Source: Asaia prunellae JCM 25354 (GTDB taxonomy: Bacteria > Pseudomonadota > Alphaproteobacteria > Acetobacterales > Acetobacteraceae). From it: a stretch of DNA of 64,000 bases. The notes under the pieces were generated by a model. The model was not told the origin of the DNA and did not search any database. It saw only the letters and a list, made by a program, of their open reading frames with translations. The position numbers and the translations under genes are program-made. Positions 1 through 64,000 of this stretch are shown one piece after another. The stretch covers positions 1 to 64,000 of the forward strand of contig NZ_BAJV01000002.1 in NCBI RefSeq assembly GCF_000613885.1, read 5' to 3'. Each line of letters begins with the position of its first letter. Within the stretch, counting starts at the first letter, position 1.

Positions 1-46
1 CGCGCCATGGCTGTATGGGTATTTCCCGTAAATATCCTTTCCGATC

Positions 47-1223
47 TCAGGCAGTTCCAGAGTGGCGTTGCATGCGTTCAACCTCTCTGAGGGCGCGACA
101 GGAATTTACGCCGAGCAGCGACATATCGATATGCAGCTCTCTTTGAAGCACCCTGATTGCATGTTTGATTCCAGCCTGTCCTCCCACAGCGGCGGCATAG
201 AGAAAGGGGCGTCCGATTATGACTGCATCGGCCCCGAGAGCAAGACCTTTGACGATATCCGTACCACGACGAAAGCCGCTGTCCACGAGTACCGTCATAT
301 CGTTACTTTGAGCTTTGACCGCTTCCAGAACCTCTACAGGGGAAACCGCGCAATCAAGCTGGCGACCACCGTGATTGGAAACGACTACACCTTCAGCCCC
401 TATTTCACGCGCGAGTCTGGCATCTTCAGGGGAGAGAATGCCCTTTATGATGAAAGCGCCTTTCCAGAGACGTCTTATCATCTCGGCATGTTTCCAACTG
501 AAGCTTGCATATCCTGTAACTGCTGTGATTTCCCGTGAGAAAATCGACGGACGTTGAACCGGATCAATATTGCTAATTTTTGGTACGCCACGCTGCAGCA
601 GGGTGCGCCAGCCTGTACGGTAAAGCCAGGAAGGATGCGCGCCATATCGAGAGCCAGTCGTGTCGTTGGTCGAAACGGCATAGTATAGCCATTTCGCATA
701 TTATTTTCCCTATTCGACCTACGGCGACATCAGCAGTCAGGAAATAGGCAGTAAAACCTGCATCGGCTACACGCTTGAGCATGCGGTCTATATTGTTCTC
801 ATCAGGCTTCTGGTACCCGGCAAACCAGCTTCCAGGATAACTGCGTCCGATTTCCTCGATCGGGGTGATGGCATTGGCACTCAGAATATAGGGGATATTT
901 GCCACCCTTGCGGCTTTTGCCATCGCGTTATCCGCGTCATGGCCGACAATGGCAGAAGCTCCCATCGGGGCAATCATGAAAGGGCTGGCATAGTGCTGGC
1001 CAAAAAGCGTTACGCCTTGTGTGCAGGCTGATACATCTCGAAGTACGCGCGGGACAAGACGTATGTGCGCAAGTGCATCGCGGTTATGGATCAGGCAGGT
1101 ACCATCATCGGCTCCACCCTGCACATACCCGTATATGGCCTTGGGAAGATGTCTGCGTGCCAGCATCTCGAAGTCATCGAGATTCAAAACCTGCTTGAGA
1201 GATTTGATGGATATACCGGTCAT
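47..1223 (-). pseudogene. lldD: FMN-dependent L-lactate/alpha-hydroxy-acid dehydrogenase, broken by two 1-base deletions
   Basis: Family of L-lactate dehydrogenase, glycolate oxidase and mandelate dehydrogenase: an FMN TIM barrel oxidising a 2-hydroxy acid to the 2-oxo acid. The N-terminal part (to about 715) carries the usual start (DDFEMLARRHLPKAIYGYVQGGADDG) and ends in TADVAVG. The frame then moves at about 715 and again at about 638. The middle piece gives RNGYTMPFRP and the last gives HPSWLYRT, then RRLWKGAFIIKGIL, the active-site SNHGGRQLD and the FMN-phosphate region DSGFRRGTDIVKGLALGAD. Restoring one base at each point gives about 392 residues, a normal length. Start chosen at the ATG 19 bases after the MFS stop, with AAGGA upstream. 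It is the last gene of the minus-strand cluster 5984-47. Substrate unknown; given its neighbours it may act on a sugar-derived hydroxy acid rather than lactate. Confidence 0.85.
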
Positions 1224-1241
1224 GCCTCAGATCCTTGCAGC

Positions 1242-2527
1242 TCAACTGCCCGTCAACGTTGTCTGTCGGGTGTTTGTATCGAGGGGTAAGGGCGCGATTG
1301 ACCCCACGATAAAGAGATAGGAAAGGGCACCAAGCAGCCCGAAGGCGCCCGTAGCGCAAAGAGGGATCATGAAGGAGCCATGCGTAAGACTCACCATGAG
1401 CCCGGTGAAGCTGGCGATCACGATGCCAGCGATATTGGCTGCGCTGTTCTGCATCCCGCCCAGTGTCGCAACAAGATCCGCATTGGGGGCAATGTCGGCG
1501 GGTAAAGACCAGATATTGGCTCCCGTGAAGGCAATGCCACCGAAAGAGAGGGAGAGCAGGGCGATACAGAGCCATGTCTGGGTGACAAAGGCAGAAAGGG
1601 CAATGACCGACGATAGAACCAGTCCGCCGACGAGGCAGGTCTTGCGTGCTGCCGTCAGGCTCCAGCCATGCCGGTGCAAAGCATCTGAACTCCAGCCTCC
1701 AAGCCAGGCAGCCGGGATGGCAGCCAGGCCGGGGATCATGCCGATCAGCCCCAGATCCTTGAGGGAAAAGCCGTGTGTTGTCACCAGATAGCTCGGAAAC
1801 CAGGTGGCGTAGAAATAGAAGACGAAATTCGAGCAGAAAAACCCGAGCATCATGCCCCAGACTGTCCGGTGTCTGAGCAAGAGTCGCCAAGCGCCTGGCG
1901 GGGATTTCATGGCCGGTGGTTGTGCCGCACGAAGTGTCTCCAGTTCATCAGCGGAAACACCCGGATGACGATCAGGATCATGATAAAGGGCCAGCCAGAC
2001 GATCATCCAGATCAGCCAAGACCGCCTGTCGCGACAAAGGCAAGGCGCCAGCCGAGCCAGGCAATCAGAAGAGCAACCAGTGGGAGTGAGACCGCAGCAC
2101 CCGCCCGTGCGCCGCTATCGAAAATCCCTGCAGCAAGACCACGCTCTGTTTTGGGAAACCACAGTGACGCCACTTTGGTATTGGACGGATAACTGCCCGC
2201 TTCACCAATACCGAGAGCAAGGCGCAGGCCCAGTATGCTCAGTGGGCCGCGTACAACAGAAGTCAATGCGGTACAGACCGACCACCAGATGACCGCAACG
2301 GCATAGGTTGAGCGCACTCCGAAGCGATCCACGATCATGCCAAAAGGCAGTTGCATGAAAGCATAGGTCCAGAAGAACCCGCCCAGGATTATCCCCAGAA
2401 TAGCCGGATCGATATTGAGTTCTTTCGCCATGAATGGTGCCGCTATGGCGATGGTCGCACGGTCTATGTAATTGATGGTGGTTGCAGCAAAGCAGAGGAT
2501 GATCATCAGCCAGCGCAGTCGGGGCAT
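1242..2527 (-). pseudogene. MFS transporter (anion:cation symporter type), one 1-base deletion
   Basis: Inner-membrane permease of the ACS/sugar-acid branch of the major facilitator superfamily (GudP, ExuT and tartrate-like carriers). The N-terminal half has the family start INYIDRATIAIAAP and the loop 2-3 motif GMIVDRFGVR, then RLALGIGEAGSYPSNTK. The frame breaks near 2015, where AFVATGGLG should continue as LIWMIVWLALYHDP; one missing base in GGC(C)TG explains it. The second half has the remaining six helices. Corrected length is about 428 residues. Start chosen at 2527, behind a good AGGAGAG site. It lies between the isomerase gene and the LldD-like gene and probably imports the substrate of this cluster. 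Substrate not determinable from sequence. Confidence 0.85.
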
Positions 2528-2600
2528 GATCTCTCTCCTGTTATTGGAGATCGCGGAACACCTTTCTGCACCGGCAGGCTGCCGGTGCAGGAAATGATGT

Positions 2601-3527
2601 CTATTTCGGCAGGATACGACGCAGATAATTGCGATTGGTGGCACTTACGCTCAGACCATCGCCACCGTAATGTTCGACAAGAAAAGCACTTCTGAAGCCA
2701 TGGGCCAACGCCATCTTGATGGCAGCGCGGTAGCTGATCACACCAAATTCCAGCGGTGCCGGGGCTGTGACAACCATGCCTGATGTCGCATCTTCTGTGC
2801 GGTAGTAGTTCTTGACGTGCCAGTAGCGGGCAAAAGGCGCGACTTTCTGCATCATGGAAGCCCAATGTTCCACCGGTCGATGCAAGCGCACCAGATTGCC
2901 AAGATCGGCATTGATTCCGACATTCGGGTAATCGACATCCTGCACAAACCGTACCGCGCTGTCTGCCGTGCCGAGATAGGTATCCTCGTACATTTCCAGA
3001 GACAGTCCGATACCGACTTCCTGGGCGTGACGGGCCAGTTCCCTGATACGGCTGACAGCTTTCGTCCATGTTTCCCTGTCGTCCGGGTTGACCGTACCCT
3101 GCGCTGTCCAGAACCATAATGCGGCTTTCTGGGCGGGAGTCAGGGGATAAAAGAGGCCAAACGAGACCTCCTTGATACCCAGTCGCGCCGCAGTATCGAT
3201 CACGCGATGGCTGTAGGCGAGATTCTCGTCGGCCTGTTCGGGGTCGATGATGGAACGACGTGCCGTAGAGAGTCCGGGTATGGTCAGTCCGGCTTCTTTC
3301 ACAAGATCGGCAAAGAGCTGCTGGCGCGGCAAGGACAGATCAGCGAGCCTGATCCATGAATCGGTGGGATCTATTTCAGTGAAACCGGCATCCGTGACTT
3401 CGGAAAGGGTTGCGGCCCATTCTTCCGGTTTCTGATCCTGCACGCTTGAGCCGTCCGGCAGGATATTGGCGTATTGGATCATTGCAGCGGCAATGGGCCA
3501 GTTGGTGCGGTTGAAAGAGGATGACAT
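2601..3527 (-). CDS. Sugar phosphate isomerase/epimerase family TIM-barrel protein
   Basis: 308 residues of the xylose-isomerase-like TIM barrel/AP endonuclease 2 family, which covers isomerases, epimerases and dehydratases of sugars and sugar acids with a divalent metal. Metal-ligand-type residues are visible in family positions: Glu in LSLEMYEDT, Asp in GINADLGNL, His in RYWHVKNY and Glu in FLVEHYGGD. The frame is intact. It sits between two MFS permeases, 42 bases after one and 73 bases before the next, on the same strand as the DenD-like gene. This suggests isomerisation of an intermediate, comparable in role to OtnI of erythronate pathways, but the protein is longer than OtnI and the assignment is inference. 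Confidence 0.8.
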   Translation of the reverse strand: MSSSFNRTNWPIAAAMIQYANILPDGSSVQDQKPEEWAATLSEVTDAGFTEIDPTDSWIRLADLSLPRQQLFADLVKEAGLTIPGLSTARRSIIDPEQADENLAYSHRVIDTAARLGIKEVSFGLFYPLTPAQKAALWFWTAQGTVNPDDRETWTKAVSRIRELARHAQEVGIGLSLEMYEDTYLGTADSAVRFVQDVDYPNVGINADLGNLVRLHRPVEHWASMMQKVAPFARYWHVKNYYRTEDATSGMVVTAPAPLEFGVISYRAAIKMALAHGFRSAFLVEHYGGDGLSVSATNRNYLRRILPK

Positions 3528-3569
3528 GGGTTAAGTCCTTTCCAGTTTGCGTGAATTGAAGGCCTGAAC

Positions 3570-4919
3570 TCATCGGGCAGGATGATGACTCTGCTGACTG
3601 GTGCGTGGCAGGAAAGCCGCGATACTCAGCCCGATCAGCCCGGAAAGAGCGACCGCGTAGAGTCCGGCCGCAGGGCTCTCCCAGATATGGGAGGCAAAGC
3701 TGCGGATATTGGGAGCGGCAAAACCGCCAAGATTGCCGAGAGCGTTGATCAGGGCTATCGCGCCGGCAGCCTGAACCCCTGTGAAATGGGCAAGAGGAAA
3801 ATTCCAGAATACGGCCTGGACCGTCACGACACCTGCCGCTGCGACGCACAGGCCGATGATGGCGACAATTCCTGAATCAGCACTGGAGATTACCAGTCCG
3901 ATGGCTGCTGCGCCGAGACAGACGAGCAGACCCATTCTTGGGGCATCGTGCTTCTGCACAAGACGGGTGATGACAAATGTCGAGAGAATGGCAAAAGCCC
4001 AGGGTATACCGCTTACGACACCCACGCGAAGACCGATCTTTTCATGCAGGATTGTGGAGACCTGTTCCGGCAGATAGAAGACCACGCCATAGCTCGCGAT
4101 CTGCATGACCATATAAAGGGCGAGGAACTGGAGCAGCTTGGTGGACTGGAGCAGGGCGCCTATTCTGACGCGTTCATGACCTGCCCCTTCCTTGCTCTCG
4201 GCCTCGCGACGCAGAATGTCGCCCAGAGTGCTTTTTTCCTGAGGGGAGAGCCAGTCAACATCCTGGGGTCTGTCCGGTAATATGAACCATGTGGCGACAC
4301 CCAGAACAACCGCCAGTCCACCTTCGATCAGGAACATCCATTGCCAGCCGGCAAGGCCCAGAATTCCGTCCAGATTGAACAATGCGCCCGAGAGCGGATT
4401 GCCAAAAGTCATGGCGAGCGGATAACCGAAATAGAACACGCCGAGAACTCTGGTACGTTCTTTCTGAGGAAACCAGAAGGTGAGATAGAGCATGATGCCG
4501 GGGAAGAAACCGGCTTCGGCAATACCCAGTAATGTACGCAGGATAATGAAAGACAGATTACCCTGTGTGAACATCATGGCAGCGGAGACAAGTCCCCAGG
4601 TCACCATGATCCGCGCCATCCAGCGTTTGGCGCCTACGCGATAAAGAATGAGATTGCTCGGAATTTCGAAGAGCGCATACCCCACGAAAAATACGCCGGC
4701 GCCAAATGCGAACATGGCGTCAGATACACCGACATCAGTATGGAGTGCCTGCTTGGCAGAACCGATATTCGATCGGTCGAGGAAAGCGACAATATACATG
4801 AGGATGAGGAAAGGCAGCAGCTTGGCAAAAGCCTTCCCCGTAGCGCTTTCTCTCAGGGTCCCGGCACTGGTGTCGGGAGTCTCTGTGGCAGCGGGTCTGG
4901 CTGGTGGATCATTGGTCAT
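3570..4919 (-). CDS. MFS transporter, ACS family (tartrate/phthalate/sugar-acid type)
   Basis: 449 residues, intact. A 30-residue hydrophilic N-terminus is followed by LPFLILMYIVAFLDRSNIGSAKQAL, the typical first helix of ACS carriers, then RTLLGIAEAGFFPGIMLYLTFWFP, the motif of helix 4-5, and about 12 hydrophobic segments in all. Related carriers import tartrate, phthalate, 4-hydroxyphenylacetate or aldonates by proton symport. Start at the ATG with AGGAG about 10 bases upstream. It is the second gene of the minus-strand cluster, downstream of the DenD-like gene by about 80 bases. A second carrier of the same type lies in the same cluster (1242-2527), so two related substrates, or one with redundancy, may be imported. 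Confidence 0.88.
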   Translation of the reverse strand: MTNDPPARPAATETPDTSAGTLRESATGKAFAKLLPFLILMYIVAFLDRSNIGSAKQALHTDVGVSDAMFAFGAGVFFVGYALFEIPSNLILYRVGAKRWMARIMVTWGLVSAAMMFTQGNLSFIILRTLLGIAEAGFFPGIMLYLTFWFPQKERTRVLGVFYFGYPLAMTFGNPLSGALFNLDGILGLAGWQWMFLIEGGLAVVLGVATWFILPDRPQDVDWLSPQEKSTLGDILRREAESKEGAGHERVRIGALLQSTKLLQFLALYMVMQIASYGVVFYLPEQVSTILHEKIGLRVGVVSGIPWAFAILSTFVITRLVQKHDAPRMGLLVCLGAAAIGLVISSADSGIVAIIGLCVAAAGVVTVQAVFWNFPLAHFTGVQAAGAIALINALGNLGGFAAPNIRSFASHIWESPAAGLYAVALSGLIGLSIAAFLPRTSQQSHHPAR

Positions 4920-4997
4920 GAGGCTCGGCTCCTCATCGCACTCTGAATTGTTGATACGGGGTGCGGATGTGGTCAGGCTGAGAAGGAAAGAGTGATT

Positions 4998-5984
4998 TCA
5001 GGCAATTCGCCCGCCCAGTTCATCGTCGATATGGGCCTGTATGATCTCGTCGAAGCTCTGCTCGGTCTTGAACCCGAGCGCCAGCGCCCGTTGTGGATCG
5101 AAGCCGCGCGCCCAGCCTGCGACAATGCGTGCAATGGCCTCGTCCGGTGCTCTCCTGATCAATGCCACAGCCTTGTCGCCTGCAATGCGACGCAGAGCGG
5201 CAATCTGCTCGCCTACGGTGATCGAAAGTGCGGGCATGGAAAGATTGGGGCGTTCGCCCAGTAAAGAGAGATCGAGGGTAGCGGCATGGCGCAGAAACTG
5301 AACAGCCGAGCGAGGACTCGTCATCCAGTGACGTGTGGTATCCGGCACAGGCAGAATGGCTTCCTGCCCGACAAGAGGCTCACGGATAATGCCCGAGAAA
5401 AAGCCGGAAGCGGCGCGATTGGGCTTGCCGGGACGTACACAGATCGTGGGCAGGCGCAGACCAATTCCGTCGAAAATGTTGCGACGACGATAATCGGCGA
5501 GAAGCAGTTCACAAATAGCCTTCTGGGTGCCGTAGCTTGTCTGGGGTGTCAGGATGTAGTCGTCGGAAATGATATCGGGAAAATCGCCTCCGAAAACAGC
5601 ATTTGAGGAAGCAAAAACAACGCGCGGCTTCCATCCTTCACGGTCATTGACCTGTCGGATCGTTTCGAAAAGCGCGCGTGTACCATCAAGATTGACTGCG
5701 TAGCCTTTCGTGAAGTCAGCTTCGGCTTCGCCGGAAACGATTGCGGCAAGATGATAGATGATATCCGGTCGGCCATTGAGCAGGCGCTCTGCGGCGCCAT
5801 GCTGGGTCAGATCGCAGGTCAGGGTTTCACAGTGACCAGTAAAACCCGCAGGCGTATCCGGGGCGATGACATCGGCCAGGGTCAGTCGGAGGGAAGCATG
5901 ATCAGCAGAGAGTGGTTTTTTGACCAGACTCTCGGCGAATTTGCGTCCGATCATTCCTGCGGCACCAATGACGAGGATATGCAT
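4998..5984 (-). CDS. denD: D-erythronate dehydrogenase-like NAD-dependent epimerase/dehydratase (DenD family)
   Basis: 328 residues of the extended short-chain dehydrogenase family. The NAD-binding GAAGMIG is at 7-13, Asp38 follows strand 2, the catalytic Ser is in VVFASSN (about 126) and Tyr151/Lys155 are in SYGTQKA. The sequence HLAAIVSGEAEADF and the downstream RLPTICVRPGKPNRAASGFFSGIIREPL match the DenD/SDR_e1 group, whose studied members oxidise D-erythronate at C2. No four-carbon kinase (DenK/OtnK) is seen in the window, so the rest of such a pathway must lie elsewhere or the true substrate differs. First gene of the minus-strand catabolic cluster, 68 bases downstream of a LysR gene. 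Confidence 0.82.
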   Translation of the reverse strand: MHILVIGAAGMIGRKFAESLVKKPLSADHASLRLTLADVIAPDTPAGFTGHCETLTCDLTQHGAAERLLNGRPDIIYHLAAIVSGEAEADFTKGYAVNLDGTRALFETIRQVNDREGWKPRVVFASSNAVFGGDFPDIISDDYILTPQTSYGTQKAICELLLADYRRRNIFDGIGLRLPTICVRPGKPNRAASGFFSGIIREPLVGQEAILPVPDTTRHWMTSPRSAVQFLRHAATLDLSLLGERPNLSMPALSITVGEQIAALRRIAGDKAVALIRRAPDEAIARIVAGWARGFDPQRALALGFKTEQSFDEIIQAHIDDELGGRIA

Positions 5985-6052
5985 TTTGTCACCTTTCCTG
6001 TCGGGAGACCCGAGTCCAGATGAACAAAACCTATCTGAAAGTTAATCAGGCG

Positions 6053-7006
6053 CTAGACGCAAGATGGAAAGGGGCGATCAGCATTCTTGATCGCCAGTGC
6101 TGCAATTGCGTTGAAGACCAGTAATGCTGCCGGGGTCAGCGGGCGTTCTGTCTGACTGATCAGCGAGTATGCGCCCAGAAAATCGGGCATTGATACCGAA
6201 AGGCGGCGGATCATACCGGCGCGTTCGTAATGTTTGCTGACACTGCATGGAACGACTGCAAGCAGAGTGGAATGCAGGAGAAGATCGATCGTCGCAAACA
6301 TGGATGATGCTTCGATAGGGTGTGCAGGAAGAGGAAGAAGAGCCGTTGTGAAGGCGGCTTCGATCGCACGTCTCATGGGGCTGGGTGCGGTTTGGAGAAT
6401 CCAGCGTTCCCTTGCAACGTCTTCGAGTGTGAGGGTTCCCGGATCATTGAGAGGGTTGTTGCAGCTTGTCACAACACAGAGTGGCTCCTTTGCCAGATCC
6501 CGGCAATCAAGCGATGTCGGGCCATGGAGACCGAGTGGGCGCCCGATGACGAAATCAAGCCTGCCGCTCTCCATGCCCAGAAGCAGGGCATCGCTTGTAT
6601 CGACGGAAAGTGAAAGACTGATACCCGGCTGGGACTGGGCGATTTCAGCGAATACAGGTGAAACAAGGTCGGGCAGGGCTGCGACGATCGAGCCCACACG
6701 CACTGTGCCGTATGTTCCTTGCTGCATCGCATTCATATCGAGCTGCAAACGATCGATATCATTGAGCATCAGTCTTGCGTGTCGTGCGGCCAGAACACCG
6801 CTGGGTGTCGGAAAGACGCCCTGTGAAGAACGTTCGAACAGGCGTGTATTGAGCGCATGCTCCACCTCCTGCAGTAGTTTGGAGACTGAAGGCTGAGAGA
6901 GATTCATCCTTGCCGCGGCACGATGCAGGTTATTGGTGTTCTCCAGTTCCAGTATCAGACGGAGATGTCTGAGTTTGAGGCGATTGATGAGCGAATGGGC
7001 CGTCAT
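6053..7006 (-). CDS. LysR-family transcriptional regulator
   Basis: 317 residues. The N-terminal winged helix-turn-helix covers about residues 10-65 (RHLRLILELENTNNLHRAAARMNLSQPSVSKLLQEVE), with a LysR substrate-binding domain behind it. The compact start RLKLRHLRL is typical of the GbpR/PcaQ subgroup, whose members control sugar-acid and aromatic degradation. It lies directly upstream of the DenD-MFS-isomerase-MFS-LldD cluster on the same strand and may be cotranscribed with it; control of that cluster is inferred from position. A second LysR gene of the same subgroup lies 55 bases upstream. Confidence 0.9.
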   Translation of the reverse strand: MTAHSLINRLKLRHLRLILELENTNNLHRAAARMNLSQPSVSKLLQEVEHALNTRLFERSSQGVFPTPSGVLAARHARLMLNDIDRLQLDMNAMQQGTYGTVRVGSIVAALPDLVSPVFAEIAQSQPGISLSLSVDTSDALLLGMESGRLDFVIGRPLGLHGPTSLDCRDLAKEPLCVVTSCNNPLNDPGTLTLEDVARERWILQTAPSPMRRAIEAAFTTALLPLPAHPIEASSMFATIDLLLHSTLLAVVPCSVSKHYERAGMIRRLSVSMPDFLGAYSLISQTERPLTPAALLVFNAIAALAIKNADRPFPSCV

Positions 7007-7061
7007 GGGGTCTGATCCGGAAAAGAGCGCGTTGCAGGCATCAGGGAGCGGGGGAGACGGC

Positions 7062-8042
7062 TCAGATCTCCATTGGTTCAGCTCTGTTTTCCTGACCCAG
7101 GGCTGATCTGAGCAGGGAGAGAACGGTAATGGCGGCAGGGGTAAACGGCCGCTCTTTCGAAATCATGATTCCCCAGGGGGCTACGTCGAAGGTGAAATCG
7201 ATCGGCATTATGGCGATCTGGCCGATATCGGCCTGCAACTGTGCTGCCGGTGCAGAAAGAATGGTAAGCGCATCAGTGCGGGTGATGTATGTCAGGGTCA
7301 TCATCCAAGAATCCGAAGAGACAATGCGCACGGGGAGAGAAAGCTCCCGCTCCAGAAGCATCTCCTCGAACCTCTGGCGCGATCGGCTGCCACGGCGCTG
7401 GAGGATCCAGGAACAGGAGGCAAGGGCCTCGAGCGACACGGGACTTCTGGCGAGAAGCGGATGATCAGGACGGGATGCAATCACCAGGCGCTCTGCAGCG
7501 ATTTCCTCATATTGTACAGGATAGGCTGAGGGCATGACAGGGCGTCTGCCGAGCATGATATCGATCTGCCCGTCGCTCAGCATCCGGAACAGGGTATCGC
7601 TGGGTCCGCTGCGTATTTCGAGTTCGATCTCCGGGTATGTCTCCTGCGCGACGCGCAGCATGTCCACGAGAGATTGTATGACGGGTCCGTCAATTGCCCC
7701 GATAGAAACATGGCCGATGTGGCCGTCGACAAGCGCATTGAGTTCAACACGGGTCCGCTCCAGCTCATCCAGCATGGCTACAGCATGGCGTGTCAGTACA
7801 TCCCCGGCGAAAGTAGGAATCATGCGTCTTCCTTCCAGACGGAAGAGGCGGATTTTCATCAATTCCTCGAGATCGCCGATGAGTTTTGAGGCAGCTGGCT
7901 GCGCCATACCAAGGCTCTCGGCTGCGGCTTGCAGTGTCGCGTGACGTGAAAAAGCGGAGAGAAGCTGCAGGTGTCTCAGCTTGAGTCGCGAAGCGATGAA
8001 CCAGTAGGGGCCGAGATGCGAATGCGACATAGGTGATTTCAT
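7062..8042 (-). CDS. LysR-family transcriptional regulator (GbpR/PcaQ subgroup)
   Basis: LysR helix-turn-helix in the N-terminus (SRLKLRHLQLLSAFSRHATLQAAAESLGMAQPAASKLIGDLE) followed by the effector domain. The start is uncertain: ATG at 8042 is used here; a TTG at 8048 and an ATG at 8030 are in frame and none has a clear Shine-Dalgarno site. It is divergent from the 3-hydroxyacyl-CoA-type dehydrogenase at 8178, a classic LysR arrangement, and a T-N11-A dyad lies in the gap. It probably controls the divergent gene, itself, or the catabolic cluster downstream. Confidence 0.9.
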   Translation of the reverse strand: MKSPMSHSHLGPYWFIASRLKLRHLQLLSAFSRHATLQAAAESLGMAQPAASKLIGDLEELMKIRLFRLEGRRMIPTFAGDVLTRHAVAMLDELERTRVELNALVDGHIGHVSIGAIDGPVIQSLVDMLRVAQETYPEIELEIRSGPSDTLFRMLSDGQIDIMLGRRPVMPSAYPVQYEEIAAERLVIASRPDHPLLARSPVSLEALASCSWILQRRGSRSRQRFEEMLLERELSLPVRIVSSDSWMMTLTYITRTDALTILSAPAAQLQADIGQIAIMPIDFTFDVAPWGIMISKERPFTPAAITVLSLLRSALGQENRAEPMEI

Positions 8043-8056
8043 AGTCAAATGGTTAT

Positions 8057-8071
8057 GTATCGGGTGGATAC
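8057..8071. promoter_or_regulatory. Candidate LysR-type binding site (T-N11-A dyad)
   Basis: GTATC-gggtg-GATAC is a perfect 5-base dyad with a 5-base spacer, containing the T-N11-A core of LysR boxes. It sits 15 bases upstream of the LysR start and about 105 bases upstream of the divergent dehydrogenase. Seen by eye only; a 5-base dyad can occur by chance. Confidence 0.4.
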
Positions 8072-8177
8072 GACTATTGGACGTCCCTCTGATCGAATGA
8101 CTATTTGTTTCGCCCGGATCATCGCTGGAACACTCCGTTTTCAGCGTCCATCAAAATGATTGTGAAGGTAGGGCGAC

Positions 8178-9167
8178 ATGACGGTTCAGATCATCAGAAG
8201 TGCAGCAATCATCGGTGCCGGGTATATGGGCGGTGGTATCGCACAGAGCCTGGCAGCTGCAGGGATGCGTGTGACGCTTGCTGATGTCTCGCCTGAAGCG
8301 ACACAGCGTGCGCTCGAACGCCTTCTTGCAGAAGCCCGTGCGTTCGAGGATCAGGGATTGATCGTACCGGGCAGCCATGAGCGCATCATGAGCAATCTTA
8401 CCACCGCGTCCTCTATCGAGGACGCGGTGCGCGATGTCGATTTCATCGAAGAGGCTGTATTCGAGCGTGAGGATGTCAAAAAAGAGGTTCTCGGGCGTAT
8501 CAGTGCTGCCGCACGTCCCGATGCCATTATTGGTACGAATACGTCGACCATACCGGTGCATGTTCTCGCGCCCATGGTAAGTGGCCAGGAACGTTTTCTG
8601 ACGGTGCATTTCAGCAATCCGGCACCTTTTATTCCGGGTGTCGAACTCGTTTCGGGGACTGCCACGAAGCCCGAAGTGGTGACAACGGTCAGGGAAATGC
8701 TGGCGCGGGTGAACCGGCAATCGGCAGAGGTGGCTGATCGTCCGACTTTCGTTTTGAACAGGCTGCAATATGTGCTGTTCAAGGAAGCGAATACGATCAT
8801 TGAGGAAGGTATTGCTACGCCGGAAGACGTGGATACGATTGTACGGTCCACATTCGGCTTTCGTCTGCCCTTTTTCGGGCCATTTGCGATTGCGGATATG
8901 GCAGGGCTGGATGTTTATGTGAACGGGTTTGTTACTGCCGAGAATGCATTTGGTGCGCGTCTGTCCTGTCCTGAAACTGTCAAGCGCCTTGTCAGTGAAG
9001 GAAAGCATGGCGTCAAGAATGGCGCCGGTTATTATGGCAGCTATAGCCGGGAAGAGGCAGAAGAACTCGTTGCCTACAGAAACAGGGCCTATGCCAAGAT
9101 GGCTGAACTGCTTCGTGAGCTCGGACCTTCTCCCCTTGAGAAGAAGAAGCGCAAAACCGGGAAATGA
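8178..9167 (+). CDS. 3-hydroxyacyl-CoA dehydrogenase family, NAD-binding (3-hydroxy acid dehydrogenase)
   Basis: 329 residues. A Rossmann N-terminus with GAGYMGGG at 13-20 and an acidic residue after strand 2 (LADVS) binds NAD. The middle GTNTSTIPVHVLA and FLTVHFSNPAPFIPGVELV correspond to the catalytic Ser and His-Asn/Pro region, and the C-terminal helical domain ends in KHGVKNGAGYYGSYS. Length and domain order match 3-hydroxybutyryl-CoA dehydrogenase, and also L-gulonate 3-dehydrogenase and carnitine dehydrogenase, which act on free hydroxy acids. Because it lies divergent to LysR and a sugar-acid cluster, oxidation of a 3-hydroxy acid sugar is at least as likely as fatty-acid metabolism. 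The start has GAAGGTAGGG upstream. Confidence 0.85.
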   Translation: MTVQIIRSAAIIGAGYMGGGIAQSLAAAGMRVTLADVSPEATQRALERLLAEARAFEDQGLIVPGSHERIMSNLTTASSIEDAVRDVDFIEEAVFEREDVKKEVLGRISAAARPDAIIGTNTSTIPVHVLAPMVSGQERFLTVHFSNPAPFIPGVELVSGTATKPEVVTTVREMLARVNRQSAEVADRPTFVLNRLQYVLFKEANTIIEEGIATPEDVDTIVRSTFGFRLPFFGPFAIADMAGLDVYVNGFVTAENAFGARLSCPETVKRLVSEGKHGVKNGAGYYGSYSREEAEELVAYRNRAYAKMAELLRELGPSPLEKKKRKTGK

Positions 9168-9183
9168 AAGGAATTTCCCGGTT
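9155..9183 (+). terminator. Perfect hairpin spanning the dehydrogenase stop codon
   Basis: AACCGGGAAAT and ATTTCCCGGTT form an 11-base perfect stem with a 7-base loop; the TGA stop (9165-9167) lies at the stem/loop border. No T tract follows directly, so it may act as a weak or Rho-assisted terminator or as an mRNA 3'-end stabiliser. Confidence 0.45.
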
Positions 9184-9637
9184 CCCGGGCGTCATTATCC
9201 GGCGTGAAAAAAAGTCTTCTTTAGGTGTTTCCTTTCACACTATCTCTTCTGTTCATCGCGTGCTGGCCGAGGCTGCCGCGATGGGACAAGTAGAAAGATT
9301 TCTTCATAATTCTTCTGCCAGATGTGAACAGTCAGTGATGTCAAAGTAAAATGTGCAGATTACGATATCGTAATAGAATGAAAGCATATGCGATCTGTCG
9401 TTTCCGAGAGTGGTATCGATGCCTGGAACTATTAATGGGGGATTTTGATTATATACGGTTTTATACATGTAAGAATATTTTCAATACATTAATTGATTTT
9501 ATGACTTTATCATTTAACGATTGGTAAAATCTTGATGTTTACATCTCTGTCCAGTTTGATTTAGATAAAACAACATTCACAGTTGTGGAACAGGACTGAT
9601 TGCCCATGTCTGGACGGAAGCGTCTCCCCGGATTGCT
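9184..9637. other. Intergenic region, AT-rich
   Basis: About 450 bases without a supported gene. The second half (about 9350-9590) is clearly AT-rich compared with neighbouring coding DNA and probably holds the promoter of the heme oxygenase/phytochrome operon. No convincing hexamer pair, tRNA or repeat was seen. Confidence 0.5.
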
Positions 9638-10213
9638 GTGCTGACTGACCAGACAACCCGACGGCAGGTGCTGCGATCGCGTGTTCACAGGGCGCATGAG
9701 GAGCTTGACACCCTGATTGGCGCTCTTGAGACAAGCCGTGATTACAGGCGGTACCTGCGAGGTATGGCGGCGTTTCGTCTGGCGGCCGAGAGTGCGACTG
9801 ATGCGGCATTTTTTCCATCATGGTTGAAGGGATGGCGCCCGGTCTCAACGCGCGTTGCCTTGGAAAAGGATCTTGCCACTCTGAAACTGGCCCCTCTGTT
9901 CATGTCTGCAATAGCACCTCCCGATACGGAGTCAGCGCTTCTGGGTATGCTCTATACGCTCGAAGGGTCTGCCCTGGGTGCGCGTCTGATTGCCAAGCGC
10001 GCTGCCTTGCTTGGGTTTACTGAGGCACATGGAGCGAGCCATCTGGCGGTCCAGACCGGAACCCCCGGGAATTGGCGCGCGTTTCTTGACTTGTTGGAAG
10101 ATGCGCCGGTTTTCGAAGCCGAAGAGGCGGGGCGGGCTGCGTCTTCTCTCTTCGGGTTTGCATATAACGCCATGATCCTTGTGGATCGCGCAGGGGATGA
10201 AGTTCATGGCTGA
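9638..10213 (+). CDS. bphO: Biliverdin-producing heme oxygenase (BphO)
   Basis: 191 residues of the bacterial heme oxygenase family, which opens heme to biliverdin, the chromophore of bacteriophytochromes. A His in the first helix (SRVHRAHEELDTL) fits the proximal heme ligand, and the LYTLEGSALGARLIAKRAA segment fits the distal helix. The start is a GTG at 9638; an in-frame ATG is absent upstream, so either GTG is used or a base is missing near 9606-9637. The stop overlaps the start of the phytochrome gene, so supply of chromophore and apoprotein is coupled. Confidence 0.85.
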   Translation: MLTDQTTRRQVLRSRVHRAHEELDTLIGALETSRDYRRYLRGMAAFRLAAESATDAAFFPSWLKGWRPVSTRVALEKDLATLKLAPLFMSAIAPPDTESALLGMLYTLEGSALGARLIAKRAALLGFTEAHGASHLAVQTGTPGNWRAFLDLLEDAPVFEAEEAGRAASSLFGFAYNAMILVDRAGDEVHG

Positions 10214-12750
10214 GTTTGGTCAGGTTGATCTGACGAGTTGCGATCGTGAACCGATCCACTTACCCGGTAGCATCCAGCCGCATGGCTGCCTCGTAACCTG
10301 CTCGGTAAGCGATTTTGTTGTTCTGCGTCATTCTGCCAATGCACCCGATATGCTGGGGCAGGAGGGTCTGACGCTGGGCAGCAATCTCATTGAGCTTTTC
10401 GGCGCAGATATCATACATGACATCCGCAACGGACTCACCTTGAGTGTGACGCAGCGTCGTCCTGTTTTTCTGCTCAATCAGCTTCTGAGTGGAAACAGGC
10501 AATTCGATCTTGCTGTCCATATCGTCAATGGCGAGGTTGTCATTGAATGCGAACCTGCTTCTCCGACGCCTCGTGCTACCAAGTTTCTGACCCAGCTCCA
10601 TGGATGATGGACAGGGTACGCAAGACAACCGATATCACACGACTTTTCGATGTCGTGACCATGCTGATGCGTGGTCTGCTCGATTATGATCGGGTCATGG
10701 TCTATCGCTTTGCTGATGACTGGTCGGGCAAGGTGGTTTCCGAAGCGCGTGCCCTCTCTCTGGAGAGTTTTCTCGGGCAGCATTTTCCTAGTGCGGATAT
10801 ACCGGCTCAGGCACGTGAACTTTATCGGCGCTCACCCATACGCATGATTGGTGATGTCGGGTACACGCCTGTCCCGATGGTTGAGACTGAAGGGCTTTCC
10901 GCTCTGGACATGTCTCTTGGGCAATTACGCAGCGTATCGCCCATCCATTGCGAATATCTGACCAATATGGGTGTGCGGGCCTCCATGTCGATTTCGATCG
11001 TCATTGATGGTGCATTGTGGGGCATGATCGCCTGTCATCATTATTCTCCGCGCATTCTGCCAATCGCAGAACGTGCCGTGGTGCAGATGTTCTCGGAGTT
11101 CTTTGCCCTTCAGATCATTGTCATTCTCAAGACGACGCGATTGCAGGTGGCCGAACGCACACATGGACTTATCGAGAGTGTACTGCGTAACGCCGCCTCT
11201 GTGTCGGATATGCCTGCCTATCTGCGGGGGCAGATCAGCAGGCTGGCGCCTTTGATCCAGTCCGACGGTATCGCGATATGGATCGATAACGAATGGACAG
11301 GTCACGGTATCTCGGCTCCGAAAGACGTGCAGGATCAGTTTGTCGAGCTGGCTTTGAAAAAGGCCGGGACACAGATCTGGCAGTCTGACCACCTTGTTGA
11401 AGATCATCCATGGATTGCAGCGCATACGGCCCATGTGGCGGGTGTGCTGATCATACCGATCTCTCCTCAACCCCAGAATTATGTCTTCCTTTTCCGTCGT
11501 GAAATTGTTCAGACCATCAATTGGGGAGGCGATCCGCAAAAGACTTATGAACATGGTCCCCATGGCCCACGCCTGACGCCACGCCAGAGCTTTGCTATCT
11601 GGAAAGAGCAGGTGCATGAGCGATGCCTGCCATGGTCGAGTTTCGATATCGAGGCTGCTGCTCAGCTTCGTTCTGCGCTGATCGAGGTTATGGGTGTTTA
11701 CCATCAGCAGCAGCTTTCGGAACGTGCTGATGCTGATCTGCGTCAGCGTATGCTCAATGAAGAGCTTAATCACCGCGTCAAGAATATCCTGGCTGTAGTG
11801 CAGTCACTGATCGGGCGCCTGTGGATCGGGACCGGACGATCGAGGACTATGTCGAGGTCCTGCGCGGGCGGATAAAGGCACTTGCCAGTGCTCATGATCA
11901 GGTGGCCCGAAGCGATGGCGGTGGCCTGCTTCGTACTCTTCTCGAGGCTGAGCTCGAACCCTATCGGCATCAGCCTTCTGCGGTAGTGCTTGAAGGCGCC
12001 AATCTCTGGCTTTCAGGGCCGGCACTTTCGGTTGCGGCGCTGACATTGCACGAGCTGGCGACCAACGCTGCCAAATATGGTGCCCTGTCATTACCTGCCG
12101 GAACCTTGTCCGTAAGGTGGTTTCTGGACGAGGCGCAGGAAAACTGGGTGCTGGAATGGACAGAGACAGGTGGCCCGCCTGTCAAGCCTCCCAAGGGAAA
12201 TGGGTTTGGTTCGGTATTGCTCGAACGGGCGATACCCCATGAGCTGGGCGGGACGTCAATCCGCGAATTCCGCCCGGAAGGGTTGTTCATTCGTCTGACC
12301 TTCCCTGAAAGGCATGCTTTTCTGGTCTCCGAAGAGGAGGCAGAGCCTGTGTCAGAGGAGGCGCCTGCAGCGACAGCTGCCCAGACAGAACTTCTCCACG
12401 CCTCCTATGTCCTGCTCGTCGAAGACCAGCTTCTTATTGCCATGGAGACCGAACAGGCACTTGAGGCGTATGGTGTGCGTCATATTCGTACCGTTTCGTC
12501 AGTCTATGAGGCGGTGCAGGCTATTCGTGAACGCAGTCCCGATGTGGCTCTTCTTGATTTCAATCTGGGCAAGGAAAGCTCACAGGAAGTGGCCACTCTT
12601 TTGCGCAAGAGGGGTATCCCCTTCCTGTTTGCGACAGGCTATGCCGATCGCACCATGATTCCGCAGGAATTCCAGGACGTACCAGTACTGCGCAAGCCAT
12701 ATTCCATTACAAATGTGGTTCAGGAACTCCTCAAGATGCTTCCAAGCTGA
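10206..12750 (+). pseudogene. bphP: Bacteriophytochrome with HWE histidine kinase and C-terminal receiver, two 1-base deletions
   Basis: Red/far-red photoreceptor kinase. Order: PAS with biliverdin-binding Cys12 (DLTSCDREPIHLPGS), GAF with FPSADIPAQAR (the PASDIP region) and SPIHCEYLTNMGV, PHY with the tongue motif PRQSF, HWE kinase with H-box NHRVKNILAVVQ, N-box HELATNAAKYGAL and WTE, then a receiver with LLVEDQLL, phospho-acceptor Asp in VALLDFNL and Lys in VLRKPYS. The frame breaks at about 10600 (LTQLH should continue MMDRVRKTTDI) and at about 11818 (IGR should continue VDRDRTIEDY); each needs one added base, giving about 848 residues. Start at ATG 10206 behind AGGGG, overlapping the bphO stop. 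A kinase plus receiver in one chain suggests phosphate transfer to or from a further partner not seen here. Confidence 0.9.
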
Positions 12751-12786
12751 AAAGCACTACGGGTCGTCTTTTCGCACTTCACGAGG

Positions 12787-12806
12787 CAGCCGTCTGAAAA
12801 CGGCTG
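12787..12806 (+). terminator. Small hairpin after the phytochrome gene
   Basis: CAGCCGT and ACGGCTG form a 7-base perfect stem with a 6-base loop, 36 bases after the phytochrome stop. There is no T tract, so terminator function is uncertain. Confidence 0.3.
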
Positions 12807-12839
12807 AGCGTTGCGAAACGGCTATTTTCACGGGTAGGT

Positions 12840-12854
12840 GTTCTTGACTTGTTC
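12840..12854 (+). promoter_or_regulatory. Candidate LexA (SOS) box GTTC-N7-GTTC
   Basis: GTTCTTGACTTGTTC fits exactly the direct-repeat operator GTTC-N7-GTTC established for LexA of Alphaproteobacteria. It lies 24 bases upstream of the ATG at 12879, where it could cover the promoter (the spacer contains TTGACTT, a possible -35), and it precedes two genes whose domains belong to DNA repair. The match plus context make LexA control likely. Confidence 0.65.
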
Positions 12855-12878
12855 TGGTCCGCTTCCCATCTGTTGAGC

Positions 12879-14109
12879 ATGAAAAAGACCCTTGCTGCCC
12901 GTCTGGAAATCTTGTCGGATGCTGCCAAATATGACGCATCCTGTGCGTCCAGTGGGGTAAGCTCCAAGAAAAAGCCGGGTGAAGAAGGACTGGGGTCAAA
13001 AGCCTCGAACGGGATCTGCCACGCTTATACACCTGATGGGCGGTGTATTTCATTGCTCAAGATCCTGATGACCAATTTCTGTATCTATGATTGCGCTTAT
13101 TGCATCAACCGGTCTTCTTCCAAAATAGAACGTACGCGGTTTTCTGTAGAAGAGATCATATGGATTACGCTCGAATTCTACAGGCGCAACTATATCGAGG
13201 GGCTCTTTCTGTCTTCAGGCGTTATTCGTTCTTCCGATTACACCATGGAGGAAATGGTGCGTGTGGCGCGCGAGCTGCGCCTGAAACATCATTTCCACGG
13301 ATATATTCATCTCAAGACCATTCCGGACGCGGCTCCTCATTTGATTGAGGAGGCCGGGCTCTATGCTGATCGTTTGTCGATCAATGTCGAAATGCCGACT
13401 GACGATGGACTTGCGGCGTATGCACCCGAAAAGGATGCGGGTCATATACGACAGAGCATGGGAGCCTTGCGTCTCAAAATCGAGGAATCGGGAGATCGCA
13501 GCCTGACAGGTCGCAAGCCTCGCCGCTTTGCTCCCGGAGCAGAGCACACAAATGATTATCGGGGCTGATCACTCAACAGACCGCGATATTCTGCGTAGCT
13601 CCGCATCCCTTTATTCAGGTTATGCTTTACGGCGCGTCTATTATTCTGCGTTCAGTCCTATCCCGGATGCATCTCTTGCCTTGCCAGCCCAGTCGCCGCC
13701 GCTGCTTCGAGAGCATCGACTTTATCAAGCCGACTGGATGGTCCGTTTCTACGGATTCTCGTTTGACGAGATCGTGGCTCAGCGCGAGGACGGTATGCTT
13801 GATCTTGAGCTCGATCCGAAGCTTGCCTGGGCCTTGCAGAACCGCGCCCTGTTCCCTGTTGATCTGAACCGTGCCAGCCGTGAGATGTTATTGCGTGTTC
13901 CCGGGCTGGGGCCGCGTTCGGTAGCAGCCTTGCTTTCAGCCCGGCGCCATTGCGTTATCCGGCTGGAAGATGTGGAGCGACTGAAAGTCTCTTTGCGAAA
14001 GATCCGCCCTTTTATTGTTACGGCAGACTGGACGCCCGCGCGGCTTCTTGATCGTGGCAACCTTTCAGCTCTGTTCAGTCCACAGCCTCAGCAGCTCAGC
14101 CTGTTATGA
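12879..14109 (+). pseudogene. Putative DNA modification/repair radical SAM protein, frameshifted (net loss of two bases)
   Basis: Radical SAM protein of the family always paired with a DUF4130/UDG partner. The N-terminal part has the 4Fe-4S motif CIYDCAYC (C-x3-C-x2-C) after SLLKILMTNF, followed by the SAM-binding FLSSGVIRSSDYTMEEMVRV and the HLKTIPDA strand. The C-terminus contains helix-hairpin-helix DNA-binding sequence (VDLNRASREMLLRVPGLGPRSVAALL). The frame changes within 13530-13545, where RFAP should run into GQSTQMIIGAD; two missing bases (or one extra) restore about 410 residues. Start taken at ATG 12879. Its stop overlaps the start of the UdgX gene, and an SOS box lies upstream. The chemical reaction is not known for this family. 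Confidence 0.85.
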
Positions 14110-15608
14110 AGTACGTCCACCTTGCCTGCGATTCAGATTTTGACACATGGCGGGACCTCGCTCGTGCCTTGCTTGCTGAGGGCGTTGCCCCAGGTGAGGT
14201 CGAATGGAAAAGTGCGGATGAGGAACAGCCCGAGCTGTTTATGTCTGAAAGCGTGGTCGTCGATCGGAATACGGCCATTCAGTCGTGCCATACACCGGTA
14301 GGCCATGTTTCCAGGGCAGGGTTGGCTCTGCTTCGCATGATTTTGCGCCATCATGATCCGCAGCGTTTTGCATTGGGTTATCGTCTTTTATGGCGTTTGC
14401 AAAGGGAACCCGAGTTGCCTGCAATCGCGACCGACCCGGATATCCGTGAGGCAGCGCGCATGACGCACCAGATAAGGCGTGACATGCACAAGATGAAAGC
14501 CTTTCTGCGTTTTCGTGAGTCGAAGAGGGAAGGGGCGGAGGGGCGACGACAGTTTATTGCCTGGTTCGAGCCTGAAAATTACATCCTGGAAAGTGTGGCA
14601 CCGTTCTTTGCTGAACGTTTTTCGGACATGGACTGGATGATTCTGACGCCGATTGGCTCCATTCTTTTCGAGAGCGGGAAGACATTATGCGATCGGACGC
14701 CCTGTGCGCCGCCTGATCTCAGGGATGATGTCGAGACGCTCTGGCACAGCTATTATCAATCGATTTTCAATCCGGCGCGCATCAAGACAAAAGCGATGCG
14801 TTCCGAGATGCCGACGAAATACTGGAAGAACCTGCCGGAAACACGTCTGATTCCCCAGATGCTTGCTGATGCTGAAAATCGTGTTGCCGCGATGGTAGCG
14901 CTTCAGAATGATGGAAGAGCGCCTGCTTTTCACGCGCGTCACCAGGCAGAATGGCGCGAGAAGGAGGTTCTGGCTCAGGCAGAAGGGGAGGCGCTTACCG
15001 GCCTGCCGGCGCTTTCCCATGCATTGGAAACGTGTCAGCGCTGTGATTTGTGCCGCTATGCGACCCAGAGTGTACCTGGAAAGGGCCCCGATAATGCGGC
15101 GCTGATGCTGGTGGGCGAGCAGCCTGGTGATCAGGAAGATCTTCAGGGTATCCCATTTGTCGGTCCTGCGGGGAAAGTTCTGGATCGGATCCTGTCAGAG
15201 GTCGGGATTGATCGGCAAGACGTCTATCTGACCAATGCAGTCAAACACTTCAAGTTTGTCTCGAAGGGTCGTCGTCGCATTCATCAGACGCCGGGACGTG
15301 CCGAAATCGTGGCCTGTTCCTCTTGGCTGCAACAGGAAATCGGACTTGTCAGACCCAGGCTGATCGTCACTCTTGGAGCGACGGCGCTCCAGGCTGTGGA
15401 AGGGCGTGTCAGTCGCCTCGGTGACATGAGGGGGTATGTCCGTGACGGAAATGAAAGGCGCCCGGCCAGTCTGGCCACGATCCATCCCTCCTACCTCCTC
15501 CGTCTGCCGGAACCGGAAAGGGCCCGTGAGGAGGAGAGACGCTTTGCTCAGGAGCTTGTCATCGCGCGGGATTGGCTCGCCACGTACCAAGAGCAGGTTT
15601 CAGGCTGA
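14106..15608 (+). CDS. DUF4130 - UdgX-type uracil-DNA glycosylase fusion
   Basis: 500 residues. Residues 1 to about 260 are the DUF4130 domain typical of the radical-SAM partner; residues from about 300 form a 4Fe-4S uracil-DNA glycosylase. Cys310, Cys313 and probably Cys316 and Cys404 could hold the cluster. Motif A is GEQPGDQED (337-345), followed by FVGPAGKVLDRIL. The loop KGRRRIH (387-393) matches the KRRIH insertion that defines UdgX, whose His attacks the sugar and leaves the enzyme covalently bound to the uracil site. Motif B is IHPSYLLRLP. ATGA overlap with the radical SAM gene shows translational coupling. Intact frame. Probably SOS-induced with its partner. Confidence 0.9.
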   Translation: MKYVHLACDSDFDTWRDLARALLAEGVAPGEVEWKSADEEQPELFMSESVVVDRNTAIQSCHTPVGHVSRAGLALLRMILRHHDPQRFALGYRLLWRLQREPELPAIATDPDIREAARMTHQIRRDMHKMKAFLRFRESKREGAEGRRQFIAWFEPENYILESVAPFFAERFSDMDWMILTPIGSILFESGKTLCDRTPCAPPDLRDDVETLWHSYYQSIFNPARIKTKAMRSEMPTKYWKNLPETRLIPQMLADAENRVAAMVALQNDGRAPAFHARHQAEWREKEVLAQAEGEALTGLPALSHALETCQRCDLCRYATQSVPGKGPDNAALMLVGEQPGDQEDLQGIPFVGPAGKVLDRILSEVGIDRQDVYLTNAVKHFKFVSKGRRRIHQTPGRAEIVACSSWLQQEIGLVRPRLIVTLGATALQAVEGRVSRLGDMRGYVRDGNERRPASLATIHPSYLLRLPEPERAREEERRFAQELVIARDWLATYQEQVSG

Positions 15609-17270
15609 TCAGTCTGCGTTCTCCTGAATCCAGACAGCGGCGTTGGCGGGAAGAAGTCCGGGTTTGTCTATCGGCTGGCTTGCGATCAGGACCTTTCCTT
15701 CAGGTATGGTTGCATCGCGATCACCACAGTTGAGAATAATCCTTATGGGACCATTGCGGAATTCGACAATGTCCTTGCGTTCTGCGGCCCATTCCAGAGA
15801 ACCGTAGCCAAGCCCCAGGGCCTTGCGATGCGCGAGAAGGTCCCGATAGAGTGCAAGAGTGGAAGTCGGGTCTTTTTCTTCTTCGGCTATGGCGTAATTT
15901 CTGTAGTTTTGAGGTTGAGGCAGCCAGAGTTTACCACTCTCATTGAAGCCCAGCGAAGGGCCGTCCGCTTTCCACGGAAGGGGGATGCGACAGCCATCAC
16001 GACCGATTTCCTTTCCGTCTGTACGAAAGAAAGCCGGATCCTGACGGTATTTCCTGTCGAGCTTCGTATGATCAGGCAGACCCAGTTCCTCGCCCTGATA
16101 GAGTGTGACCGATCCGGGCAAGGCGAGGGTCATGAAAATTACCGCACGGGCGCGGCGCAGGCCAAGTACCTCATCAGGCTGCTCATGATCTGCATCGATT
16201 CCCTGGGGGCGGGCGCCTGCGTCTTTGAGCCCGAGCCGGGAGGCGTGGCGGACTGAATCGTGGTTTGACATGACCCAGGCGGTTGTAGCCCCGACCTTGT
16301 GCATGGCATCAAGAGAGTCCGTGATGATCTTGCGGTATTTGGCAGCGTTCCAACGGCAAAGCAGATAATCGAAATTGAAAGTCTGCTGCATTTCGTCGGG
16401 TCGGACATAACGGGCAAGTCGCGAAAGCGGCTTTACCCAGGCTTCAGCAACCAGCATCCGGTCACCAGGGTAACTTGCCAGAAGCTTGTGCCAGGCACGG
16501 TAGATTTCATGAACGCCATCGCGATCCCACATCGGAGCATCGCTGGGTGTCTTGTCGTCATCCTCGCCAACCATGGTGGCGCGATCAGTGTAAGGAGGCA
16601 GGCCCTTTTCCTTGATCAGGCCATGAGCGACGTCGATACGGAAACCGTCCACACCACGATCAAGCCAGAAACGCAGGACAGACTCAAATTCGGTCCGTAC
16701 TTCCGGGTTGTCCCAGTTGAGATCGGGCTGGCAGCTGTCAAAAAGATGCAGGTACCATTGACGTGGTTTGCCGTCCTTGCGTTCCGGCTCCTGAGTCCAG
16801 GCAATGCCTCCGAAAACGCTTTTCCAGTTGTTTGGCGGCTCGTGCCCGTCCTGACCCTTGCCGTCACGGAACAGATAGCGTGCACGGGCGACGCTACCCG
16901 GTTCGGAAGCCATCGCCTCTTTGAACCAGATATGCTGGTCCGATGTATGATTGGGCACCATGTCGGCTATGACACGCAGTCCGTGATCATGCGCTTCTCT
17001 GATCAGCGCCTCATAATCGGCGACTGTGCCAAAAAGCGGATCAATCTTGCGATAATCGGAAATATCGTAGCCTGCGTCACCCTGAGGTGACTGGAAGCAG
17101 GGGGAAATCCAGAGAGCATCGATACCAAGGCGCTCAAGATAAGGCATGTGACTGATAATGCCGGGAAGGTCGCCAATGCCATCGCCATCTGAATCGGCAA
17201 AAGAGCGCGGATAGACCTGATAGATTACCGCGTCTTTCCACCAGACTGGATCTGAACCGTTCTGTGCCAT
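15609..17270 (-). CDS. GH13 alpha-glucosidase / oligo-1,6-glucosidase
   Basis: 553 residues without a signal peptide, thus cytoplasmic. Family GH13 features in order: WWKDAVIYQVYPRSFADSDGDGIGDL, IADMVPNHTS (about 101-110), nucleophile Asp213 in DGFRIDVAHG, acid/base Glu276 in LVAEAW, and Asp338 in SNHD. The long loop after DGDGIGDL and the length fit oligo-1,6-glucosidase, alpha-glucosidase and trehalulose-type enzymes; sequence alone does not decide between hydrolysis and isomerisation. Its stop codon abuts that of the UdgX gene (convergent, no gap). It lies 110 bases downstream of a sugar-binding protein gene on the same strand, so imported oligosaccharides are the likely substrate. Confidence 0.9.
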   Translation of the reverse strand: MAQNGSDPVWWKDAVIYQVYPRSFADSDGDGIGDLPGIISHMPYLERLGIDALWISPCFQSPQGDAGYDISDYRKIDPLFGTVADYEALIREAHDHGLRVIADMVPNHTSDQHIWFKEAMASEPGSVARARYLFRDGKGQDGHEPPNNWKSVFGGIAWTQEPERKDGKPRQWYLHLFDSCQPDLNWDNPEVRTEFESVLRFWLDRGVDGFRIDVAHGLIKEKGLPPYTDRATMVGEDDDKTPSDAPMWDRDGVHEIYRAWHKLLASYPGDRMLVAEAWVKPLSRLARYVRPDEMQQTFNFDYLLCRWNAAKYRKIITDSLDAMHKVGATTAWVMSNHDSVRHASRLGLKDAGARPQGIDADHEQPDEVLGLRRARAVIFMTLALPGSVTLYQGEELGLPDHTKLDRKYRQDPAFFRTDGKEIGRDGCRIPLPWKADGPSLGFNESGKLWLPQPQNYRNYAIAEEEKDPTSTLALYRDLLAHRKALGLGYGSLEWAAERKDIVEFRNGPIRIILNCGDRDATIPEGKVLIASQPIDKPGLLPANAAVWIQENAD

Positions 17271-17345
17271 GGCTTTTTTCCGTGATCGTGATGAGAACTG
17301 AACACGGAAAGAAGCATGTAGTTGGCGCCGTCACACAAAGTTGCG

Positions 17346-17375
17346 AGGCCGGGAGGTACTGTTCCCCCGGCTCCT
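17346..17375 (-). terminator. GC-rich hairpin behind the sugar-binding protein gene
   Basis: GCCGGG and CCCGGC pair across a short loop just after the SBP stop. On the minus strand there is no T tract, so it may only dampen readthrough into the glucosidase gene or protect the upstream message. Confidence 0.3.
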
Positions 17376-17380
17376 GTTTT

Positions 17381-18694
17381 TTATTTCTGATACCCTGCCT
17401 GACGGATCACACGGTTGGTTGCCGCATTTGCGGCGGCAAGTCCGGAATCAACTGTGCTGGAACCGGCAAGGATCGAGGCGACAGTCTGCCCCACCTGGGT
17501 GCCAATTCCCTGGAACGGGGTAATATCAACAAACTGGGCGCCGATATAAGGGCGGGGTTGTGCCGTCTGACCGGACGGGTTGGAATTCTCGATGGCTTTC
17601 AGCACGAAAGAGGAGAATGGTGCGACCTTCTGATATTCAGGCGACTGGTAGGACGAGCTGCGCGTGCCGGGCGGGATATTGACCCAGCCATCGGTCTTCG
17701 CCACGAGTTCGATATACTCTTTCGAAGTAGCCCACTGGATGAAAGTGCTGGCAGCATCGGCATGAGTGGACGAGGCTGGAATGGCCAGATTCCATGACCA
17801 GAGCCAGGTTGGACCGCCCTTGAAGCTGCCTGTGGGCAGGGATGCAAACCCGACCTTGTCGGCGACACTGCTTTGTTTGGGATCGAATACGGTCCCGGCC
17901 GCGCTTGTCGCGTCAATCCAGATAGCACAGTGACCAGTGGCAAAAAGTGAGAGATTTTCATTGAAGCCGTTTGCGCTGGCTCCAGGTGGTCCAAACTGCT
18001 TGAGCAGGGACGTATAATAGGTGATGGCGTTGTGCCAGGCTGGCGTGTTGAGCGTGGGCTTCCAGTTCATGTCGAACCACTGGCCACCGAAGCCGGTCAC
18101 CATGGTGGTGATGATGGTGATGTTCTCGCCCCATCCGGGCTTGCCCCTCAGGCAGATACCGTAGGTGTCGCTCGCCTTGTCCGTTGTCTTCTCTGCAAAT
18201 TCGCGGATCTGGTCGTAAGTCGGTGTCTCGGGCATGGTAATCCCGGCCTTGGCAAACAGATCCTTGCGATACAGCGTCATAACGCTCTCGGCATAGAAGG
18301 GCAGGGCGTAGACCTTGCCTTCATAGCTCACGCTTTCACGTACAGGCGCAATGATGTCGTTCAGGTCGTATGACGCAGGGAGAGAGTCGAATTTGTAGAG
18401 CCAGCCCTGTTTGGCCCAGAGTGGAACCTCGTAATTGCCGATCGTCAGGATGTCGAACTGTCCGGCATGGGTAGCGATATCGGTCGTGACGCGTTGACGA
18501 AGCACATTCTCTTCGAGCGTGACCCAGCGCAGGTGGATATCAGGATGCGCTTTTTCGAAGACGGTCGAAAGCTTGCGCATCTCGATCATCTGCACGTTGT
18601 TCACCGTTGCGATGGTGAGAGTCGTGTCAGCTTTGGCATGGGCAGCAAGGCCGAAGCCGAGGGCCGCGCTGGCCAGAAGCAGGGTTTTCTTCAT
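17381..18694 (-). CDS. ABC sugar/polyol-binding periplasmic protein (family 1)
   Basis: 437 residues from the ATG at 18694, chosen because it has AAGGA upstream and begins a Sec signal peptide (MKKTLLLASAALGFGLAAHAKA). The mature part resembles sorbitol/mannitol- and maltose-type binding proteins: TTLTIATVNNVQMIEMRKL, YEVPLWAKQGWL, ALPFYAESVMTLYRKDLFAKAG and the C-terminal IQWATSKEYIELV. Such proteins deliver sugars or polyols to two MalF/MalG-like permeases and an ATPase, but none of these is found next to it or elsewhere in the window. It is therefore an orphan, either sharing permeases encoded elsewhere or left from a larger locus. An in-frame extension upstream to 19003 is rejected. Confidence 0.88.
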   Translation of the reverse strand: MKKTLLLASAALGFGLAAHAKADTTLTIATVNNVQMIEMRKLSTVFEKAHPDIHLRWVTLEENVLRQRVTTDIATHAGQFDILTIGNYEVPLWAKQGWLYKFDSLPASYDLNDIIAPVRESVSYEGKVYALPFYAESVMTLYRKDLFAKAGITMPETPTYDQIREFAEKTTDKASDTYGICLRGKPGWGENITIITTMVTGFGGQWFDMNWKPTLNTPAWHNAITYYTSLLKQFGPPGASANGFNENLSLFATGHCAIWIDATSAAGTVFDPKQSSVADKVGFASLPTGSFKGGPTWLWSWNLAIPASSTHADAASTFIQWATSKEYIELVAKTDGWVNIPPGTRSSSYQSPEYQKVAPFSSFVLKAIENSNPSGQTAQPRPYIGAQFVDITPFQGIGTQVGQTVASILAGSSTVDSGLAAANAATNRVIRQAGYQK

Positions 18695-19211
18695 ATTGGA
18701 CTGTCCTTGGATAGGCACCTGGTGAGGCTTGCACAAAGAGAAGCGGGTCAGGAGGGGTGGCAGGGAACGTACCCGGGACTTATGTGGCGCAAAAACACCA
18801 CGCGTAGCTGTGAGACGGGTAAATGTAACAGGAAAGACGAGAATGCGCAGTCGCATTTCTGCCACGATATGGCGTTCTGGATGCAGCCGCTTCAGGCTTG
18901 CACAAAGACAGGGTTCGCATGGCTTGTATCGGTCCGGTTCGTCATACGTCACTCCACAGGGAATAGACCGGATGACGGTGTCATTCTTTCCGGAAATTAA
19001 CAAGGAAATGACATTGGTGTAACGTCAATGTGTTAAACGTGACGAAATTGCTGCGACAATGTGCAGAACAGCCATCCGGCGTTGACCGGTATTCTTGTAA
19101 CAATCAATACACTCTGTAGTGCTTTGGTCCTAGTTCTCCTTATTCTTCTTGCTAGAGAGAATTCACAGGCATCGTTCTGGATGTCTTCTCAAATATAGGA
19201 AGATGACGAGC
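18695..19211. other. Divergent intergenic region
   Basis: About 500 bases between the divergent SBP and Spy-like genes. It should contain both promoters. A TTGACC at about 19083 could be a -35 element but no good -10 was found at the right distance. No RNA gene or clear repeat seen. Confidence 0.45.
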
Positions 19212-19739
19212 ATGATCTCGAAAAAGACTTTCTGCATGTTGGCAATCGCCGCAGCGCCCTCTTTCATGGCGCTGGCCCATGCACATGCGCCAGTACCCCT
19301 TCCTCCAGGACCGCCAGGTCATATGGGACCCATGATGCCGCCACCGCTCATGGGTCTGCTTCGTGGTGTGGATCTGACCAAGGAGCAGCGCGAGAAAATC
19401 CATGCACTGATGCATGGTCATCGCACGGAGCGCCGTGAGGCCATGCATCAGCGTTTCGATCTGGATCATCAGATTGCCGCTCTGCTGATGGCGAAGGGGC
19501 CGGTCGACAGGGCCAAGCTTGACACGCTGATCAAGCAGAAGGAAGTGCTTAATGCGAAGGATGAGGAAGCGATGGCTGCCGATGCGGTTGCCATTCATGA
19601 CATTCTGACTCCCGAGCAGCTCGACAAGGCGCGCATGACACAGGAAAAGCTGGACTCTCTTGAAGGCCAGATCCGTGATCTTCTGCGGCCGCCTCATGCG
19701 AAGGGTGATGCCGACAAGGACGAGCCCGACGCTCCGTGA
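19212..19739 (+). CDS. Spy/CpxP-like periplasmic protein (LTxxQ motifs)
   Basis: About 175 residues. Signal peptide (KKTFCMLAIAAAPSFMALAHAHA), a Pro/Gly/Met-rich stretch with several His and Met residues, then helical sequence with two LTxxQ-type motifs, LTKEQ and LTPEQ, about 80 residues apart, the mark of the Spy/CpxP/ZraP fold. These are periplasmic chaperones or metal-responsive stress proteins. The start could be ATG 19203 or 19212; the AGGA at 19197-19200 fits the second better. The C-terminus is charged (KGDADKDEPDAP). No sensor kinase lies next to it. Confidence 0.75.
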   Translation: MISKKTFCMLAIAAAPSFMALAHAHAPVPLPPGPPGHMGPMMPPPLMGLLRGVDLTKEQREKIHALMHGHRTERREAMHQRFDLDHQIAALLMAKGPVDRAKLDTLIKQKEVLNAKDEEAMAADAVAIHDILTPEQLDKARMTQEKLDSLEGQIRDLLRPPHAKGDADKDEPDAP

Positions 19740-19877
19740 GTGAAGGCTCTTGCATGAGATCCTTTCAGGGAAAGTAAGACTCTGTTTTCCTGAATGATCA
19801 GACGGGGTGGGCGCACGAGAGACGCTTTTGTCTTGACTTTGTGCTCCCGTCCCTTTAGCTGCCTGACCAGATTTGAA

Positions 19878-19914
19878 ACGCCACCTCGCGAAGGCTCGCG
19901 CAGTGGCGTCTTTC
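19878..19914 (+). terminator. Stem-loop before ffh
   Basis: ACGCCAC pairs with GTGGCGT, with an inner CGCG/CGCG stem and a 6-base loop, followed by CTTTCT. It probably ends the transcript of the Spy-like gene and separates it from the ffh operon. Confidence 0.6.
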
Positions 19915-19935
19915 TGTTGCTTATAAGGGTTCCAC

Positions 19936-21333
19936 GTGTTCGACACGCTTTCTGGCAAACTTTCCGGTGTATTTGAGGGTCTGTCCAAGCGCGGCAGGCT
20001 GTCCGAGGCGGATGTTGCCGAAGCGATGCGCGAGGTGCGTCTGGCTATGCTGGATGCCGACGTGGCGCTGCCCGTCGTGCGCGACTTCGTCAACAAGGTG
20101 AAGGAAAATTCCGTCGGGACAGAGGTGCTGGAAAGCATTTCTCCCGGTCAGGTAGTCGCAAAGATCGTCAATGATGCCCTGATCGAGGCTCTTGGCGGTG
20201 CGGGTAATGTGCCGCTCAACCTTGCGGCCGTGGCCCCTGTGCCTGTCCTGATGGTCGGTCTGCAAGGATCGGGCAAGACCACGACATCCGGCAAGATCGC
20301 CCTTCGTCTGCTCACCCGTGAGCGCAAGCGTGTACTTCTGGCCTCACTCGACGTTCAGCGCCCGGCTGCCCAGCTGCAGTTGCAGCAGCTGGCCGAGCGT
20401 GTGGGGGTGGGCTCACTCCCCATCATCGCCGGTCAGCAGCCTGTGGAAATTGCCAGGCGCGCGCTTGAGACCGGGCGTCGCGAAGGCTACGACGTCGTCA
20501 TTCTCGATACGGCAGGTCGTCTGTCGATCGACGAAGCCCTGATGCAGGAAGTTCGCGAAGTACGCGATGCGACCAATCCGGTCGAAACCCTGCTCGTGGT
20601 TGATGCCATGACGGGTCAGGACGCCGTGAATACGGCGCAGCGCTTCAACGACGCTGTCGGCATCACCGGTGTCGTGATGACCCGTATGGATGGCGACGCA
20701 CGTGGCGGTGCAGCGCTGTCGATGCGCGCCATTACAGGCGCGCCGATCAAGCTCGTCGGTCTCGGTGAAAAGCTCGAGGCACTGGACGATTTCTACCCCG
20801 AGCGTGTCGCTGGTCGTATTCTTGGTCTCGGTGATATTGCCGGGCTGGTCGAGAAAGCCAGCGAGACGCTCGACCATGAAGAGAGCGAACGCGTCGCCAA
20901 GAAGATGATGGCGGGCAAGTTCGATCTTGATGACTATGCCTCGCAGCTGCGCCAGATCGGCAAGATGGGCTCGATTTCCGGCATCGTCGGTATGCTGCCT
21001 GGCATGGGCAAGCTGAAGGAAAAGCTGGGCGATCAGGATCTCGACACCTCGATCTTCAAGCGTCACCAGGCCATCATTTCCTCGATGACCAAGGATGAGC
21101 GCAAGACGCCCGCCATTATCAAGGCCTCCCGCAAGAAGCGTATCGCTGCCGGTTCCGGCACGACCGTGCAGGAGGTCAACAAGTTGCTCAAGCAGTTTGA
21201 CGACATGTCCACGATCATGAAGCGCATCAGCAAGATGGGCCTCGGTGGCATGAAGCAGATGCTTTCCGGTCTCATGTCGGGCGGTGCTCCCGGCGGGCGG
21301 CCCGGCGGTGGCTTTGGCGGCCCGCGCCGCTAA
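19936..21333 (+). CDS. ffh: Signal recognition particle protein Ffh
   Basis: 465 residues, GTG start. Together with 4.5S RNA this GTPase targets nascent membrane proteins to FtsY and SecYEG. N domain (1 to about 85), G domain with GLQGSGKTTT, DTAGR, TRMDGDARGGA, then a Met-rich M domain (GMLPGMGKLKEKLG, RISKMGLGGMKQMLSGLM) that binds RNA and signal sequences. The C-terminus is a Gly/Pro/Arg tail. First gene of the operon ffh-rpsP-rimM-trmD-rplS-leuCDB, an order usual in this part of Alphaproteobacteria. Third codon positions are strongly GC, unlike the island at 45-51 kb. Confidence 0.98.
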   Translation: MFDTLSGKLSGVFEGLSKRGRLSEADVAEAMREVRLAMLDADVALPVVRDFVNKVKENSVGTEVLESISPGQVVAKIVNDALIEALGGAGNVPLNLAAVAPVPVLMVGLQGSGKTTTSGKIALRLLTRERKRVLLASLDVQRPAAQLQLQQLAERVGVGSLPIIAGQQPVEIARRALETGRREGYDVVILDTAGRLSIDEALMQEVREVRDATNPVETLLVVDAMTGQDAVNTAQRFNDAVGITGVVMTRMDGDARGGAALSMRAITGAPIKLVGLGEKLEALDDFYPERVAGRILGLGDIAGLVEKASETLDHEESERVAKKMMAGKFDLDDYASQLRQIGKMGSISGIVGMLPGMGKLKEKLGDQDLDTSIFKRHQAIISSMTKDERKTPAIIKASRKKRIAAGSGTTVQEVNKLLKQFDDMSTIMKRISKMGLGGMKQMLSGLMSGGAPGGRPGGGFGGPRR

Positions 21334-21383
21334 CCCCATCCGGCATGATTTCACACAGTTTTCGATACCCTGGAGTTTAAAAA

Positions 21384-21719
21384 ATGAGCGTTAAGATCCG
21401 CCTTTCACGCGCTGGTGCCAAGAAGCGTCCGTACTACCACATCGTGATTTCAGACAGCCGCAGCCCGCGCGATGGCCGCTTCATCGAGAAGGTTGGCGCT
21501 TACAACCCGATGCTGCCTTCCGACCACGCCGACCGCATTCGTCTGAATGACGAGCGCATCAAGCACTGGCTGTCGAACGGCGCGCAGGCGACCGATCGCG
21601 TTGCCCGCTTCCTTGGCAATGCCGGTCTGATCGAGAAGCCCGTTTACAACGAGCAGCCCAAGCAGTCCGCACCGAAGAAGCGCGCCCAAGAGCGTGCAGC
21701 CGCCAAGGCCGCAGCCTGA
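21384..21719 (+). CDS. rpsP: 30S ribosomal protein S16
   Basis: 111 residues. Starts with the S16 signature [38 protein letters not shown] and carries the conserved core [28 protein letters not shown], with a Lys/Ala-rich tail. Structural protein needed for 30S assembly. GGAG lies 10 bases before the ATG. Second gene of the operon, 50 bases after ffh. Confidence 0.98.
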
Positions 21720-21750
21720 GCCATAGACCAGGGATAGGCTTCAGCATTTC

Positions 21751-22308
21751 ATGACGTCCGGCACCGTCTCCAGCAGGATTCTCGTCGCGACCGTGGGCAG
21801 GCCCCATGGCGTACGGGGGCTCGTGCATCTTTTTGCGGCTACTGATGACCCGGCTTCGGTCGAGGAAATCGGCACACTGCAGGATGAAAAGGGCAGCGTC
21901 TGGCGCGCGGAATGGCAGGGTCAGGGTATCGCACGTCTGTACGATGCTAGCGGCCGTGCCGTAACCGACCGTGATGAGGCCGCACGTCTCGTCAATCTCA
22001 AACTGTATGTCGAGCGGGCTTGCCTGCCGGAAACAGAAGAGGACGAGTTCTATCATGCCGATCTGATCGGTCTGCGTGCCGAAACCCGCGAGGGCAAGGT
22101 GCTTGGCACGGTTGCGATCATCCATGATTACGGTGCGGGCGTCAGTCTGGAGATTGCCGGAAATGGTCAGGACCTGATCGTGCCGTTCACCCATGCCTGC
22201 GTTCCCGAGATCCAGTTCGATCAGGGTCGTGTCATCGTCGAGCCGCCTCATGAGGTTGAGGTCGAAGGTGATCTGTCGGGCAAGGGCGATGTGGCGGTGC
22301 GTTCATGA
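21751..22308 (+). CDS. rimM: Ribosome maturation factor RimM
   Basis: 185 residues. RimM N-domain ([26 protein letters not shown]) and the PRC-barrel C-domain ([24 protein letters not shown]). It helps assemble the 30S head around S19. Its stop overlaps the start of trmD by four bases, so the two are translationally coupled, as in many bacteria. Confidence 0.97.
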
Positions 22309-23006
22309 CCTGGCGCGCGGATATTCTCACCCTGTTCCCGGACATGTTTCCGGGACCGCTCGGGTTCTCCCTCGCGGGACGGGCACTTGAAGACGGCGTC
22401 TGGTCGCTGGGTGTGCATGATCTGCGCGAGTTCGGTCGCGGGCGTCATCGCGCCGTGGATGACACGCCCTTTGGTGGCGGTGCGGGAATGGTGCTTCGGG
22501 CCGACGTGGTTTCCGAAGCGCTGGACTCGATCAACGCAGAGGGGCGTCCGGTAATCTATCCGACGCCGCGCGGGGCTCGTCTGACTCAGACGCAGTCCCG
22601 TGACTTCGCTTCGGGCAACGGTGTGGTGATGCTGTGCGGACGTTTCGAGGGTGTCGATGAGCGGGTTCTGGAGCGGCGCGGTGTCGTGCAGATTTCGCTT
22701 GGCGATTTTGTGCTGTCCGGCGGGGAAATTCCTGCCTATGCGCTGCTCGATTCCTGCGTGCGCCTTCTGCCTGGCGTGATGGGTTCGGAGCTGAGCGACG
22801 CCGAAGAAAGCTTTGGCGATGGTCTGCTCGAATATCCGCACTACACCAAGCCCGCCTCATGGGAGGGAATGGATGTACCGCCGGTTCTGCTCTCAGGACA
22901 TCATGCAGCGATAGCAGCATGGCGTCACGAGCAGGCCTGCCAGACAACCCGGGTCAGACGCCCCGATCTCTGGGCGGCTTATGCTGAAGCCAAGACTAAC
23001 AGATAA
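22305..23006 (+). CDS. trmD: tRNA (guanine-N1)-methyltransferase TrmD
   Basis: 233 residues of the SPOUT (trefoil-knot) family. It makes m1G37 next to the anticodon to prevent +1 slippage. Characteristic parts: [43 protein letters not shown], the SAM-binding knot [14 protein letters not shown] and [20 protein letters not shown], and the C-terminal [22 protein letters not shown]. Intact; ATGA overlap with rimM. Confidence 0.98.
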
Positions 23007-23030
23007 ATTTCGTATTCTCGGAGAAGTAAC

Positions 23031-23411
23031 ATGAACATTGTCCAGCAGTATGAGGCGCGCGAAATCGAGCGTCTGACAGCCGCCCGTCCGGTTCCCGAAT
23101 TCCAGGCCGGTGACACCGTGCGTGTTGGCGTGCGCGTTGTCGAAGGCACGCGTGAGCGCGTTCAGGCTTACGAAGGCGTTGTGATTGCCCGTTCCAACAA
23201 GGGTCTGAACAGCAACTTCACGGTTCGCAAGATTTCGAACGGTGAAGGCGTGGAGCGTATTTTCCCGCTGTACTCGCCCAGCATCGCCGAGATCGCTGTT
23301 GTCCGTCGCGGCAAGGTGCGTCGTGCAAAGCTGTATTATCTGCGTGAGCGTAGCGGCAAGTCGGCTCGTATTGCCGAGCGTCCCCGTGACACGGTGAAGA
23401 CGGCTTCCTAA
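23031..23411 (+). CDS. rplS: 50S ribosomal protein L19
   Basis: 126 residues. Family core [62 protein letters not shown] is complete. Located at the subunit interface. Good GGAGAAG site. It is followed after 41 bases by the leuC start with no terminator visible, so leucine synthesis genes probably share this transcript. Confidence 0.98.
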
Positions 23412-23440
23412 ATCAGGATAGTCGAAACGGGTTTATGACA

Positions 23441-23446
23441 AAGGAG
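23441..23446 (+). promoter_or_regulatory. Shine-Dalgarno site that fixes the leuC start
   Basis: AAGGAG lies six bases before GTG 23453, an ideal spacing. It falls inside the reading frame that would begin at ATG 23435, which has no comparable site. Confidence 0.7.
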
Positions 23447-23452
23447 AGTGCG

Positions 23453-24853
23453 GTGGCACGAACATTGTTCGATAAAATCTGGGATGACCATGTGGTCGAA
23501 CGCCTCCCGGACGGCACCTGCATTCTCTACATAGACCGTCACCTTCTACACGAGGTGACAAGTCCTCAGGCTTTTGAAGGCCTGAGGATGTCCGGGCGTC
23601 GTCTTCGCCGCCCGGATGCGACGGTTGCCGTGGTCGATCACAATGTGCCGACCTCCGACCGCTCGCTGCCGATCGAGGAGCCGGAATCCCGGCTTCAGAT
23701 CGAGACGCTGGAAAAGAATGTCGCCGAGTTTGGCGTTCCCTATTTCAAGTTGCGCTCGAAAGACCAGGGGATCGTGCATGTGGTGGGTCCTGAGCAGGGC
23801 ATATCCCTGCCTGGCATGACCATCGTCTGCGGTGACAGCCATACCTCGACTCATGGGGCGATGGGCGCTCTGGCTTTCGGCATCGGCACATCTGAAGTCG
23901 AACATGTCATGGCAACGCAGACGCTGCTGCAGAAGCCTGCCAAGAACATGCGCATCACGGTTTCCGGGCAAGTTGGCCCCGGCGTGACGGCGAAGGACAT
24001 CATGCTGGCCATTATCGGCAAGATCGGCACCGCTGGCGGTACCGGCCATGTCATGGAATTTGCCGGTGATGCCATTCGTGCGCTCGACATGGCTGGCCGT
24101 ATGACGCTCTGCAACATGTCGATCGAGGCGGGAGCCCGTGCTGGTCTTGTTGCACCTGACGAGACGACCTTTGCCTATGTCGAGGGTCGTCGCTTTGCCC
24201 CCAAGGGAGAAGATTTCGAAAAGGCCTGTGCGTATTGGCGCACGCTGGCATCCGATGAAGGCGCGGTGTTCGACACCGAGGTCACGCTCGATGCCGCCGA
24301 GATCCAGCCGAACCTCACCTGGGGAACGAGCCCTGAAGACGTGATTGCGATTGATGGCATCGTGCCGGATCCGGCGCAGTTCAATGATCCGGCGCGCGCA
24401 AGACAGGTCCAGCGCATGCTTGATTATATGGGGCTCGAAGCCGGTCAGAAAATTGCTGGTACCAGGATCGATGTGGCTTTTATCGGCTCCTGCACCAACA
24501 GCCGTATCGAGGATCTCCGCTCGGCGGCGGCTATCGCCAAGGGGCGCCATGTGGCCCCCGGCGTCAGAGCGATGGTCGTGCCCGGTTCCGGTCATGTGAA
24601 GGCGGCAGCTGAGGCAGAGGGCCTTGATGCGATCTTCCGCGAGGCCGGGTTCGAATGGCGTGAAGCCGGGTGCTCGATGTGCCTTGGCATGAACCCCGAC
24701 AAGCTCACATCGGGCCAGCGTTGCGCCTCGACCTCGAACCGTAATTTCGAGGGTCGTCAGGGGCCGGGCGGACGCACCCATCTGTGCTCGCCTGCCATGG
24801 CAGCAGCAGCAGCGGTTTCAGGCTGCTTTGTCGATGTGCGGGAGATGGCATGA
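23453..24853 (+). CDS. leuC: 3-isopropylmalate dehydratase large subunit
   Basis: 466 residues from GTG 23453 ([15 protein letters not shown], the usual family start); an ATG at 23435 would add six residues but lacks a ribosome site. Aconitase-family enzyme with a 4Fe-4S cluster that isomerises 2- to 3-isopropylmalate with LeuD. Visible landmarks: [51 protein letters not shown], cluster Cys in FIGSCTNSR and GCSMCLGMN, and [17 protein letters not shown] near the end. Four-base overlap with leuD. Confidence 0.98.
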
Positions 24854-25485
24854 TGGACAAGTTCACGACACTCACCGCCATTGCGGCGCCCATGCCGGTT
24901 GAGAACATCGATACCGACCAGATCATTCCTGCGCGTTTTCTCAAGACCATCCAGCGCAGCGGTCTGGGCAAGAATGCGTTTGCTGCCCAACGCTATAATG
25001 ACGATGGTTCGGAGAAACCGGATTTTGTGCTCAATCGCGACCCGTATCGCAAGGCCGAAATCCTGATCACGCTCGATAATCTTGGATGCGGTTCATCGCG
25101 CGAACATGCGCCCTGGGCGCTGCTCGATTTCGGGATCCGCTGCGTGATTGCGCCGAGCTTTGCCGACATCTTCTTCAATAATTGCTTCAAGAACGGCATT
25201 CTGCCGATCCGTCTGCCACGTGAGATCTGTGAATCGCTCATGGAAGATGCGCAGATGGGGGCGAATGCCCGCATCACTATTGATCTGGAAAACCAGGTTG
25301 TGCAGCGTCCCGATGGCAGTACCATTCCCTTTGAAGTGGATAGTTTCCGCAAGCATATGCTGATTGAAGGGCTCGATGATATCGGGCAGACGCTTCAGCA
25401 TGACGCCGCGATCCAGTCTTTCGAACAGAAGCGTCAGAGAGACGAATCCTGGCGCCCAACTATTGTGATGGAGACGGTTTCGTGA
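24850..25485 (+). CDS. leuD: 3-isopropylmalate dehydratase small subunit
   Basis: 211 residues from the ATG overlapping the leuC stop. Contains the swivelling-domain motifs [61 protein letters not shown]. Partner of LeuC. Its stop overlaps the GTG of leuB. An upstream in-frame extension to 24784 lies inside leuC and is not used. Confidence 0.98.
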
Positions 25486-26591
25486 GCCAGGCCACCAAGC
25501 TACTTGTTCTTCCCGGTGACGGGATTGGTCCCGAAGTCATGCGCGAGGTCGTCAGGATTGTCCGCTGGCTTGGTGAGGCCAAAGGCCTCTCCTTCGATCT
25601 GACCGAAGAACTGGTTGGTGGCGCCTCTCTGGCTGCTCATGGTGTTCCGCTGCGTTCTGAAGTGGTTGCCCTGGCCAAGGAAGCTGATGCTGTTCTTTTC
25701 GGCTCGGTGGGCGATCCGAAATGGAGCCATGTCGCTTTTGACAAGCGTCCCGAAGCTGCCATTCTCGGCCTGCGTCAGGAGCTTGAGCTTTTCGCCAATC
25801 TCCGTCCGGCCCAGGTCTTTGCGCCACTGGTCAGTGCATCGTCGCTGAAGCCTGAACTGGTTTCCGGGCTTGATATCATGATCGTGCGCGAGACCGTAGG
25901 CGGTATCTATTTTGGTGAACCACGCGGCATCGAGACGCTGCCTGACGGGTCACAGCGTGGTATCAATACCGAAGTCTATACGACGTCGGAAATCGAACGT
26001 GTTGCTCGTGTTGCTTTCGAACTGGCTCGTCTGCGTGGCAACCATGTCTGCTCGGTCGAGAAGTGCAATGTGATGGAGAGTGGTCTGCTGTGGAAGCAGG
26101 TCGTGACAGCCCTTCACGAGCGCGAATATGGTGACGTCAAGCTCAGCCATATGCTGGCCGATAATTGCGCCATGCAGCTTGTGCGCAATCCCAAGCAGTT
26201 CGATGTGATCGTGACGGGGAATCTGTTCGGCGATCTGCTTTCCGATCTGGCTTCAATGCTGACCGGTTCACTGGGTATGCTGCCTTCGGCCACGCTCGGT
26301 CCGGTTCAGGAGAGCGGCAAGCGTCACGCACTTTATGAGCCGATCCATGGTTCGGCGCCTGATATCGCAGGGCAGGGTATTGCCAACCCGCTGGCGCAGA
26401 TTCTCTCTTTTGCCATGTTGCTGCGTTATTCGCTCAAGCGTGAAAATGAAGCACGTTTGATTGAACAGGCTGTCTCGAATGTACTGTCGAGTGGCTTACG
26501 AACGGCTGATATCATGTCCGAAGGTATGAAGCGCGTCGGCACTGAAGAAATGGGTGCCGCTGTTCTTCAGGAAATGCAGAAGCTGGCCTGA
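25482..26591 (+). CDS. leuB: 3-isopropylmalate dehydrogenase
   Basis: 369 residues, GTG start overlapping leuD. NAD-dependent oxidative decarboxylase giving 2-oxoisocaproate precursor. Motifs: [21 protein letters not shown]-like SVGDPKW, the substrate Arg region [16 protein letters not shown], Lys/Asn in [10 protein letters not shown], metal Asp in [24 protein letters not shown] and [19 protein letters not shown]. Followed after 19 bases by an aminotransferase gene. Confidence 0.98.
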
Positions 26592-27812
<1,221 letters not shown>

Positions 27813-27822
27813 GAAACCGATC

Positions 27823-29028
27823 ATGAGCTTTCGTCTGGCACAGCGTCTTCAGGGGCTGCCACAGCCCGCCACGATCGCGATGTCGGCGAAAGCAAGGGCG
27901 CTCAAGGCGCAGGGTGTCGATGTGATCTCCCTGGCTCTGGGTGAGCCGGATTTCCCTTCACCTCCCGAAGCTGTCGAGGCGGCTTATCAGGCTGGCTTGA
28001 GGGGCGACACCAAATATCCGCCGGTTGGCGGACAGCCTGCACTCAAGGCTGCTGTGGCAAGGAAATTCATCGAAGAGAATGGCCTGAGCTACGCTCCTGA
28101 TGAAATCCTGATCGGCAACGGTGGCAAGCAACTCATCTACAACGCTTTTGCAGCCAGTATCGACCCGGGTGACGAGGTAATCGTTCCCGCGCCTTACTGG
28201 GTAAGCTACCCTCTCATCGCCCAGATGATGGGAGGCGTCTCCGTTCCGGTGGTCTGCCTTGAACAGGACAAGTTCCGGCTCAGGGCGGAAGGGCTTCGGC
28301 GAGCCATTACCCCGCGTACGCGTTGGCTGGTCCTCAATTTCCCGAATAATCCCAGTGGCGCGATTATGGAGAGGGACGATCTCGAGGCAATTGCTGCCGT
28401 GCTGCGCGATGCGCCTCATGTCATGGTCATGGCAGACGAGATCTACGAGCATCTGACTTTTGACGGAAAGGCTCATGTCTCTCTGGCGAGTGTCGCCCCT
28501 GATCTCGGGGACCGTATCCTGACCATCAACGGTATGGCGAAAGCCTATGCCATGACAGGGTGGCGTGTCGGATTCTGCGGCGGGCCCGCAGCCTTGATCA
28601 AAGCCATGACAAGTATCCAGAGCAACGCAACATCAGGCATCTGCACCCTGGCCCAGGCAGGCGCCATCGCCGCGCTCGGGACACCTGCATCCGGTCGTGA
28701 CGCCATGCGCAAGGTGTATCAGGCCCGCCGTGACCTCGTGGTGTCGAGACTGCGCGCTATGCCTTTCGTTACCTGCGCTATGCCTGAAGGGGCCTTCTAC
28801 GTCTTCCCCGGTATTGCCGGCGCACTTGGCAAGACCAGTATGGGCGGTCGCAGGATTGTCGATGATGTTGCATTTGCCGAAACGCTGCTTGAAGAGGCGC
28901 ATGTGAGTGTCGTGCCGGGGAGTGCCTTTGGTCAGATGGGTCACATACGTCTGTCTGTGGCCGCATCAGACGAGCTTCTGGTGGAAGCCTGCATCCGGCT
29001 TGAGCGGTTTCTCCTGGAACTGTCCTGA
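27823..29028 (+). CDS. Pyridoxal-phosphate aminotransferase (aspartate aminotransferase family)
   Basis: 401 residues, intact. Same family as the preceding gene and clearly its paralogue: ISLALGEPDFPSPPEAVEAAYQAG, PNNPSGAIMERDDLEAI, ADEIYEHLTFDGKA, PLP Lys in [16 protein letters not shown], and a matching C-terminus ([22 protein letters not shown]). Transfers amino groups between aspartate, aromatic or branched-chain acids and 2-oxoglutarate; location behind leuCDB makes a role in leucine transamination possible but that is inference. ATG 10 bases after the first paralogue. Confidence 0.92.
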   Translation: MSFRLAQRLQGLPQPATIAMSAKARALKAQGVDVISLALGEPDFPSPPEAVEAAYQAGLRGDTKYPPVGGQPALKAAVARKFIEENGLSYAPDEILIGNGGKQLIYNAFAASIDPGDEVIVPAPYWVSYPLIAQMMGGVSVPVVCLEQDKFRLRAEGLRRAITPRTRWLVLNFPNNPSGAIMERDDLEAIAAVLRDAPHVMVMADEIYEHLTFDGKAHVSLASVAPDLGDRILTINGMAKAYAMTGWRVGFCGGPAALIKAMTSIQSNATSGICTLAQAGAIAALGTPASGRDAMRKVYQARRDLVVSRLRAMPFVTCAMPEGAFYVFPGIAGALGKTSMGGRRIVDDVAFAETLLEEAHVSVVPGSAFGQMGHIRLSVAASDELLVEACIRLERFLLELS

Positions 29029-29064
29029 CTGGACGAAGCCGGGCCGGAATGCGACCATAAAGCC

Positions 29065-30745
29065 ATGATCACATCCTTTCCCGAATTCAGTTCTCTGGAT
29101 TTTCCGACCCCGACGCGTGCAACGCTCGATCAGGCCTATGCTGCAATTGGTGCTGCGCTGGATAATAATGATCTTGTGGGCGGGCTTGCACTTTTTGACG
29201 CACAACGTCGTGCCTATGAGTCCTGGGCTGCATTGGTAGAGCTGCGTTTTGCCCAGGATACCCGTAATGCCGACCATGTGGCAGCACGCGATTATGCCGA
29301 CAGTCTGACCCCTTATGCCACCAATCTCGAAACGCAGATAAAGAAACTCGTTCTGGCGCGGAGAGAAGAGGTGGCGCCCTATCTTGATGCTCATGTAATC
29401 GCTTTGTGGGAAGCCGATATCACCACATTCGATGTCCGTATCGAATCCATGCTGGCAGAAGAGGCCCGTCTTTCGGCTGAATATACTGCCCTTCTTGCCG
29501 CTGGCGAGATTACGTTTCGAGGTCAAACCCACAATCTTTCCGGGCTTGAGCCATTTCAGCAGGATGCTGATCGCGCAACGCGTCACGAAGCAGAGGCGGC
29601 ACGCTGGGACTTCTACGAGGCGAATGGCGCCCAGCTTGATCGTCTGTTTGGTGATCTTGTGCGTCTACGTACTGATATGGCCCATGCTCTGGGATTTGAA
29701 TCCTATGTCGAGCTTGGCTATCGCCGTATGCGACGCACAGATTACACTGCCCAGGATGTGGCACGTTTTCGCGATCGCATAGTGAGTCATGTAACCCCTC
29801 TGGTTCAGGCGCTTTTACAGCGGCGGCAGTTTGAAATGGGGTGGGAAAGCCTGAAGGCGTGGGATGAGGCGCTGGTCGACCCGCAGGGAAATCCTGGCCC
29901 TGCGGGCGATTACGACATGATGCTTGTCCGTGCCAAAGAGATGTTTGCCCGCCTCGACGAGACCGGGGAAATGGCGGCATTCTTCTCTGAAATGGTTGAT
30001 AAAAACTATCTTGATCTGAAGAACCGTGCCGGTAAGGCAGGGGGCGGCTTCTGTACGTCGTTTTCTACGCAGGGTACGCCTTTCATCTTTGCCAATTTCA
30101 ACGGTACCCATGGTGATATTGGTGTATTTACCCATGAAATGGGTCATGCCTTCCAGAACTGGAAAAGCCGTCATTTACCCGTGATTGATATGCTCTGGCC
30201 GACCATGGAAGGCGCGGAGATCCATTCCATGGGGCTTGAGTTCCTCACCTGGCCTGAAATCGATCTGTTGGTGGAAGAAGGGGCTGGCGAGCGGTATCGC
30301 CGTCTGCATCTGATCGAGAGTCTGAGCTTTCTGCCCTATGGAGCCTGTGTCGATCATTTCCAGCATGAGATCTATGCCAAACCCGGCATGAGCCTGAGGA
30401 ACGGCATGCAACATGGCTGCGTCTGGAGAAACACTATATGCCCTGGCGCGACTGGGAGATCTTGCCTATCCGGCAAAGGGTGGCCGCTGGCAGGCGCAGC
30501 GCCATATCTATAACTCACCTTTCTACTATATCGATTATACGCTTGCGTTGTGTGTGGCTTTGCAGATCTGGCTGATTGCCCAGGTGGATGCCGGTCGCGC
30601 GCTCGAAATTTATCGAGGGCTTTGCGAAGCTGGGGGCAGCCAGGCTTTTTGCACCCTGGTGCGTAATGCAGGTCTGGTTGTGCCATTCGAAGATGATGCT
30701 CTGGCCGAGATTGTCGGTGAAGCCGAGCAGATGCTGATGATGTGA
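29065..30745 (+). pseudogene. pepF: Oligoendopeptidase F family M3 metallopeptidase, two 1-base deletions
   Basis: Cytoplasmic zinc peptidase degrading short peptides. The zinc site HEMGH lies in DIGVFTHEMGHAFQNW with the third ligand Glu in EGAEIHSMGLEFLTWPE, and the N-terminal helical part is complete. The frame breaks at about 30393 (KPGMS should continue PEERHATWLRLEKHYMPW) and again at about 30457 (RDWE should continue DLAYPAKGGRWQAQRHIY). One base added at each point gives about 560 residues, in the family range. It follows the aminotransferases by 36 bases and ends at a strong hairpin. Confidence 0.9.
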
Positions 30746-30748
30746 TAC

Positions 30749-30778
30749 GTTACTCCCTTCTGCAAAGAAGGGAGTAAC
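30749..30778. terminator. Perfect 13-base inverted repeat, bidirectional terminator
   Basis: GTTACTCCCTTCT and AGAAGGGAGTAAC with a GCAA tetraloop lie exactly between the convergent pepF and thioredoxin-like genes. The stem is perfect; T tracts are short. It very probably ends both transcripts. Confidence 0.75.
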
Positions 30779-30787
30779 ACCAAGATA

Positions 30788-31336
30788 TCAGCCGCGGCGA
30801 TTCCACTTGTCGAGCAGATCAAGCACCGATTGTGACGACATGGCACGGGCATTGCCGAGCGTGTTCGCGCCATCAGCATTGAGCAGCTTGCGGCCCGGCG
30901 TGACGATCAGGACAGTCGGCACCTCATGGATCGTAACCCCGAATTGCTGCGCGATATCAAGATTTTTGTCGATACGTCCGACATTCACAGGTACGACGAC
31001 GAATTGCGACTCAAGCCACTGCGCAATTTCTGGCTGGTTGAATACACCTGCGAGCATACGGCAGTCAGGGCACCAGTTGCCGCCGAAGTCGATCAGCACT
31101 TTTCGCTTCGTTCGTGCTGCCGTCGCAAAAGCTTCCTCAACCTGGGTCTTGGCAAGGGCAATGTCAGGATAGACGTCTTTTGCCGGCGTTATCTGTACCG
31201 AGCTGTCAATTCTGGGCGGAGCAGGAGGGCCCTCTTCGGCAAGGGCGATAGTGCTTCCAAGCGGTACTGCAACCGGAGCGAGGGCGGACAGGCCAAGGAC
31301 AAGGGAGGTCAGGACGCCAGATTTGCGTTTCAGCAC
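30788..31336 (-). CDS. Exported thioredoxin-like protein
   Basis: 182 residues. N-terminal signal peptide or anchor (KRKSGVLTSLVLGLSALAPVAVPLGSTIALA), then a thioredoxin domain with active site WCPDC in LIDFGGNWCPDCRMLAGVF and the cis-Pro in IHEVPTVLIVTPG. The C-terminus ends in a helix (MSSQSVLDLLDKWNRRG). WC-x-DC variants of this kind occur in periplasmic disulfide reductases and DsbD-gamma/TlpA relatives; a reducing role in the periplasm is inferred. Monocistronic between two convergent or divergent neighbours. Confidence 0.85.
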   Translation of the reverse strand: MLKRKSGVLTSLVLGLSALAPVAVPLGSTIALAEEGPPAPPRIDSSVQITPAKDVYPDIALAKTQVEEAFATAARTKRKVLIDFGGNWCPDCRMLAGVFNQPEIAQWLESQFVVVPVNVGRIDKNLDIAQQFGVTIHEVPTVLIVTPGRKLLNADGANTLGNARAMSSQSVLDLLDKWNRRG

Positions 31337-31448
31337 GATGCAGGCCTTTCGAAGCGAAAAAAAGGTTTAGGGAACGGGTGGTTGAAAATCCGCCAAACTA
31401 TGAAATGTTTTGTTCTGTCGGGGAATACAAGAGTGCAGGGGATATGGA

Positions 31449-31760
31449 ATGAAACAAGGTGATGATATCGCTGGAACCCAAGGAGAAATATCTGTCACCA
31501 CGACCCTGCTGCGAACTATCAGTCTCGTCGGGCTGACGCTTTTTCTGGCTTGTCTGATCCGGTTCGTGCCGTTCCTGTCGCACGGGGTGCAATGGATTGC
31601 TGGTACCAATAGCTGGCAGGCGCTTTATACGCTGCTGGGTATCGATACCAGCCTTGGCCGTGAGCAGCTTATCCTGATCGGGATCATGCTCTGCTGTTTT
31701 CTGCTTGCCCTCGGAATTCAGATGGGGCTGGTCTATCTTGTCTCACGTCTGAAACGGTGA
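31449..31760 (+). CDS. Uncharacterised small membrane protein
   Basis: 103 residues from ATG 31449, with AGGGG eight bases upstream. Two clear hydrophobic segments: LLRTISLVGLTLFLACLIRFVPFL (about 20-45) and LILIGIMLCCFLLALGIQMGLVYLV near the C-terminus, with a 30-residue hydrophilic part between. I do not recognise the family. The last 28 bases overlap the 3' end of the convergent DUF423 gene. Divergent from the thioredoxin-like gene. Confidence 0.55.
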   Translation: MKQGDDIAGTQGEISVTTTLLRTISLVGLTLFLACLIRFVPFLSHGVQWIAGTNSWQALYTLLGIDTSLGREQLILIGIMLCCFLLALGIQMGLVYLVSRLKR

Positions 31761-32119
31761 GCCAGGCATCCGATAACAGTCAGGCCCAGCCAGGACAGCA
31801 TGGTCAGTGTGCCGCCGAATGGTGCCAGAAATGCGATATCGGGTCCATGCAGCGCCAGAGAGGTAACAGAAAGAGTAAAAACCAGAGCGCCTGCTCCCAT
31901 TGGCAAGGCTACCCAGCGCATGATCGGTAAGCCGCTCACGGCCAGAGCAAGCAGTGCCAATACATGCCATATCAGCATCTCGACACCGCGCGACAGCATG
32001 ACCCTGCCACCGGCGATGAAAGCATGATCGGGTAAATGAGCACCAAGTGCGGCAAGCATGACAGCGAGGCAGCCGCCCATGCCGCAGAAACAAAAAATAA
32101 GACGCTGCCAGGGCATCAT
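31733..32119 (-). CDS. DUF423 family inner-membrane protein
   Basis: About 128 residues from ATG 32119 (MMPWQRLIF). Four hydrophobic segments with the DUF423 pattern: a first helix followed by LAALGAHLPDHAF, then WHVLALLALAVSG, MGAGALVFTLSVTSLALHG, and APFGGTLTMLSWLGLTVIG. Function of the family unknown. The frame stays open upstream to 32263 but that part is hydrophilic and lacks the family start. Confidence 0.8.
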   Translation of the reverse strand: MMPWQRLIFCFCGMGGCLAVMLAALGAHLPDHAFIAGGRVMLSRGVEMLIWHVLALLALAVSGLPIMRWVALPMGAGALVFTLSVTSLALHGPDIAFLAPFGGTLTMLSWLGLTVIGCLAHRFRRETR

Positions 32120-32210
32120 TCGCGAAACACTTTCGTTCTTTGCTAGTTCAAACGAGGCTATCGGCAGTTCGTGCCAGCCTTTACAAAACATAAAGTTAGA
32201 GGTCTTTACC

Positions 32211-32771
32211 ATGAAAGCTGGTCTCTGGATCGCTTTGGCAGCTTTGCCACTTTGCGCTTGCACCCCCGGCTATCCGCGTCTGCCGCCTTTGCCTGACAAG
32301 GCACCTCCGTTCACAACTGCCGATGCGGCCTTTCTCCAGCAGGCCAACGAACACGATCTGACTCAGATCGGACTTGGCAAGCTTGCCGCGGATCATGCGC
32401 GTTCGGGAGAAGTAAAGTCCTTTGCCAAGACCACGGTTGCGGATTACGAAGCTCATCGCAAGACGCTCGCTGCACTGGCAGGCAAACACGATCTTTCGCT
32501 GACCGAGACTCCTCTGGCGAATGACAAGGCGCAGATTGATCGTCTCGATCATCTTCACGGGCCAGCTTTTGATCGTGCCTATATGACGACCATTCGTGAC
32601 GAGACGCGGGCAAATGAGGGATCGATCGCCTCGGTTTTCTCCACGACCAAGGACAGCGATCTCAAGAATGCCGCGACTTCGCTGCAAAAACTTGATCAGG
32701 GGGTGATCTCCTCTGCCTATAGCTGGCTGCCGCAGCTTGCCGTACGCAAATCGCACAAAAAGACCCGTTGA
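32211..32771 (+). CDS. DUF4142 lipoprotein
   Basis: 186 residues. Lipoprotein signal peptide with lipobox LCAC near residue 17, then a DUF4142 domain: TADAAFLQQANEHDLTQIGLGKLAADHARSGEVKSFAKTTVADYEAH and the ferritin-like second half FDRAYMTTIRDETRANEGSIASVF. DUF4142 proteins are periplasmic helical bundles of unknown function, often linked to stress. AGAGG lies nine bases before the ATG. Cotranscribed with the cobalamin adenosyltransferase 13 bases downstream is possible. Confidence 0.85.
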   Translation: MKAGLWIALAALPLCACTPGYPRLPPLPDKAPPFTTADAAFLQQANEHDLTQIGLGKLAADHARSGEVKSFAKTTVADYEAHRKTLAALAGKHDLSLTETPLANDKAQIDRLDHLHGPAFDRAYMTTIRDETRANEGSIASVFSTTKDSDLKNAATSLQKLDQGVISSAYSWLPQLAVRKSHKKTR

Positions 32772-32784
32772 AAGGTAAAAGCCG

Positions 32785-33324
32785 GTGAGCGTACGTCTGG
32801 ACAGGATCGTCACACGAGGCGGAGATGGGGGCATGACCTCGCTCGGAAACGGGGAGCGTGTCCGCAAGGATGATTCCCTAATCGAGGCCATGGGAGGCGT
32901 CGACGAACTCAACGCCGTATTGGGTCTCTTGCGGATCCATTGTCCCAATCGCCCGGAAATCGCGCGTATCCAGAATCTGCTTTTCGATCTGGGAGCTGTT
33001 CTGTGCGTCCCCGAACGTGAATATGACGTGACGTTGTTCAAAGAAAACGTGCTGTGGATTGAGGCTGAAATCGCTGCGCTGCGTGACAGGCAGCTTCCCC
33101 TGACAAGTTTCGTCCTGCCAGGAGGAACTCCGGGTGCGGGGTGGGCGCATATGGCGCGTGTTGCGGCGCGGCGAAGCGAAAGACGTCTGGTTGCTCTTGA
33201 GCTCTCGCGTCTTGCATCAGCTGTTGTTTTCTTGAATCGGCTGAGCGATTACTTTTTTGTTCTTGCACGTCATATGAATAATGACGGAGAGGCAGACATA
33301 TTATGGAAACGCGAGACAGGCTGA
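32785..33324 (+). CDS. pduO: ATP:cob(I)alamin adenosyltransferase, PduO type
   Basis: 179 residues, GTG start. Makes adenosylcobalamin from cob(I)alamin and ATP. Family motifs: VRLDRIVTRGGDGGMTSLGNGERVRKDD (ATP site), IEAMGGVDELNAVLGLL, and ARRSERRLVAL with FLNRLSDYFFVLAR in the C-terminal helices. No cobalamin riboswitch was recognised upstream. Confidence 0.93.
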   Translation: MSVRLDRIVTRGGDGGMTSLGNGERVRKDDSLIEAMGGVDELNAVLGLLRIHCPNRPEIARIQNLLFDLGAVLCVPEREYDVTLFKENVLWIEAEIAALRDRQLPLTSFVLPGGTPGAGWAHMARVAARRSERRLVALELSRLASAVVFLNRLSDYFFVLARHMNNDGEADILWKRETG

Positions 33325-33762
33325 CGCGTTGACGAGACGCAAAAGTGCTTTCTGTCCAAAAACTTTCACGGAAACGAAACGAAAGTTACCCTGAAACAAA
33401 TTTCTGTGATAATACGTGTTCCAGTATTTTTTGGCTCTGTCATGGTTTCTTGAGGTTGAGATTGATTCTACTTCACCCTTCTGGAGTATGCGCGTATCGC
33501 GTAAATCGCTTCATTTAGTGGGAAGCGCACATCAATAATTAACAGGATTTTGACGCTACATTTTCTTTCCTTTTTCAAGTAACAGATATTATGGAATTAT
33601 TTTTAATATCTTTCTACACGTGCGTGACATGTATAGGGTTTTCAGTTAGTAGTTGTTCACAACAAACCGGGCATGCTGCCGCAATCAAGCGTGAAAGACG
33701 CGCGGGTGAGGCAGAGTTGATGCGTTTGGTGCAGTTGATTTCCTCAAATCGGAAGACACAAA
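33325..33762. other. Intergenic region, AT-rich
   Basis: About 440 bases of AT-rich DNA. A short open frame at 33591-33788 lacks a good ribosome site and family likeness and is not called. The promoter of the coiled-coil gene should lie here; no element could be assigned with confidence. Confidence 0.45.
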
Positions 33763-34374
33763 GTGAGTATCGACTCGGAATTTTATAACAAGGATACAAG
33801 TCAAGACGGGGAGCTCAGCGAGGATTCTCTCAGGCTCGCGCTTGAGCGTCTTGGTGCAAAGAATAACAGTAAGCCTCTCTCGGGAGGTCATAAAAAGAGT
33901 GTACCTGATCAGCGTCGTCGTCGTTTTGTTCAGGAAGGCCAGGTTGTGGTCGAACATCATCAGGTGTCGCGTGGTGCCTTGCGTGCCAACGCGGTACAGT
34001 CTGATGATCATAGTGAAGAATTGACCAGATTACGTAATCTGCTGAAGCTGGAGCAACGTCGTGCGGAAGATGCACAGCGTGATCTCGGGGATGTGCAGGT
34101 GCAGCTACGGACGCTTGAGACGCATCTCGTGCATGAAAAACTGCATGTAACTGAACTCAAAACAAAATGTGCCGAGCTTGAGCAGACCTTGCTTGAGGCT
34201 CAGGCGCAGCTGGCGCGTTTACGCGAAGACAGCCAGAAGCAGCGGGCTGAAACGGCTGAAGACAATCTCATTGCTCCACAGCCTGTCAAGCGGGGCAGGG
34301 GCCGTCCGCCCCGTATCCGTGAAGCGGCTCCCTTGTCTGACGAACCTGAACCAGTGCGTTGGTGGAAAGAATGA
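33763..34374 (+). CDS. Coiled-coil protein with C-terminal AT-hook-like motif
   Basis: 203 residues, GTG start with GGAAG seven bases upstream. N-terminal third is hydrophilic and includes a basic patch (HKKSVPDQRRRRFVQEGQVVVEHHQV). About residues 85-165 are a long heptad-rich coiled coil (LTRLRNLLKLEQRRAEDAQRDL through LREDSQKQRAE). Near the C-terminus, KRGRGRPPR is the core of an AT-hook, which inserts into the minor groove of AT-rich DNA. I do not recognise the family. The design (dimerising coiled coil plus AT-hook) suggests a nucleoid-associated or xenogene-binding protein. Ends at a strong terminator, so it is monocistronic. Confidence 0.7.
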   Translation: MSIDSEFYNKDTSQDGELSEDSLRLALERLGAKNNSKPLSGGHKKSVPDQRRRRFVQEGQVVVEHHQVSRGALRANAVQSDDHSEELTRLRNLLKLEQRRAEDAQRDLGDVQVQLRTLETHLVHEKLHVTELKTKCAELEQTLLEAQAQLARLREDSQKQRAETAEDNLIAPQPVKRGRGRPPRIREAAPLSDEPEPVRWWKE

Positions 34375-34424
34375 CCCTCTGATTCTTCTATATCCAGGCG
34401 AGTAATTCATAGTGTTGTCGAGGA

Positions 34425-34454
34425 AGCCGGGAGTGTCAGTGCCCGGCTTTTTTT
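34425..34454 (+). terminator. Rho-independent terminator
   Basis: AGCCGGG and CCCGGCT form a 7-base GC-rich stem with a 10-base loop, followed by seven T. It ends the coiled-coil gene; its end touches the stop codon of the convergent OPT gene. Confidence 0.9.
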
Positions 34455-36394
34455 CATGTAGGGCGACTGGCTCTGCGCAGGGTCATGGCGAACCAGACAA
34501 GGCAAAGAGCAAAAATTCCGGCTCCAGCGAGGTTCTGAAACTGCATGCTGACGGGCAAGGCCAGCAGATCGGTATGGCCGGTCATGCCGCTCAGCATGGC
34601 GATTACGACACCGATAAGGCTCTCCCCCACAATGAAACCCGACGCAATCATGGTGCCTGTACTGTCATCGCCATGAGACGCATTATGGGCAGTGCGGTCA
34701 AAAAAGAATGCAATGACGGAGCCAAGGGCTATGGTTACCGAAACATCCGGTGGCAGATAAATGCCCATACCGACGGCCAGAGGCGGCAAGGCCAGATTCC
34801 TGATCTGTAACAGCCGGTCGATGGCGATCAGTCCTATGCCGACAAAGGCGCCGATGAGGATCATTGTCCAGTCGAGATTTCTCAGCAGAATGCCCCGGGC
34901 AATATCGGCCATCAGGGCAGGTTGCGGTGCGGCAAGAGCGTGCGACGGGTCCATACCCGGGCGAGGCAGGCTGCTGCCGAAACCATAGGCCTGATAAAGC
35001 ACGTTCAGAACGGGTGGGATGACCAGCGCCCCTACGACGCATCCGACGAGAAGGACGATTTCCTGTTTCCAGGGCGAGGCACCGACGAGTTGTCCGGTTT
35101 TCAGGTCCTGAAGATTGTCGTTCGAAATTGCTGCTGAGCCAGTCAGGGCGGTCAGTACAAACAGGATATAGGCAATCGCGCTATGCTGATCATGCGCAGA
35201 AAGAGCCTCAGGTACCAGATGGAGCGTTTCGAGTCCGAGCAGCGCAAGGCAGAGCGTGACGACACTGATGATCGAGATCCCCGAAATCGGCGATGATGAG
35301 GATCCGATAATACCGGCCATATAGCCGCAGGCACTTGCGACCAGAAAACCGATAAAAAGACAGGCTGCAAGCCCCAGTACGAGCATGATCAGCAGAGTGA
35401 TGTCATGCTGGGTGATCGGCCATAGAAAAAGCGTAAAAAGTGCACCGAGCCCCAGAATGAGAGCAACAAGCAACAAGTTCATGACGAGAGGGGGGAGATC
35501 GCGATCCGTTTCCTCCAGAGATGCCCGATGGGTTTGAGAAAATGCCTCGCGCAGACCCCGTAATACAGGCCGCATGAGGGAAAAAACCGTCCAGCAGGCA
35601 GCAACCGCGATTGTTCCCGCCCCCATGAAACGGATTTTGTGGACCCAGAGATCGGTGGCAAAATCCGCATTCGAGAGTGACGCCGGATGGGGAATGATAA
35701 GACAAAGCCAGGGTATGCCGATCCCCCAGCCAATCAGGACCCCGGCCAGCATGGCCAGACCACCGCCTAGTCCGACGAGATAACCTGTGCCGATGAGAGC
35801 AAGGGAATAGGCCCCTTGAAGGCGGAATATCGAGGGGCCGAGCGAGAGAGTCGTGCTCCATCCATCCCTGATTATACGCAATCCGGTGCTCAGAAATGTT
35901 ACGGAGGCTGCAATCAGACTGCCCCTGATCAGGGCCTGGAGTGCCCGTTGATTCCCTTCCGGCGAGGCGACACGCAGGATTTCAGCGCAGGCGACACCTT
36001 CCGGGTAAGGCAGAGCGCTATGGGTAACCAGTGCGCGTCTGAGAGGAATGGTGAACAATACGCCTGTCGCGCCACCAAGTAGTGTAATGAAGAAGCTTTC
36101 CCAATAAGGGAAACCGCTCCAGAATCCGATCATGACAAGGCCGGGTATGGTAGCGAAAACGCAGCTTAGCGTTCCTGCCGCGGATGCCTGGGTCTGGACA
36201 AGGTTGTTTTCCAGAATTGTACTGCCGCCGAGTGCCCGTAATACCGCCATCGAAATGACAGTTGCCGGGATGGAAGAGGCAAAGGTGAGACCGATTTTCA
36301 AGCCAAGATAGACATTGGAGGCGGTGAAGATGATTGTGATCAGGGCGCCGAGAACAAGTCCTCGAATGGTCAGTTCCCGTGTCGCCGATGTCAT
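34454..36394 (-). CDS. OPT family oligopeptide transporter
   Basis: 646 residues with about 14-16 hydrophobic segments. The start ELTIRGLVLGALITIIFTASNVYLGLKIGLTFASSIPATVIS is the signature of bacterial OPT carriers, as are VQTQASAAGTLSCVFATIPGLV and AISNDNLQDLKTGQLVGASPWKQ. Proton-coupled uptake of small peptides or metal chelates; substrate unknown. Intact frame. It lies 50 bases downstream of an outer-membrane porin gene on the same strand, suggesting an operon joining outer- and inner-membrane uptake. Confidence 0.92.
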   Translation of the reverse strand: MTSATRELTIRGLVLGALITIIFTASNVYLGLKIGLTFASSIPATVISMAVLRALGGSTILENNLVQTQASAAGTLSCVFATIPGLVMIGFWSGFPYWESFFITLLGGATGVLFTIPLRRALVTHSALPYPEGVACAEILRVASPEGNQRALQALIRGSLIAASVTFLSTGLRIIRDGWSTTLSLGPSIFRLQGAYSLALIGTGYLVGLGGGLAMLAGVLIGWGIGIPWLCLIIPHPASLSNADFATDLWVHKIRFMGAGTIAVAACWTVFSLMRPVLRGLREAFSQTHRASLEETDRDLPPLVMNLLLVALILGLGALFTLFLWPITQHDITLLIMLVLGLAACLFIGFLVASACGYMAGIIGSSSSPISGISIISVVTLCLALLGLETLHLVPEALSAHDQHSAIAYILFVLTALTGSAAISNDNLQDLKTGQLVGASPWKQEIVLLVGCVVGALVIPPVLNVLYQAYGFGSSLPRPGMDPSHALAAPQPALMADIARGILLRNLDWTMILIGAFVGIGLIAIDRLLQIRNLALPPLAVGMGIYLPPDVSVTIALGSVIAFFFDRTAHNASHGDDSTGTMIASGFIVGESLIGVVIAMLSGMTGHTDLLALPVSMQFQNLAGAGIFALCLVWFAMTLRRASRPT

Positions 36395-36444
36395 GCTGTC
36401 TCTCTGTCTCGATGGCGTAAGGAACAGCTCCTACGACGAAGTGT

Positions 36445-38138
36445 CTAGAAACGGAAGACGAAGTTCGACTGGTAATAGCTTCCGTTCTTGCCACCTGCGG
36501 CGCGCAGACCGTCAGACCCGATGAAGCGTGCGCCATACTGTGTCCAGGTGAGATGGCGGTTAAGCTGCAAGGTGAGGGATGCCTGAGGCACAATGCCGAC
36601 AAAGCCGCCATGCAGATTGCTGAAGGCATAGGCGCCTGAGGGACCGTAAACAGAATCACTTGTGGAAGCGCGCCAAAATAACGGGCTCTTGAACTGAAAG
36701 CTGAGCCAGTTGCGCGGCGTCAGCCGAATGACGGGCGAAAAGCTGACGAGGTTGCTCGGCGCGATATAGGTTGTCGTATCGAGATAATTCGTCTGAGGGT
36801 TGAAGGGCGCGATGTAAGTCCCCACTGAACCATCGTTTCGTTTTGACGAGCCCCCTGAATAAAGATCGGCCTGGAGTCCGATGAAGGATGAAGCGGCGAT
36901 GGCGTGTGACGATAGCCCGCTATAGCATTGAAAGCGTAAGCCGAGACGGCGCGGTTCTGGCCTGTCCGGTTCAGTTCAAAGCTGCCGCCCTGATAAAGTC
37001 CGCCAAGAGAGAATTCGAATGAGGGTGCACCACCGTACCAGCGGAACCCGTAATTCTGCCGTGCAGTCGTTCCGTTAAGTGTGGTCTTGTTGTAGGGCAA
37101 AGCTGCCGAGCTGCCACCAACCCGGAAGGCGATAAGGAAAACATCCAGAAAGGACGAGATTTTCTCCTGGCCCAGCGCGAAAGAGGGCGGGGCCCATGTC
37201 ACGTCTATGCCGTGCAGCCTTGTGCTCCAATCGACTCGATCGTGGAACATTTTGTTGAAGGTGATGTTTGTGCCAACAAAATCGTAGATATCGGCGCGAA
37301 GGCGTGGCCAGATGGCGTAACCGCGCAGGCCGTTCCAGGCGAGCGGGACATTGGGCGTTTCACGGTTATAAAGAATGTAGGACGGCGCATCGAGAAATTG
37401 CTGCCGACCGATAATCAGACCTGTCCTGGCTTTGGCCAGTTTCGTACGCAACTCGACGAAGCCCTGCTGAAGATCAAGGCGCTTCCGAAATGTGGCGTTG
37501 TATCCATAACCACCCCAGCCTGCGGCATCACCGTTCACAAGCTGGCCGAAAAACCGTACATGCTGGCCAAGATGCAGGTCGGCCCCGTAAAGGTTACGCA
37601 CAGCGAAGCGACCCGAGCCAGGCGAACCTCTTGTGCCGAGGAAAGGTGCCTCTTCTGACCAGTTGCGCAGGCGCGTCTCTCCAGAGAGGGTTAGCCACCA
37701 CTTGCCTTTGTAAGCAAGCGGAATGAATTTCAGTGGGTCGAACAGGTCATCATGGCGCTTCTTGTCGCGAAGGAACGACCAGTCTTCTGCCCAGGGAGCG
37801 ACGCCATAGCGTCCGATCGGACCAAAGCCTGCCGACTCACCATTGCCCCTTGTGAATACACCCCAGTCACCTTGCGTGCCGTGAGGGGGCTTGTTCTGCA
37901 GGGGGGTGACACGACGTGGCTGACCGACTGGGCCAGCATGTGGATAGTTCTGGATTTCAGGACGCTGGGCACCATTGACGGTAAGATGTTCGTCCAGGGC
38001 TGTAGGATCAGCAAGCTGGGAAGTTGTCGTTTTGCCTGGGGTAGCCCGGGACTGTGTTGCAAGGACCATACCTTGCGCCATGCAGGATGAAACGCCAGCA
38101 AACAGAAACAAGAAAGGCAGGGCGTGACGTCGGCGCAT
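36445..38138 (-). pseudogene. Alginate_exp-type outer-membrane porin, one 1-base deletion
   Basis: Start taken at ATG 38138 with a signal peptide (RRRHALPFLFLFAGVSSCMAQ). The body resembles the alginate export/AlgE-like 18-strand barrel family: FIPLAYKGKWWLTLSGETRLRNW, QGFVELRTKLAKARTGLIIGRQQF, RLRADIYDFVGTNI. The frame breaks at about 36904 (YRHT should continue AIAASSFIGLQADLYSGG), one missing base. The second piece ends in SYYQSNFVFRF with a C-terminal Phe as usual for outer-membrane barrels. Corrected length about 564 residues. Probably cotranscribed with OPT. Confidence 0.82.
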
Positions 38139-38230
38139 GATGATATTCCGGAGATCAGGAGTTCTCCAGAATAGCACCGTACAAACACATTACAACGTGA
38201 TTTTATAAAACCACATCATTATATTGTGTA

Positions 38231-38796
38231 TTAATTGGTATGCATGGTGAATTTGGCGGGACGCAGATGAGTCTGGTTGTATTCCAGCTGTTCATGGCTG
38301 AGCTGGAATCCGACCTTGAGGGTATAATTGGTCTGCTGGAGATCGGGGGAGGCTGGCACATCAATGAGGCGAACGGGGGTTCTCAGCGAGACGGTAGATT
38401 GATTACCCGCAAATGAGACGGGAATATCGAATTCCTTTTTCTCCAGAATCTTGCCGTCGCGGACTACTGCGATGAAATAGGGCAGGGTGATATCCTTGCC
38501 ATCGGAGGCCGGGCCACGCTCGACGGTAACGGCCAGGCTCAGACGCGAGCGCACGGTTTTCTTGGGTCCGGCCTCGCAATTGCCGGTGAGACCGCTCATG
38601 GAGGCATGTGTGACAAGCTGCCGGCATCAAGGCCATGCCCGTCATACTGGTAGAAATCTGCGGCCTGACCCAGAATCTCGACAGGGGGACAAGTGGGGGC
38701 GAAGGCGCTCTGATCATCCTGATCGCAGGCTGTCAGGGCAGCAGAGGAACCGATCAGGGCAAGAAGGGGCAGGAACTGGCGGGCGGATCTGGTCAT
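38231..38796 (-). pseudogene. Uncharacterised lipoprotein, one 1-base deletion
   Basis: Start at ATG 38796 (MTRSARQFLPLLALIGSSAALTACDQDD): lipobox LTAC gives a lipid-anchored Cys. The frame moves at about 38618, where HGLDAG should continue KLVTHASMSGLTGNC; one missing base. Corrected length 188 residues. The mature part (CPPVEILGQAADFYQYDG, then a beta-rich domain with SRLSLAVTVERGPASDG) resembles conserved alphaproteobacterial lipoproteins of unknown function. Divergent from ispH. Confidence 0.75.
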
Positions 38797-39019
38797 GAAC
38801 AAGGCTCTTCGTCTATTCACCGGTGCGGAAAACGAGCGCGGTATGGTAATAAGGCGACACCTAGCCGAATGATCGTACAATGTCGGGCTTGCATACTGAC
38901 AACGGGTTGCGTAGCTCCCATATGCGAGCCCATATCGCGAAGCGTTGCATCATTCGTCATGCGTGCTGCCTTGGGGCTTGTTCGCATATATACCGCCTGC
39001 CGTGAGATTGGGGAACACC

Positions 39020-40033
39020 ATGCCCGACACCTTGACCACTTCACGCCCGCAAGCGTCCTCGGAACAGGGAGCTGAGGCGCAAACGCTTCGTGTCCTTCTG
39101 GCTGGGCCTCGTGGCTTTTGCGCCGGCGTCGATCGGGCCATACGTGTAGTAGAAGAAGCGCTGCGCCGCTATGGCGCACCTGTCTATGTCCGCCATGAGA
39201 TCGTGCATAATCGTACGGTCGTCGAGAATCTCGAAGAACAGGGCGCAATTTTCGTCGAGGAGCTCGATGAGGTTCCGGCTGATGGCCATGTCGTGTTCTC
39301 CGCTCATGGCGTGCCGAAATCGGTGCCTGCCGAGGCGCAGCGTCGCAACCTGCTTTATCTGGATGCGACATGTCCTCTGGTGTCAAAAGTCCATCGTGAA
39401 GCTGAGCGTCATTTTGCAGGCGGTGGTCCCGATGCACGCCATATCCTGATGATCGGACATGCCGGTCATCCCGAAGTGGTCGGAACGATGGGGCAGCTGC
39501 CCAACGGGGCAGTGACGCTTATCAACGATGCGGAAGAAGCCCGCACGGTTCAGCCTGCCGATCCTTCACGTCTGGCCTTCATCACGCAGACTACGCTGTC
39601 GGTTGACGACACGTCGGAAATCGTCGCCATCCTGCGCGAGCGTTTCCCTTTGATTGAGGGGCCAAAGAAGGAAGACATCTGTTACGCTACCACCAATCGT
39701 CAGGAAGCGGTCAAGGCGATTGCACCAGAAAGCGACCTGGTGATCGTCATTGGCTCGCCGAATTCATCGAATTCGCAGCGTCTGCGTGAAGTGGCCGAGC
39801 GGTCAGGGGCCAAGCGCGCTCTGCTCGTTCCCAAGCTCGCGGCGCTCGACTGGAGCGTGCTGGACGGGGTTGGTACCGTTGGAATCACGGCGGGCGCCTC
39901 AGCACCCGAGACGCTAGTACAGGAAATGGTCGATGCCCTGTCAACGCGGTATAAGCTTCAGATCGAAGAGCGTATCGTGAAGAAAGAGAATGTGGCGTTT
40001 CGTCTGCCGAGCCCTCTCGGCGAGCCTGTCTGA
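39020..40033 (+). CDS. ispH: 4-hydroxy-3-methylbut-2-enyl diphosphate reductase
   Basis: 337 residues from ATG 39020 (GGGGAA upstream); in-frame codons back to 38945 are rejected. Last step of the MEP isoprenoid pathway, 4Fe-4S enzyme giving IPP and DMAPP. The three cluster Cys are in [25 protein letters not shown] and [13 protein letters not shown]; substrate residues in [14 protein letters not shown] and [15 protein letters not shown]. Starts the run ispH-thrB-rnhA. Confidence 0.97.
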
Positions 40034-40078
40034 GGGGTTCGGGCACATATCATGACCCCATCATTCCGGGCCTGATTC

Positions 40079-41040
40079 ATGGCGGTCTATACCACCATTC
40101 CGCCTGAGAGGCTTGATGCCTTTCTGGCGGAGTATGATCTTGGCGCCCTCAAACAGGTCGACGGCATTGCTGAAGGTGTGGAAAACACCAATTATCTTGT
40201 CGAGACTGATTCAGGGCGGGCTATTCTCACGCTCTATGAGAAACGGGTACGGGTTGAGGAACTTCCCTGGTTTCTTGGGCTGATGCAGCATCTCTCGCGT
40301 CGTGGACTGAAATGTCCGACTCCCGTTATTGCCCGTGATGGCGTGGCGTTACGCAGTCTGATGGGAAAGCCTGCTGCGATCACCACCTTTCTGCCCGGTC
40401 GACCGATCGAGACAATCACACCCTCTGCCTGTTTCAGCCTTGGCCAGTCTCTGGCCCGTTTTCACCTTCTGGGTGAGGATTTCCGGGCAAACAGGGTTAA
40501 CGCTCTTGGCCCACACGCCTGGCAGCCTCTTCTTGATTCCTGTCGCGGTGCAGGGGATGAGCTTCGTCCCGGTCTGACGCATGAGCTGGGTGCGATCATC
40601 AGTGGGATTCTGCAAGGCTGGCCTGATTCCGGTTGTCTGCCGACCGGTCAGATCCATGCTGATCTTTTTCCCGACAATGTTTTCTTTCAGGGTGGAAACG
40701 TTTCCGGCTAATCGATTTCTATTTCGCCTGCACGGATCTGCTTGCCTATGATCTGGCGATCTGTCTCAATGCCTGGTGTTTCCCCGATGAAATGACGCCG
40801 TCACCAACCCTTATTGCCGGGTTGATGGGGGGATATCAGTCGGTTCGGCCGCTTGGATCTGCGGAAAAATCCGCGCTTCCCGTTCTGGTTGAGGGGGCAG
40901 CAATGCGTTTTCTGCTGACGCGCCTCTATGACTGGATCAACACGCCGGAAGACGCCATTGTCACACGCAAGGATCCATTGGCCTATTATCATCGGCTGAT
41001 GGCATGGCGGCTTAATGCGGAAGAGCTTCTGTATGTCTGA
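40079..41040 (+). pseudogene. thrB: Homoserine kinase ThrB (aminoglycoside-kinase-like type), one 1-base deletion
   Basis: Phosphorylates homoserine for threonine synthesis. Sequence fits the alphaproteobacterial ThrB of the APH fold: VYTTIPPERLDAFLAEYDLG, GIAEGVENTNYLVET, and the catalytic loop QIHADLFPDNVFF. At about 40708 GGC(C)TAATC lost one base, giving a stop after NVSG; the next frame continues LIDFYFACTDLLAYDLAICLNAW to 41040. Corrected length 320 residues, normal. The break falls in a gene needed for threonine prototrophy, which argues for a sequence error. The end overlaps rnhA. Confidence 0.93.
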
Positions 41041-41509
41041 TGAGGAAAGGGAGGCGCTCCCCGCTGATGCGCCTTTTGTCGAGATCTGGACCGATGGCGG
41101 GTGCAAGCCTAATCCGGGGCCAGGAGGCTGGGGCGCTTTGCTGCGTTCAAAAGGGCATGAACGTGCCCTTTCCGGCGGTGAAAAGGAAACCACAAACAAT
41201 CGCATGGAGTTGACGGCAGCGGCCGAAGCGCTTGAAGCTCTCAACCGGCCCTGTCATGTCACCCTGCATACGGATAGTGAATATCTGCGTAATGGCATAA
41301 CGCGCTGGCACACAGGCTGGGTACGCCGTAACTGGCGAAATGCTGCTGGAGACCCTGTGAAAAATCTGGATCTATGGCAGCGTATTCTGGCTGCTGAAAA
41401 GCAGCACAAGGTCGAATGGCTCTGGGTGCGTGGGCATAGTGGCAATGCCAATAACGAGCGCGTCGATCAGATGGCCACCGCAGCGCGCGAGAAAATCGAA
41501 CGCGATTGA
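41033..41509 (+). CDS. rnhA: Ribonuclease HI
   Basis: 158 residues from ATG 41033, overlapping the thrB stop by eight bases. Cleaves RNA in RNA-DNA hybrids. All catalytic residues are visible: Asp in [18 protein letters not shown], Glu in NNRMELTAA, Asp in [11 protein letters not shown], His in [17 protein letters not shown] and the following Asp. An ATG at 41015 would extend into thrB and is not used. Confidence 0.97.
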
Positions 41510-41516
41510 GGTTGTG

Positions 41517-41544
41517 AGGAAAGGCGGTCCTGGCCGCCTTTCCT
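41517..41544. terminator. Bidirectional terminator between rnhA and the SBP gene
   Basis: AGGAAAGGCGG and CCGCCTTTCCT form an 11-base perfect stem with a 6-base loop. It sits between convergent genes; each strand reads a short A/T-rich flank after the stem. Confidence 0.75.
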
Positions 41545-41548
41545 TGTC

Positions 41549-42554
41549 CTAGATGGCCAGACAGATGCGATGGGCAATATCTGTCGTCTTGTCGGCATCC
41601 GGCATGACGCCAATCAGTTTCAGTTCATCCACATATTGCTCGACCTGTATCCTGAACGGATGTCCGGTTACCGTGTGACTGGCGATTTCACGATCAAGCA
41701 TTCCTTTGACGTCGTCGGGAGCATCACTGTCCTTTTGCCAGAGCCGGGCCAGCTCATCACGATGGGCGGGAAACTCATGCTGGGCATCCTGAAGAGCCGC
41801 AGTAAGAGCAGCGGCCAGCCCCGGATCCTGTGCCAGAGCTTTTGTGCCAACACCCAGAGTCAGATCGATTCGTTCGCGCTCTGCTCCTGTCATGCTGTCC
41901 AGCATGTTCCAGCTGATCCCTTGCGTCTCCTGCAGAATGCCCCAGCCGATCGGATCGTGTACTGCCACGGCATCGAGCTCTCCAGCCCGCAGTGCGTCGG
42001 CCATGTCATCGGCAGGAATGGCTACCCATTTTACCGAATCAGTCGGGTGGAGTCCCCGGCGTCTGAGCTGAATGCTGATGAATCGCCGATCCGCCCCTTC
42101 GAGACTCAGAACGCCGATCTTTTTTCCAGCAAGGTTGCCAACCTTGTGCATATGCAAGTCACGCCTGACGAGCAGGCGATAACTCCCACCGCGAACGCCA
42201 CAGGCCAGACGGCAGGCAATTCGTCTTCCTCATCCTGATAAAGGACGGGCAGCCAGTCGAGCAGAGGACTTAGCGCGGCATCGGCACGGCTGGTTACGAC
42301 CGCATCGATTGCACTATTGCCTCCCGATGTTTCCACAAGATCAACGGTCAGGTCATAGCGCCCGAAAATTCCCTGCTGGCACAGCCACAGAAGCGGATCG
42401 TAGTCGGGCTCGGGCCATGCCAGGCGGATATGACGCTTCTTGCCATCCGTTCTGATTGGCTTGTGCCGGTGGAAAAAGCTTCGCGTTTGCAAAGCGGTAG
42501 CAAGGAGAACGCCGCCTGCACCCATGAGAACAAGACGGCGGGAAGCGCTGCCAT
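41549..42554 (-). pseudogene. NMT1/CmpA-like ABC substrate-binding protein, frameshifted
   Basis: Periplasmic binding protein of the nitrate/sulfonate/thiamine-precursor type. Part one (from about 42525) reads KKRHIRLAWPEPDYDPLLWLCQQGIFGRYDLTVDLVETSGG; part two reads GGSYRLLVRRDLHMHKVGNLAGKKIGVLSLEGADRRF and continues to LKLIGVMPDADKTTDIAHR. A one-base deletion near 42215 joins them. The start is unclear: a twin-Arg-like leader (SRRLVLMGAGGVLLAT) is encoded around 42540 out of frame with the ATGs at 42554 and 42571, so further bases may be missing there. No permease or ATPase gene adjoins it. Confidence 0.78.
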
Positions 42555-42637
42555 CAGAGGAAAAACTCCATATGCAAAAAAAATGACAAAGGGGGGTTTA
42601 CCCCGGGAAAAGCATTCGCTAGATAGTGCCTCGCCGG

Positions 42638-42713
42638 TCCCGAATAGCTCAGTTGGTAGAGCAAGCGACTGTTAATCGCTGGGTCGTAGGTTCGAGTCCT
42701 ACTTCGGGAGCCA
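42638..42713 (+). tRNA. tRNA-Asn (GTT)
   Basis: 76 bases including encoded CCA. The acceptor arm TCCCGAA pairs with TTCGGGA, anticodon loop CTGTTAA with GTT, T arm GTAGG-TTCGAGT-CCTAC. Discriminator G. Confidence 0.97.
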
Positions 42714-42732
42714 GGCATTTTCCTTTCCGATT

Positions 42733-43992
42733 TCATAGTTCATCCGGTCTGATCGTATCGAGGCGATCCAGTGCCCACAGGCGCGGGAACATCCTGATCC
42801 ACAGCCCTGCGACGATCAATGTGCCGATACCACCCGCGATGACGGCAGCTTCCGTGCCGATGGCGGTGGCCAGCATGCCGCTCTCGAATTCCCCCAGCTG
42901 ATTGCTCGAGCCGATGAACAGCATGTTCACGGCAGAAACGCGGCCACGCATGCCATCCGGCGTCGCCAGCTGTGTCAGGGAACTGCGTACGACCACGCTG
43001 ACCACATCCGCTGCACCAAGTACGGCAAGTGAAACTACCGAAAGTGCAAGGGTATGCGACAGGCCGAAGACGATCGTAGCCATGCCGAAAACGCCGACAG
43101 AAGCGAACATGATCGGTCCCGCGTGCCCTCTGAGTGGATAGCGCGCAAGTATGACAGAGCAGAAGTGCCCCGATTGCAGGAGAGGCTCTCAATATACCAA
43201 GCCCGATTGGACCCAGATGCAGGATATCATCGGCATAGACCGGGAGCATGGCCGTGGCGCCACCGAGCAGGACAGCGAAAAGGTCGAGGGAGATAGCGCC
43301 AAGCAGGTCACGCCGCCGCCGCAGGAAGGCAATGCCTCCAAAGAGCGATTCGAGGCTCATTGGCGAACGGCTGCCTGAATAGGGTTTCAATTTCAGCAGC
43401 GAAGTCGAAACCAGGGCAACCGAGAAGCCGATGGCGCAGGTGAAATAGCAGAAATCCGCTCCCACACCGTAGAGCAATCCGCCGAGTGACGGGCCAATGA
43501 TAGAGGCTGTCTGGAAAAGAGAGGCTGAAAGGGCAGCGGCCTTCGGAAACTGGGCCGGGGTGGTGAGAGAGGGCAGAAAAGTCTGCTGGCAAGGAGCTTC
43601 GAATGAACGCAACGCGCCAAAACATGCGACCAGGACATAGAGCGCCCAAGGTGCAAGTTGGCCTGCCATGGACAGGAACGCCATGACCAGTGCGCCGAGG
43701 ATTTCTACAGTCTGACAGATCTGAACGATGAGCTTGCGATTATAACGATCGGCCACATGACCTGAGATGAAAACCAGGGCCAGCATGGGCATGAATTGTG
43801 CGAGGCCGATCAGTCCTAGTGCGGCGACACTATGGGTAAGAGCGTAGGTTTGCCAGGCAACTGCCACGGCGAGAACCTGGCAGAAAGGGCCGAGAGGGTA
43901 CGGCAGGCGAGAAAGGGACGAAGGCCGGTGATAGCGCTCAGGGCGGTTTCAGGATCTGACGAGCGAGGGGGAGGGGATGTGAGATCTGGCAT
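42733..43992 (-). pseudogene. MFS exporter (EntS-like), frameshifted
   Basis: Drug/siderophore-type exporter with about 12 helices. ATG 43992 (MPDLTSPPPRSSDPETALSAITGLRPFLACRTLSALS) is in a different frame from the following CQVLAVAVAWQTYALT; one base is missing within about 43880-43895. A second change near 43158 (PAIGALL to SVILARYPLRGHAGPIMFASVG) needs two missing or one extra base. The rest has GHVADRYNRK (loop 2-3) and PCQQTFLPSL, and ends AAVIAGGIGTLIVAGLWIRMFP. Corrected length about 420 residues. Function beyond export unknown. Divergent from the CsaA-like gene. Confidence 0.82.
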
Positions 43993-44088
43993 TACCGTTT
44001 CACTATAAACAGAGCGTACGAAACAGAGCCAGCGCGGAGCCTCTCAGGCTCGATTGCTTTTCTTTGTCGGCGCAGGCAATTTCCGCCG

Positions 44089-44442
44089 ATGAACCCAGAT
44101 CGTGAACCTGCTGCCGACTCGCAGCCCTCTGCCGTTGCTGCGGACATGATGCAGCCTGATATTCGTGTCGGAACCATTGCCTCAGCGCGCGAGGAGGGGG
44201 AGAAAATGCTCCTCTGGATCGATTTCGGGGCGCTTCTGGGTGTCCGCCGCGCCACAATGGCCCTTGCGAAACGTTATGGGGCGTCGCAGCTGGTTGGCAG
44301 GCAGGTTTGCGCTGTGGTTAATCCCCAGCTGCATTCCGCTTCTATGAATCAAGTTCTGGCGCTCGGTATGCCGGATCGTTCCGGCGATATGGTTCTGATC
44401 TGCCCGGACCATCGGGTGCCAGATGGAGGAAAACTGTTCTGA
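44089..44442 (+). CDS. CsaA-like tRNA-binding-domain protein
   Basis: 117 residues. OB-fold tRNA-binding domain as in CsaA and the ends of MetRS/PheRS beta: DIRVGTIASA, LLWIDFGALLGVRRATMALAKRYGASQLVGRQVCAVVN, and the C-terminal LALGMPDRSGDMVLICPDHRVPDGGKLF. CsaA has been described as a secretion chaperone; tRNA binding is the shared property. Its last base overlaps the gpt start, so the two are coupled. Confidence 0.85.
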   Translation: MNPDREPAADSQPSAVAADMMQPDIRVGTIASAREEGEKMLLWIDFGALLGVRRATMALAKRYGASQLVGRQVCAVVNPQLHSASMNQVLALGMPDRSGDMVLICPDHRVPDGGKLF

Positions 44443-44924
44443 TGGCTACCAATTATGCAACCGTCACCTGGGATCAGCTGCATCGTGATGCGCGTACCCT
44501 TGCTTCGGCTCTGATGGCGCGCGGTGCGTTCAAGGGTATCGTGGCTGTGACACGTGGCGGGCTGATTCCTGCTGCCATCATCGCCCGTGAACTTGATTGC
44601 CGCCTCGTCGAGTCCATCTCGGTGATAAGCTATTCTGGCGAGAGCGCCGAAGACCAGAAAGAACCTCGTGTGGTTAAGGCACCTGTTGCGGCAGGCGACG
44701 GCGAAGGTTTTCTGGTTATCGACGATCTGGTTGATTCCGGTGAAACGGCCAAGGTCGTGCGAGAGGTTCTTCCCAAGGCGCATTTTGCCTGTCTTTATGC
44801 CAAGCCGAATGGAAAACCCCATACGGATCAGTACGTGATGGAAGTAACTCAGGATACGTGGGTTCTCTTTCCGTGGGACACGGCGCCGCTCTTCGTGCCG
44901 CCTCTTGCACGTAACCTCGGATAA
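44442..44924 (+). CDS. gpt: Xanthine phosphoribosyltransferase
   Basis: 160 residues. Salvages xanthine and guanine with PRPP. Type I PRTase features: PRPP loop FLVIDDLVDSGETAKVV, VAVTRGGLIPAAIIARELDCRLVES, and the C-terminal WVLFPWDTAPLFVPPL typical of the enterobacterial Gpt type. Coupled to the CsaA-like gene. Confidence 0.95.
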   Translation: MATNYATVTWDQLHRDARTLASALMARGAFKGIVAVTRGGLIPAAIIARELDCRLVESISVISYSGESAEDQKEPRVVKAPVAAGDGEGFLVIDDLVDSGETAKVVREVLPKAHFACLYAKPNGKPHTDQYVMEVTQDTWVLFPWDTAPLFVPPLARNLG

Positions 44925-44954
44925 TTCTTCATTTTTTTGCATACGGCATCTTTC

Positions 44955-44979
44955 ACCCTGCCGCGAGTTGCGGTAGGGT
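44955..44979. other. Hairpin between gpt and tRNA-Pro
   Basis: ACCCTGCCGC and GCGGTAGGGT pair over 10 bases with one G-T, loop of five. It may terminate gpt transcription, though no T tract follows. Confidence 0.35.
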
Positions 44980-44988
44980 CCGCGCGTT

Positions 44989-45065
44989 CGGGGCGTGGCG
45001 CAGCCTGGTAGCGCGCTTGTTTTGGGTACAAGAGGCCCCCGGTTCGATTCCGGGCGCCCCGACCA
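44989..45065 (+). tRNA. tRNA-Pro (TGG)
   Basis: 77 bases with encoded CCA. Acceptor CGGGGCG/CGCCCCG, anticodon stem CTTGT/ACAAG with loop TTTGGGT, anticodon TGG, T arm CCCGG-TTCGATT-CCGGG. Confidence 0.97.
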
Positions 45066-45089
45066 CTACCACCAGGGTTCAAAAGGCAT

Positions 45090-45166
45090 GCGCCCTTAGC
45101 TCAGTTGGATAGAGCAACAGCCTTCTAAGCTGTGGGTCGCTGGTTCGAATCCAGCAGGGCGCGCCA
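45090..45166 (+). tRNA. tRNA-Arg (TCT)
   Basis: 77 bases with encoded CCA. Acceptor GCGCCCT/AGGGCGC, anticodon stem ACAGC/GCTGT with loop CTTCTAA, anticodon TCT. It is the last core feature before the accessory island and a typical integration target; no second copy of its 3' end was noticed. Confidence 0.97.
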
Positions 45167-45257
45167 GTTTCCTTGATTATTGGCCCCCAGAGTATGCGCC
45201 ATTATGAACTGCTGTGTTCTGGTCGCCTCATATAAAATCTTCATGCATGGTTACGGA

Positions 45258-46190
45258 TCAGTCTTCTGTAAAAAAATCCTCATCCATATGCTTGAACTCG
45301 ATTTTGCGACTGATCCGAACGCCGACTCCATATTCGATCATCAGGTTGGTCAGCCGGTTCCCGTCGATCAGTATGACGCGCTGGTTAAGGTGTTCGACAT
45401 AATTGCGGGCCTGGCTGCTGAAGCTGGTGGTGGTGACGAATACGCCCTTGGTGGCACCGTGCCCGATAAGGCTGCCGACAAAGGCCTGAACATCGGGGCG
45501 GCCGATTACGGAATCAGTATAGCGTTTGGCCTGAACATAGACCCGGTCCAGTCCCAGCCGGTCTTCGTTGATGACACCATCCACACCGCCATCGCCCGAA
45601 CGGCCGAGCTGCGCTGCCGCACTTCTCTGTGACCCGCCATAGCCCATGGCTAACAGAAGATCGACAATCAGGCGTTCGAAAAACGCCGGGCTGTTCTGGA
45701 TGATACGATCCAGAAGTTCCGCACGGAGGGCCGATTCCATGGCCTGGTAAGCTGCTTCAATCCGCTCTTCCGGGGTATCAGTCTCGACGTGACAGACATT
45801 GACTGCCGGGGTGAAGGCGGTCGAGGCGCTGTCTTCTTCACTTGGCTTCTGCCCGTTATAGAAATCGTTGAAGCTTTGATAGCCCTTGAGTTCATTGACG
45901 CCAAGCTGTGAAGGGTGTGTTGCCAGCAAGGTCCGGCCGGTATCGGTGGCAATAAATCGCCCGCGCCTGGGTGAGGTGACCAGCCCAGCCTTTGATAGAT
46001 AGAATCTTGCCCAGTGAATGCGGTTATGAAGTAAACGCTGGCCACCGCTAGGGAGCAGTTTCTCCCGTTCTTCAGCACTCAGGCCAAGCTCATTGGCAAT
46101 AAGTTCGGCCGCCTCAGCCACACGCTGTTCACTCGTGGCTGCGAGACGCAAGACGGGCAGCATCAAATCCTGATAAGTTGGAATGGTCAT
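45258..46190 (-). CDS. mrr: Mrr-type restriction endonuclease
   Basis: 310 residues from ATG 46190, whose ATGA overlaps the stop of the HsdS fragment. Mrr N-terminal winged-helix domain (TIPTYQDLMLPVLRLAA through HWARFYLSKAGLV), then the PD-(D/E)xK-like catalytic domain with ERLIVDLLLAMGYGG, RSGDGGVDGVINEDRLGLDRVYVQAKRY (Asp and Gln-x-Lys) and FVGSLIGHGATKGVFVTTTSFS. Mrr cuts DNA with modified bases. Intact. Position in a tRNA-linked island with an HsdS remnant marks a defence locus. Confidence 0.92.
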   Translation of the reverse strand: MTIPTYQDLMLPVLRLAATSEQRVAEAAELIANELGLSAEEREKLLPSGGQRLLHNRIHWARFYLSKAGLVTSPRRGRFIATDTGRTLLATHPSQLGVNELKGYQSFNDFYNGQKPSEEDSASTAFTPAVNVCHVETDTPEERIEAAYQAMESALRAELLDRIIQNSPAFFERLIVDLLLAMGYGGSQRSAAAQLGRSGDGGVDGVINEDRLGLDRVYVQAKRYTDSVIGRPDVQAFVGSLIGHGATKGVFVTTTSFSSQARNYVEHLNQRVILIDGNRLTNLMIEYGVGVRISRKIEFKHMDEDFFTED

Positions 46191-46372
46191 GCGATCGACT
46201 TTTCCTTCCATCCATATATGACTTGCGGTGCGGCTTCCCGTTCCGCCCGAATACGGCCGAGCTGCATGCTGGCAGGCTTATTGTTTGGTTTTCGCGGCAC
46301 CAATTCGCTCCTGAATGTCTTGGCTAATACGTCCTGATCGGGACGATCAATCAGTTTTTGGGTATTTGTCAC
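46187..46372 (-). pseudogene. hsdS: C-terminal fragment of a type I restriction specificity subunit (HsdS)
   Basis: 61 residues, of which LAKTFRSELVPRKPNNKPASMQLGRIRAEREAAP matches the conserved end of HsdS proteins (LAKAFRGELV.. ERIRAER). No target-recognition domains are left. Its stop overlaps the mrr start (ATGA). A weak echo of the HsdS LPP-EEQ motif is readable just upstream (46374-46450) in another frame. Most of the R-M system is gone. Confidence 0.6.
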
Positions 46373-47089
46373 CTCAGCTGCTGGGGGGGAGGGTCATTCC
46401 TGCTTGTTCTTCCGAAGAAGGTAGATGAATCTGAATTCCATTAGTTATTTCGCATTGATGTTGGGCTGGATTACGCCGTCTGTTTTCACTGCCCAATAAT
46501 AAGCGCGCGCGGCGGGAGAACAGGGATGATACGTTAGGCAGGCAGGTGTCGAACTCGTCCGTCGATGAGATAGTCAACGTGATACGCTGAGATCAGCTCG
46601 GCAAACTGGCGCGGTTTGATGATCGATGGAGAACGATCGCCAGGAAAACAGCTACGGGCAAGGGTGCCAGGAGCTACCAGTTGCTCATTACGAGGCTTCA
46701 GGAAACTGTAATTTGATGAATTCACGGTTCTTCCAATCTGCTATAGGCTTGGCAGAACTACTTGGCCTGCATAATAGAAATAGAGTAATTTTCTAATTTT
46801 CTATACTTATAAAAATTCTATATTTTAATTAAATATCGATCAATTTTGGTATTAAGCATGGTCTGAAGGTGTCTCAGGGCAATTATTCTAACCCACTCGG
46901 CAGAGGGGAGGTTAAGCGGTGCCCAGTGTCAGCATAAAATTATGATGGCCAGACAGACTGATTTCGTGCTAAAGAATAAGAACAATGCATGAACATATAA
47001 TTCTGTATTGCGTGATGCATCTGGTCAATTCCTGAACGGATTGGCTTGTTTTTGGCTAGTGGCATGAGCAAGTGTGCTGGATAAGGCAT
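46373..47089. other. Gene-poor, partly AT-rich stretch of the island
   Basis: About 700 bases. Short open frames (46374-46577 and 46534-46725, minus) may be debris of the restriction locus but have no clear family match. 46740-46860 is very AT-rich. Nothing else recognised. Confidence 0.4.
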
Positions 47090-47227
47090 ATGGATCAGAT
47101 GACAAATCGATCCTCCGACCGCTTGCCTGCTTCTACGGACTTCTGTCAGGCCTATCTGGTGCTCTGCAAGACATTGCCCAGTGGCATTTGCACGACGCTC
47201 AATGCGTCTCTGACCATGTCCGCCTGA
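47090..47227 (+). CDS. Possible small phage protein
   Basis: 45 codons from ATG 47090, with AAGG six bases upstream and a stop 24 bases before the next phage gene, whose ribosome site follows at once. No family recognised; support is only position and spacing. Confidence 0.3.
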   Translation: MDQMTNRSSDRLPASTDFCQAYLVLCKTLPSGICTTLNASLTMSA

Positions 47228-47251
47228 CGGGATTATTCGGGAGATCTATCC

Positions 47252-47767
47252 ATGACCTGGCGACCAAGCGCCAATATTCTCCGCCCCGGCAACGGGGCGG
47301 GTGGTGGCGCGTGCCCTTCTTCCAGATCCGCCCTCGCCTGGCCCTCTGCGGCATTGCATGGCGGGGGTGATTACAGCGTTGATTTTGACGGGCTGCTTGC
47401 TCCAGGCGAGTTCGTGACGTCCTTTCTGTTCGAGTGCGGTTCCGTCGCCGATCAGGCCTGGACCAACCTTTTTGGCACCATTGTCACCGCTTGGCTGCGC
47501 TGGAAAAGCCCCGGCCCGCAGATCGTGACCGTCTGCGCGCTGTCAAACCATGGCAACAGCCATCAGGTGGACGTAGCCATTACAGTGGGCACGCGCGCCT
47601 CTCTTGCCCCCGTACCACTGCCACCCGCACCGCAGACGCCCTCTTTGTCGATCACAAGCCAGGCCATGGATGAATGGCTGGCCAGCCTGCCGACCGACCC
47701 GGATGAGGTCCGCAATGGCTGGCTGAACAATGCGGGCATACCCACCCGAACCGGAGACCTTCCATGA
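47252..47767 (+). CDS. Prophage protein, probably tail-associated
   Basis: 171 residues, ATG with GGGAG upstream. Starts MTWRPSANILRPGNGAGGG; the middle (VDFDGLLAPGEFVTSFLFECG, IVTAWLRWKSPGPQIVTVCALSNHGNSHQVDVAITVGTRA) reads as a compact beta-rich domain, followed by a Pro-rich linker and a short C-terminal part. No precise family recognised. Similar proteins in acetic-acid-bacterial prophages lie before the lysis genes; assignment rests on context. ATGA overlap with the next gene. Confidence 0.5.
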   Translation: MTWRPSANILRPGNGAGGGACPSSRSALAWPSAALHGGGDYSVDFDGLLAPGEFVTSFLFECGSVADQAWTNLFGTIVTAWLRWKSPGPQIVTVCALSNHGNSHQVDVAITVGTRASLAPVPLPPAPQTPSLSITSQAMDEWLASLPTDPDEVRNGWLNNAGIPTRTGDLP

Positions 47768-48360
47768 TGAGAACCGTCTTTTCCGGGCGCGTCCCGCTGC
47801 TTGTGGCAGGGGTTTTCCTGCTCATGATGCCGGGGGCTTCCGCCGCGCCGCAATTCGTACCGCCCAACGGTCTGCCTCTGGATACGCCTCTGGGCCCGGA
47901 GCGCAATGCCGATGGATCGGGTGTCATCTCGTTCCGCACCATGGGGCGGGAGATCGCGCAGAATGCAACGGCCATCGGCGCGCTGGCGGACCAGGCCGTC
48001 ACGAAAGACGATCTTGACACCGCTCTTGCCCCTTATCAGACGCAGAGACAGGCGGCTGAAACCTATCTTCCCAAAGCAGGTGGCACAGTCCAGACGCTCG
48101 CGGTCTCTGCCTCGTTCACGCCACCAAAAATGACCTATGAGCAGGCCACCGCGTCAACCTGCACCGTGGGCACACTCTATTATATCACGAACGGCCAGAA
48201 ATTCTGGTCGAATGCCTCCTTCGGGGGAGCGGATAATTCACAGGTTCTGATCGCCAGCGATGCGGGTCAGGAAGGCGGGTTCTATGGCTGCGTTTCCATA
48301 GGCCCCGGACAGACCAGAATTGTTCCCCTTGTCGTGAATTACAATGGCGGGGCGCGATGA
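47764..48360 (+). CDS. Prophage protein with signal peptide, possible tail-fibre/receptor-binding part
   Basis: 198 residues. N-terminal hydrophobic leader (VPLLVAGVFLLMMPGASAAP), a helical segment (MGREIAQNATAIGALADQAV), then LPKAGGTVQTLAVSASFTPPKMTYEQ, of the kind found where phage fibre repeats (YLPKAGG) meet a distal domain. Function not certain. Overlaps the previous gene by four bases. A 17-codon frame (48357-48410) overlapping its stop is noted but not called. Confidence 0.5.
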   Translation: MMRTVFSGRVPLLVAGVFLLMMPGASAAPQFVPPNGLPLDTPLGPERNADGSGVISFRTMGREIAQNATAIGALADQAVTKDDLDTALAPYQTQRQAAETYLPKAGGTVQTLAVSASFTPPKMTYEQATASTCTVGTLYYITNGQKFWSNASFGGADNSQVLIASDAGQEGGFYGCVSIGPGQTRIVPLVVNYNGGAR

Positions 48361-48421
48361 TGCTCTACCCGAACGTCTCCATTCCGCTCCGGAGGACGCA
48401 ACACGCCTGAAAGGCAGGACA

Positions 48422-48706
48422 ATGCCTGACAATCTCACCCCGCAACCCTGGTGGGCTGCCCTTGTCGGCGGGATGCTCTTTACCATCCGCTGGCTGATCG
48501 GCTTCGGGGCGTCGAGCGCGAAAGCCACCATCGAATCACAGCGTCAGGATCTGGACCGGCTGAACGCACGCGTGGACAAGCTCGAAGAGCGGGAGAAAGA
48601 GTATCTCGCGTTGATCGACGAATTGCGCACACAGAATGCGATGTTACGCAAAGCGATGGGACGGGCAGGTGTGATTATCCCGGATCAAAGCACCTCGAGG
48701 CAATAG
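48422..48706 (+). CDS. Small phage membrane protein with coiled coil (possible spanin/holin accessory)
   Basis: 94 residues from ATG 48422, with AGGCAGGA upstream. A single hydrophobic segment (WWAALVGGMLFTIRWLIGFGA) is followed by a coiled coil (ESQRQDLDRLNARVDKLEEREKEYLALIDELRTQ). This is the layout of i-spanins and related lysis proteins; position just before the endolysin supports a lysis role, but no family was recognised. Confidence 0.5.
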   Translation: MPDNLTPQPWWAALVGGMLFTIRWLIGFGASSAKATIESQRQDLDRLNARVDKLEEREKEYLALIDELRTQNAMLRKAMGRAGVIIPDQSTSRQ

Positions 48707-48752
48707 ATCGCCAAAAACTGCATCAGGCGTAATAATAAAAAGAGAAATCGAC

Positions 48753-49265
48753 ATGACAGATTCACTGGAAATCGCCCTGGCGCTTTTGCGTCGGGACGAT
48801 ATCGAGGGGCTGCGTCTTGCGCCCTATCTTTGCCCTGCGGGTTACTGGACCATCGGTATTGGCAATCGCTTCCTAGCTGATGGCTCGCCTGTCACGGCCC
48901 GCACCAAATCCTTTACCGAAGCCGAGGCCATCGCTTTGGTTCAGCAAACACTGTCAGAGCTGCGCGTGAAACTGCGCGTTTCTGTCACAGTGCCCCTCAC
49001 CCCCTGGCAGGAAGGAGCGCTGCTTTCATGGCAATTCAATGTGGGCAGCAACGCAATGCGCAGATCCACGCTTGTTAGTGTACTCAACCGGAAATTCTAT
49101 GCGGCGGCAGGGCAACAATTGCTTGTCTGGGACAAGATAACGGTCAGAGACAGGCTTTCTGGCTTGGATAAAAAGATCGTCTCCACGGGCCTTCAGAGGC
49201 GCAGACGGCTGGAGCTTGTCATTTATTCCGGTCGTCCGGTCGCAGGTGTGCCGTTCACGGTCTGA
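48753..49265 (+). CDS. Phage endolysin, GH24 lysozyme family
   Basis: 170 residues. The catalytic triad of T4-type lysozymes, Glu-8aa-Cys-5aa-Thr, is visible: EGLRLAPYLCPAGYWTIGIG, with Glu19, Cys28 and Thr34. The region PLTPWQEGALLSWQFNVGSNAMRRSTLVSVLN is also typical. The usual GLXXRR near the end appears as GLQRRRRLE. No signal peptide. Intact and probably active if expressed. Confidence 0.88.
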   Translation: MTDSLEIALALLRRDDIEGLRLAPYLCPAGYWTIGIGNRFLADGSPVTARTKSFTEAEAIALVQQTLSELRVKLRVSVTVPLTPWQEGALLSWQFNVGSNAMRRSTLVSVLNRKFYAAAGQQLLVWDKITVRDRLSGLDKKIVSTGLQRRRRLELVIYSGRPVAGVPFTV

Positions 49266-49309
49266 CTGACCTCGTTTTTTTCTGAGATTTCTGAAAAGGA
49301 GTTACCAGC

Positions 49310-49546
49310 ATGGATCTGGAATGGCAGCAACTTTATGCGTCCATCCTTCCTTTCATTCCTGCCGAAACTGCCAGCGACCTGACAGTGATTGGTACATTTC
49401 TCGTTGCGTTGTGCGCCATTGTGGCGCGGTTCTGGCCCCGACCTGCCGCCAGGTCGAAATGGCTTTTTATCTATTTGCTGGTCAATCGTATTGCGATGAA
49501 CAGCAAGCATGCGTCCAACGCAGATGATGTGAACCGGTCCGATTAG
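49310..49546 (+). CDS. Holin-like small membrane protein
   Basis: 78 residues, ATG with AAGGAG nine bases upstream. One or two hydrophobic stretches (SDLTVIGTFLVALCAIVARFW and WLFIYLLVNRIAM) and a charged tail. Small membrane proteins in this position act as holins; the family is not firmly recognised. Confidence 0.55.
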   Translation: MDLEWQQLYASILPFIPAETASDLTVIGTFLVALCAIVARFWPRPAARSKWLFIYLLVNRIAMNSKHASNADDVNRSD

Positions 49547-49787
49547 TGGTGGTAGTGACATCTAGTAGATAATTTTCGATAATATTACTTATAATAATTT
49601 ATCAGTTCGGTTTTAATATATTTATTATAAAGGTAATTTTCGGGTAGATTGTATTGTGGAGGGGATATATAGGAAATTAGCAATAATATATTCAATTCAT
49701 TAATATTATTTTTGTAATAATGGTATTTTAAATCTACAGGATGGATTTCTATCAGAAATATTTGATATTGCTTTAATGATAAATTTG
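49547..49787. other. AT-rich spacer
   Basis: About 240 bases of very AT-rich DNA behind the holin-like gene. No gene seen; base composition is unlike the core genome and supports foreign origin. Confidence 0.5.
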
Positions 49788-49829
49788 CAATGTACTATAT
49801 CAAGTAAAATTTATTGATATAGTACATTG
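49788..49829. terminator. Perfect 16-base inverted repeat behind the Hint-domain gene
   Basis: The arms CAATGTACTATATCAA and TTGATATAGTACATTG are exact complements with a 10-base loop, nine bases beyond the Hint gene stop. It probably ends that transcript on the minus strand; the AT-rich stem without a T tract is unusual for a simple terminator. Confidence 0.6.
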
Positions 49830-49838
49830 TTTATTTAT

Positions 49839-51224
49839 TCAGGCGGCAATATTTTCTATAGTGGGGATTATTTCTTTTATTTCTATGCAGATAATATAGT
49901 CACTCATACTTTCCGGATTGATGTCGCGTAATGGTGCAACACCATTTGTCCAGCGATAGGATGCCTCTTCTTTCCGATGCCAGCCGAAATCAAAGTCTTC
50001 TGTGAGATGTATGTCATATTCGTAGGATGAATTCGCTCCATAAACCGAGATCGCGCCTATATGCGCCCCAAGGTGGCGACGATCATCGATGAAACTACCG
50101 ATCAGATCTGAAGGTCTTGCACAGCTCGAAACCAGCAGAAGATCACGATCAGCAGTATTTACGGCAAATATATATTTTTGGTCTGTTATACGCAGTGGTG
50201 TAATAATATTTCCCCTGCCATCCTCAAGCTGAACGAAGGTCGAGCATCGGCTTTCGCTGGAGATTTCATGGTCCCCCCATAGTGTCTTTGCTCTTTCGAG
50301 AAGCTGGAGGAAGATACCCTCTACGAAATTCCGCGATGTATCGAGTGGCGCTGCGGCATCGTTCTCCCATGATTTCAGTGTGCCATGCGAGGCGTCGGAG
50401 AGGATGGACTGCGCATTTTCCCTTGTGCGGAGGTAACTCTCGGTTTTGAGGTTGTTCGATACAACAATCCTGTGTGTTTCGAATTCAATATGAAAATACT
50501 CATATTGATCTATTTCTTCATAAACGATGCTTATACCATTCACGAGCATGCGGACTGGCACGAATTTGCCATCTATGAAAATGCAATGCTCCTCCGTTAC
50601 CCTCAGATCATTATCCGGAACATTTTCAGAGAAAGCATTTTTCAGAATACGGACGGGCTGATGCCTGATACTGCCAATAAAGTCATCGTTTTTGACCGTT
50701 TTGGATTCAACCGAGATGATGCGATCGATTGTTTCCTGGCCTTGCGCATCCAGTACGCAAACTTCCATACCAATACGGAGATCCTCGACGGCAATCATTC
50801 CCTGAGGCGTCTTGATCATGCTGCCTGCCAGGAAGCATGCGCCATCCCAGGCAGTACCCATCCAGTTTCTGAAAAGCAGACCAGTTCCTGCTGGTCCATT
50901 GACCGTCACGTAAGCCTGACTGACTGAGCTTGGCATCACGAATGAGTATTTCGACAGATCAACACTGTTATCTGCAATAACAATCCAGCCGCCGCTCACC
51001 TGTACAACGAGTATCTTGAGTGTTGATAATCCATATACCTGGTTTGCTGTATATGTATAGGTCTTCCCGTCAATGGTTACCTGACGGCCAGTCCCATAAG
51101 TTACAGTGCTTTGATGCTTGTATCCTGTGTTTCCCAGTGGGGCACTTGGGAAAAAGTTTGTCTGGTACGTGTATGTGCCTGAGGTGGGAAGGCTGAAGCT
51201 TGGATTGGGTGTCTGAATTGCCAT
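49839..51224 (-). CDS. Hint (hedgehog/intein) domain-containing protein
   Basis: 461 residues. Residues 1 to about 125 are a Thr/Tyr/Gly-rich beta domain (TYGTGRQVTIDGKTYTYTANQVYG). The Hint_2 domain begins at the catalytic-type Cys130: CFLAGSMIKTPQGMIAVEDLRIGMEV, continuing with QPVRILKNAF, VTEEHCIFIDGKFVPVRMLVNG and YFHIEFETHRIVVSNNLKTESYL. The C-terminal 180 residues contain DLIGSFIDDRRHLGAHIGAIS. Such proteins are numerous in acetic acid bacteria; self-cleavage and adhesion are proposed but largely untested. Gene and flanks are AT-rich compared with neighbours, a sign of transfer. AAGGGC lies 12 bases before the ATG. Confidence 0.85.
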   Translation of the reverse strand: MAIQTPNPSFSLPTSGTYTYQTNFFPSAPLGNTGYKHQSTVTYGTGRQVTIDGKTYTYTANQVYGLSTLKILVVQVSGGWIVIADNSVDLSKYSFVMPSSVSQAYVTVNGPAGTGLLFRNWMGTAWDGACFLAGSMIKTPQGMIAVEDLRIGMEVCVLDAQGQETIDRIISVESKTVKNDDFIGSIRHQPVRILKNAFSENVPDNDLRVTEEHCIFIDGKFVPVRMLVNGISIVYEEIDQYEYFHIEFETHRIVVSNNLKTESYLRTRENAQSILSDASHGTLKSWENDAAAPLDTSRNFVEGIFLQLLERAKTLWGDHEISSESRCSTFVQLEDGRGNIITPLRITDQKYIFAVNTADRDLLLVSSCARPSDLIGSFIDDRRHLGAHIGAISVYGANSSYEYDIHLTEDFDFGWHRKEEASYRWTNGVAPLRDINPESMSDYIICIEIKEIIPTIENIAA

Positions 51225-51562
51225 GGATTTCTGCCCTTGTTATTGTAATCGGTCCTCATCCAATAAATATTTAGCATCCATAGGAATAAAATTGTCAATT
51301 TGGATTGAATTCTTATTTTTGATAAATTAATTCGAAATATATAAATACCGAATATAATTCTCTTTTTCTCTTTAATTGATGTAAATTTAACGATTTTGGG
51401 ATGGTTTGGCTTCTCAACCCTTTCGCAGTCATGATTGGCAGGTTCTGCGCTGACATGAGGCAATCGGGTTGAACAGGCCAAGGCACACGCTCATCTGGCT
51501 TTTCATTGCCGAGCGCAGTCACGGGGTCCGCAGGTCAGGTAATAACTGATCGTTCTTCTTGT
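51225..51562. other. Intergenic region, right edge of the island
   Basis: About 340 bases; 51240-51400 is AT-rich and probably holds the Hint gene promoter. No repeat of the tRNA-Arg or tRNA-Pro 3' end was recognised here. Confidence 0.45.
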
Positions 51563-53017
51563 TCAGGCGACAGGAGGAGGCGCAGGATCGACGGTGACAG
51601 CAGTGCCACTCTGAAGCAGGTCTTTGGCTTCTTCCGGACTACCCACTGCCGGGGGCGATCCACGCAGGGGCATGCCTGCAGTCTCCCGTACGGTCAGCAT
51701 TGTGACGATACCAATGAAGGCTGCACCCATCAGATACCAGGCAGGGAGATCCAGATAGGATGTCTTTCTCACCAGCCAGGCCATGAGAAGGGGGGTTGTG
51801 CCTCCGAACAGGGAAACTGAAAGATTGAAGGCCACTGAAAGGGCCGTGTAGCGAATGGGTGTATAGAACAGGGCAGGTAATGTGGAGGGCATGGAGCTTG
51901 TGAAACCAGCCAGGGTGACGCCCAGGAGCATGAGGCCCAGAAAAATAAGGCCGTCGGAATGACTCTGGATCAGATGGAAACACGGTATGGAGAGGATCAG
52001 AAGCGCAGCTGAAGCCCCGACAATCATCGGTCTTCTGCCGATACGATCGCTCAGCAGCCCGCCGACTATATTGATGGGCATCATCAGGATCATGACGACG
52101 ATGATAAGGATCAGGCCCTTGCTCTCGGCATACCCAAGAGACACCGTCATGTAACTGGGAATATAGGCCAGTAGCATGTAATCGGTCACATTGAAGACGA
52201 GCACGAGCCCGACACATTTTACCAGTTGTCGCCAGTGTACAGCAAAGAGGTAGCGCCAGCCTGGGCGCGCATGCTCGCGTTTTTCCGACTCAGCGGCATA
52301 AGCCTTGAACGAGGGTGTTTCCTCAAGTCTGACACGTGCATAGAGCCCCAGAAGGCCCAGAGGCGCGGCGATAAGGAAGGGAATGCGCCAGCCCCATGAG
52401 AGCATTGCTTCCTCGCCCAGGCCCAGTTGGAGCAGGGTTACCACGCTGGCGCCGGCCACGTATCCGGCAAGTGTCCCGAATTCGAGCCAGCTACCCATCA
52501 GCCCTCTGCGGCGGTCAGTCGAATATTCAGCAATGAATGTTGCTGCGCCTCCATATTCTCCGCCAGTCGAGAAACCCTGCACCAGGCGCGCGCAGAGCAG
52601 CAATATCGGAGCCCATATACCGATCGATGCGTAGGAGGGAATCAGGCCAATAGCAAACGTGCCAAGAGCCATCGATATCATGGTGGCGGCCAGGACCTTC
52701 TGCCGACCATATCGGTCTCCCAGCGGGCCGAATATTGCTCCTCCGATAGGCCGTATCAGAAATGCAATCGAGAATGTTGCAAGAGTAGCGATCAGGCTGA
52801 TCGAGGCATCATTGTCAGGAAAAAAGACCTTGCTCAATGTGACGGCGATATAGCCGTAAACACCAAAATCGAACCATTCCATAGCATTGCCAAGGGCAGC
52901 AGCACCCACGGCGCGTTTGAGCATCTCGGAATCAACCACGGTAATATCGTCATGATCGAGTTGCCGACTGCTCTTGAACCATCCAAGGTGATGGGAAGAT
53001 AATCTGGGTTTCTTCAT
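51563..53017 (-). CDS. MFS transporter, metabolite:H+ symporter (MHS/ProP-like) family
   Basis: 484 residues, about 12 helices. MHS landmarks: GNAMEWFDFGVYGYIAVTLSKVFFP, RPIGGAIFGPLGDRYGRQKVLA, LLLCARLVQGFSTGGEYGGAATFIAEY and the second-half loop GGLLSDRIGRRPMIVGASAALL. Relatives carry proline/betaine, citrate, shikimate or dicarboxylates by proton symport; the substrate cannot be fixed. Intact. The long hydrophilic N-terminus (about 40 residues) and the Pro-rich C-terminus are family-like. Confidence 0.92.
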   Translation of the reverse strand: MKKPRLSSHHLGWFKSSRQLDHDDITVVDSEMLKRAVGAAALGNAMEWFDFGVYGYIAVTLSKVFFPDNDASISLIATLATFSIAFLIRPIGGAIFGPLGDRYGRQKVLAATMISMALGTFAIGLIPSYASIGIWAPILLLCARLVQGFSTGGEYGGAATFIAEYSTDRRRGLMGSWLEFGTLAGYVAGASVVTLLQLGLGEEAMLSWGWRIPFLIAAPLGLLGLYARVRLEETPSFKAYAAESEKREHARPGWRYLFAVHWRQLVKCVGLVLVFNVTDYMLLAYIPSYMTVSLGYAESKGLILIIVVMILMMPINIVGGLLSDRIGRRPMIVGASAALLILSIPCFHLIQSHSDGLIFLGLMLLGVTLAGFTSSMPSTLPALFYTPIRYTALSVAFNLSVSLFGGTTPLLMAWLVRKTSYLDLPAWYLMGAAFIGIVTMLTVRETAGMPLRGSPPAVGSPEEAKDLLQSGTAVTVDPAPPPVA

Positions 53018-53435
53018 CAGTAATACTCCCGCATTACTTTGAGGAAGAAAGATTTTTCAGAAGGTTCAGACTGCGTCAGGATGGAGATCGGTAAAATCAT
53101 TCATCCTGTGTAGCATAAAATCATTAAAATGTCTAAAATGTCATCTTCTTCATTCCGGAACAGGTGTCTGTCTGCGCGGAAAGCGTAGTCCCGAGATATC
53201 ACCAGCACGCAGTCGTTCGTATGTTATGGAACAGTTCCCGTATCGAACAGGAGCAGCTGGCCAGACTGTATAACGCCTCTCCTCAGTCAGGGGTCAAAGC
53301 GAGCTTTCTGGCTGTTCTGCCGTGTTCGGTTTTATTTGCGCTTCTGGAATGAAAGGATTCGTCGTAGGAGCGAAGGGTGACGAAGCCCGTATGCTTGGAC
53401 CTGCGCTGGAGACGAGATGTCGCTTGGATTAACGC
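53018..53435. other. Divergent intergenic region
   Basis: About 420 bases between the MHS gene and the sensor kinase. A short open frame (53164-53352) has no family likeness. No clear promoter or repeat found. Confidence 0.4.
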
Positions 53436-55367
53436 ATGGTTGACAGGATACCGTTGATGGTCGGAATAGCCGCATACGATATTTTCGATACCCCTCCCGA
53501 ACGCGGTTATGACGATCTGGTCCTGCTCGCAGCCCAGATTTGCAATACGCCGATAGCCATCATGAGTCTGGTGGGGGAAGAGCGCCAGTGGTTCAAGGCA
53601 CGGACAGGTATTCCCTTCTCCGAGACATCTATTGACAGCTCGATCTGCCGTCTGGTGGTCGAAGAGAATGGCCCGATCGAAATTGAAGATCTTGCCATTG
53701 ATCCGAGAACAGCCGGGAACGAGCTTGTTCTGGAGGCGCCGAAAATCAGGTTCTATGCGGGCATGCCGCTTCGAACGCCATTCGGTACGATCGGAGCCCT
53801 GGCGGTTATTGACGATGTGGCAAGGGCGGGAGGACTGTCTGTTGAGCAGCGGGCTGCCCTCGAAAAGCTTGCCGGTCTTGTCGTTGACCTTCTGGAGTTG
53901 CGTCGTCGTAGCCTGGCCCTGGCCGTGACCCAGAAGCGTTGGCAAAGTCTGTTCCAGACCATGGAGGAGGGGTTTTTTCTGGCGCAGGTGCTGCGTAATG
54001 ACGCCGGAGACATTTGCGACTGGGTCTATCATGAGGTCAATCCGGCCTGGGTACGTCAGGTGGGTATTCCTGCAGAGGTAACCATAGGTAAAACGTACGG
54101 TGCGCTTTTCCCGTTCGTCGAGGCAGAATGGATCGATCTTGCTGCGAAGGCAGTAGCGGAAGACAGGCCCGTGCCTTTCCTTCAGCGTGTCAAGGCAACT
54201 GGCCGCTGGTACGGGGGCGGTTTCTATCCGGTAGGGCAGGGTTTTTTTTCCGGTACTTTTCGCGAAGTGACCAGTGAAGTTGCGGCGCAGAACCGTCAGG
54301 CTGGTCTGATTGCTCTGGGCGATGTGCTGCGTGATGAGCGTGATGTCACTGTGATGATCAGTCAGGCCATGGCTGTTATCGGCGAAGCTTTTTCTGCAGA
54401 TCGTGCCACTTATGGTGAACTTGATCATCACATAGAAACCCTTACCGTGGCCGAGGGCTGGGCGCTGCCCGGAATGCCGCCGATTGCGGGCGTTTATCGG
54501 TTTGATGATTATGGCCGTCTGCGTGAAACCCTGCTGGCCGGAGAAGCGCTAGTGATCCGGGATATTCTTACCGATCCGCGTACGCGGGACGACAGTCAGG
54601 GGTGGCTTGCGCTCAGGCACGTGGCGTGATCAACGTACCGGTGCGGGAAGACGGGCGTAACGTGGCCCTGCTTCTGGTTCATTTTTCGCATCCCCATGAC
54701 TGGCTGATGAAGAAATACACTGGCTGCACAATGCTGCAGACAGGCTGGAACATGCGATTGCCCGCAGACGTGCTGATGAACTCCAGATCATGATCAATGG
54801 CGAGATTGCCCATCGGCTGCGCAATACTCTGGCCATGGTGCAGGCCGTCGCGCGCATGACGTTGCGGGATGCTCTTTCCAGGGAGGAGGCGACGCGCTTT
54901 TATGAGCGGCTGCAATCGCTCGGCCGCGCGCATGATCTGCTTCATTGCGAAGAGCAGCACACCGCACTTCTTGGTGATCTCATTACCAATATTCTGGGCG
55001 ATGCAAGTGCGCTGGAACGCTGTGAGGTAACGGTCCGGTCGTCCGTCTTGGCTCACGTGCAGCCATGTCCACGGCATTGCTGATTCATGAGATGACAACC
55101 AACGCCTGTAAACACGGGGCTCTTACGGCTCCGGAGGGGAAAATTGCCATCACCTGGCATCTTGAGGCCCAGGAAACCGGCAGTGAACTGGTCCTTTTGT
55201 GGAAGGAAAGGGACGGTCCCGCGATAACGCCTCCTTCGCACGGTGGCTTTGGATCCCGACTAATATCCTTTGGTCTGATTGGAACGGGAGGCGTCTTTCT
55301 GCGCTATGAAAAGGAAGGTCTGTCAGCCAGTTTCCGGGCTGACGCAGAAAAGATCATGAGGACGTAA
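53436..55367 (+). pseudogene. GAF-PAS-GAF sensor HWE histidine kinase, three 1-base deletions
   Basis: Corrected length about 644 residues. GAF domain (DDLVLLAAQICNTPIAIMSLVGEERQWFKARTG), PAS (RWQSLFQTMEEGFFLAQVL), second GAF (VTVMISQAMAVIGEAFSADRATYG), then HWE kinase: H-box GEIAHRLRNTLAMVQAVARM, N-box HEMTTNACKHGAL, WKE and GGFGSRLI. The frame breaks at about 54611 (LA to QARGVINVPVRE), 54705 (DWLM to EEIHWLHNAADRLEHA) and 55040 (to VRLGSRAAMSTALLIHEM), each fixed by one added base. It ends one base into the start of a response-regulator gene. No membrane segment, so a soluble sensor of a small ligand or light is likely. Confidence 0.88.
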
Positions 55368-55750
55368 TGGCTCATTCACTTAATGTCAGGGATCGACCGG
55401 TGACCACTGTGCTGGTCGTCGAGGACGAGCCTTTGCAGCGTCTGAGCCTCATGGATCTGCTTGAAGAAGCCGGCTATCAGGTTGCCGATGCTTCTGACGC
55501 TGATCAGGCTCTGATCATTCTCGAAAACCGCCCTGATATCCGTATTGTTCTGGCTGATGTTGATATGCCGGGTTCGATGGACGGTTTACGCTTGGCTGCC
55601 CTTGTTCGTGATCGCTGGCCACCAATCGAGATCATCGTGACCAGTGGTCGAGGTATTCCCCAGCTTTCGGCCATACCGGCGCGTGCCATGTTCCTGCCCA
55701 AGCCACTTAATGAACAGCGTGTGAAAGAGGCTCTTCTTCTTTTCAGCTGA
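55367..55750 (+). CDS. Single-domain response regulator
   Basis: 127 residues, receiver only. TVLVVEDEPLQRLSLMDLLEEAGYQVADA with the acidic pair, phospho-acceptor Asp in IVLADVDMPGSMDGLRLA, Thr/Ser in EIIVTSGRG and Lys in FLPKPLNEQRV. Start overlaps the kinase stop by one base, so it is the cognate partner. No output domain: phosphate is passed on or it acts by protein contact. Confidence 0.93.
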   Translation: MAHSLNVRDRPVTTVLVVEDEPLQRLSLMDLLEEAGYQVADASDADQALIILENRPDIRIVLADVDMPGSMDGLRLAALVRDRWPPIEIIVTSGRGIPQLSAIPARAMFLPKPLNEQRVKEALLLFS

Positions 55751-55771
55751 GGTGCAGTGTTACTCTTCCTG

Positions 55772-56751
55772 TCAGGATAATCGGGTGTCGCCTGCAGGTT
55801 GGCTGGGTTTACGATGTGCGGCAACACAGCACAGAACGCTCGCAACGATGAAAAGGAACGAGGCAATTTCAAGTGGATGGGGCATGCGCCGGTCCCAGAG
55901 AAAACCGTAGAGCAGGGCGAAAAGCGTTTCGAACAGGATCATCTGTCCTGTCAGCGTCAGAGGTAGGAGCTGACTCATCCGGTTCCAGAGCGCATTGCCA
56001 CAAAGTGACGCAATGACGGCAACCCCGATCGAGACGGCAGCGAAGCGACCCCAAGCCCCTATATCATGAGTGCCGGGCTCAAGGATCAGGGCAAGAGGGA
56101 GCATGATGACAGCCTGAGCTCCGGTAATCAGACCTGTCAGCAGGTTCCAGTCATGTGCCGATATATGAGTCAGGCGCGACAAAGCGCGGCTGTTTCCCAC
56201 GGCGAAACCGGTCCATGATACAAGGGCTGCACAGGCGCAGAACAAGCCGAGCAGGCTGCTGCTGCCTGTATCGGATGGCGGCTGACCCGTATGAAACAAT
56301 GCCTGCCAGCCAATGCAGAACGCTCCAATCATGCAGAAGAACAATGACGGGGCGAGTTTGAGAAAATGTGGGGCATCCTTGTCTCGGCTACCTATGATCG
56401 TTACGGCCACAGGCATGAAACCGATCACAAGTGAGGTAAGCGCAATACCACCTTTCTGTACTGCCATTGAGAGCATGACATAGTAGAAGCTGTTTCCGAA
56501 AAACGAGAGCCAGAAGAGCGTATGCCAGTCGCGGCTCTGCAGATTATGACACAGAGCCGGTAATCTGGTGCCGACCAGCATCAGCGCGATCAGACCATAG
56601 GCAAGGTAACGCCCTGAAGCGAGGTCGAGTGGTGGAAAATCGCGAGCCAGTTCCGGAGCCAGAAAGACCAGTCCCCACAGGCACCGGCACCGGCACCGCA
56701 TAACACGCCAAGAGGAAGGTTTTTCTGGTTGCGATTCGAAGGGGAAATCAT
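55772..56751 (-). pseudogene. EamA/DMT-family exporter, one 1-base deletion
   Basis: Ten-helix drug/metabolite transporter. From ATG 56751 (MISPSNRNQKNLPLGVLCGAGAGAC) the frame moves at about 56678 into WGLVFLAPELARDFPPLDLASGRYLAYG, one missing base. The two EamA repeats follow: SFFGNSFYYVMLSMAVQKGGIALTSLVIGFMPV and LLGLFCACAALVSWTGFAVGN, ending SFLFIVASVLCC. Corrected length 326 residues. Substrate unknown. Ten bases downstream of the PepSY gene on the same strand. Confidence 0.82.
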
Positions 56752-56761
56752 GTCGTCTCTT

Positions 56762-58225
56762 CTAGTCCCGTGGGGGGAGGCTGTCTTGTCTCTGCCGATG
56801 TTTCCTCGTTGTTGTGATGCGATAGCCAAGGCGCTTTATCCCCAGCAGAAAGCCTGACAGGCAGAGTGTGCTGACCCCAAGCAGAAGGGGTAGCACGATA
56901 ATGAGCCGGGCGATGGGCTGCCGGAGCCAGGGAAAAAAGTCGAGATCGTGAGGGCCATAGATGATCCAGCGAGATCCTTTTGTACCTGATTCTGCGATCA
57001 GGAGCGGGGTTCCTGTTCTCGTATCGAGATAGGCTCTGACCCCGTCAGGACCGGTGACGCGGAATACCGGGAAGAAGCGGGTAAAATGTCGTGTTGAAAA
57101 ATAATAGGCATCATCCTGACCAAGCGTAATGACCTGGGCAGACACATGGTTGCGGGTCAGGGTTTTCTCGATGTCTTCCTGAGTGAGAGGGACTGGGTTC
57201 AGGGAAATACCGAAAGTCGAGGACTTACCATTTTCGGTAGTTGCGGCAATAAAGGGTATGCCACTCCATGAGCTGAGCCTGATATCACGCAGGCCGCATT
57301 CCGGATGAGCATGGAGTTCAGTCATTACTTGGGACAATTCGCCGCGTGATACAAAGCCCTCGAATATCTTTGTCCACTCCGGTACAGGGCCGCGCGCGAG
57401 AAAACCGGCCGGGTTCATGCTCAGAAAGCCGGTTGTAATCCATGAGAGAAGCATCAGCCCGAAAATAATTCCGCTAACATGATGCAGGCGATGGAAACCC
57501 CGGTAGGGCGAAAAACTCTTCCCGCTCCTGATGCGCCGCCATCCGATCCAGAGGCCCGTGGTGGTAAGCGCCACGCCGGACCCGGAAAGAACACATAGCG
57601 TATAGACCCAGGCGGTCTGGTGACGCTTGAGCAATGAGGGGTAAAGCCAGTGAGGGATGGCCCCGAACCATGACCAGAACCGGCTGTTCCGGGTTGTGGC
57701 CTGCATGACATCGCCTGTCTCGGGAGAGAGATAGACAACGTTTCTATCCGGATCATCCACGGCAAAACGGTAAAATCCGGATTGATGACCTTTCGTGTTG
57801 AGGATCCACTGATCGTGGTCGCGAAGTCCGTCGAAATGCGCGCTACCTGCAGTCAGACCGACATAGCGGACAGCGTTTCCGGCCAGATCCTCAGGCGATA
57901 AATGATATGGCCTGCCATTGCGCAGATCATAGGTTCTTACAATTCCCGTTTCGGCATAAGCGAGCAGCAGAGGAATCCTGCCAGCCATCAGAACCCTGAA
58001 GGCGCGGTACCGCTCTTTCAGGGGAGGCAGAACGGCTGGATCTTCCAGGCTTATGGTGTTGTGGGCCAGGGCAGCCTGAAGCTCGTCACGCTGTGGCCAT
58101 GCTTTCCAGAGCATGACGACGCCTGAAAGGCACCAGATGCACATCATCAAGCCCAGGGTGATGCCAGACCAGCGATGGAGCAGAAACAGCGTTCTGACGG
58201 CTTTCTTGCGTAAAGCCGGTTTCAT
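56762..58225 (-). CDS. PepSY-associated transmembrane protein
   Basis: 487 residues from ATG 58225; in-frame codons further upstream lie in the pncA 3' end and are not used. Four main membrane segments: RTLFLLHRWSGITLGLMMCIWCLSGVVML, VYTLCVLSGSGVALTTTGLWIGWRRI, FHRLHHVSGIIFGLMLLSWITTGFLSMNPAG and PIARLIIVLPLLLGVSTLCLSGFLLG. His residues beside the helices (LLHRWSG, FHRLHHVSG) fit heme- or iron-reductase-like PepSY proteins often coupled to siderophore uptake. No TonB receptor is adjacent. Function inferred only. Confidence 0.82.
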   Translation of the reverse strand: MKPALRKKAVRTLFLLHRWSGITLGLMMCIWCLSGVVMLWKAWPQRDELQAALAHNTISLEDPAVLPPLKERYRAFRVLMAGRIPLLLAYAETGIVRTYDLRNGRPYHLSPEDLAGNAVRYVGLTAGSAHFDGLRDHDQWILNTKGHQSGFYRFAVDDPDRNVVYLSPETGDVMQATTRNSRFWSWFGAIPHWLYPSLLKRHQTAWVYTLCVLSGSGVALTTTGLWIGWRRIRSGKSFSPYRGFHRLHHVSGIIFGLMLLSWITTGFLSMNPAGFLARGPVPEWTKIFEGFVSRGELSQVMTELHAHPECGLRDIRLSSWSGIPFIAATTENGKSSTFGISLNPVPLTQEDIEKTLTRNHVSAQVITLGQDDAYYFSTRHFTRFFPVFRVTGPDGVRAYLDTRTGTPLLIAESGTKGSRWIIYGPHDLDFFPWLRQPIARLIIVLPLLLGVSTLCLSGFLLGIKRLGYRITTTRKHRQRQDSLPPRD

Positions 58226-58361
58226 GAATTCGGCCAGATCGGTCTTGCTTTCAGCCGTCTGCCAGCGTGAGATATTTTGTGATGTACCGCAGAGCGTGAG
58301 TTTGTTGCCTGGTCGTGAAGAGAAACTCTGTCGCACGCTCTTTTCTGGAACGCGTTCGCGT

Positions 58362-58936
58362 TCATGTCTGGTCGATCTGTACGCCGTAGGCGACAAGATC
58401 ATTCAGGCAGGACGTATCGTCAGTGGAGATACCTCGGCAGGCCGCGCGCTTGATGACAGTCTCAAAGCCCAGCTTGCTGCAATCCCGTGCAGTGGCAGCA
58501 ACACAGAAGTCCAGAGCAACACCACAGATCGTAACGTGTCCGATACCGAGCCCACGAAGGAGACCATCGAGCCCGGTGGAATGGCGCTGATCGTTATCGA
58601 AAAAGGCTGAATAGGAATCGCAGGCAGGATCTAGCCCTTTATGGATGATATGGGTCAGGCGCCGCTGATCGAGAAGTGGTGGAAAATCGGCCCCTTTCGT
58701 GCCCGATACGCAATGAATGGGCCAGTCACCTCCATAGGGTGTGAAAGAACTGTGGTTTTCAGGATGCCAGTCCCTGCTGGCAACCAGAACATCGAAATCC
58801 TGATTCATGAGTGCATTGACTGCAGGTATGACCAGATCCCCCTGGGGAACCGCCAGACTGCTCCCGGCATGAAATCGTTCTGTACGTCTATGACCAGCAG
58901 GGTGCGGCGGGAAAAGGCATTTGGTGATGAGGCCAT
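58362..58936 (-). pseudogene. pncA: Nicotinamidase PncA, one 1-base deletion
   Basis: Converts nicotinamide to nicotinate for NAD salvage. Start at ATG 58936 (MASSPNAFSRRTLLVIDVQNDFMPG); the frame shifts at about 58864 into SSLAVPQGDLVIPAVNALM. Catalytic Asp is in LVIDVQNDF, Lys in HIIHKGLD and Cys in GVALDFCVAATARDC; metal ligands in ASRDWHPENHSSF. Corrected length 191 residues. Lies 20 bases after the HlyD-like gene on the same strand. Confidence 0.88.
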
Positions 58937-58956
58937 GAGAGAAAGCTCCACGTATC

Positions 58957-59904
58957 TCAGTGACCGATAACATGACGCATATCGTCGCCGAAATGATGCA
59001 GGGCATCTTTTGCCGACATATGCCGCCTGTGACCGTTTTCAGCCACGATCGTGACGGTGGCTGTCATGCCTGCTGCCAGATGAAGATCGGGCGGCAGCTG
59101 GTCAATATGCACACGCACAGGGATACGTTGGGCAAGCCGGACCCATGTATAGACCGGGTCGACAGAGGGGAGGCCCTGTGTCGCCGTGGTGGCATTCATG
59201 CTTGAGATACCTCTGGTGATGCTTTCTACATGGCCGAAAACCGGGTGATGTCCGCCCATCAGATCCATGCGTACCGGGTCACCTATCTCAATATTGTGGA
59301 TCTTGGTCTCTTCGAAATAGCCATCCACCCAATAAGAAGCTGAGTCGATGATCTGGATATTGACATGTCCGGCCGTCGCATAATCACCGGGGCGCATAAG
59401 GAGATTTGTGACATAGCCATCAATCGAGCTGTGGACGATCGTACGGTCAAGATCGATGCGTGCCTGACGCAATGCGGCCTGTGCGGCGTCATATTGCGCG
59501 CGCGCCTGTGCGGCCGCGGCTGCAAATTGCTGCTTTTCCTCAGTTGATACGGCAACTCCGGGGATGAGGCGGCGGCGCTGGTATTGCGAGATACGGAAGT
59601 CCAGATCGGCCTGCCGTTCCGTCAGATTGGCTTCAGCTGTGGCCACACGCACCTTGAAATCGAAAGGGTCGATCACGTAAAGCACGTCGCCACGATGAAC
59701 GAACTCATTGTCATGTACGCGCACATCAATGATTTCACCGGAAACACGTGGTGCCATATTCACCACCTGGGCACGTACCTGACCATTCCGTGTCCAGGGA
59801 GCTGCGGTATAGTAATCCCACAGGATGACCACCACGATCCCGGCAATAAAAAGGATCGACAGGGTGATGAGCCATCTGATCAGACGTGAGGCACGAGCAA
59901 GCAC
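58957..59904 (-). CDS. HlyD/AaeA-like membrane fusion protein
   Basis: About 315 residues from GTG 59904; the earlier in-frame codons overlap the DUF1656 gene. One N-terminal membrane anchor (LIRWLITLSILFIAGIVVVILWDYYTAAPWTRNGQVRAQVVNMAPRVSGEI), lipoyl-like half-motifs, a coiled-coil hairpin (about 80-160) and a beta-barrel domain (NIQIIDSASYWVDGYFEETKIHNIEIGDPVRMDLMGG). This layout is that of AaeA/EmrA fusion proteins. Acts with the FUSC pump encoded upstream in the same operon. Confidence 0.88.
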   Translation of the reverse strand: MLARASRLIRWLITLSILFIAGIVVVILWDYYTAAPWTRNGQVRAQVVNMAPRVSGEIIDVRVHDNEFVHRGDVLYVIDPFDFKVRVATAEANLTERQADLDFRISQYQRRRLIPGVAVSTEEKQQFAAAAAQARAQYDAAQAALRQARIDLDRTIVHSSIDGYVTNLLMRPGDYATAGHVNIQIIDSASYWVDGYFEETKIHNIEIGDPVRMDLMGGHHPVFGHVESITRGISSMNATTATQGLPSVDPVYTWVRLAQRIPVRVHIDQLPPDLHLAAGMTATVTIVAENGHRRHMSAKDALHHFGDDMRHVIGH

Positions 59905-59917
59905 GATCGGAGATCTT

Positions 59918-60112
59918 TCACATGAGCCAGGTATAGAGTCCCAGCAGGCAGACAAGCAGACCAAACTGGGCAAGGGGTGGATTCCAGAAAAAACGCCAGA
60001 GGTTCAATCTGCCGAAACACCATCGAATAAGGGCAAGGGTCAGAAGGGCCAGGAAGAGATTGGCCACGAAAGCGGAAATGAGCACGCCTTCGAAATCGAT
60101 GACTTCACTCAT
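59918..60112 (-). CDS. DUF1656 small membrane protein (AaeX-like)
   Basis: 64 residues from ATG 60112 behind GGGGA. Two hydrophobic helices: FEGVLISAFVANLFLALLTLALIRW and QFGLLVCLLGLYTWL. DUF1656 proteins sit between FUSC pumps and their HlyD partners, as AaeX does in the AaeXAB aromatic-acid efflux system. Gap of 13 bases to the fusion protein gene. Confidence 0.88.
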   Translation of the reverse strand: MSEVIDFEGVLISAFVANLFLALLTLALIRWCFGRLNLWRFFWNPPLAQFGLLVCLLGLYTWLM

Positions 60113-60145
60113 GAGCATTCCCCGGGGGGCTGAATCCGGAAAACG

Positions 60146-62221
60146 CTACCATCGCGAGCGACCCAGACCGAAATGCATGAGCGTTGAGCGGTTTTCAGCA
60201 AGGGTTGAATGTACAGCCTCCAGGCTGCCGGCACAGAGTATGGCAATGGTGCGTTCTCTGGGTGGGGCATTCTGGGCGAGGGCCAGAAATTCGGTACTCA
60301 GCCGGGGCAGGGCGAGCGCCAGTGTCGAGAACGAGGCTGAATTTACCAGATGCCGCGCTTCACCTGCGAGGGGAGCGAGGCAGCTGCATCCATCAGCCTC
60401 ACGCAGATAATGACGGATGCGTGCCAGAGTGGTGGTGAGATCCTCAAGAGCGACCAGACGGTTGAAAACATGACGATTGACCGGGCGTTCGGCACCCTGG
60501 TTCCTGGCCGGATGAGCATGAAGCTGCTTTGTCCATGTCAGTAGCTGAACGAGGCGATCATATTTCAGGCTGAGTAGGGCCGCCCCTGCCGGTTTGCCTT
60601 TGCCACTCAGCTGGGCTTCGAGATCCTGACCGATCGAGGCGGCAATCCGGAAGCGACGGCTGCGCGGTGTAGGTGGAAACAGCAGAACCAGAATAACGAA
60701 GGAAATGACACCCGAAAGCAGAAAAAAGATATTCCGGGAAATAAAGGCAATAGGATCGTAATCGTGATGATTGCTCAGTCCAAGAATAACTGGAAAAAAG
60801 GCACCGTAGTTGAAACCGATTGAACTTGTGCGCGCATTCATGAGCATTACACAGGCAAATATCGTATGGGGAAGAAAGACCAGCGCCAGCGCGGCGAATG
60901 CTGCAATATGCGGCAGGATCAGATAATTCATGCCAATGGCGACAAACACGGCCAGGGTCAGACCAAGTATGGCCCCCAGGCCAAACTGGGATGTGTCGAG
61001 TGCTGTCGAGGCGAGTGTCAGAATGAGTGCGGCCTGGGAGAGTGCTGCCATAGAAGCAGGTTGACCGCTCGCAATGCACAGACCGGCGGTAATCGAAAAA
61101 CCGAGCAGTACGCGTACCGCATTGATGAAAGCGGCAACATGGTCAGGATGCTGGACAATCTGTGCAAGTTTGAGGGCTTCACCAGCAGGGGTAGCATATT
61201 GCAGCGTGTTGATGCCGGTAGAAATATGCAAACGGTTGCTCAGAAGAACGGCGGCACGCTCCAGATAATGCGCATCTGCAGGACAAGGGTGATAATCGGG
61301 TTGCTCCTCGCGCATGGTCTTGATCAGCGAGCCGACTGTTTCGTAGCGATCGCTGTGGTCCTCACGTAATTCGTGCCAGGCAAGGACATGACGACGTGCG
61401 AGGGCTGAAACGTTTCTGGTACGGAGGATGTGGGCGATGGCTCGACCCGAGCCCAGTACGGTCAACATGCCAATTATGGCCAGACGTGCGCCTGCCGTGC
61501 GTCGGGTGGAGCGATCTATCTCGGTTTTCGCGTAGGTGATCTGGGCGGAAAGTGACAGGATATCGCCAGCGAGCGCAGTAGTCTCCATTGCATCGACCAC
61601 ACTCTCGCCTTGCAGGGCACGATGTCCGAATTCGCGGATCTGGCGCGCTCTGATCTCAAGCCCGTCTGCCAGTTTCTGCCATGCCTTTGGAGAGCCGGTC
61701 AGCATGTTTACGAAGGCGACCGAGGCGATACCGATGGCAACGCAGCTCGCACGGGACACGGCAACGTCAAAGACATTATGTGGGGTATCGACCACATTGA
61801 TGGCGACAAGTGCAATCGTATAGCCGGCGAGAAGGGCACCGTACGAACGGAAATGCCGCTCAAGTGAACCAATATAGGTACAACCAGCCATCCAGAGCGC
61901 GCAGCCTCCAAGCAGCATGCCGCGATCCTGGCTGAAACAGGCAATCAGCAGAATTGAGGCAATCACGCCCAGTCCTGTACCGATCAGGCGATAGATGGCT
62001 TTTGAAAGCGCCTGGCCGCGCAGGGGTTGTGTGATGATCATCACTGTCACGGCGGCCCCCGCAGGGGCATCGAGTTGCGCCCAGAATGCCGTGGCGAGCG
62101 CAAGACAGATTGCAGCCCAGCTGCGTAAGGAAAAACCGATCCATCCGGGCGGGAAGGGTGGATTGGGCAGGTCGCCGGGCAGTGGCCACCAGCGCATGCG
62201 TGTCTGCACCCCCTCCGTCAT
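60146..62221 (-). CDS. FUSC-family aromatic acid exporter (AaeB-like)
   Basis: 691 residues. Two sets of about five to six membrane helices separated by a long cytoplasmic region, the FUSC pattern: WAAICLALATAFWAQLDAPAGAAVTVMIITQPLRGQALSKAIYRLIGT for the first and INAVRVLLGFSITAGLCIASGQPASMAAL for the second. Likely pumps out hydroxylated aromatic carboxylic acids or other weak acids. Intact. First gene of FUSC-DUF1656-HlyD-pncA. Confidence 0.9.
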   Translation of the reverse strand: MTEGVQTRMRWWPLPGDLPNPPFPPGWIGFSLRSWAAICLALATAFWAQLDAPAGAAVTVMIITQPLRGQALSKAIYRLIGTGLGVIASILLIACFSQDRGMLLGGCALWMAGCTYIGSLERHFRSYGALLAGYTIALVAINVVDTPHNVFDVAVSRASCVAIGIASVAFVNMLTGSPKAWQKLADGLEIRARQIREFGHRALQGESVVDAMETTALAGDILSLSAQITYAKTEIDRSTRRTAGARLAIIGMLTVLGSGRAIAHILRTRNVSALARRHVLAWHELREDHSDRYETVGSLIKTMREEQPDYHPCPADAHYLERAAVLLSNRLHISTGINTLQYATPAGEALKLAQIVQHPDHVAAFINAVRVLLGFSITAGLCIASGQPASMAALSQAALILTLASTALDTSQFGLGAILGLTLAVFVAIGMNYLILPHIAAFAALALVFLPHTIFACVMLMNARTSSIGFNYGAFFPVILGLSNHHDYDPIAFISRNIFFLLSGVISFVILVLLFPPTPRSRRFRIAASIGQDLEAQLSGKGKPAGAALLSLKYDRLVQLLTWTKQLHAHPARNQGAERPVNRHVFNRLVALEDLTTTLARIRHYLREADGCSCLAPLAGEARHLVNSASFSTLALALPRLSTEFLALAQNAPPRERTIAILCAGSLEAVHSTLAENRSTLMHFGLGRSRW

Positions 62222-62330
62222 TCCGCTCCATCCAGAAAACTGACTTCCTGTTGAAAAAGGCCCTGTTGGTGTGTGAGGTCAAGCACGCAACCCGCTTGCG
62301 AGGGCTGAGAAATCTTTTGTCAGATACGGA

Positions 62331-63671
62331 TCAGAAATTACCGCCCTCACCAGGTGCGGCCCGGGAGACGAGCAGCTGGTTGATACGAAACCCGTCTACG
62401 TCCACAACCTCAAAGCGGTATCCGGCGGCCTCTATCCGATCGGCCTTGCGGGCCATGCGCCGCAAACGATGCATGACAAAGCCGCCTATCGTGTGGAAAA
62501 GATCGCGTTCGGCATCGAGTGTGATGTCCAGCTCGCGAAACACGTCGCCTATTGGTGCTGCGCCATCTATCAGCCACGAATTGGCATCACGGCGCACAAT
62601 GGCCTGTTCCTCGAACGGACTCGCAAGCCCATCCATCAACGCGCCCATGATATCCTTGAAGGTGATCAGTCCGACAACGAGGCCATACTCGTTCACGATC
62701 AGGGCAAAGCCAGCACCATGTGAATCGAACTGGGCCAGCGTATCCCACAGATTCAGCGTGTCCGGCAGGGAAAGCGTATCACGCCTCATGCGGAAGATCT
62801 GGTTGCTGATAGGCTGACTCGGGTCGGTATTCGAGGGTACCTCGTCTACAACGGCCACGAGCACGTCTTCGGCGCGTATCGAGCCAATAACGTGATCAAG
62901 TCCGCCATCGCAGAGCGGATAGCGTGAATAAGGGCGTATACGCACCTTGTCGCGTTGTGATTCGAGGCTTTCCTGAATGTCGAGAAAGACGATCTCGTCT
63001 CGCGGAGTCATGGCCGATGTGACCGACCTGTCCTGAAGCGCCAGCACATTCTGGATGAGCTGATGCTCTTTTTCCTGCAGAGCGCCCGAGGCTGTGCCGG
63101 CTGCCAGCATGGCGTTGAGATCTTCAGGCGTGACAGGATCGACTGCGGAAGCTGCCGGAATGCGCAGCAAACCAAGTAACCAGTCCGAAATGATCGAGAA
63201 AACCCATACGGCAGGATAAAGAACACGCAGGGCGCCTGTCAGGAACCAGCTGACCTTCAGGGCGACACGATCAGGATTGTTCAAAGCAATGCGCTTGGGC
63301 AGCAGATCGGCGAACAGGACAAACAGGCCGGTTACAACAACGAAGGCAAGACTTGCTGCAGTCTTGCCGGCAAGACCGGGCGCCAGACCTGCCTCGATCA
63401 AAGCTGAGCTGAAAGCAGGTGTCAGCAGTTCGCTCGAAATGACACCACCAAGCACGCCTACGGCATTGAGGCAGATCTGAAGAACCGTGATGACCTGGCC
63501 ACTATTACGGCGCAGTTTCAGAAAAGCCGAAGCGCGGGGGTCACCCTGATCAGCCAGCGCACGGAGACGGATATCACGCGCAGCCGCAAAGGAGATTTCC
63601 GAAAGCGAGATCAGAATTGAGACGGCTATCGCTGCCACAATGGCCGCGAGGCCCAGAAGCAGCAACGTCAC
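62331..63671 (-). CDS. HlyC/CorC family protein (DUF21, CBS pair, CorC_HlyC)
   Basis: 446 residues. DUF21/CNNM membrane domain of about four helices (LLLLGLAAIVAAIAVSILISLSEISFAAARDIRLRAL; FVVVTGLFVLFADLLPKRIALN), a CBS pair (ALQDRSVTSAMTPRDEIVFLDI; FALIVNEYGLVVGLITFKDIMGAL), and the C-terminal CorC_HlyC domain (WLIDGAAPIGDVFRELDI). Relatives take part in magnesium/cobalt efflux. Called hemolysin by tradition only. Confidence 0.92.
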   Translation of the reverse strand: MTLLLLGLAAIVAAIAVSILISLSEISFAAARDIRLRALADQGDPRASAFLKLRRNSGQVITVLQICLNAVGVLGGVISSELLTPAFSSALIEAGLAPGLAGKTAASLAFVVVTGLFVLFADLLPKRIALNNPDRVALKVSWFLTGALRVLYPAVWVFSIISDWLLGLLRIPAASAVDPVTPEDLNAMLAAGTASGALQEKEHQLIQNVLALQDRSVTSAMTPRDEIVFLDIQESLESQRDKVRIRPYSRYPLCDGGLDHVIGSIRAEDVLVAVVDEVPSNTDPSQPISNQIFRMRRDTLSLPDTLNLWDTLAQFDSHGAGFALIVNEYGLVVGLITFKDIMGALMDGLASPFEEQAIVRRDANSWLIDGAAPIGDVFRELDITLDAERDLFHTIGGFVMHRLRRMARKADRIEAAGYRFEVVDVDGFRINQLLVSRAAPGEGGNF

Positions 63672-63756
63672 GCGCGTGTCTCCTCGGGAAAACAGGACTT
63701 TGAAACAGAAGAACCGGTTCTAGACGTATTACACGCCATATTCCAGTATCTGCGCC

Positions 63757-64000
63757 TCAATTCGCAGTGGGAAGACCGGCAATTTCACGCCAGCCTGCCT
63801 CGTCACATGTGTCGAGGCCGAGTTCGGCAGCCTTTTTTGCTTTGGAACCGGCTTTTTCACCAAGAACGACCAGCCCTGTTTTTTTTGAAACCGAGTCACT
63901 GACCTGTGCGCCCAGCCGTTCGGCGATGGCTTTGGCTTCAGGTCGTGTCATGGTGTGCAGGGTACCTGTAAATACGATGGTTTTTCCTGAAAGAGGCCCT
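63757..64000 (-). CDS. ligA: NAD-dependent DNA ligase LigA, C-terminal BRCT end (partial)
   Basis: Cut by the window edge. The last about 80 residues form a BRCT domain: [61 protein letters not shown], ending [15 protein letters not shown], as at the C-terminus of LigA, which seals nicks using NAD. The catalytic part lies outside. Confidence 0.85.

Follow-up and report, generated by a model that had tools for sequence, protein, structure and literature searches.

In Asaia prunellae JCM 25354, a radical SAM gene is followed by a gene encoding a DUF4130-UdgX fusion, behind a sequence resembling a LexA operator. The locus thereby raises the question of whether this operon belongs to the SOS response and, if so, which of its proteins lies at its core. 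It was studied in a window (the whole stretch of DNA analysed) of 64,000 nt, which corresponds to positions 1-64,000 of the forward strand of NZ_BAJV01000002.1 (assembly GCF_000613885.1), and all features given with coordinates lie on the plus strand. A preliminary description of this DNA had proposed an operator box, the order of the genes and their ATGA overlap, all of which stood, and helix-hairpin-helix (HhH) motifs, which did so in part. It had overlooked that the radical SAM gene is frameshifted.

A putative LexA operator ahead of the radical SAM gene

The exact GTTC-N7-GTTC sequence GTTCTTGACTTGTTC (12840..12854) lies ahead of the radical SAM gene as had been described, with 24 bases separating it from the ATG at 12879. 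Counting such boxes was rejected as stand-alone evidence, since 96 exact matches occur genome-wide against 85 for a reversed-pattern control; the window holds five versus 1.8 expected, a number reached by 2 of 100 shuffles. What sets the box apart, and makes it meaningful, is its position and conservation. When nine Asaia genomes are aligned, it is invariant at 15/15 positions, versus 1/81 positions 5' of it, and it is identical and at the same distance from the ATG in all nine. Of 80 loci taken from named genomes, 75 have an exact box within 150 nt (against 15/3743 windows of 150 nt drawn at random from these loci). An exact box was likewise found in 21 of the 25 genomes carrying the gene in a first set of relatives (the window's own included) and at all 25 same-class loci of a sample of the phylum. 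These sets overlap, at least two genomes of the 80-locus set and one of the 25 same-class loci (G047) being also in the first relatives set. A second piece of one genome (L026, from G006) was left out of the box count in the latter set, and five repeats (L153-L157, of L111, L132, L136, L139 and L140) were left out of the counts. The exact box is missing at 4/25 loci of the first relatives set and at 5/80 named-genome loci, the scan of which showed no GTTC box in Xanthomonas dyei (L109).

The type of operator changes between classes. Seventeen genomes come from other classes of the phylum (we take them to be Beta- or Gammaproteobacteria), and none showed a GTTC box in the 150 nt upstream of the gene. 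CTG-N10-CAG, presumably the LexA operator type of these bacteria, was found within 60 nt in 15 of the 17 (114/4800 random windows) and was missing within that distance at the other two loci, while the tighter CTGT-N8-ACAG was found in 12/17 (26/4800 random windows). Together with the C-terminal tails discussed below, operators were read in 42 of the 52 genomes of the phylum sample with a radical SAM gene (17/17 from other classes and 25/35 from the same class). As for the SOS regulon itself, lexA carries an exact GTTC-N7-GTTC box in each of three Asaia genomes (G000, G003 and G005), and recA of Asaia has only a box with one mismatch, in G000 and G005. The box is thus real, and a putative operator to which LexA would bind. 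Its presence upstream of orthologues, in Asaia as in the named genomes, was one of the points on which the preliminary description had staked its SOS-operon reading, which survived and is now well supported.

The operator may also overlap the promoter. TTGACT (12844..12849), a possible -35 element, lies within it and is invariant in the nine Asaia genomes. It is followed after 16 nt by CCAT(C/T)T (12866..12871), a possible -10 element, and all five invariant positions of the 24 nt between box and ATG fall in this region. As a simple sigma-70 promoter scan of 12750-12900 returned no site, this proposal is drawn from conservation only. The candidate -10 would place the start of the transcript at about the ATG, which makes a leaderless mRNA possible.

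A split gene for a radical SAM protein with a clamp-type tail

The frame opened by the ATG at 12879 runs into a stop at 13568, and the remainder of the gene is found in another frame (13528-14109). The 5' part (12879..13568) matches positions 2-218 of TIGR03916 with 330.3 bits and, over residues 1-225, shares 97% identity with the protein of G003. The 3' part (13528..14109), which contains the HhH hairpin, matches positions 216-380 with 206.6 bits and is 92% identical to G003. The frameshift is why these halves were scored apart against a cut-off of 343.5 bits, while the orthologue of Asaia lannensis scores 552.7 bits. In tblastn with three Asaia relatives the switch of frame occurs at 13540..13553, and judged by eye against four Asaia relatives the site is two bases short.

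Could this be a true pseudogene in a strain in which the pathway is decaying? The frameshift, its stop and a phytochrome gene just upstream that is broken as well would fit, but the assembly's recA is split too, suggesting indel errors, and the operator and both protein halves are well conserved. Furthermore, 24 other genomes carry the gene, and the sole broken copy among them (G006) is interrupted at a different place; we regard decay as quite unlikely. A sequencing or assembly error is most likely, since recA and the phytochrome gene are also disrupted in this assembly. A programmed frameshift was rejected because the gene is one open frame in 23 of the 25 genomes carrying it (a list that leaves out L001, L012 and L026) and the only other break is elsewhere.

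The protein has the CX3CX2C motif of radical SAM enzymes, which binds a [4Fe-4S] cluster (CIYDCAYC, 13080..13103), and all three cysteines were found in 149/149 homologues, a set that was not thinned; a broken gene (L092) was left out of this cysteine count but of no other. Three additional N-terminal cysteines, C22, C47 and C56 (region 12942..13046), are nearly invariant, each being kept in 148/149 aligned homologues, and mark a possible second metal site, a candidate for the second Fe-S cluster of auxiliary-cluster radical SAM enzymes. Towards the C-terminus lies the HhH region (VPGLG, 13858..13947). Its PGLG hairpin is present, but the Pfam models HHH_3 and HHH_5 both reach 20.7 bits, below their 27-bit cut-offs, and searching with a profile of eight relatives brought up ComEA and RuvA chains as weak matches (E 0.02-0.6).

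A structural model of the protein has radical SAM enzymes of many chemistries as its Foldseek neighbours (80 matches at E <= 0.001), the best 50 of which include viperin, which acts on a nucleotide, and the methylthiotransferases RimO and MiaB. Such neighbours would be compatible with an enzyme that modifies undamaged DNA bases or the nucleotide pool rather than lesions, as would the family name, which reads 'modification/repair', and the suggestion in a passage of PMC3765255 that the linked enzymes might modify thymines. Family searches, however, returned no nucleotide-handling domain, and the conservation of a LexA-type operator over classes points to damage, which makes this scenario very unlikely in our eyes. 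That the enzyme acts instead on damaged DNA is what we infer from the sub-cut-off HhH region, the UdgX fusion and SOS control.

ImuB, DinB and UmuC, which are LexA-controlled in many bacteria, carry a motif for binding the beta sliding clamp. These proteins are polymerases or relatives of polymerases, whereas here a motif of this type is carried by a radical SAM enzyme, for which clamp binding is predicted. The C-terminal motif, QLSLL (14092..14106), had been overlooked in the preliminary description. Among 139 homologues with distinct last 60 residues (close relatives included), 122 have Q[LM]xL[FLWI] within the last 16 residues and 136 have a looser pattern, compared with 0.6% (strict) and 3.1% (loose) for shuffled tails and with 1/519 and 3/519 for the other ORFs of the same loci, from which a homology filter had removed radical SAM ORFs. 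At five loci of Bacteroidota, Bacillota and Gemmatimonadota, two proteins terminate in QLSLF or QLSLFDSA, a third carries QLSLW 21 residues ahead of its C-terminus, and the remaining two show QLILPF and QLSIF as variants. Only two of the five thus fit the stated patterns in their last 16 residues. The tail is conserved from phylum to phylum, unlike the variable stretch preceding it, and in the structural model residues 407-410 have a confidence below 50, as expected of a flexible tail. In a passage of a review, the clamp motif is given as QL(S/D)LF at C-termini (PMC9690074). The QLSLL tail therefore probably binds the beta sliding clamp, although a five-residue motif can mislead.

DUF4130 as the constant partner, UdgX as an optional one

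The second gene (14106..15608) starts within the end of the first, its ATG at 14106 overlapping the TGA at 14107-14109, which bears out the ATGA coupling described for this locus. Both its domains score above their cut-offs. DUF4130 (14124..14843) matches TIGR03915 with 211.7 bits (cut-off 112.25) and the Pfam DUF4130 family with 128 (cut-off 27). UdgX (14847..15560) matches TIGR03914 with 280.4 bits (cut-off 189.95). For the fold of DUF4130, Foldseek gave no match at E <= 0.001, and its top rows, DHH phosphoesterases (PAP phosphatase and family II pyrophosphatases) at E 0.013 or worse and a TM score of about 0.3 or less, were not used. Aligned with the M. smegmatis UdgX chain 6ajo_A (E 1.1e-49), the UdgX domain shares all three motifs, namely motif A GEQPG (15114..15128), the (K/R)RRIH R-loop (RRRIH, 15270..15284; RRIH in the motif shared with 6ajo_A) and HPSxLLR, whose HPS is common to both. 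The histidine of the R-loop (15282-15284) corresponds to H109, which cross-links to DNA through a covalent His-C1' bond in the account given in a passage of PMC10359453. By this correspondence, the UdgX domain is predicted to capture abasic DNA covalently. In the M. smegmatis structure the chain is a 209-residue UDG domain, whereas here it is fused behind DUF4130, in a gene overlapping that of the radical SAM protein.

Which of the three is the core of the system is best seen from their distribution. Of the 299 genomes sampled from the phylum, 52 have the radical SAM gene above cut-off, and every one of these 52 also has DUF4130 above cut-off. UdgX was above cut-off in 39 and absent from 13, and 12 further genomes have it while lacking the radical SAM gene. 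At the named-genome loci, DUF4130 is downstream on the same strand in 80/80 and, by alignment range, fused to UdgX in 70/80. It is not always adjacent to the radical SAM gene, being about 1.3 kb off in L055 and about 3 kb off in G286 and G298. Radical SAM and DUF4130 form the conserved core, and UdgX is optional. The UdgX-centred view of the preliminary description therefore has to be revised, the constant partner being DUF4130.

This bears on two other explanations. The operon might be an ordinary SOS base-excision system in which UdgX is the main worker, on uracil from error-prone synthesis, with radical SAM and DUF4130 as helpers and a QLSLF tail that is fortuitous or structural. The frequent fusion of DUF4130 to UdgX would suit this, as would a passage of PMC8565304 describing COG1573-COG4277 as a UDG-based repair operon of two genes, within the SOS network inferred for Bacteroidetes. 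We nevertheless consider it unlikely in view of the constancy of the other pair, the 13 genomes without UdgX, the 12 in which UdgX occurs by itself and a tail conserved across phyla next to a variable stretch. Alternatively, UdgX might shield abasic sites and the radical SAM-DUF4130 pair remove or reset the covalent UdgX-DNA cross-link, thus freeing it. The existence of the His-C1' bond, the overlap of the two genes and a location at the clamp, which would suit post-replicative removal, are all in keeping with this idea, but it is very unlikely given that in the same 13 genomes the pair has no UdgX above cut-off and that in the same 12 UdgX has no radical SAM gene.

A possible mechanism and its relation to known systems

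All three families are already named in NCBIfam (TIGR03916, TIGR03915 and TIGR03914), and a passage of PMC8565304 notes earlier reports of such a system under SOS regulation in Verrucomicrobia and Alphaproteobacteria. The gene set TIGR03916 (COG4277), TIGR03915 and TIGR03914 has the same families and operon there, and its gene content is no different here. Since SOS control of the COG1573-COG4277 pair is already published, the operon is not new in kind, and what may be new are the C-terminal QLSLL tail and the three extra cysteines of the radical SAM protein. In the literature searched (a partial search with few subscription papers), no description of a clamp-type tail, extra cysteines or an overlap of -35 and operator was found. 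The suggestion that the locus holds undescribed biology is upheld for the chemistry and substrate of the radical SAM/DUF4130 pair, for which that literature yielded none, but not for the families or their SOS control. In a passage of PMC3765255, DUF4130 is connected to UDGs and to radical SAM proteins resembling SplB. Neither the first half of the gene in the window nor the A. lannensis protein had an SplB model among its NCBIfam hits at E <= 0.001, and no SplB structure was among the best 50 of the 80 Foldseek matches of the radical SAM model. Compared with spore photoproduct lyase, the HhH region and the clamp-type tail are features of the protein described here.

The reading we favour, and hold to be fairly probable, is that of an SOS-induced radical SAM enzyme, recruited by the clamp and acting on damaged DNA with DUF4130 as its partner and UdgX as a cap where present. 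It draws on what was computed here, i.e. the conservation of the operator and its class-wise change of type, the co-occurrence of radical SAM and DUF4130, the UdgX motifs and the conservation of tail and cysteines. LexA would sit on the GTTC-N7-GTTC operator, probably covering the -35 region. Once made, the radical SAM protein would probably be brought to replication forks or gaps by binding of its QLSLL tail to the beta sliding clamp, and its HhH region would hold the DNA. The SAM-bound 4Fe-4S cluster would then attack the damaged base, perhaps aided by a second cluster on the three N-terminal cysteines, and DUF4130 would act in this step or the next, the order of steps being itself presumed. 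Where fused UdgX is present, it would cut out a uracil-like product and then cover the abasic site through a covalent bond of the R-loop histidine. Such a hand-off could not be general, because UdgX is missing in some genomes with the radical SAM gene and present in others without it.

In a fuller version, which we advance tentatively and with some doubt, the radical SAM enzyme would have a second metal cluster near its N-terminus and would ride the sliding clamp, repairing or rewriting damaged bases in situ during the SOS response, with DUF4130 constant and UdgX an optional covalent cap. Found in several phyla, it would be the first radical SAM DNA enzyme to be tethered to the clamp. The gene pair is widespread, and most of the loci examined have a LexA-type operator; the radical SAM-DUF4130 core, rather than UdgX, becomes the focus. 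If the tail binds the clamp, the enzyme would be placed at the replication fork and the role of radical SAM/DUF4130 would become testable; radical chemistry would thus join the repair activities recruited by the clamp.

Two other origins were considered for the operon and set aside. No PADLOC family was found that would indicate a defence system. As for phage, the radical SAM protein has no PHROG match and the UdgX part has one weak match of unknown function (E 3.1e-5), while viral contigs contained two relatives of the radical SAM protein and none of DUF4130. In control searches, the laboratory model Caulobacter was matched by all three families, with TIGR03915 being the only one above cut-off for certain.

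The operon and its operator

Judged from its sequence, the locus appears to be a real SOS operon, under strong conservation and of a type already known. As the preliminary description had it, an exact GTTC-N7-GTTC, the LexA-type operator (GTTCTTGACTTGTTC, 12840-12854), lies 24 bases ahead of the ATG (12879) of a radical SAM gene, which matches NCBIfam TIGR03916. The ATGA coupling that it described to a DUF4130-UdgX fusion was recovered too: the two genes overlap by ATGA and the second (14106-15608) scores above cut-off for both TIGR03915 and TIGR03914. The closest named loci are those of Asaia lannensis and A. platycodi, and the relatives search found the radical SAM gene in all 8 other Asaia genomes, 92-97% identical over residues 1-225 in 7 of them and as two pieces (99% and 85% identity) in G006.

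By match count alone, this box is hardly above chance (96 exact occurrences genome-wide vs 85 for a reversed-pattern control), and it is conservation that puts it above. When nine Asaia genomes are set at the ATG, 15/15 positions are invariant in the box, 1/81 before it and 5/24 after it. The first set of relatives contains the gene in 25 genomes; 21 of these have an exact box, on either strand, starting at most 75 nt from the matched gene start, and none was found by this measure at L014, L016, L017 and L019. Of a further 80 named-genome loci (alphaproteobacterial by title except one Xanthomonas, and overlapping the first set by at least two genomes), 75 have an exact box within 150 nt, vs 15 of 3743 random windows from the same loci. 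All 25 alphaproteobacterial loci read from a sample of the phylum Pseudomonadota also have it, so that the conservation upstream of orthologues proposed as a check was borne out. None was seen at the 17 loci of other classes in this sample, 15 of which have instead CTG-N10-CAG within 60 nt (vs 114/4800 random windows), the Beta/Gammaproteobacterial LexA type. That a LexA-type site is kept while its type switches between classes argues strongly that SOS control of the gene pair is under selection. In the window's own assembly (G000) and in the Asaia genomes G003 and G005, lexA has an exact box ~70 nt upstream and recA a one-mismatch box, with an additional exact box at recA of G003. Two further exact matches lie in the window, at 32135-32149 (GTTCTTTGCTAGTTC) and 46980-46994 (GTTCATGCATTGTTC).

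The sole conserved stretch besides the box in the nine Asaia genomes is CCAT(C/T)T, 16 bases beyond a TTGACT within the box. These could be the -10 and -35 elements, respectively, which would place the transcript start at about the ATG; a simple promoter scan reported no promoter at this site.

The frameshift in the radical SAM gene

The preliminary description omitted a frameshift. The frame opened at 12879 ends at a stop at 13568 and the remainder (13528-14109) lies in another frame, the change falling at 13540-13553 against three Asaia relatives, where the window is, judged by eye, two bases shorter than four Asaia relatives. The frame is open in 23 of the 25 genomes having the gene (window genome included), the exceptions being the window genome and G006, which is broken at a different position. 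A sequencing or assembly error is a likelier cause than a real mutation, because in the same assembly recA is divided between two frames (G000:C21:8005-8966; L167, L170) and the bacteriophytochrome/HWE-kinase/response-regulator gene directly upstream of the operon (10179-12750) is spread over three, with two frameshifts against three Asaia relatives. Since recA is also divided in G003 (G003:C2:385676-386594; L168, L169) and whole in G005, its splitting looks like a sign of indel errors, and the radical SAM frameshift in the window's assembly is probably of this origin.

Partner proteins and published context

In the phylum sample, TIGR03916 scores above cut-off in 52/299 genomes. DUF4130 does so in all 52 and UdgX in 39 (as well as in 12 that lack the radical SAM gene), and the conserved core is thus radical SAM plus DUF4130. 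With the window genome and its split gene set aside, DUF4130 occurs without the radical SAM gene in three genomes (G257, G274 and G344); these belong to one genus, have no radical SAM match and in two of them a UdgX above cut-off adjoins DUF4130. At the named-genome loci, DUF4130 is on the same strand and downstream in 80/80 (farthest ~1.3 kb, L055) and, judged by alignment range, fused to UdgX in 70/80; in genomes G286 and G298 it lies ~3 kb away. The best Foldseek rows for a model of the window's DUF4130 part (14106-14846) were repeatedly DHH phosphoesterases, with E values from 0.013 upward and TM scores no higher than ~0.3. In the window's UdgX, GEQPG, RRRIH and HPSYLLR align with M. smegmatis UdgX, in which the covalent bond is made by an R-loop histidine according to excerpts of PMC10359453.

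Operons of this kind are already known. Excerpts of PMC8565304 describe COG1573-COG4277 as a two-gene repair operon in an inferred SOS network of Bacteroidetes, crediting the same regulation to one Verrucomicrobia and one Caulobacter paper, and those of PMC3765255 link DUF4130 to UDGs and SplB-like radical SAM proteins. The suggestion of undescribed biology therefore stands for the chemistry, on which the literature search found nothing, and falls for the operon itself. The terms radical SAM, operon and SOS are absent from the text of PMC10776899, on UDGX; an excerpt of PMC13130816 reports that the radical SAM gene of an Acinetobacter is raised upon desiccation.

Cysteines and C-terminal tail of the radical SAM protein

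CX3CX2C is present in all 149 aligned homologues, and C22, C47, H48 and C56 in 148, the exception by printed sequence being a divergent Gemmatirosa protein. A second metal site is suggested by the extra cysteines that precede the radical SAM motif. For the A. lannensis protein modelled with AlphaFold (mean pLDDT 81), the 50 structural matches listed include many radical SAM enzymes, among them MgmA, RimO, HydG, AprD4, biotin synthase, viperin, HydE and lipoyl synthase, and such a fold thus says nothing on chemistry.

The operon's most interesting feature, beyond the preliminary description, is a conserved tail of the beta-clamp-binding type on the radical SAM enzyme, which ends in QLSLL in the window. 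Q[LM]xL[FLWI] occurs within the last 16 residues of 122/139 distinct homologues and a looser form in 136/139, vs 0.6% and 3.1%, respectively, of shuffled tails, 1/519 and 3/519 other ORFs of the same loci, and 0/88 and 1/88 DUF4130/UdgX ORFs. The three misses of the looser form are L092 (a broken gene) and ends in QLSLAL and QPRLL. In motif-anchored tails, L stands at +1 in 110/143 and at +3 in 136/143, the anchor itself demanding Q and restricting both places. Of five loci from other phyla, only Spirosoma (ending in QLSLF) and Pusillibacter (ending in QLSLFDSA) match the patterns within 16 residues; Gemmatirosa has QLSLW 21 residues and Acetoanaerobium QLSIF 15 residues short of the C-terminus, and Parabacteroides has QLILPF close to it, QLxLPF being a longer form of the clamp motif. 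The bacterial motif is a C-terminal QL(S/D)LF tolerating much variation (excerpt of PMC9690074), and no report of it on this family appeared among the matches listed by searches for the family or for radical SAM enzymes in connection with the clamp. Together with the possible second metal site, this tail makes the old question of the operon's role testable.

An intact homologue ending in QLELFG (L174, 4833-6221) adjoins phage-like ORFs on a contig of a viral collection, in which a DUF4130 scan gave no match; it is perhaps a prophage edge. In a plasmid collection, the radical SAM gene is found in 158 records, 58 of them from Phaeobacter. The divergent Gemmatirosa homologue, which lies on a plasmid (L162, 36.8% identity), is without the three N-terminal cysteines and retains QLSLW near its end, and may represent a separate subfamily.
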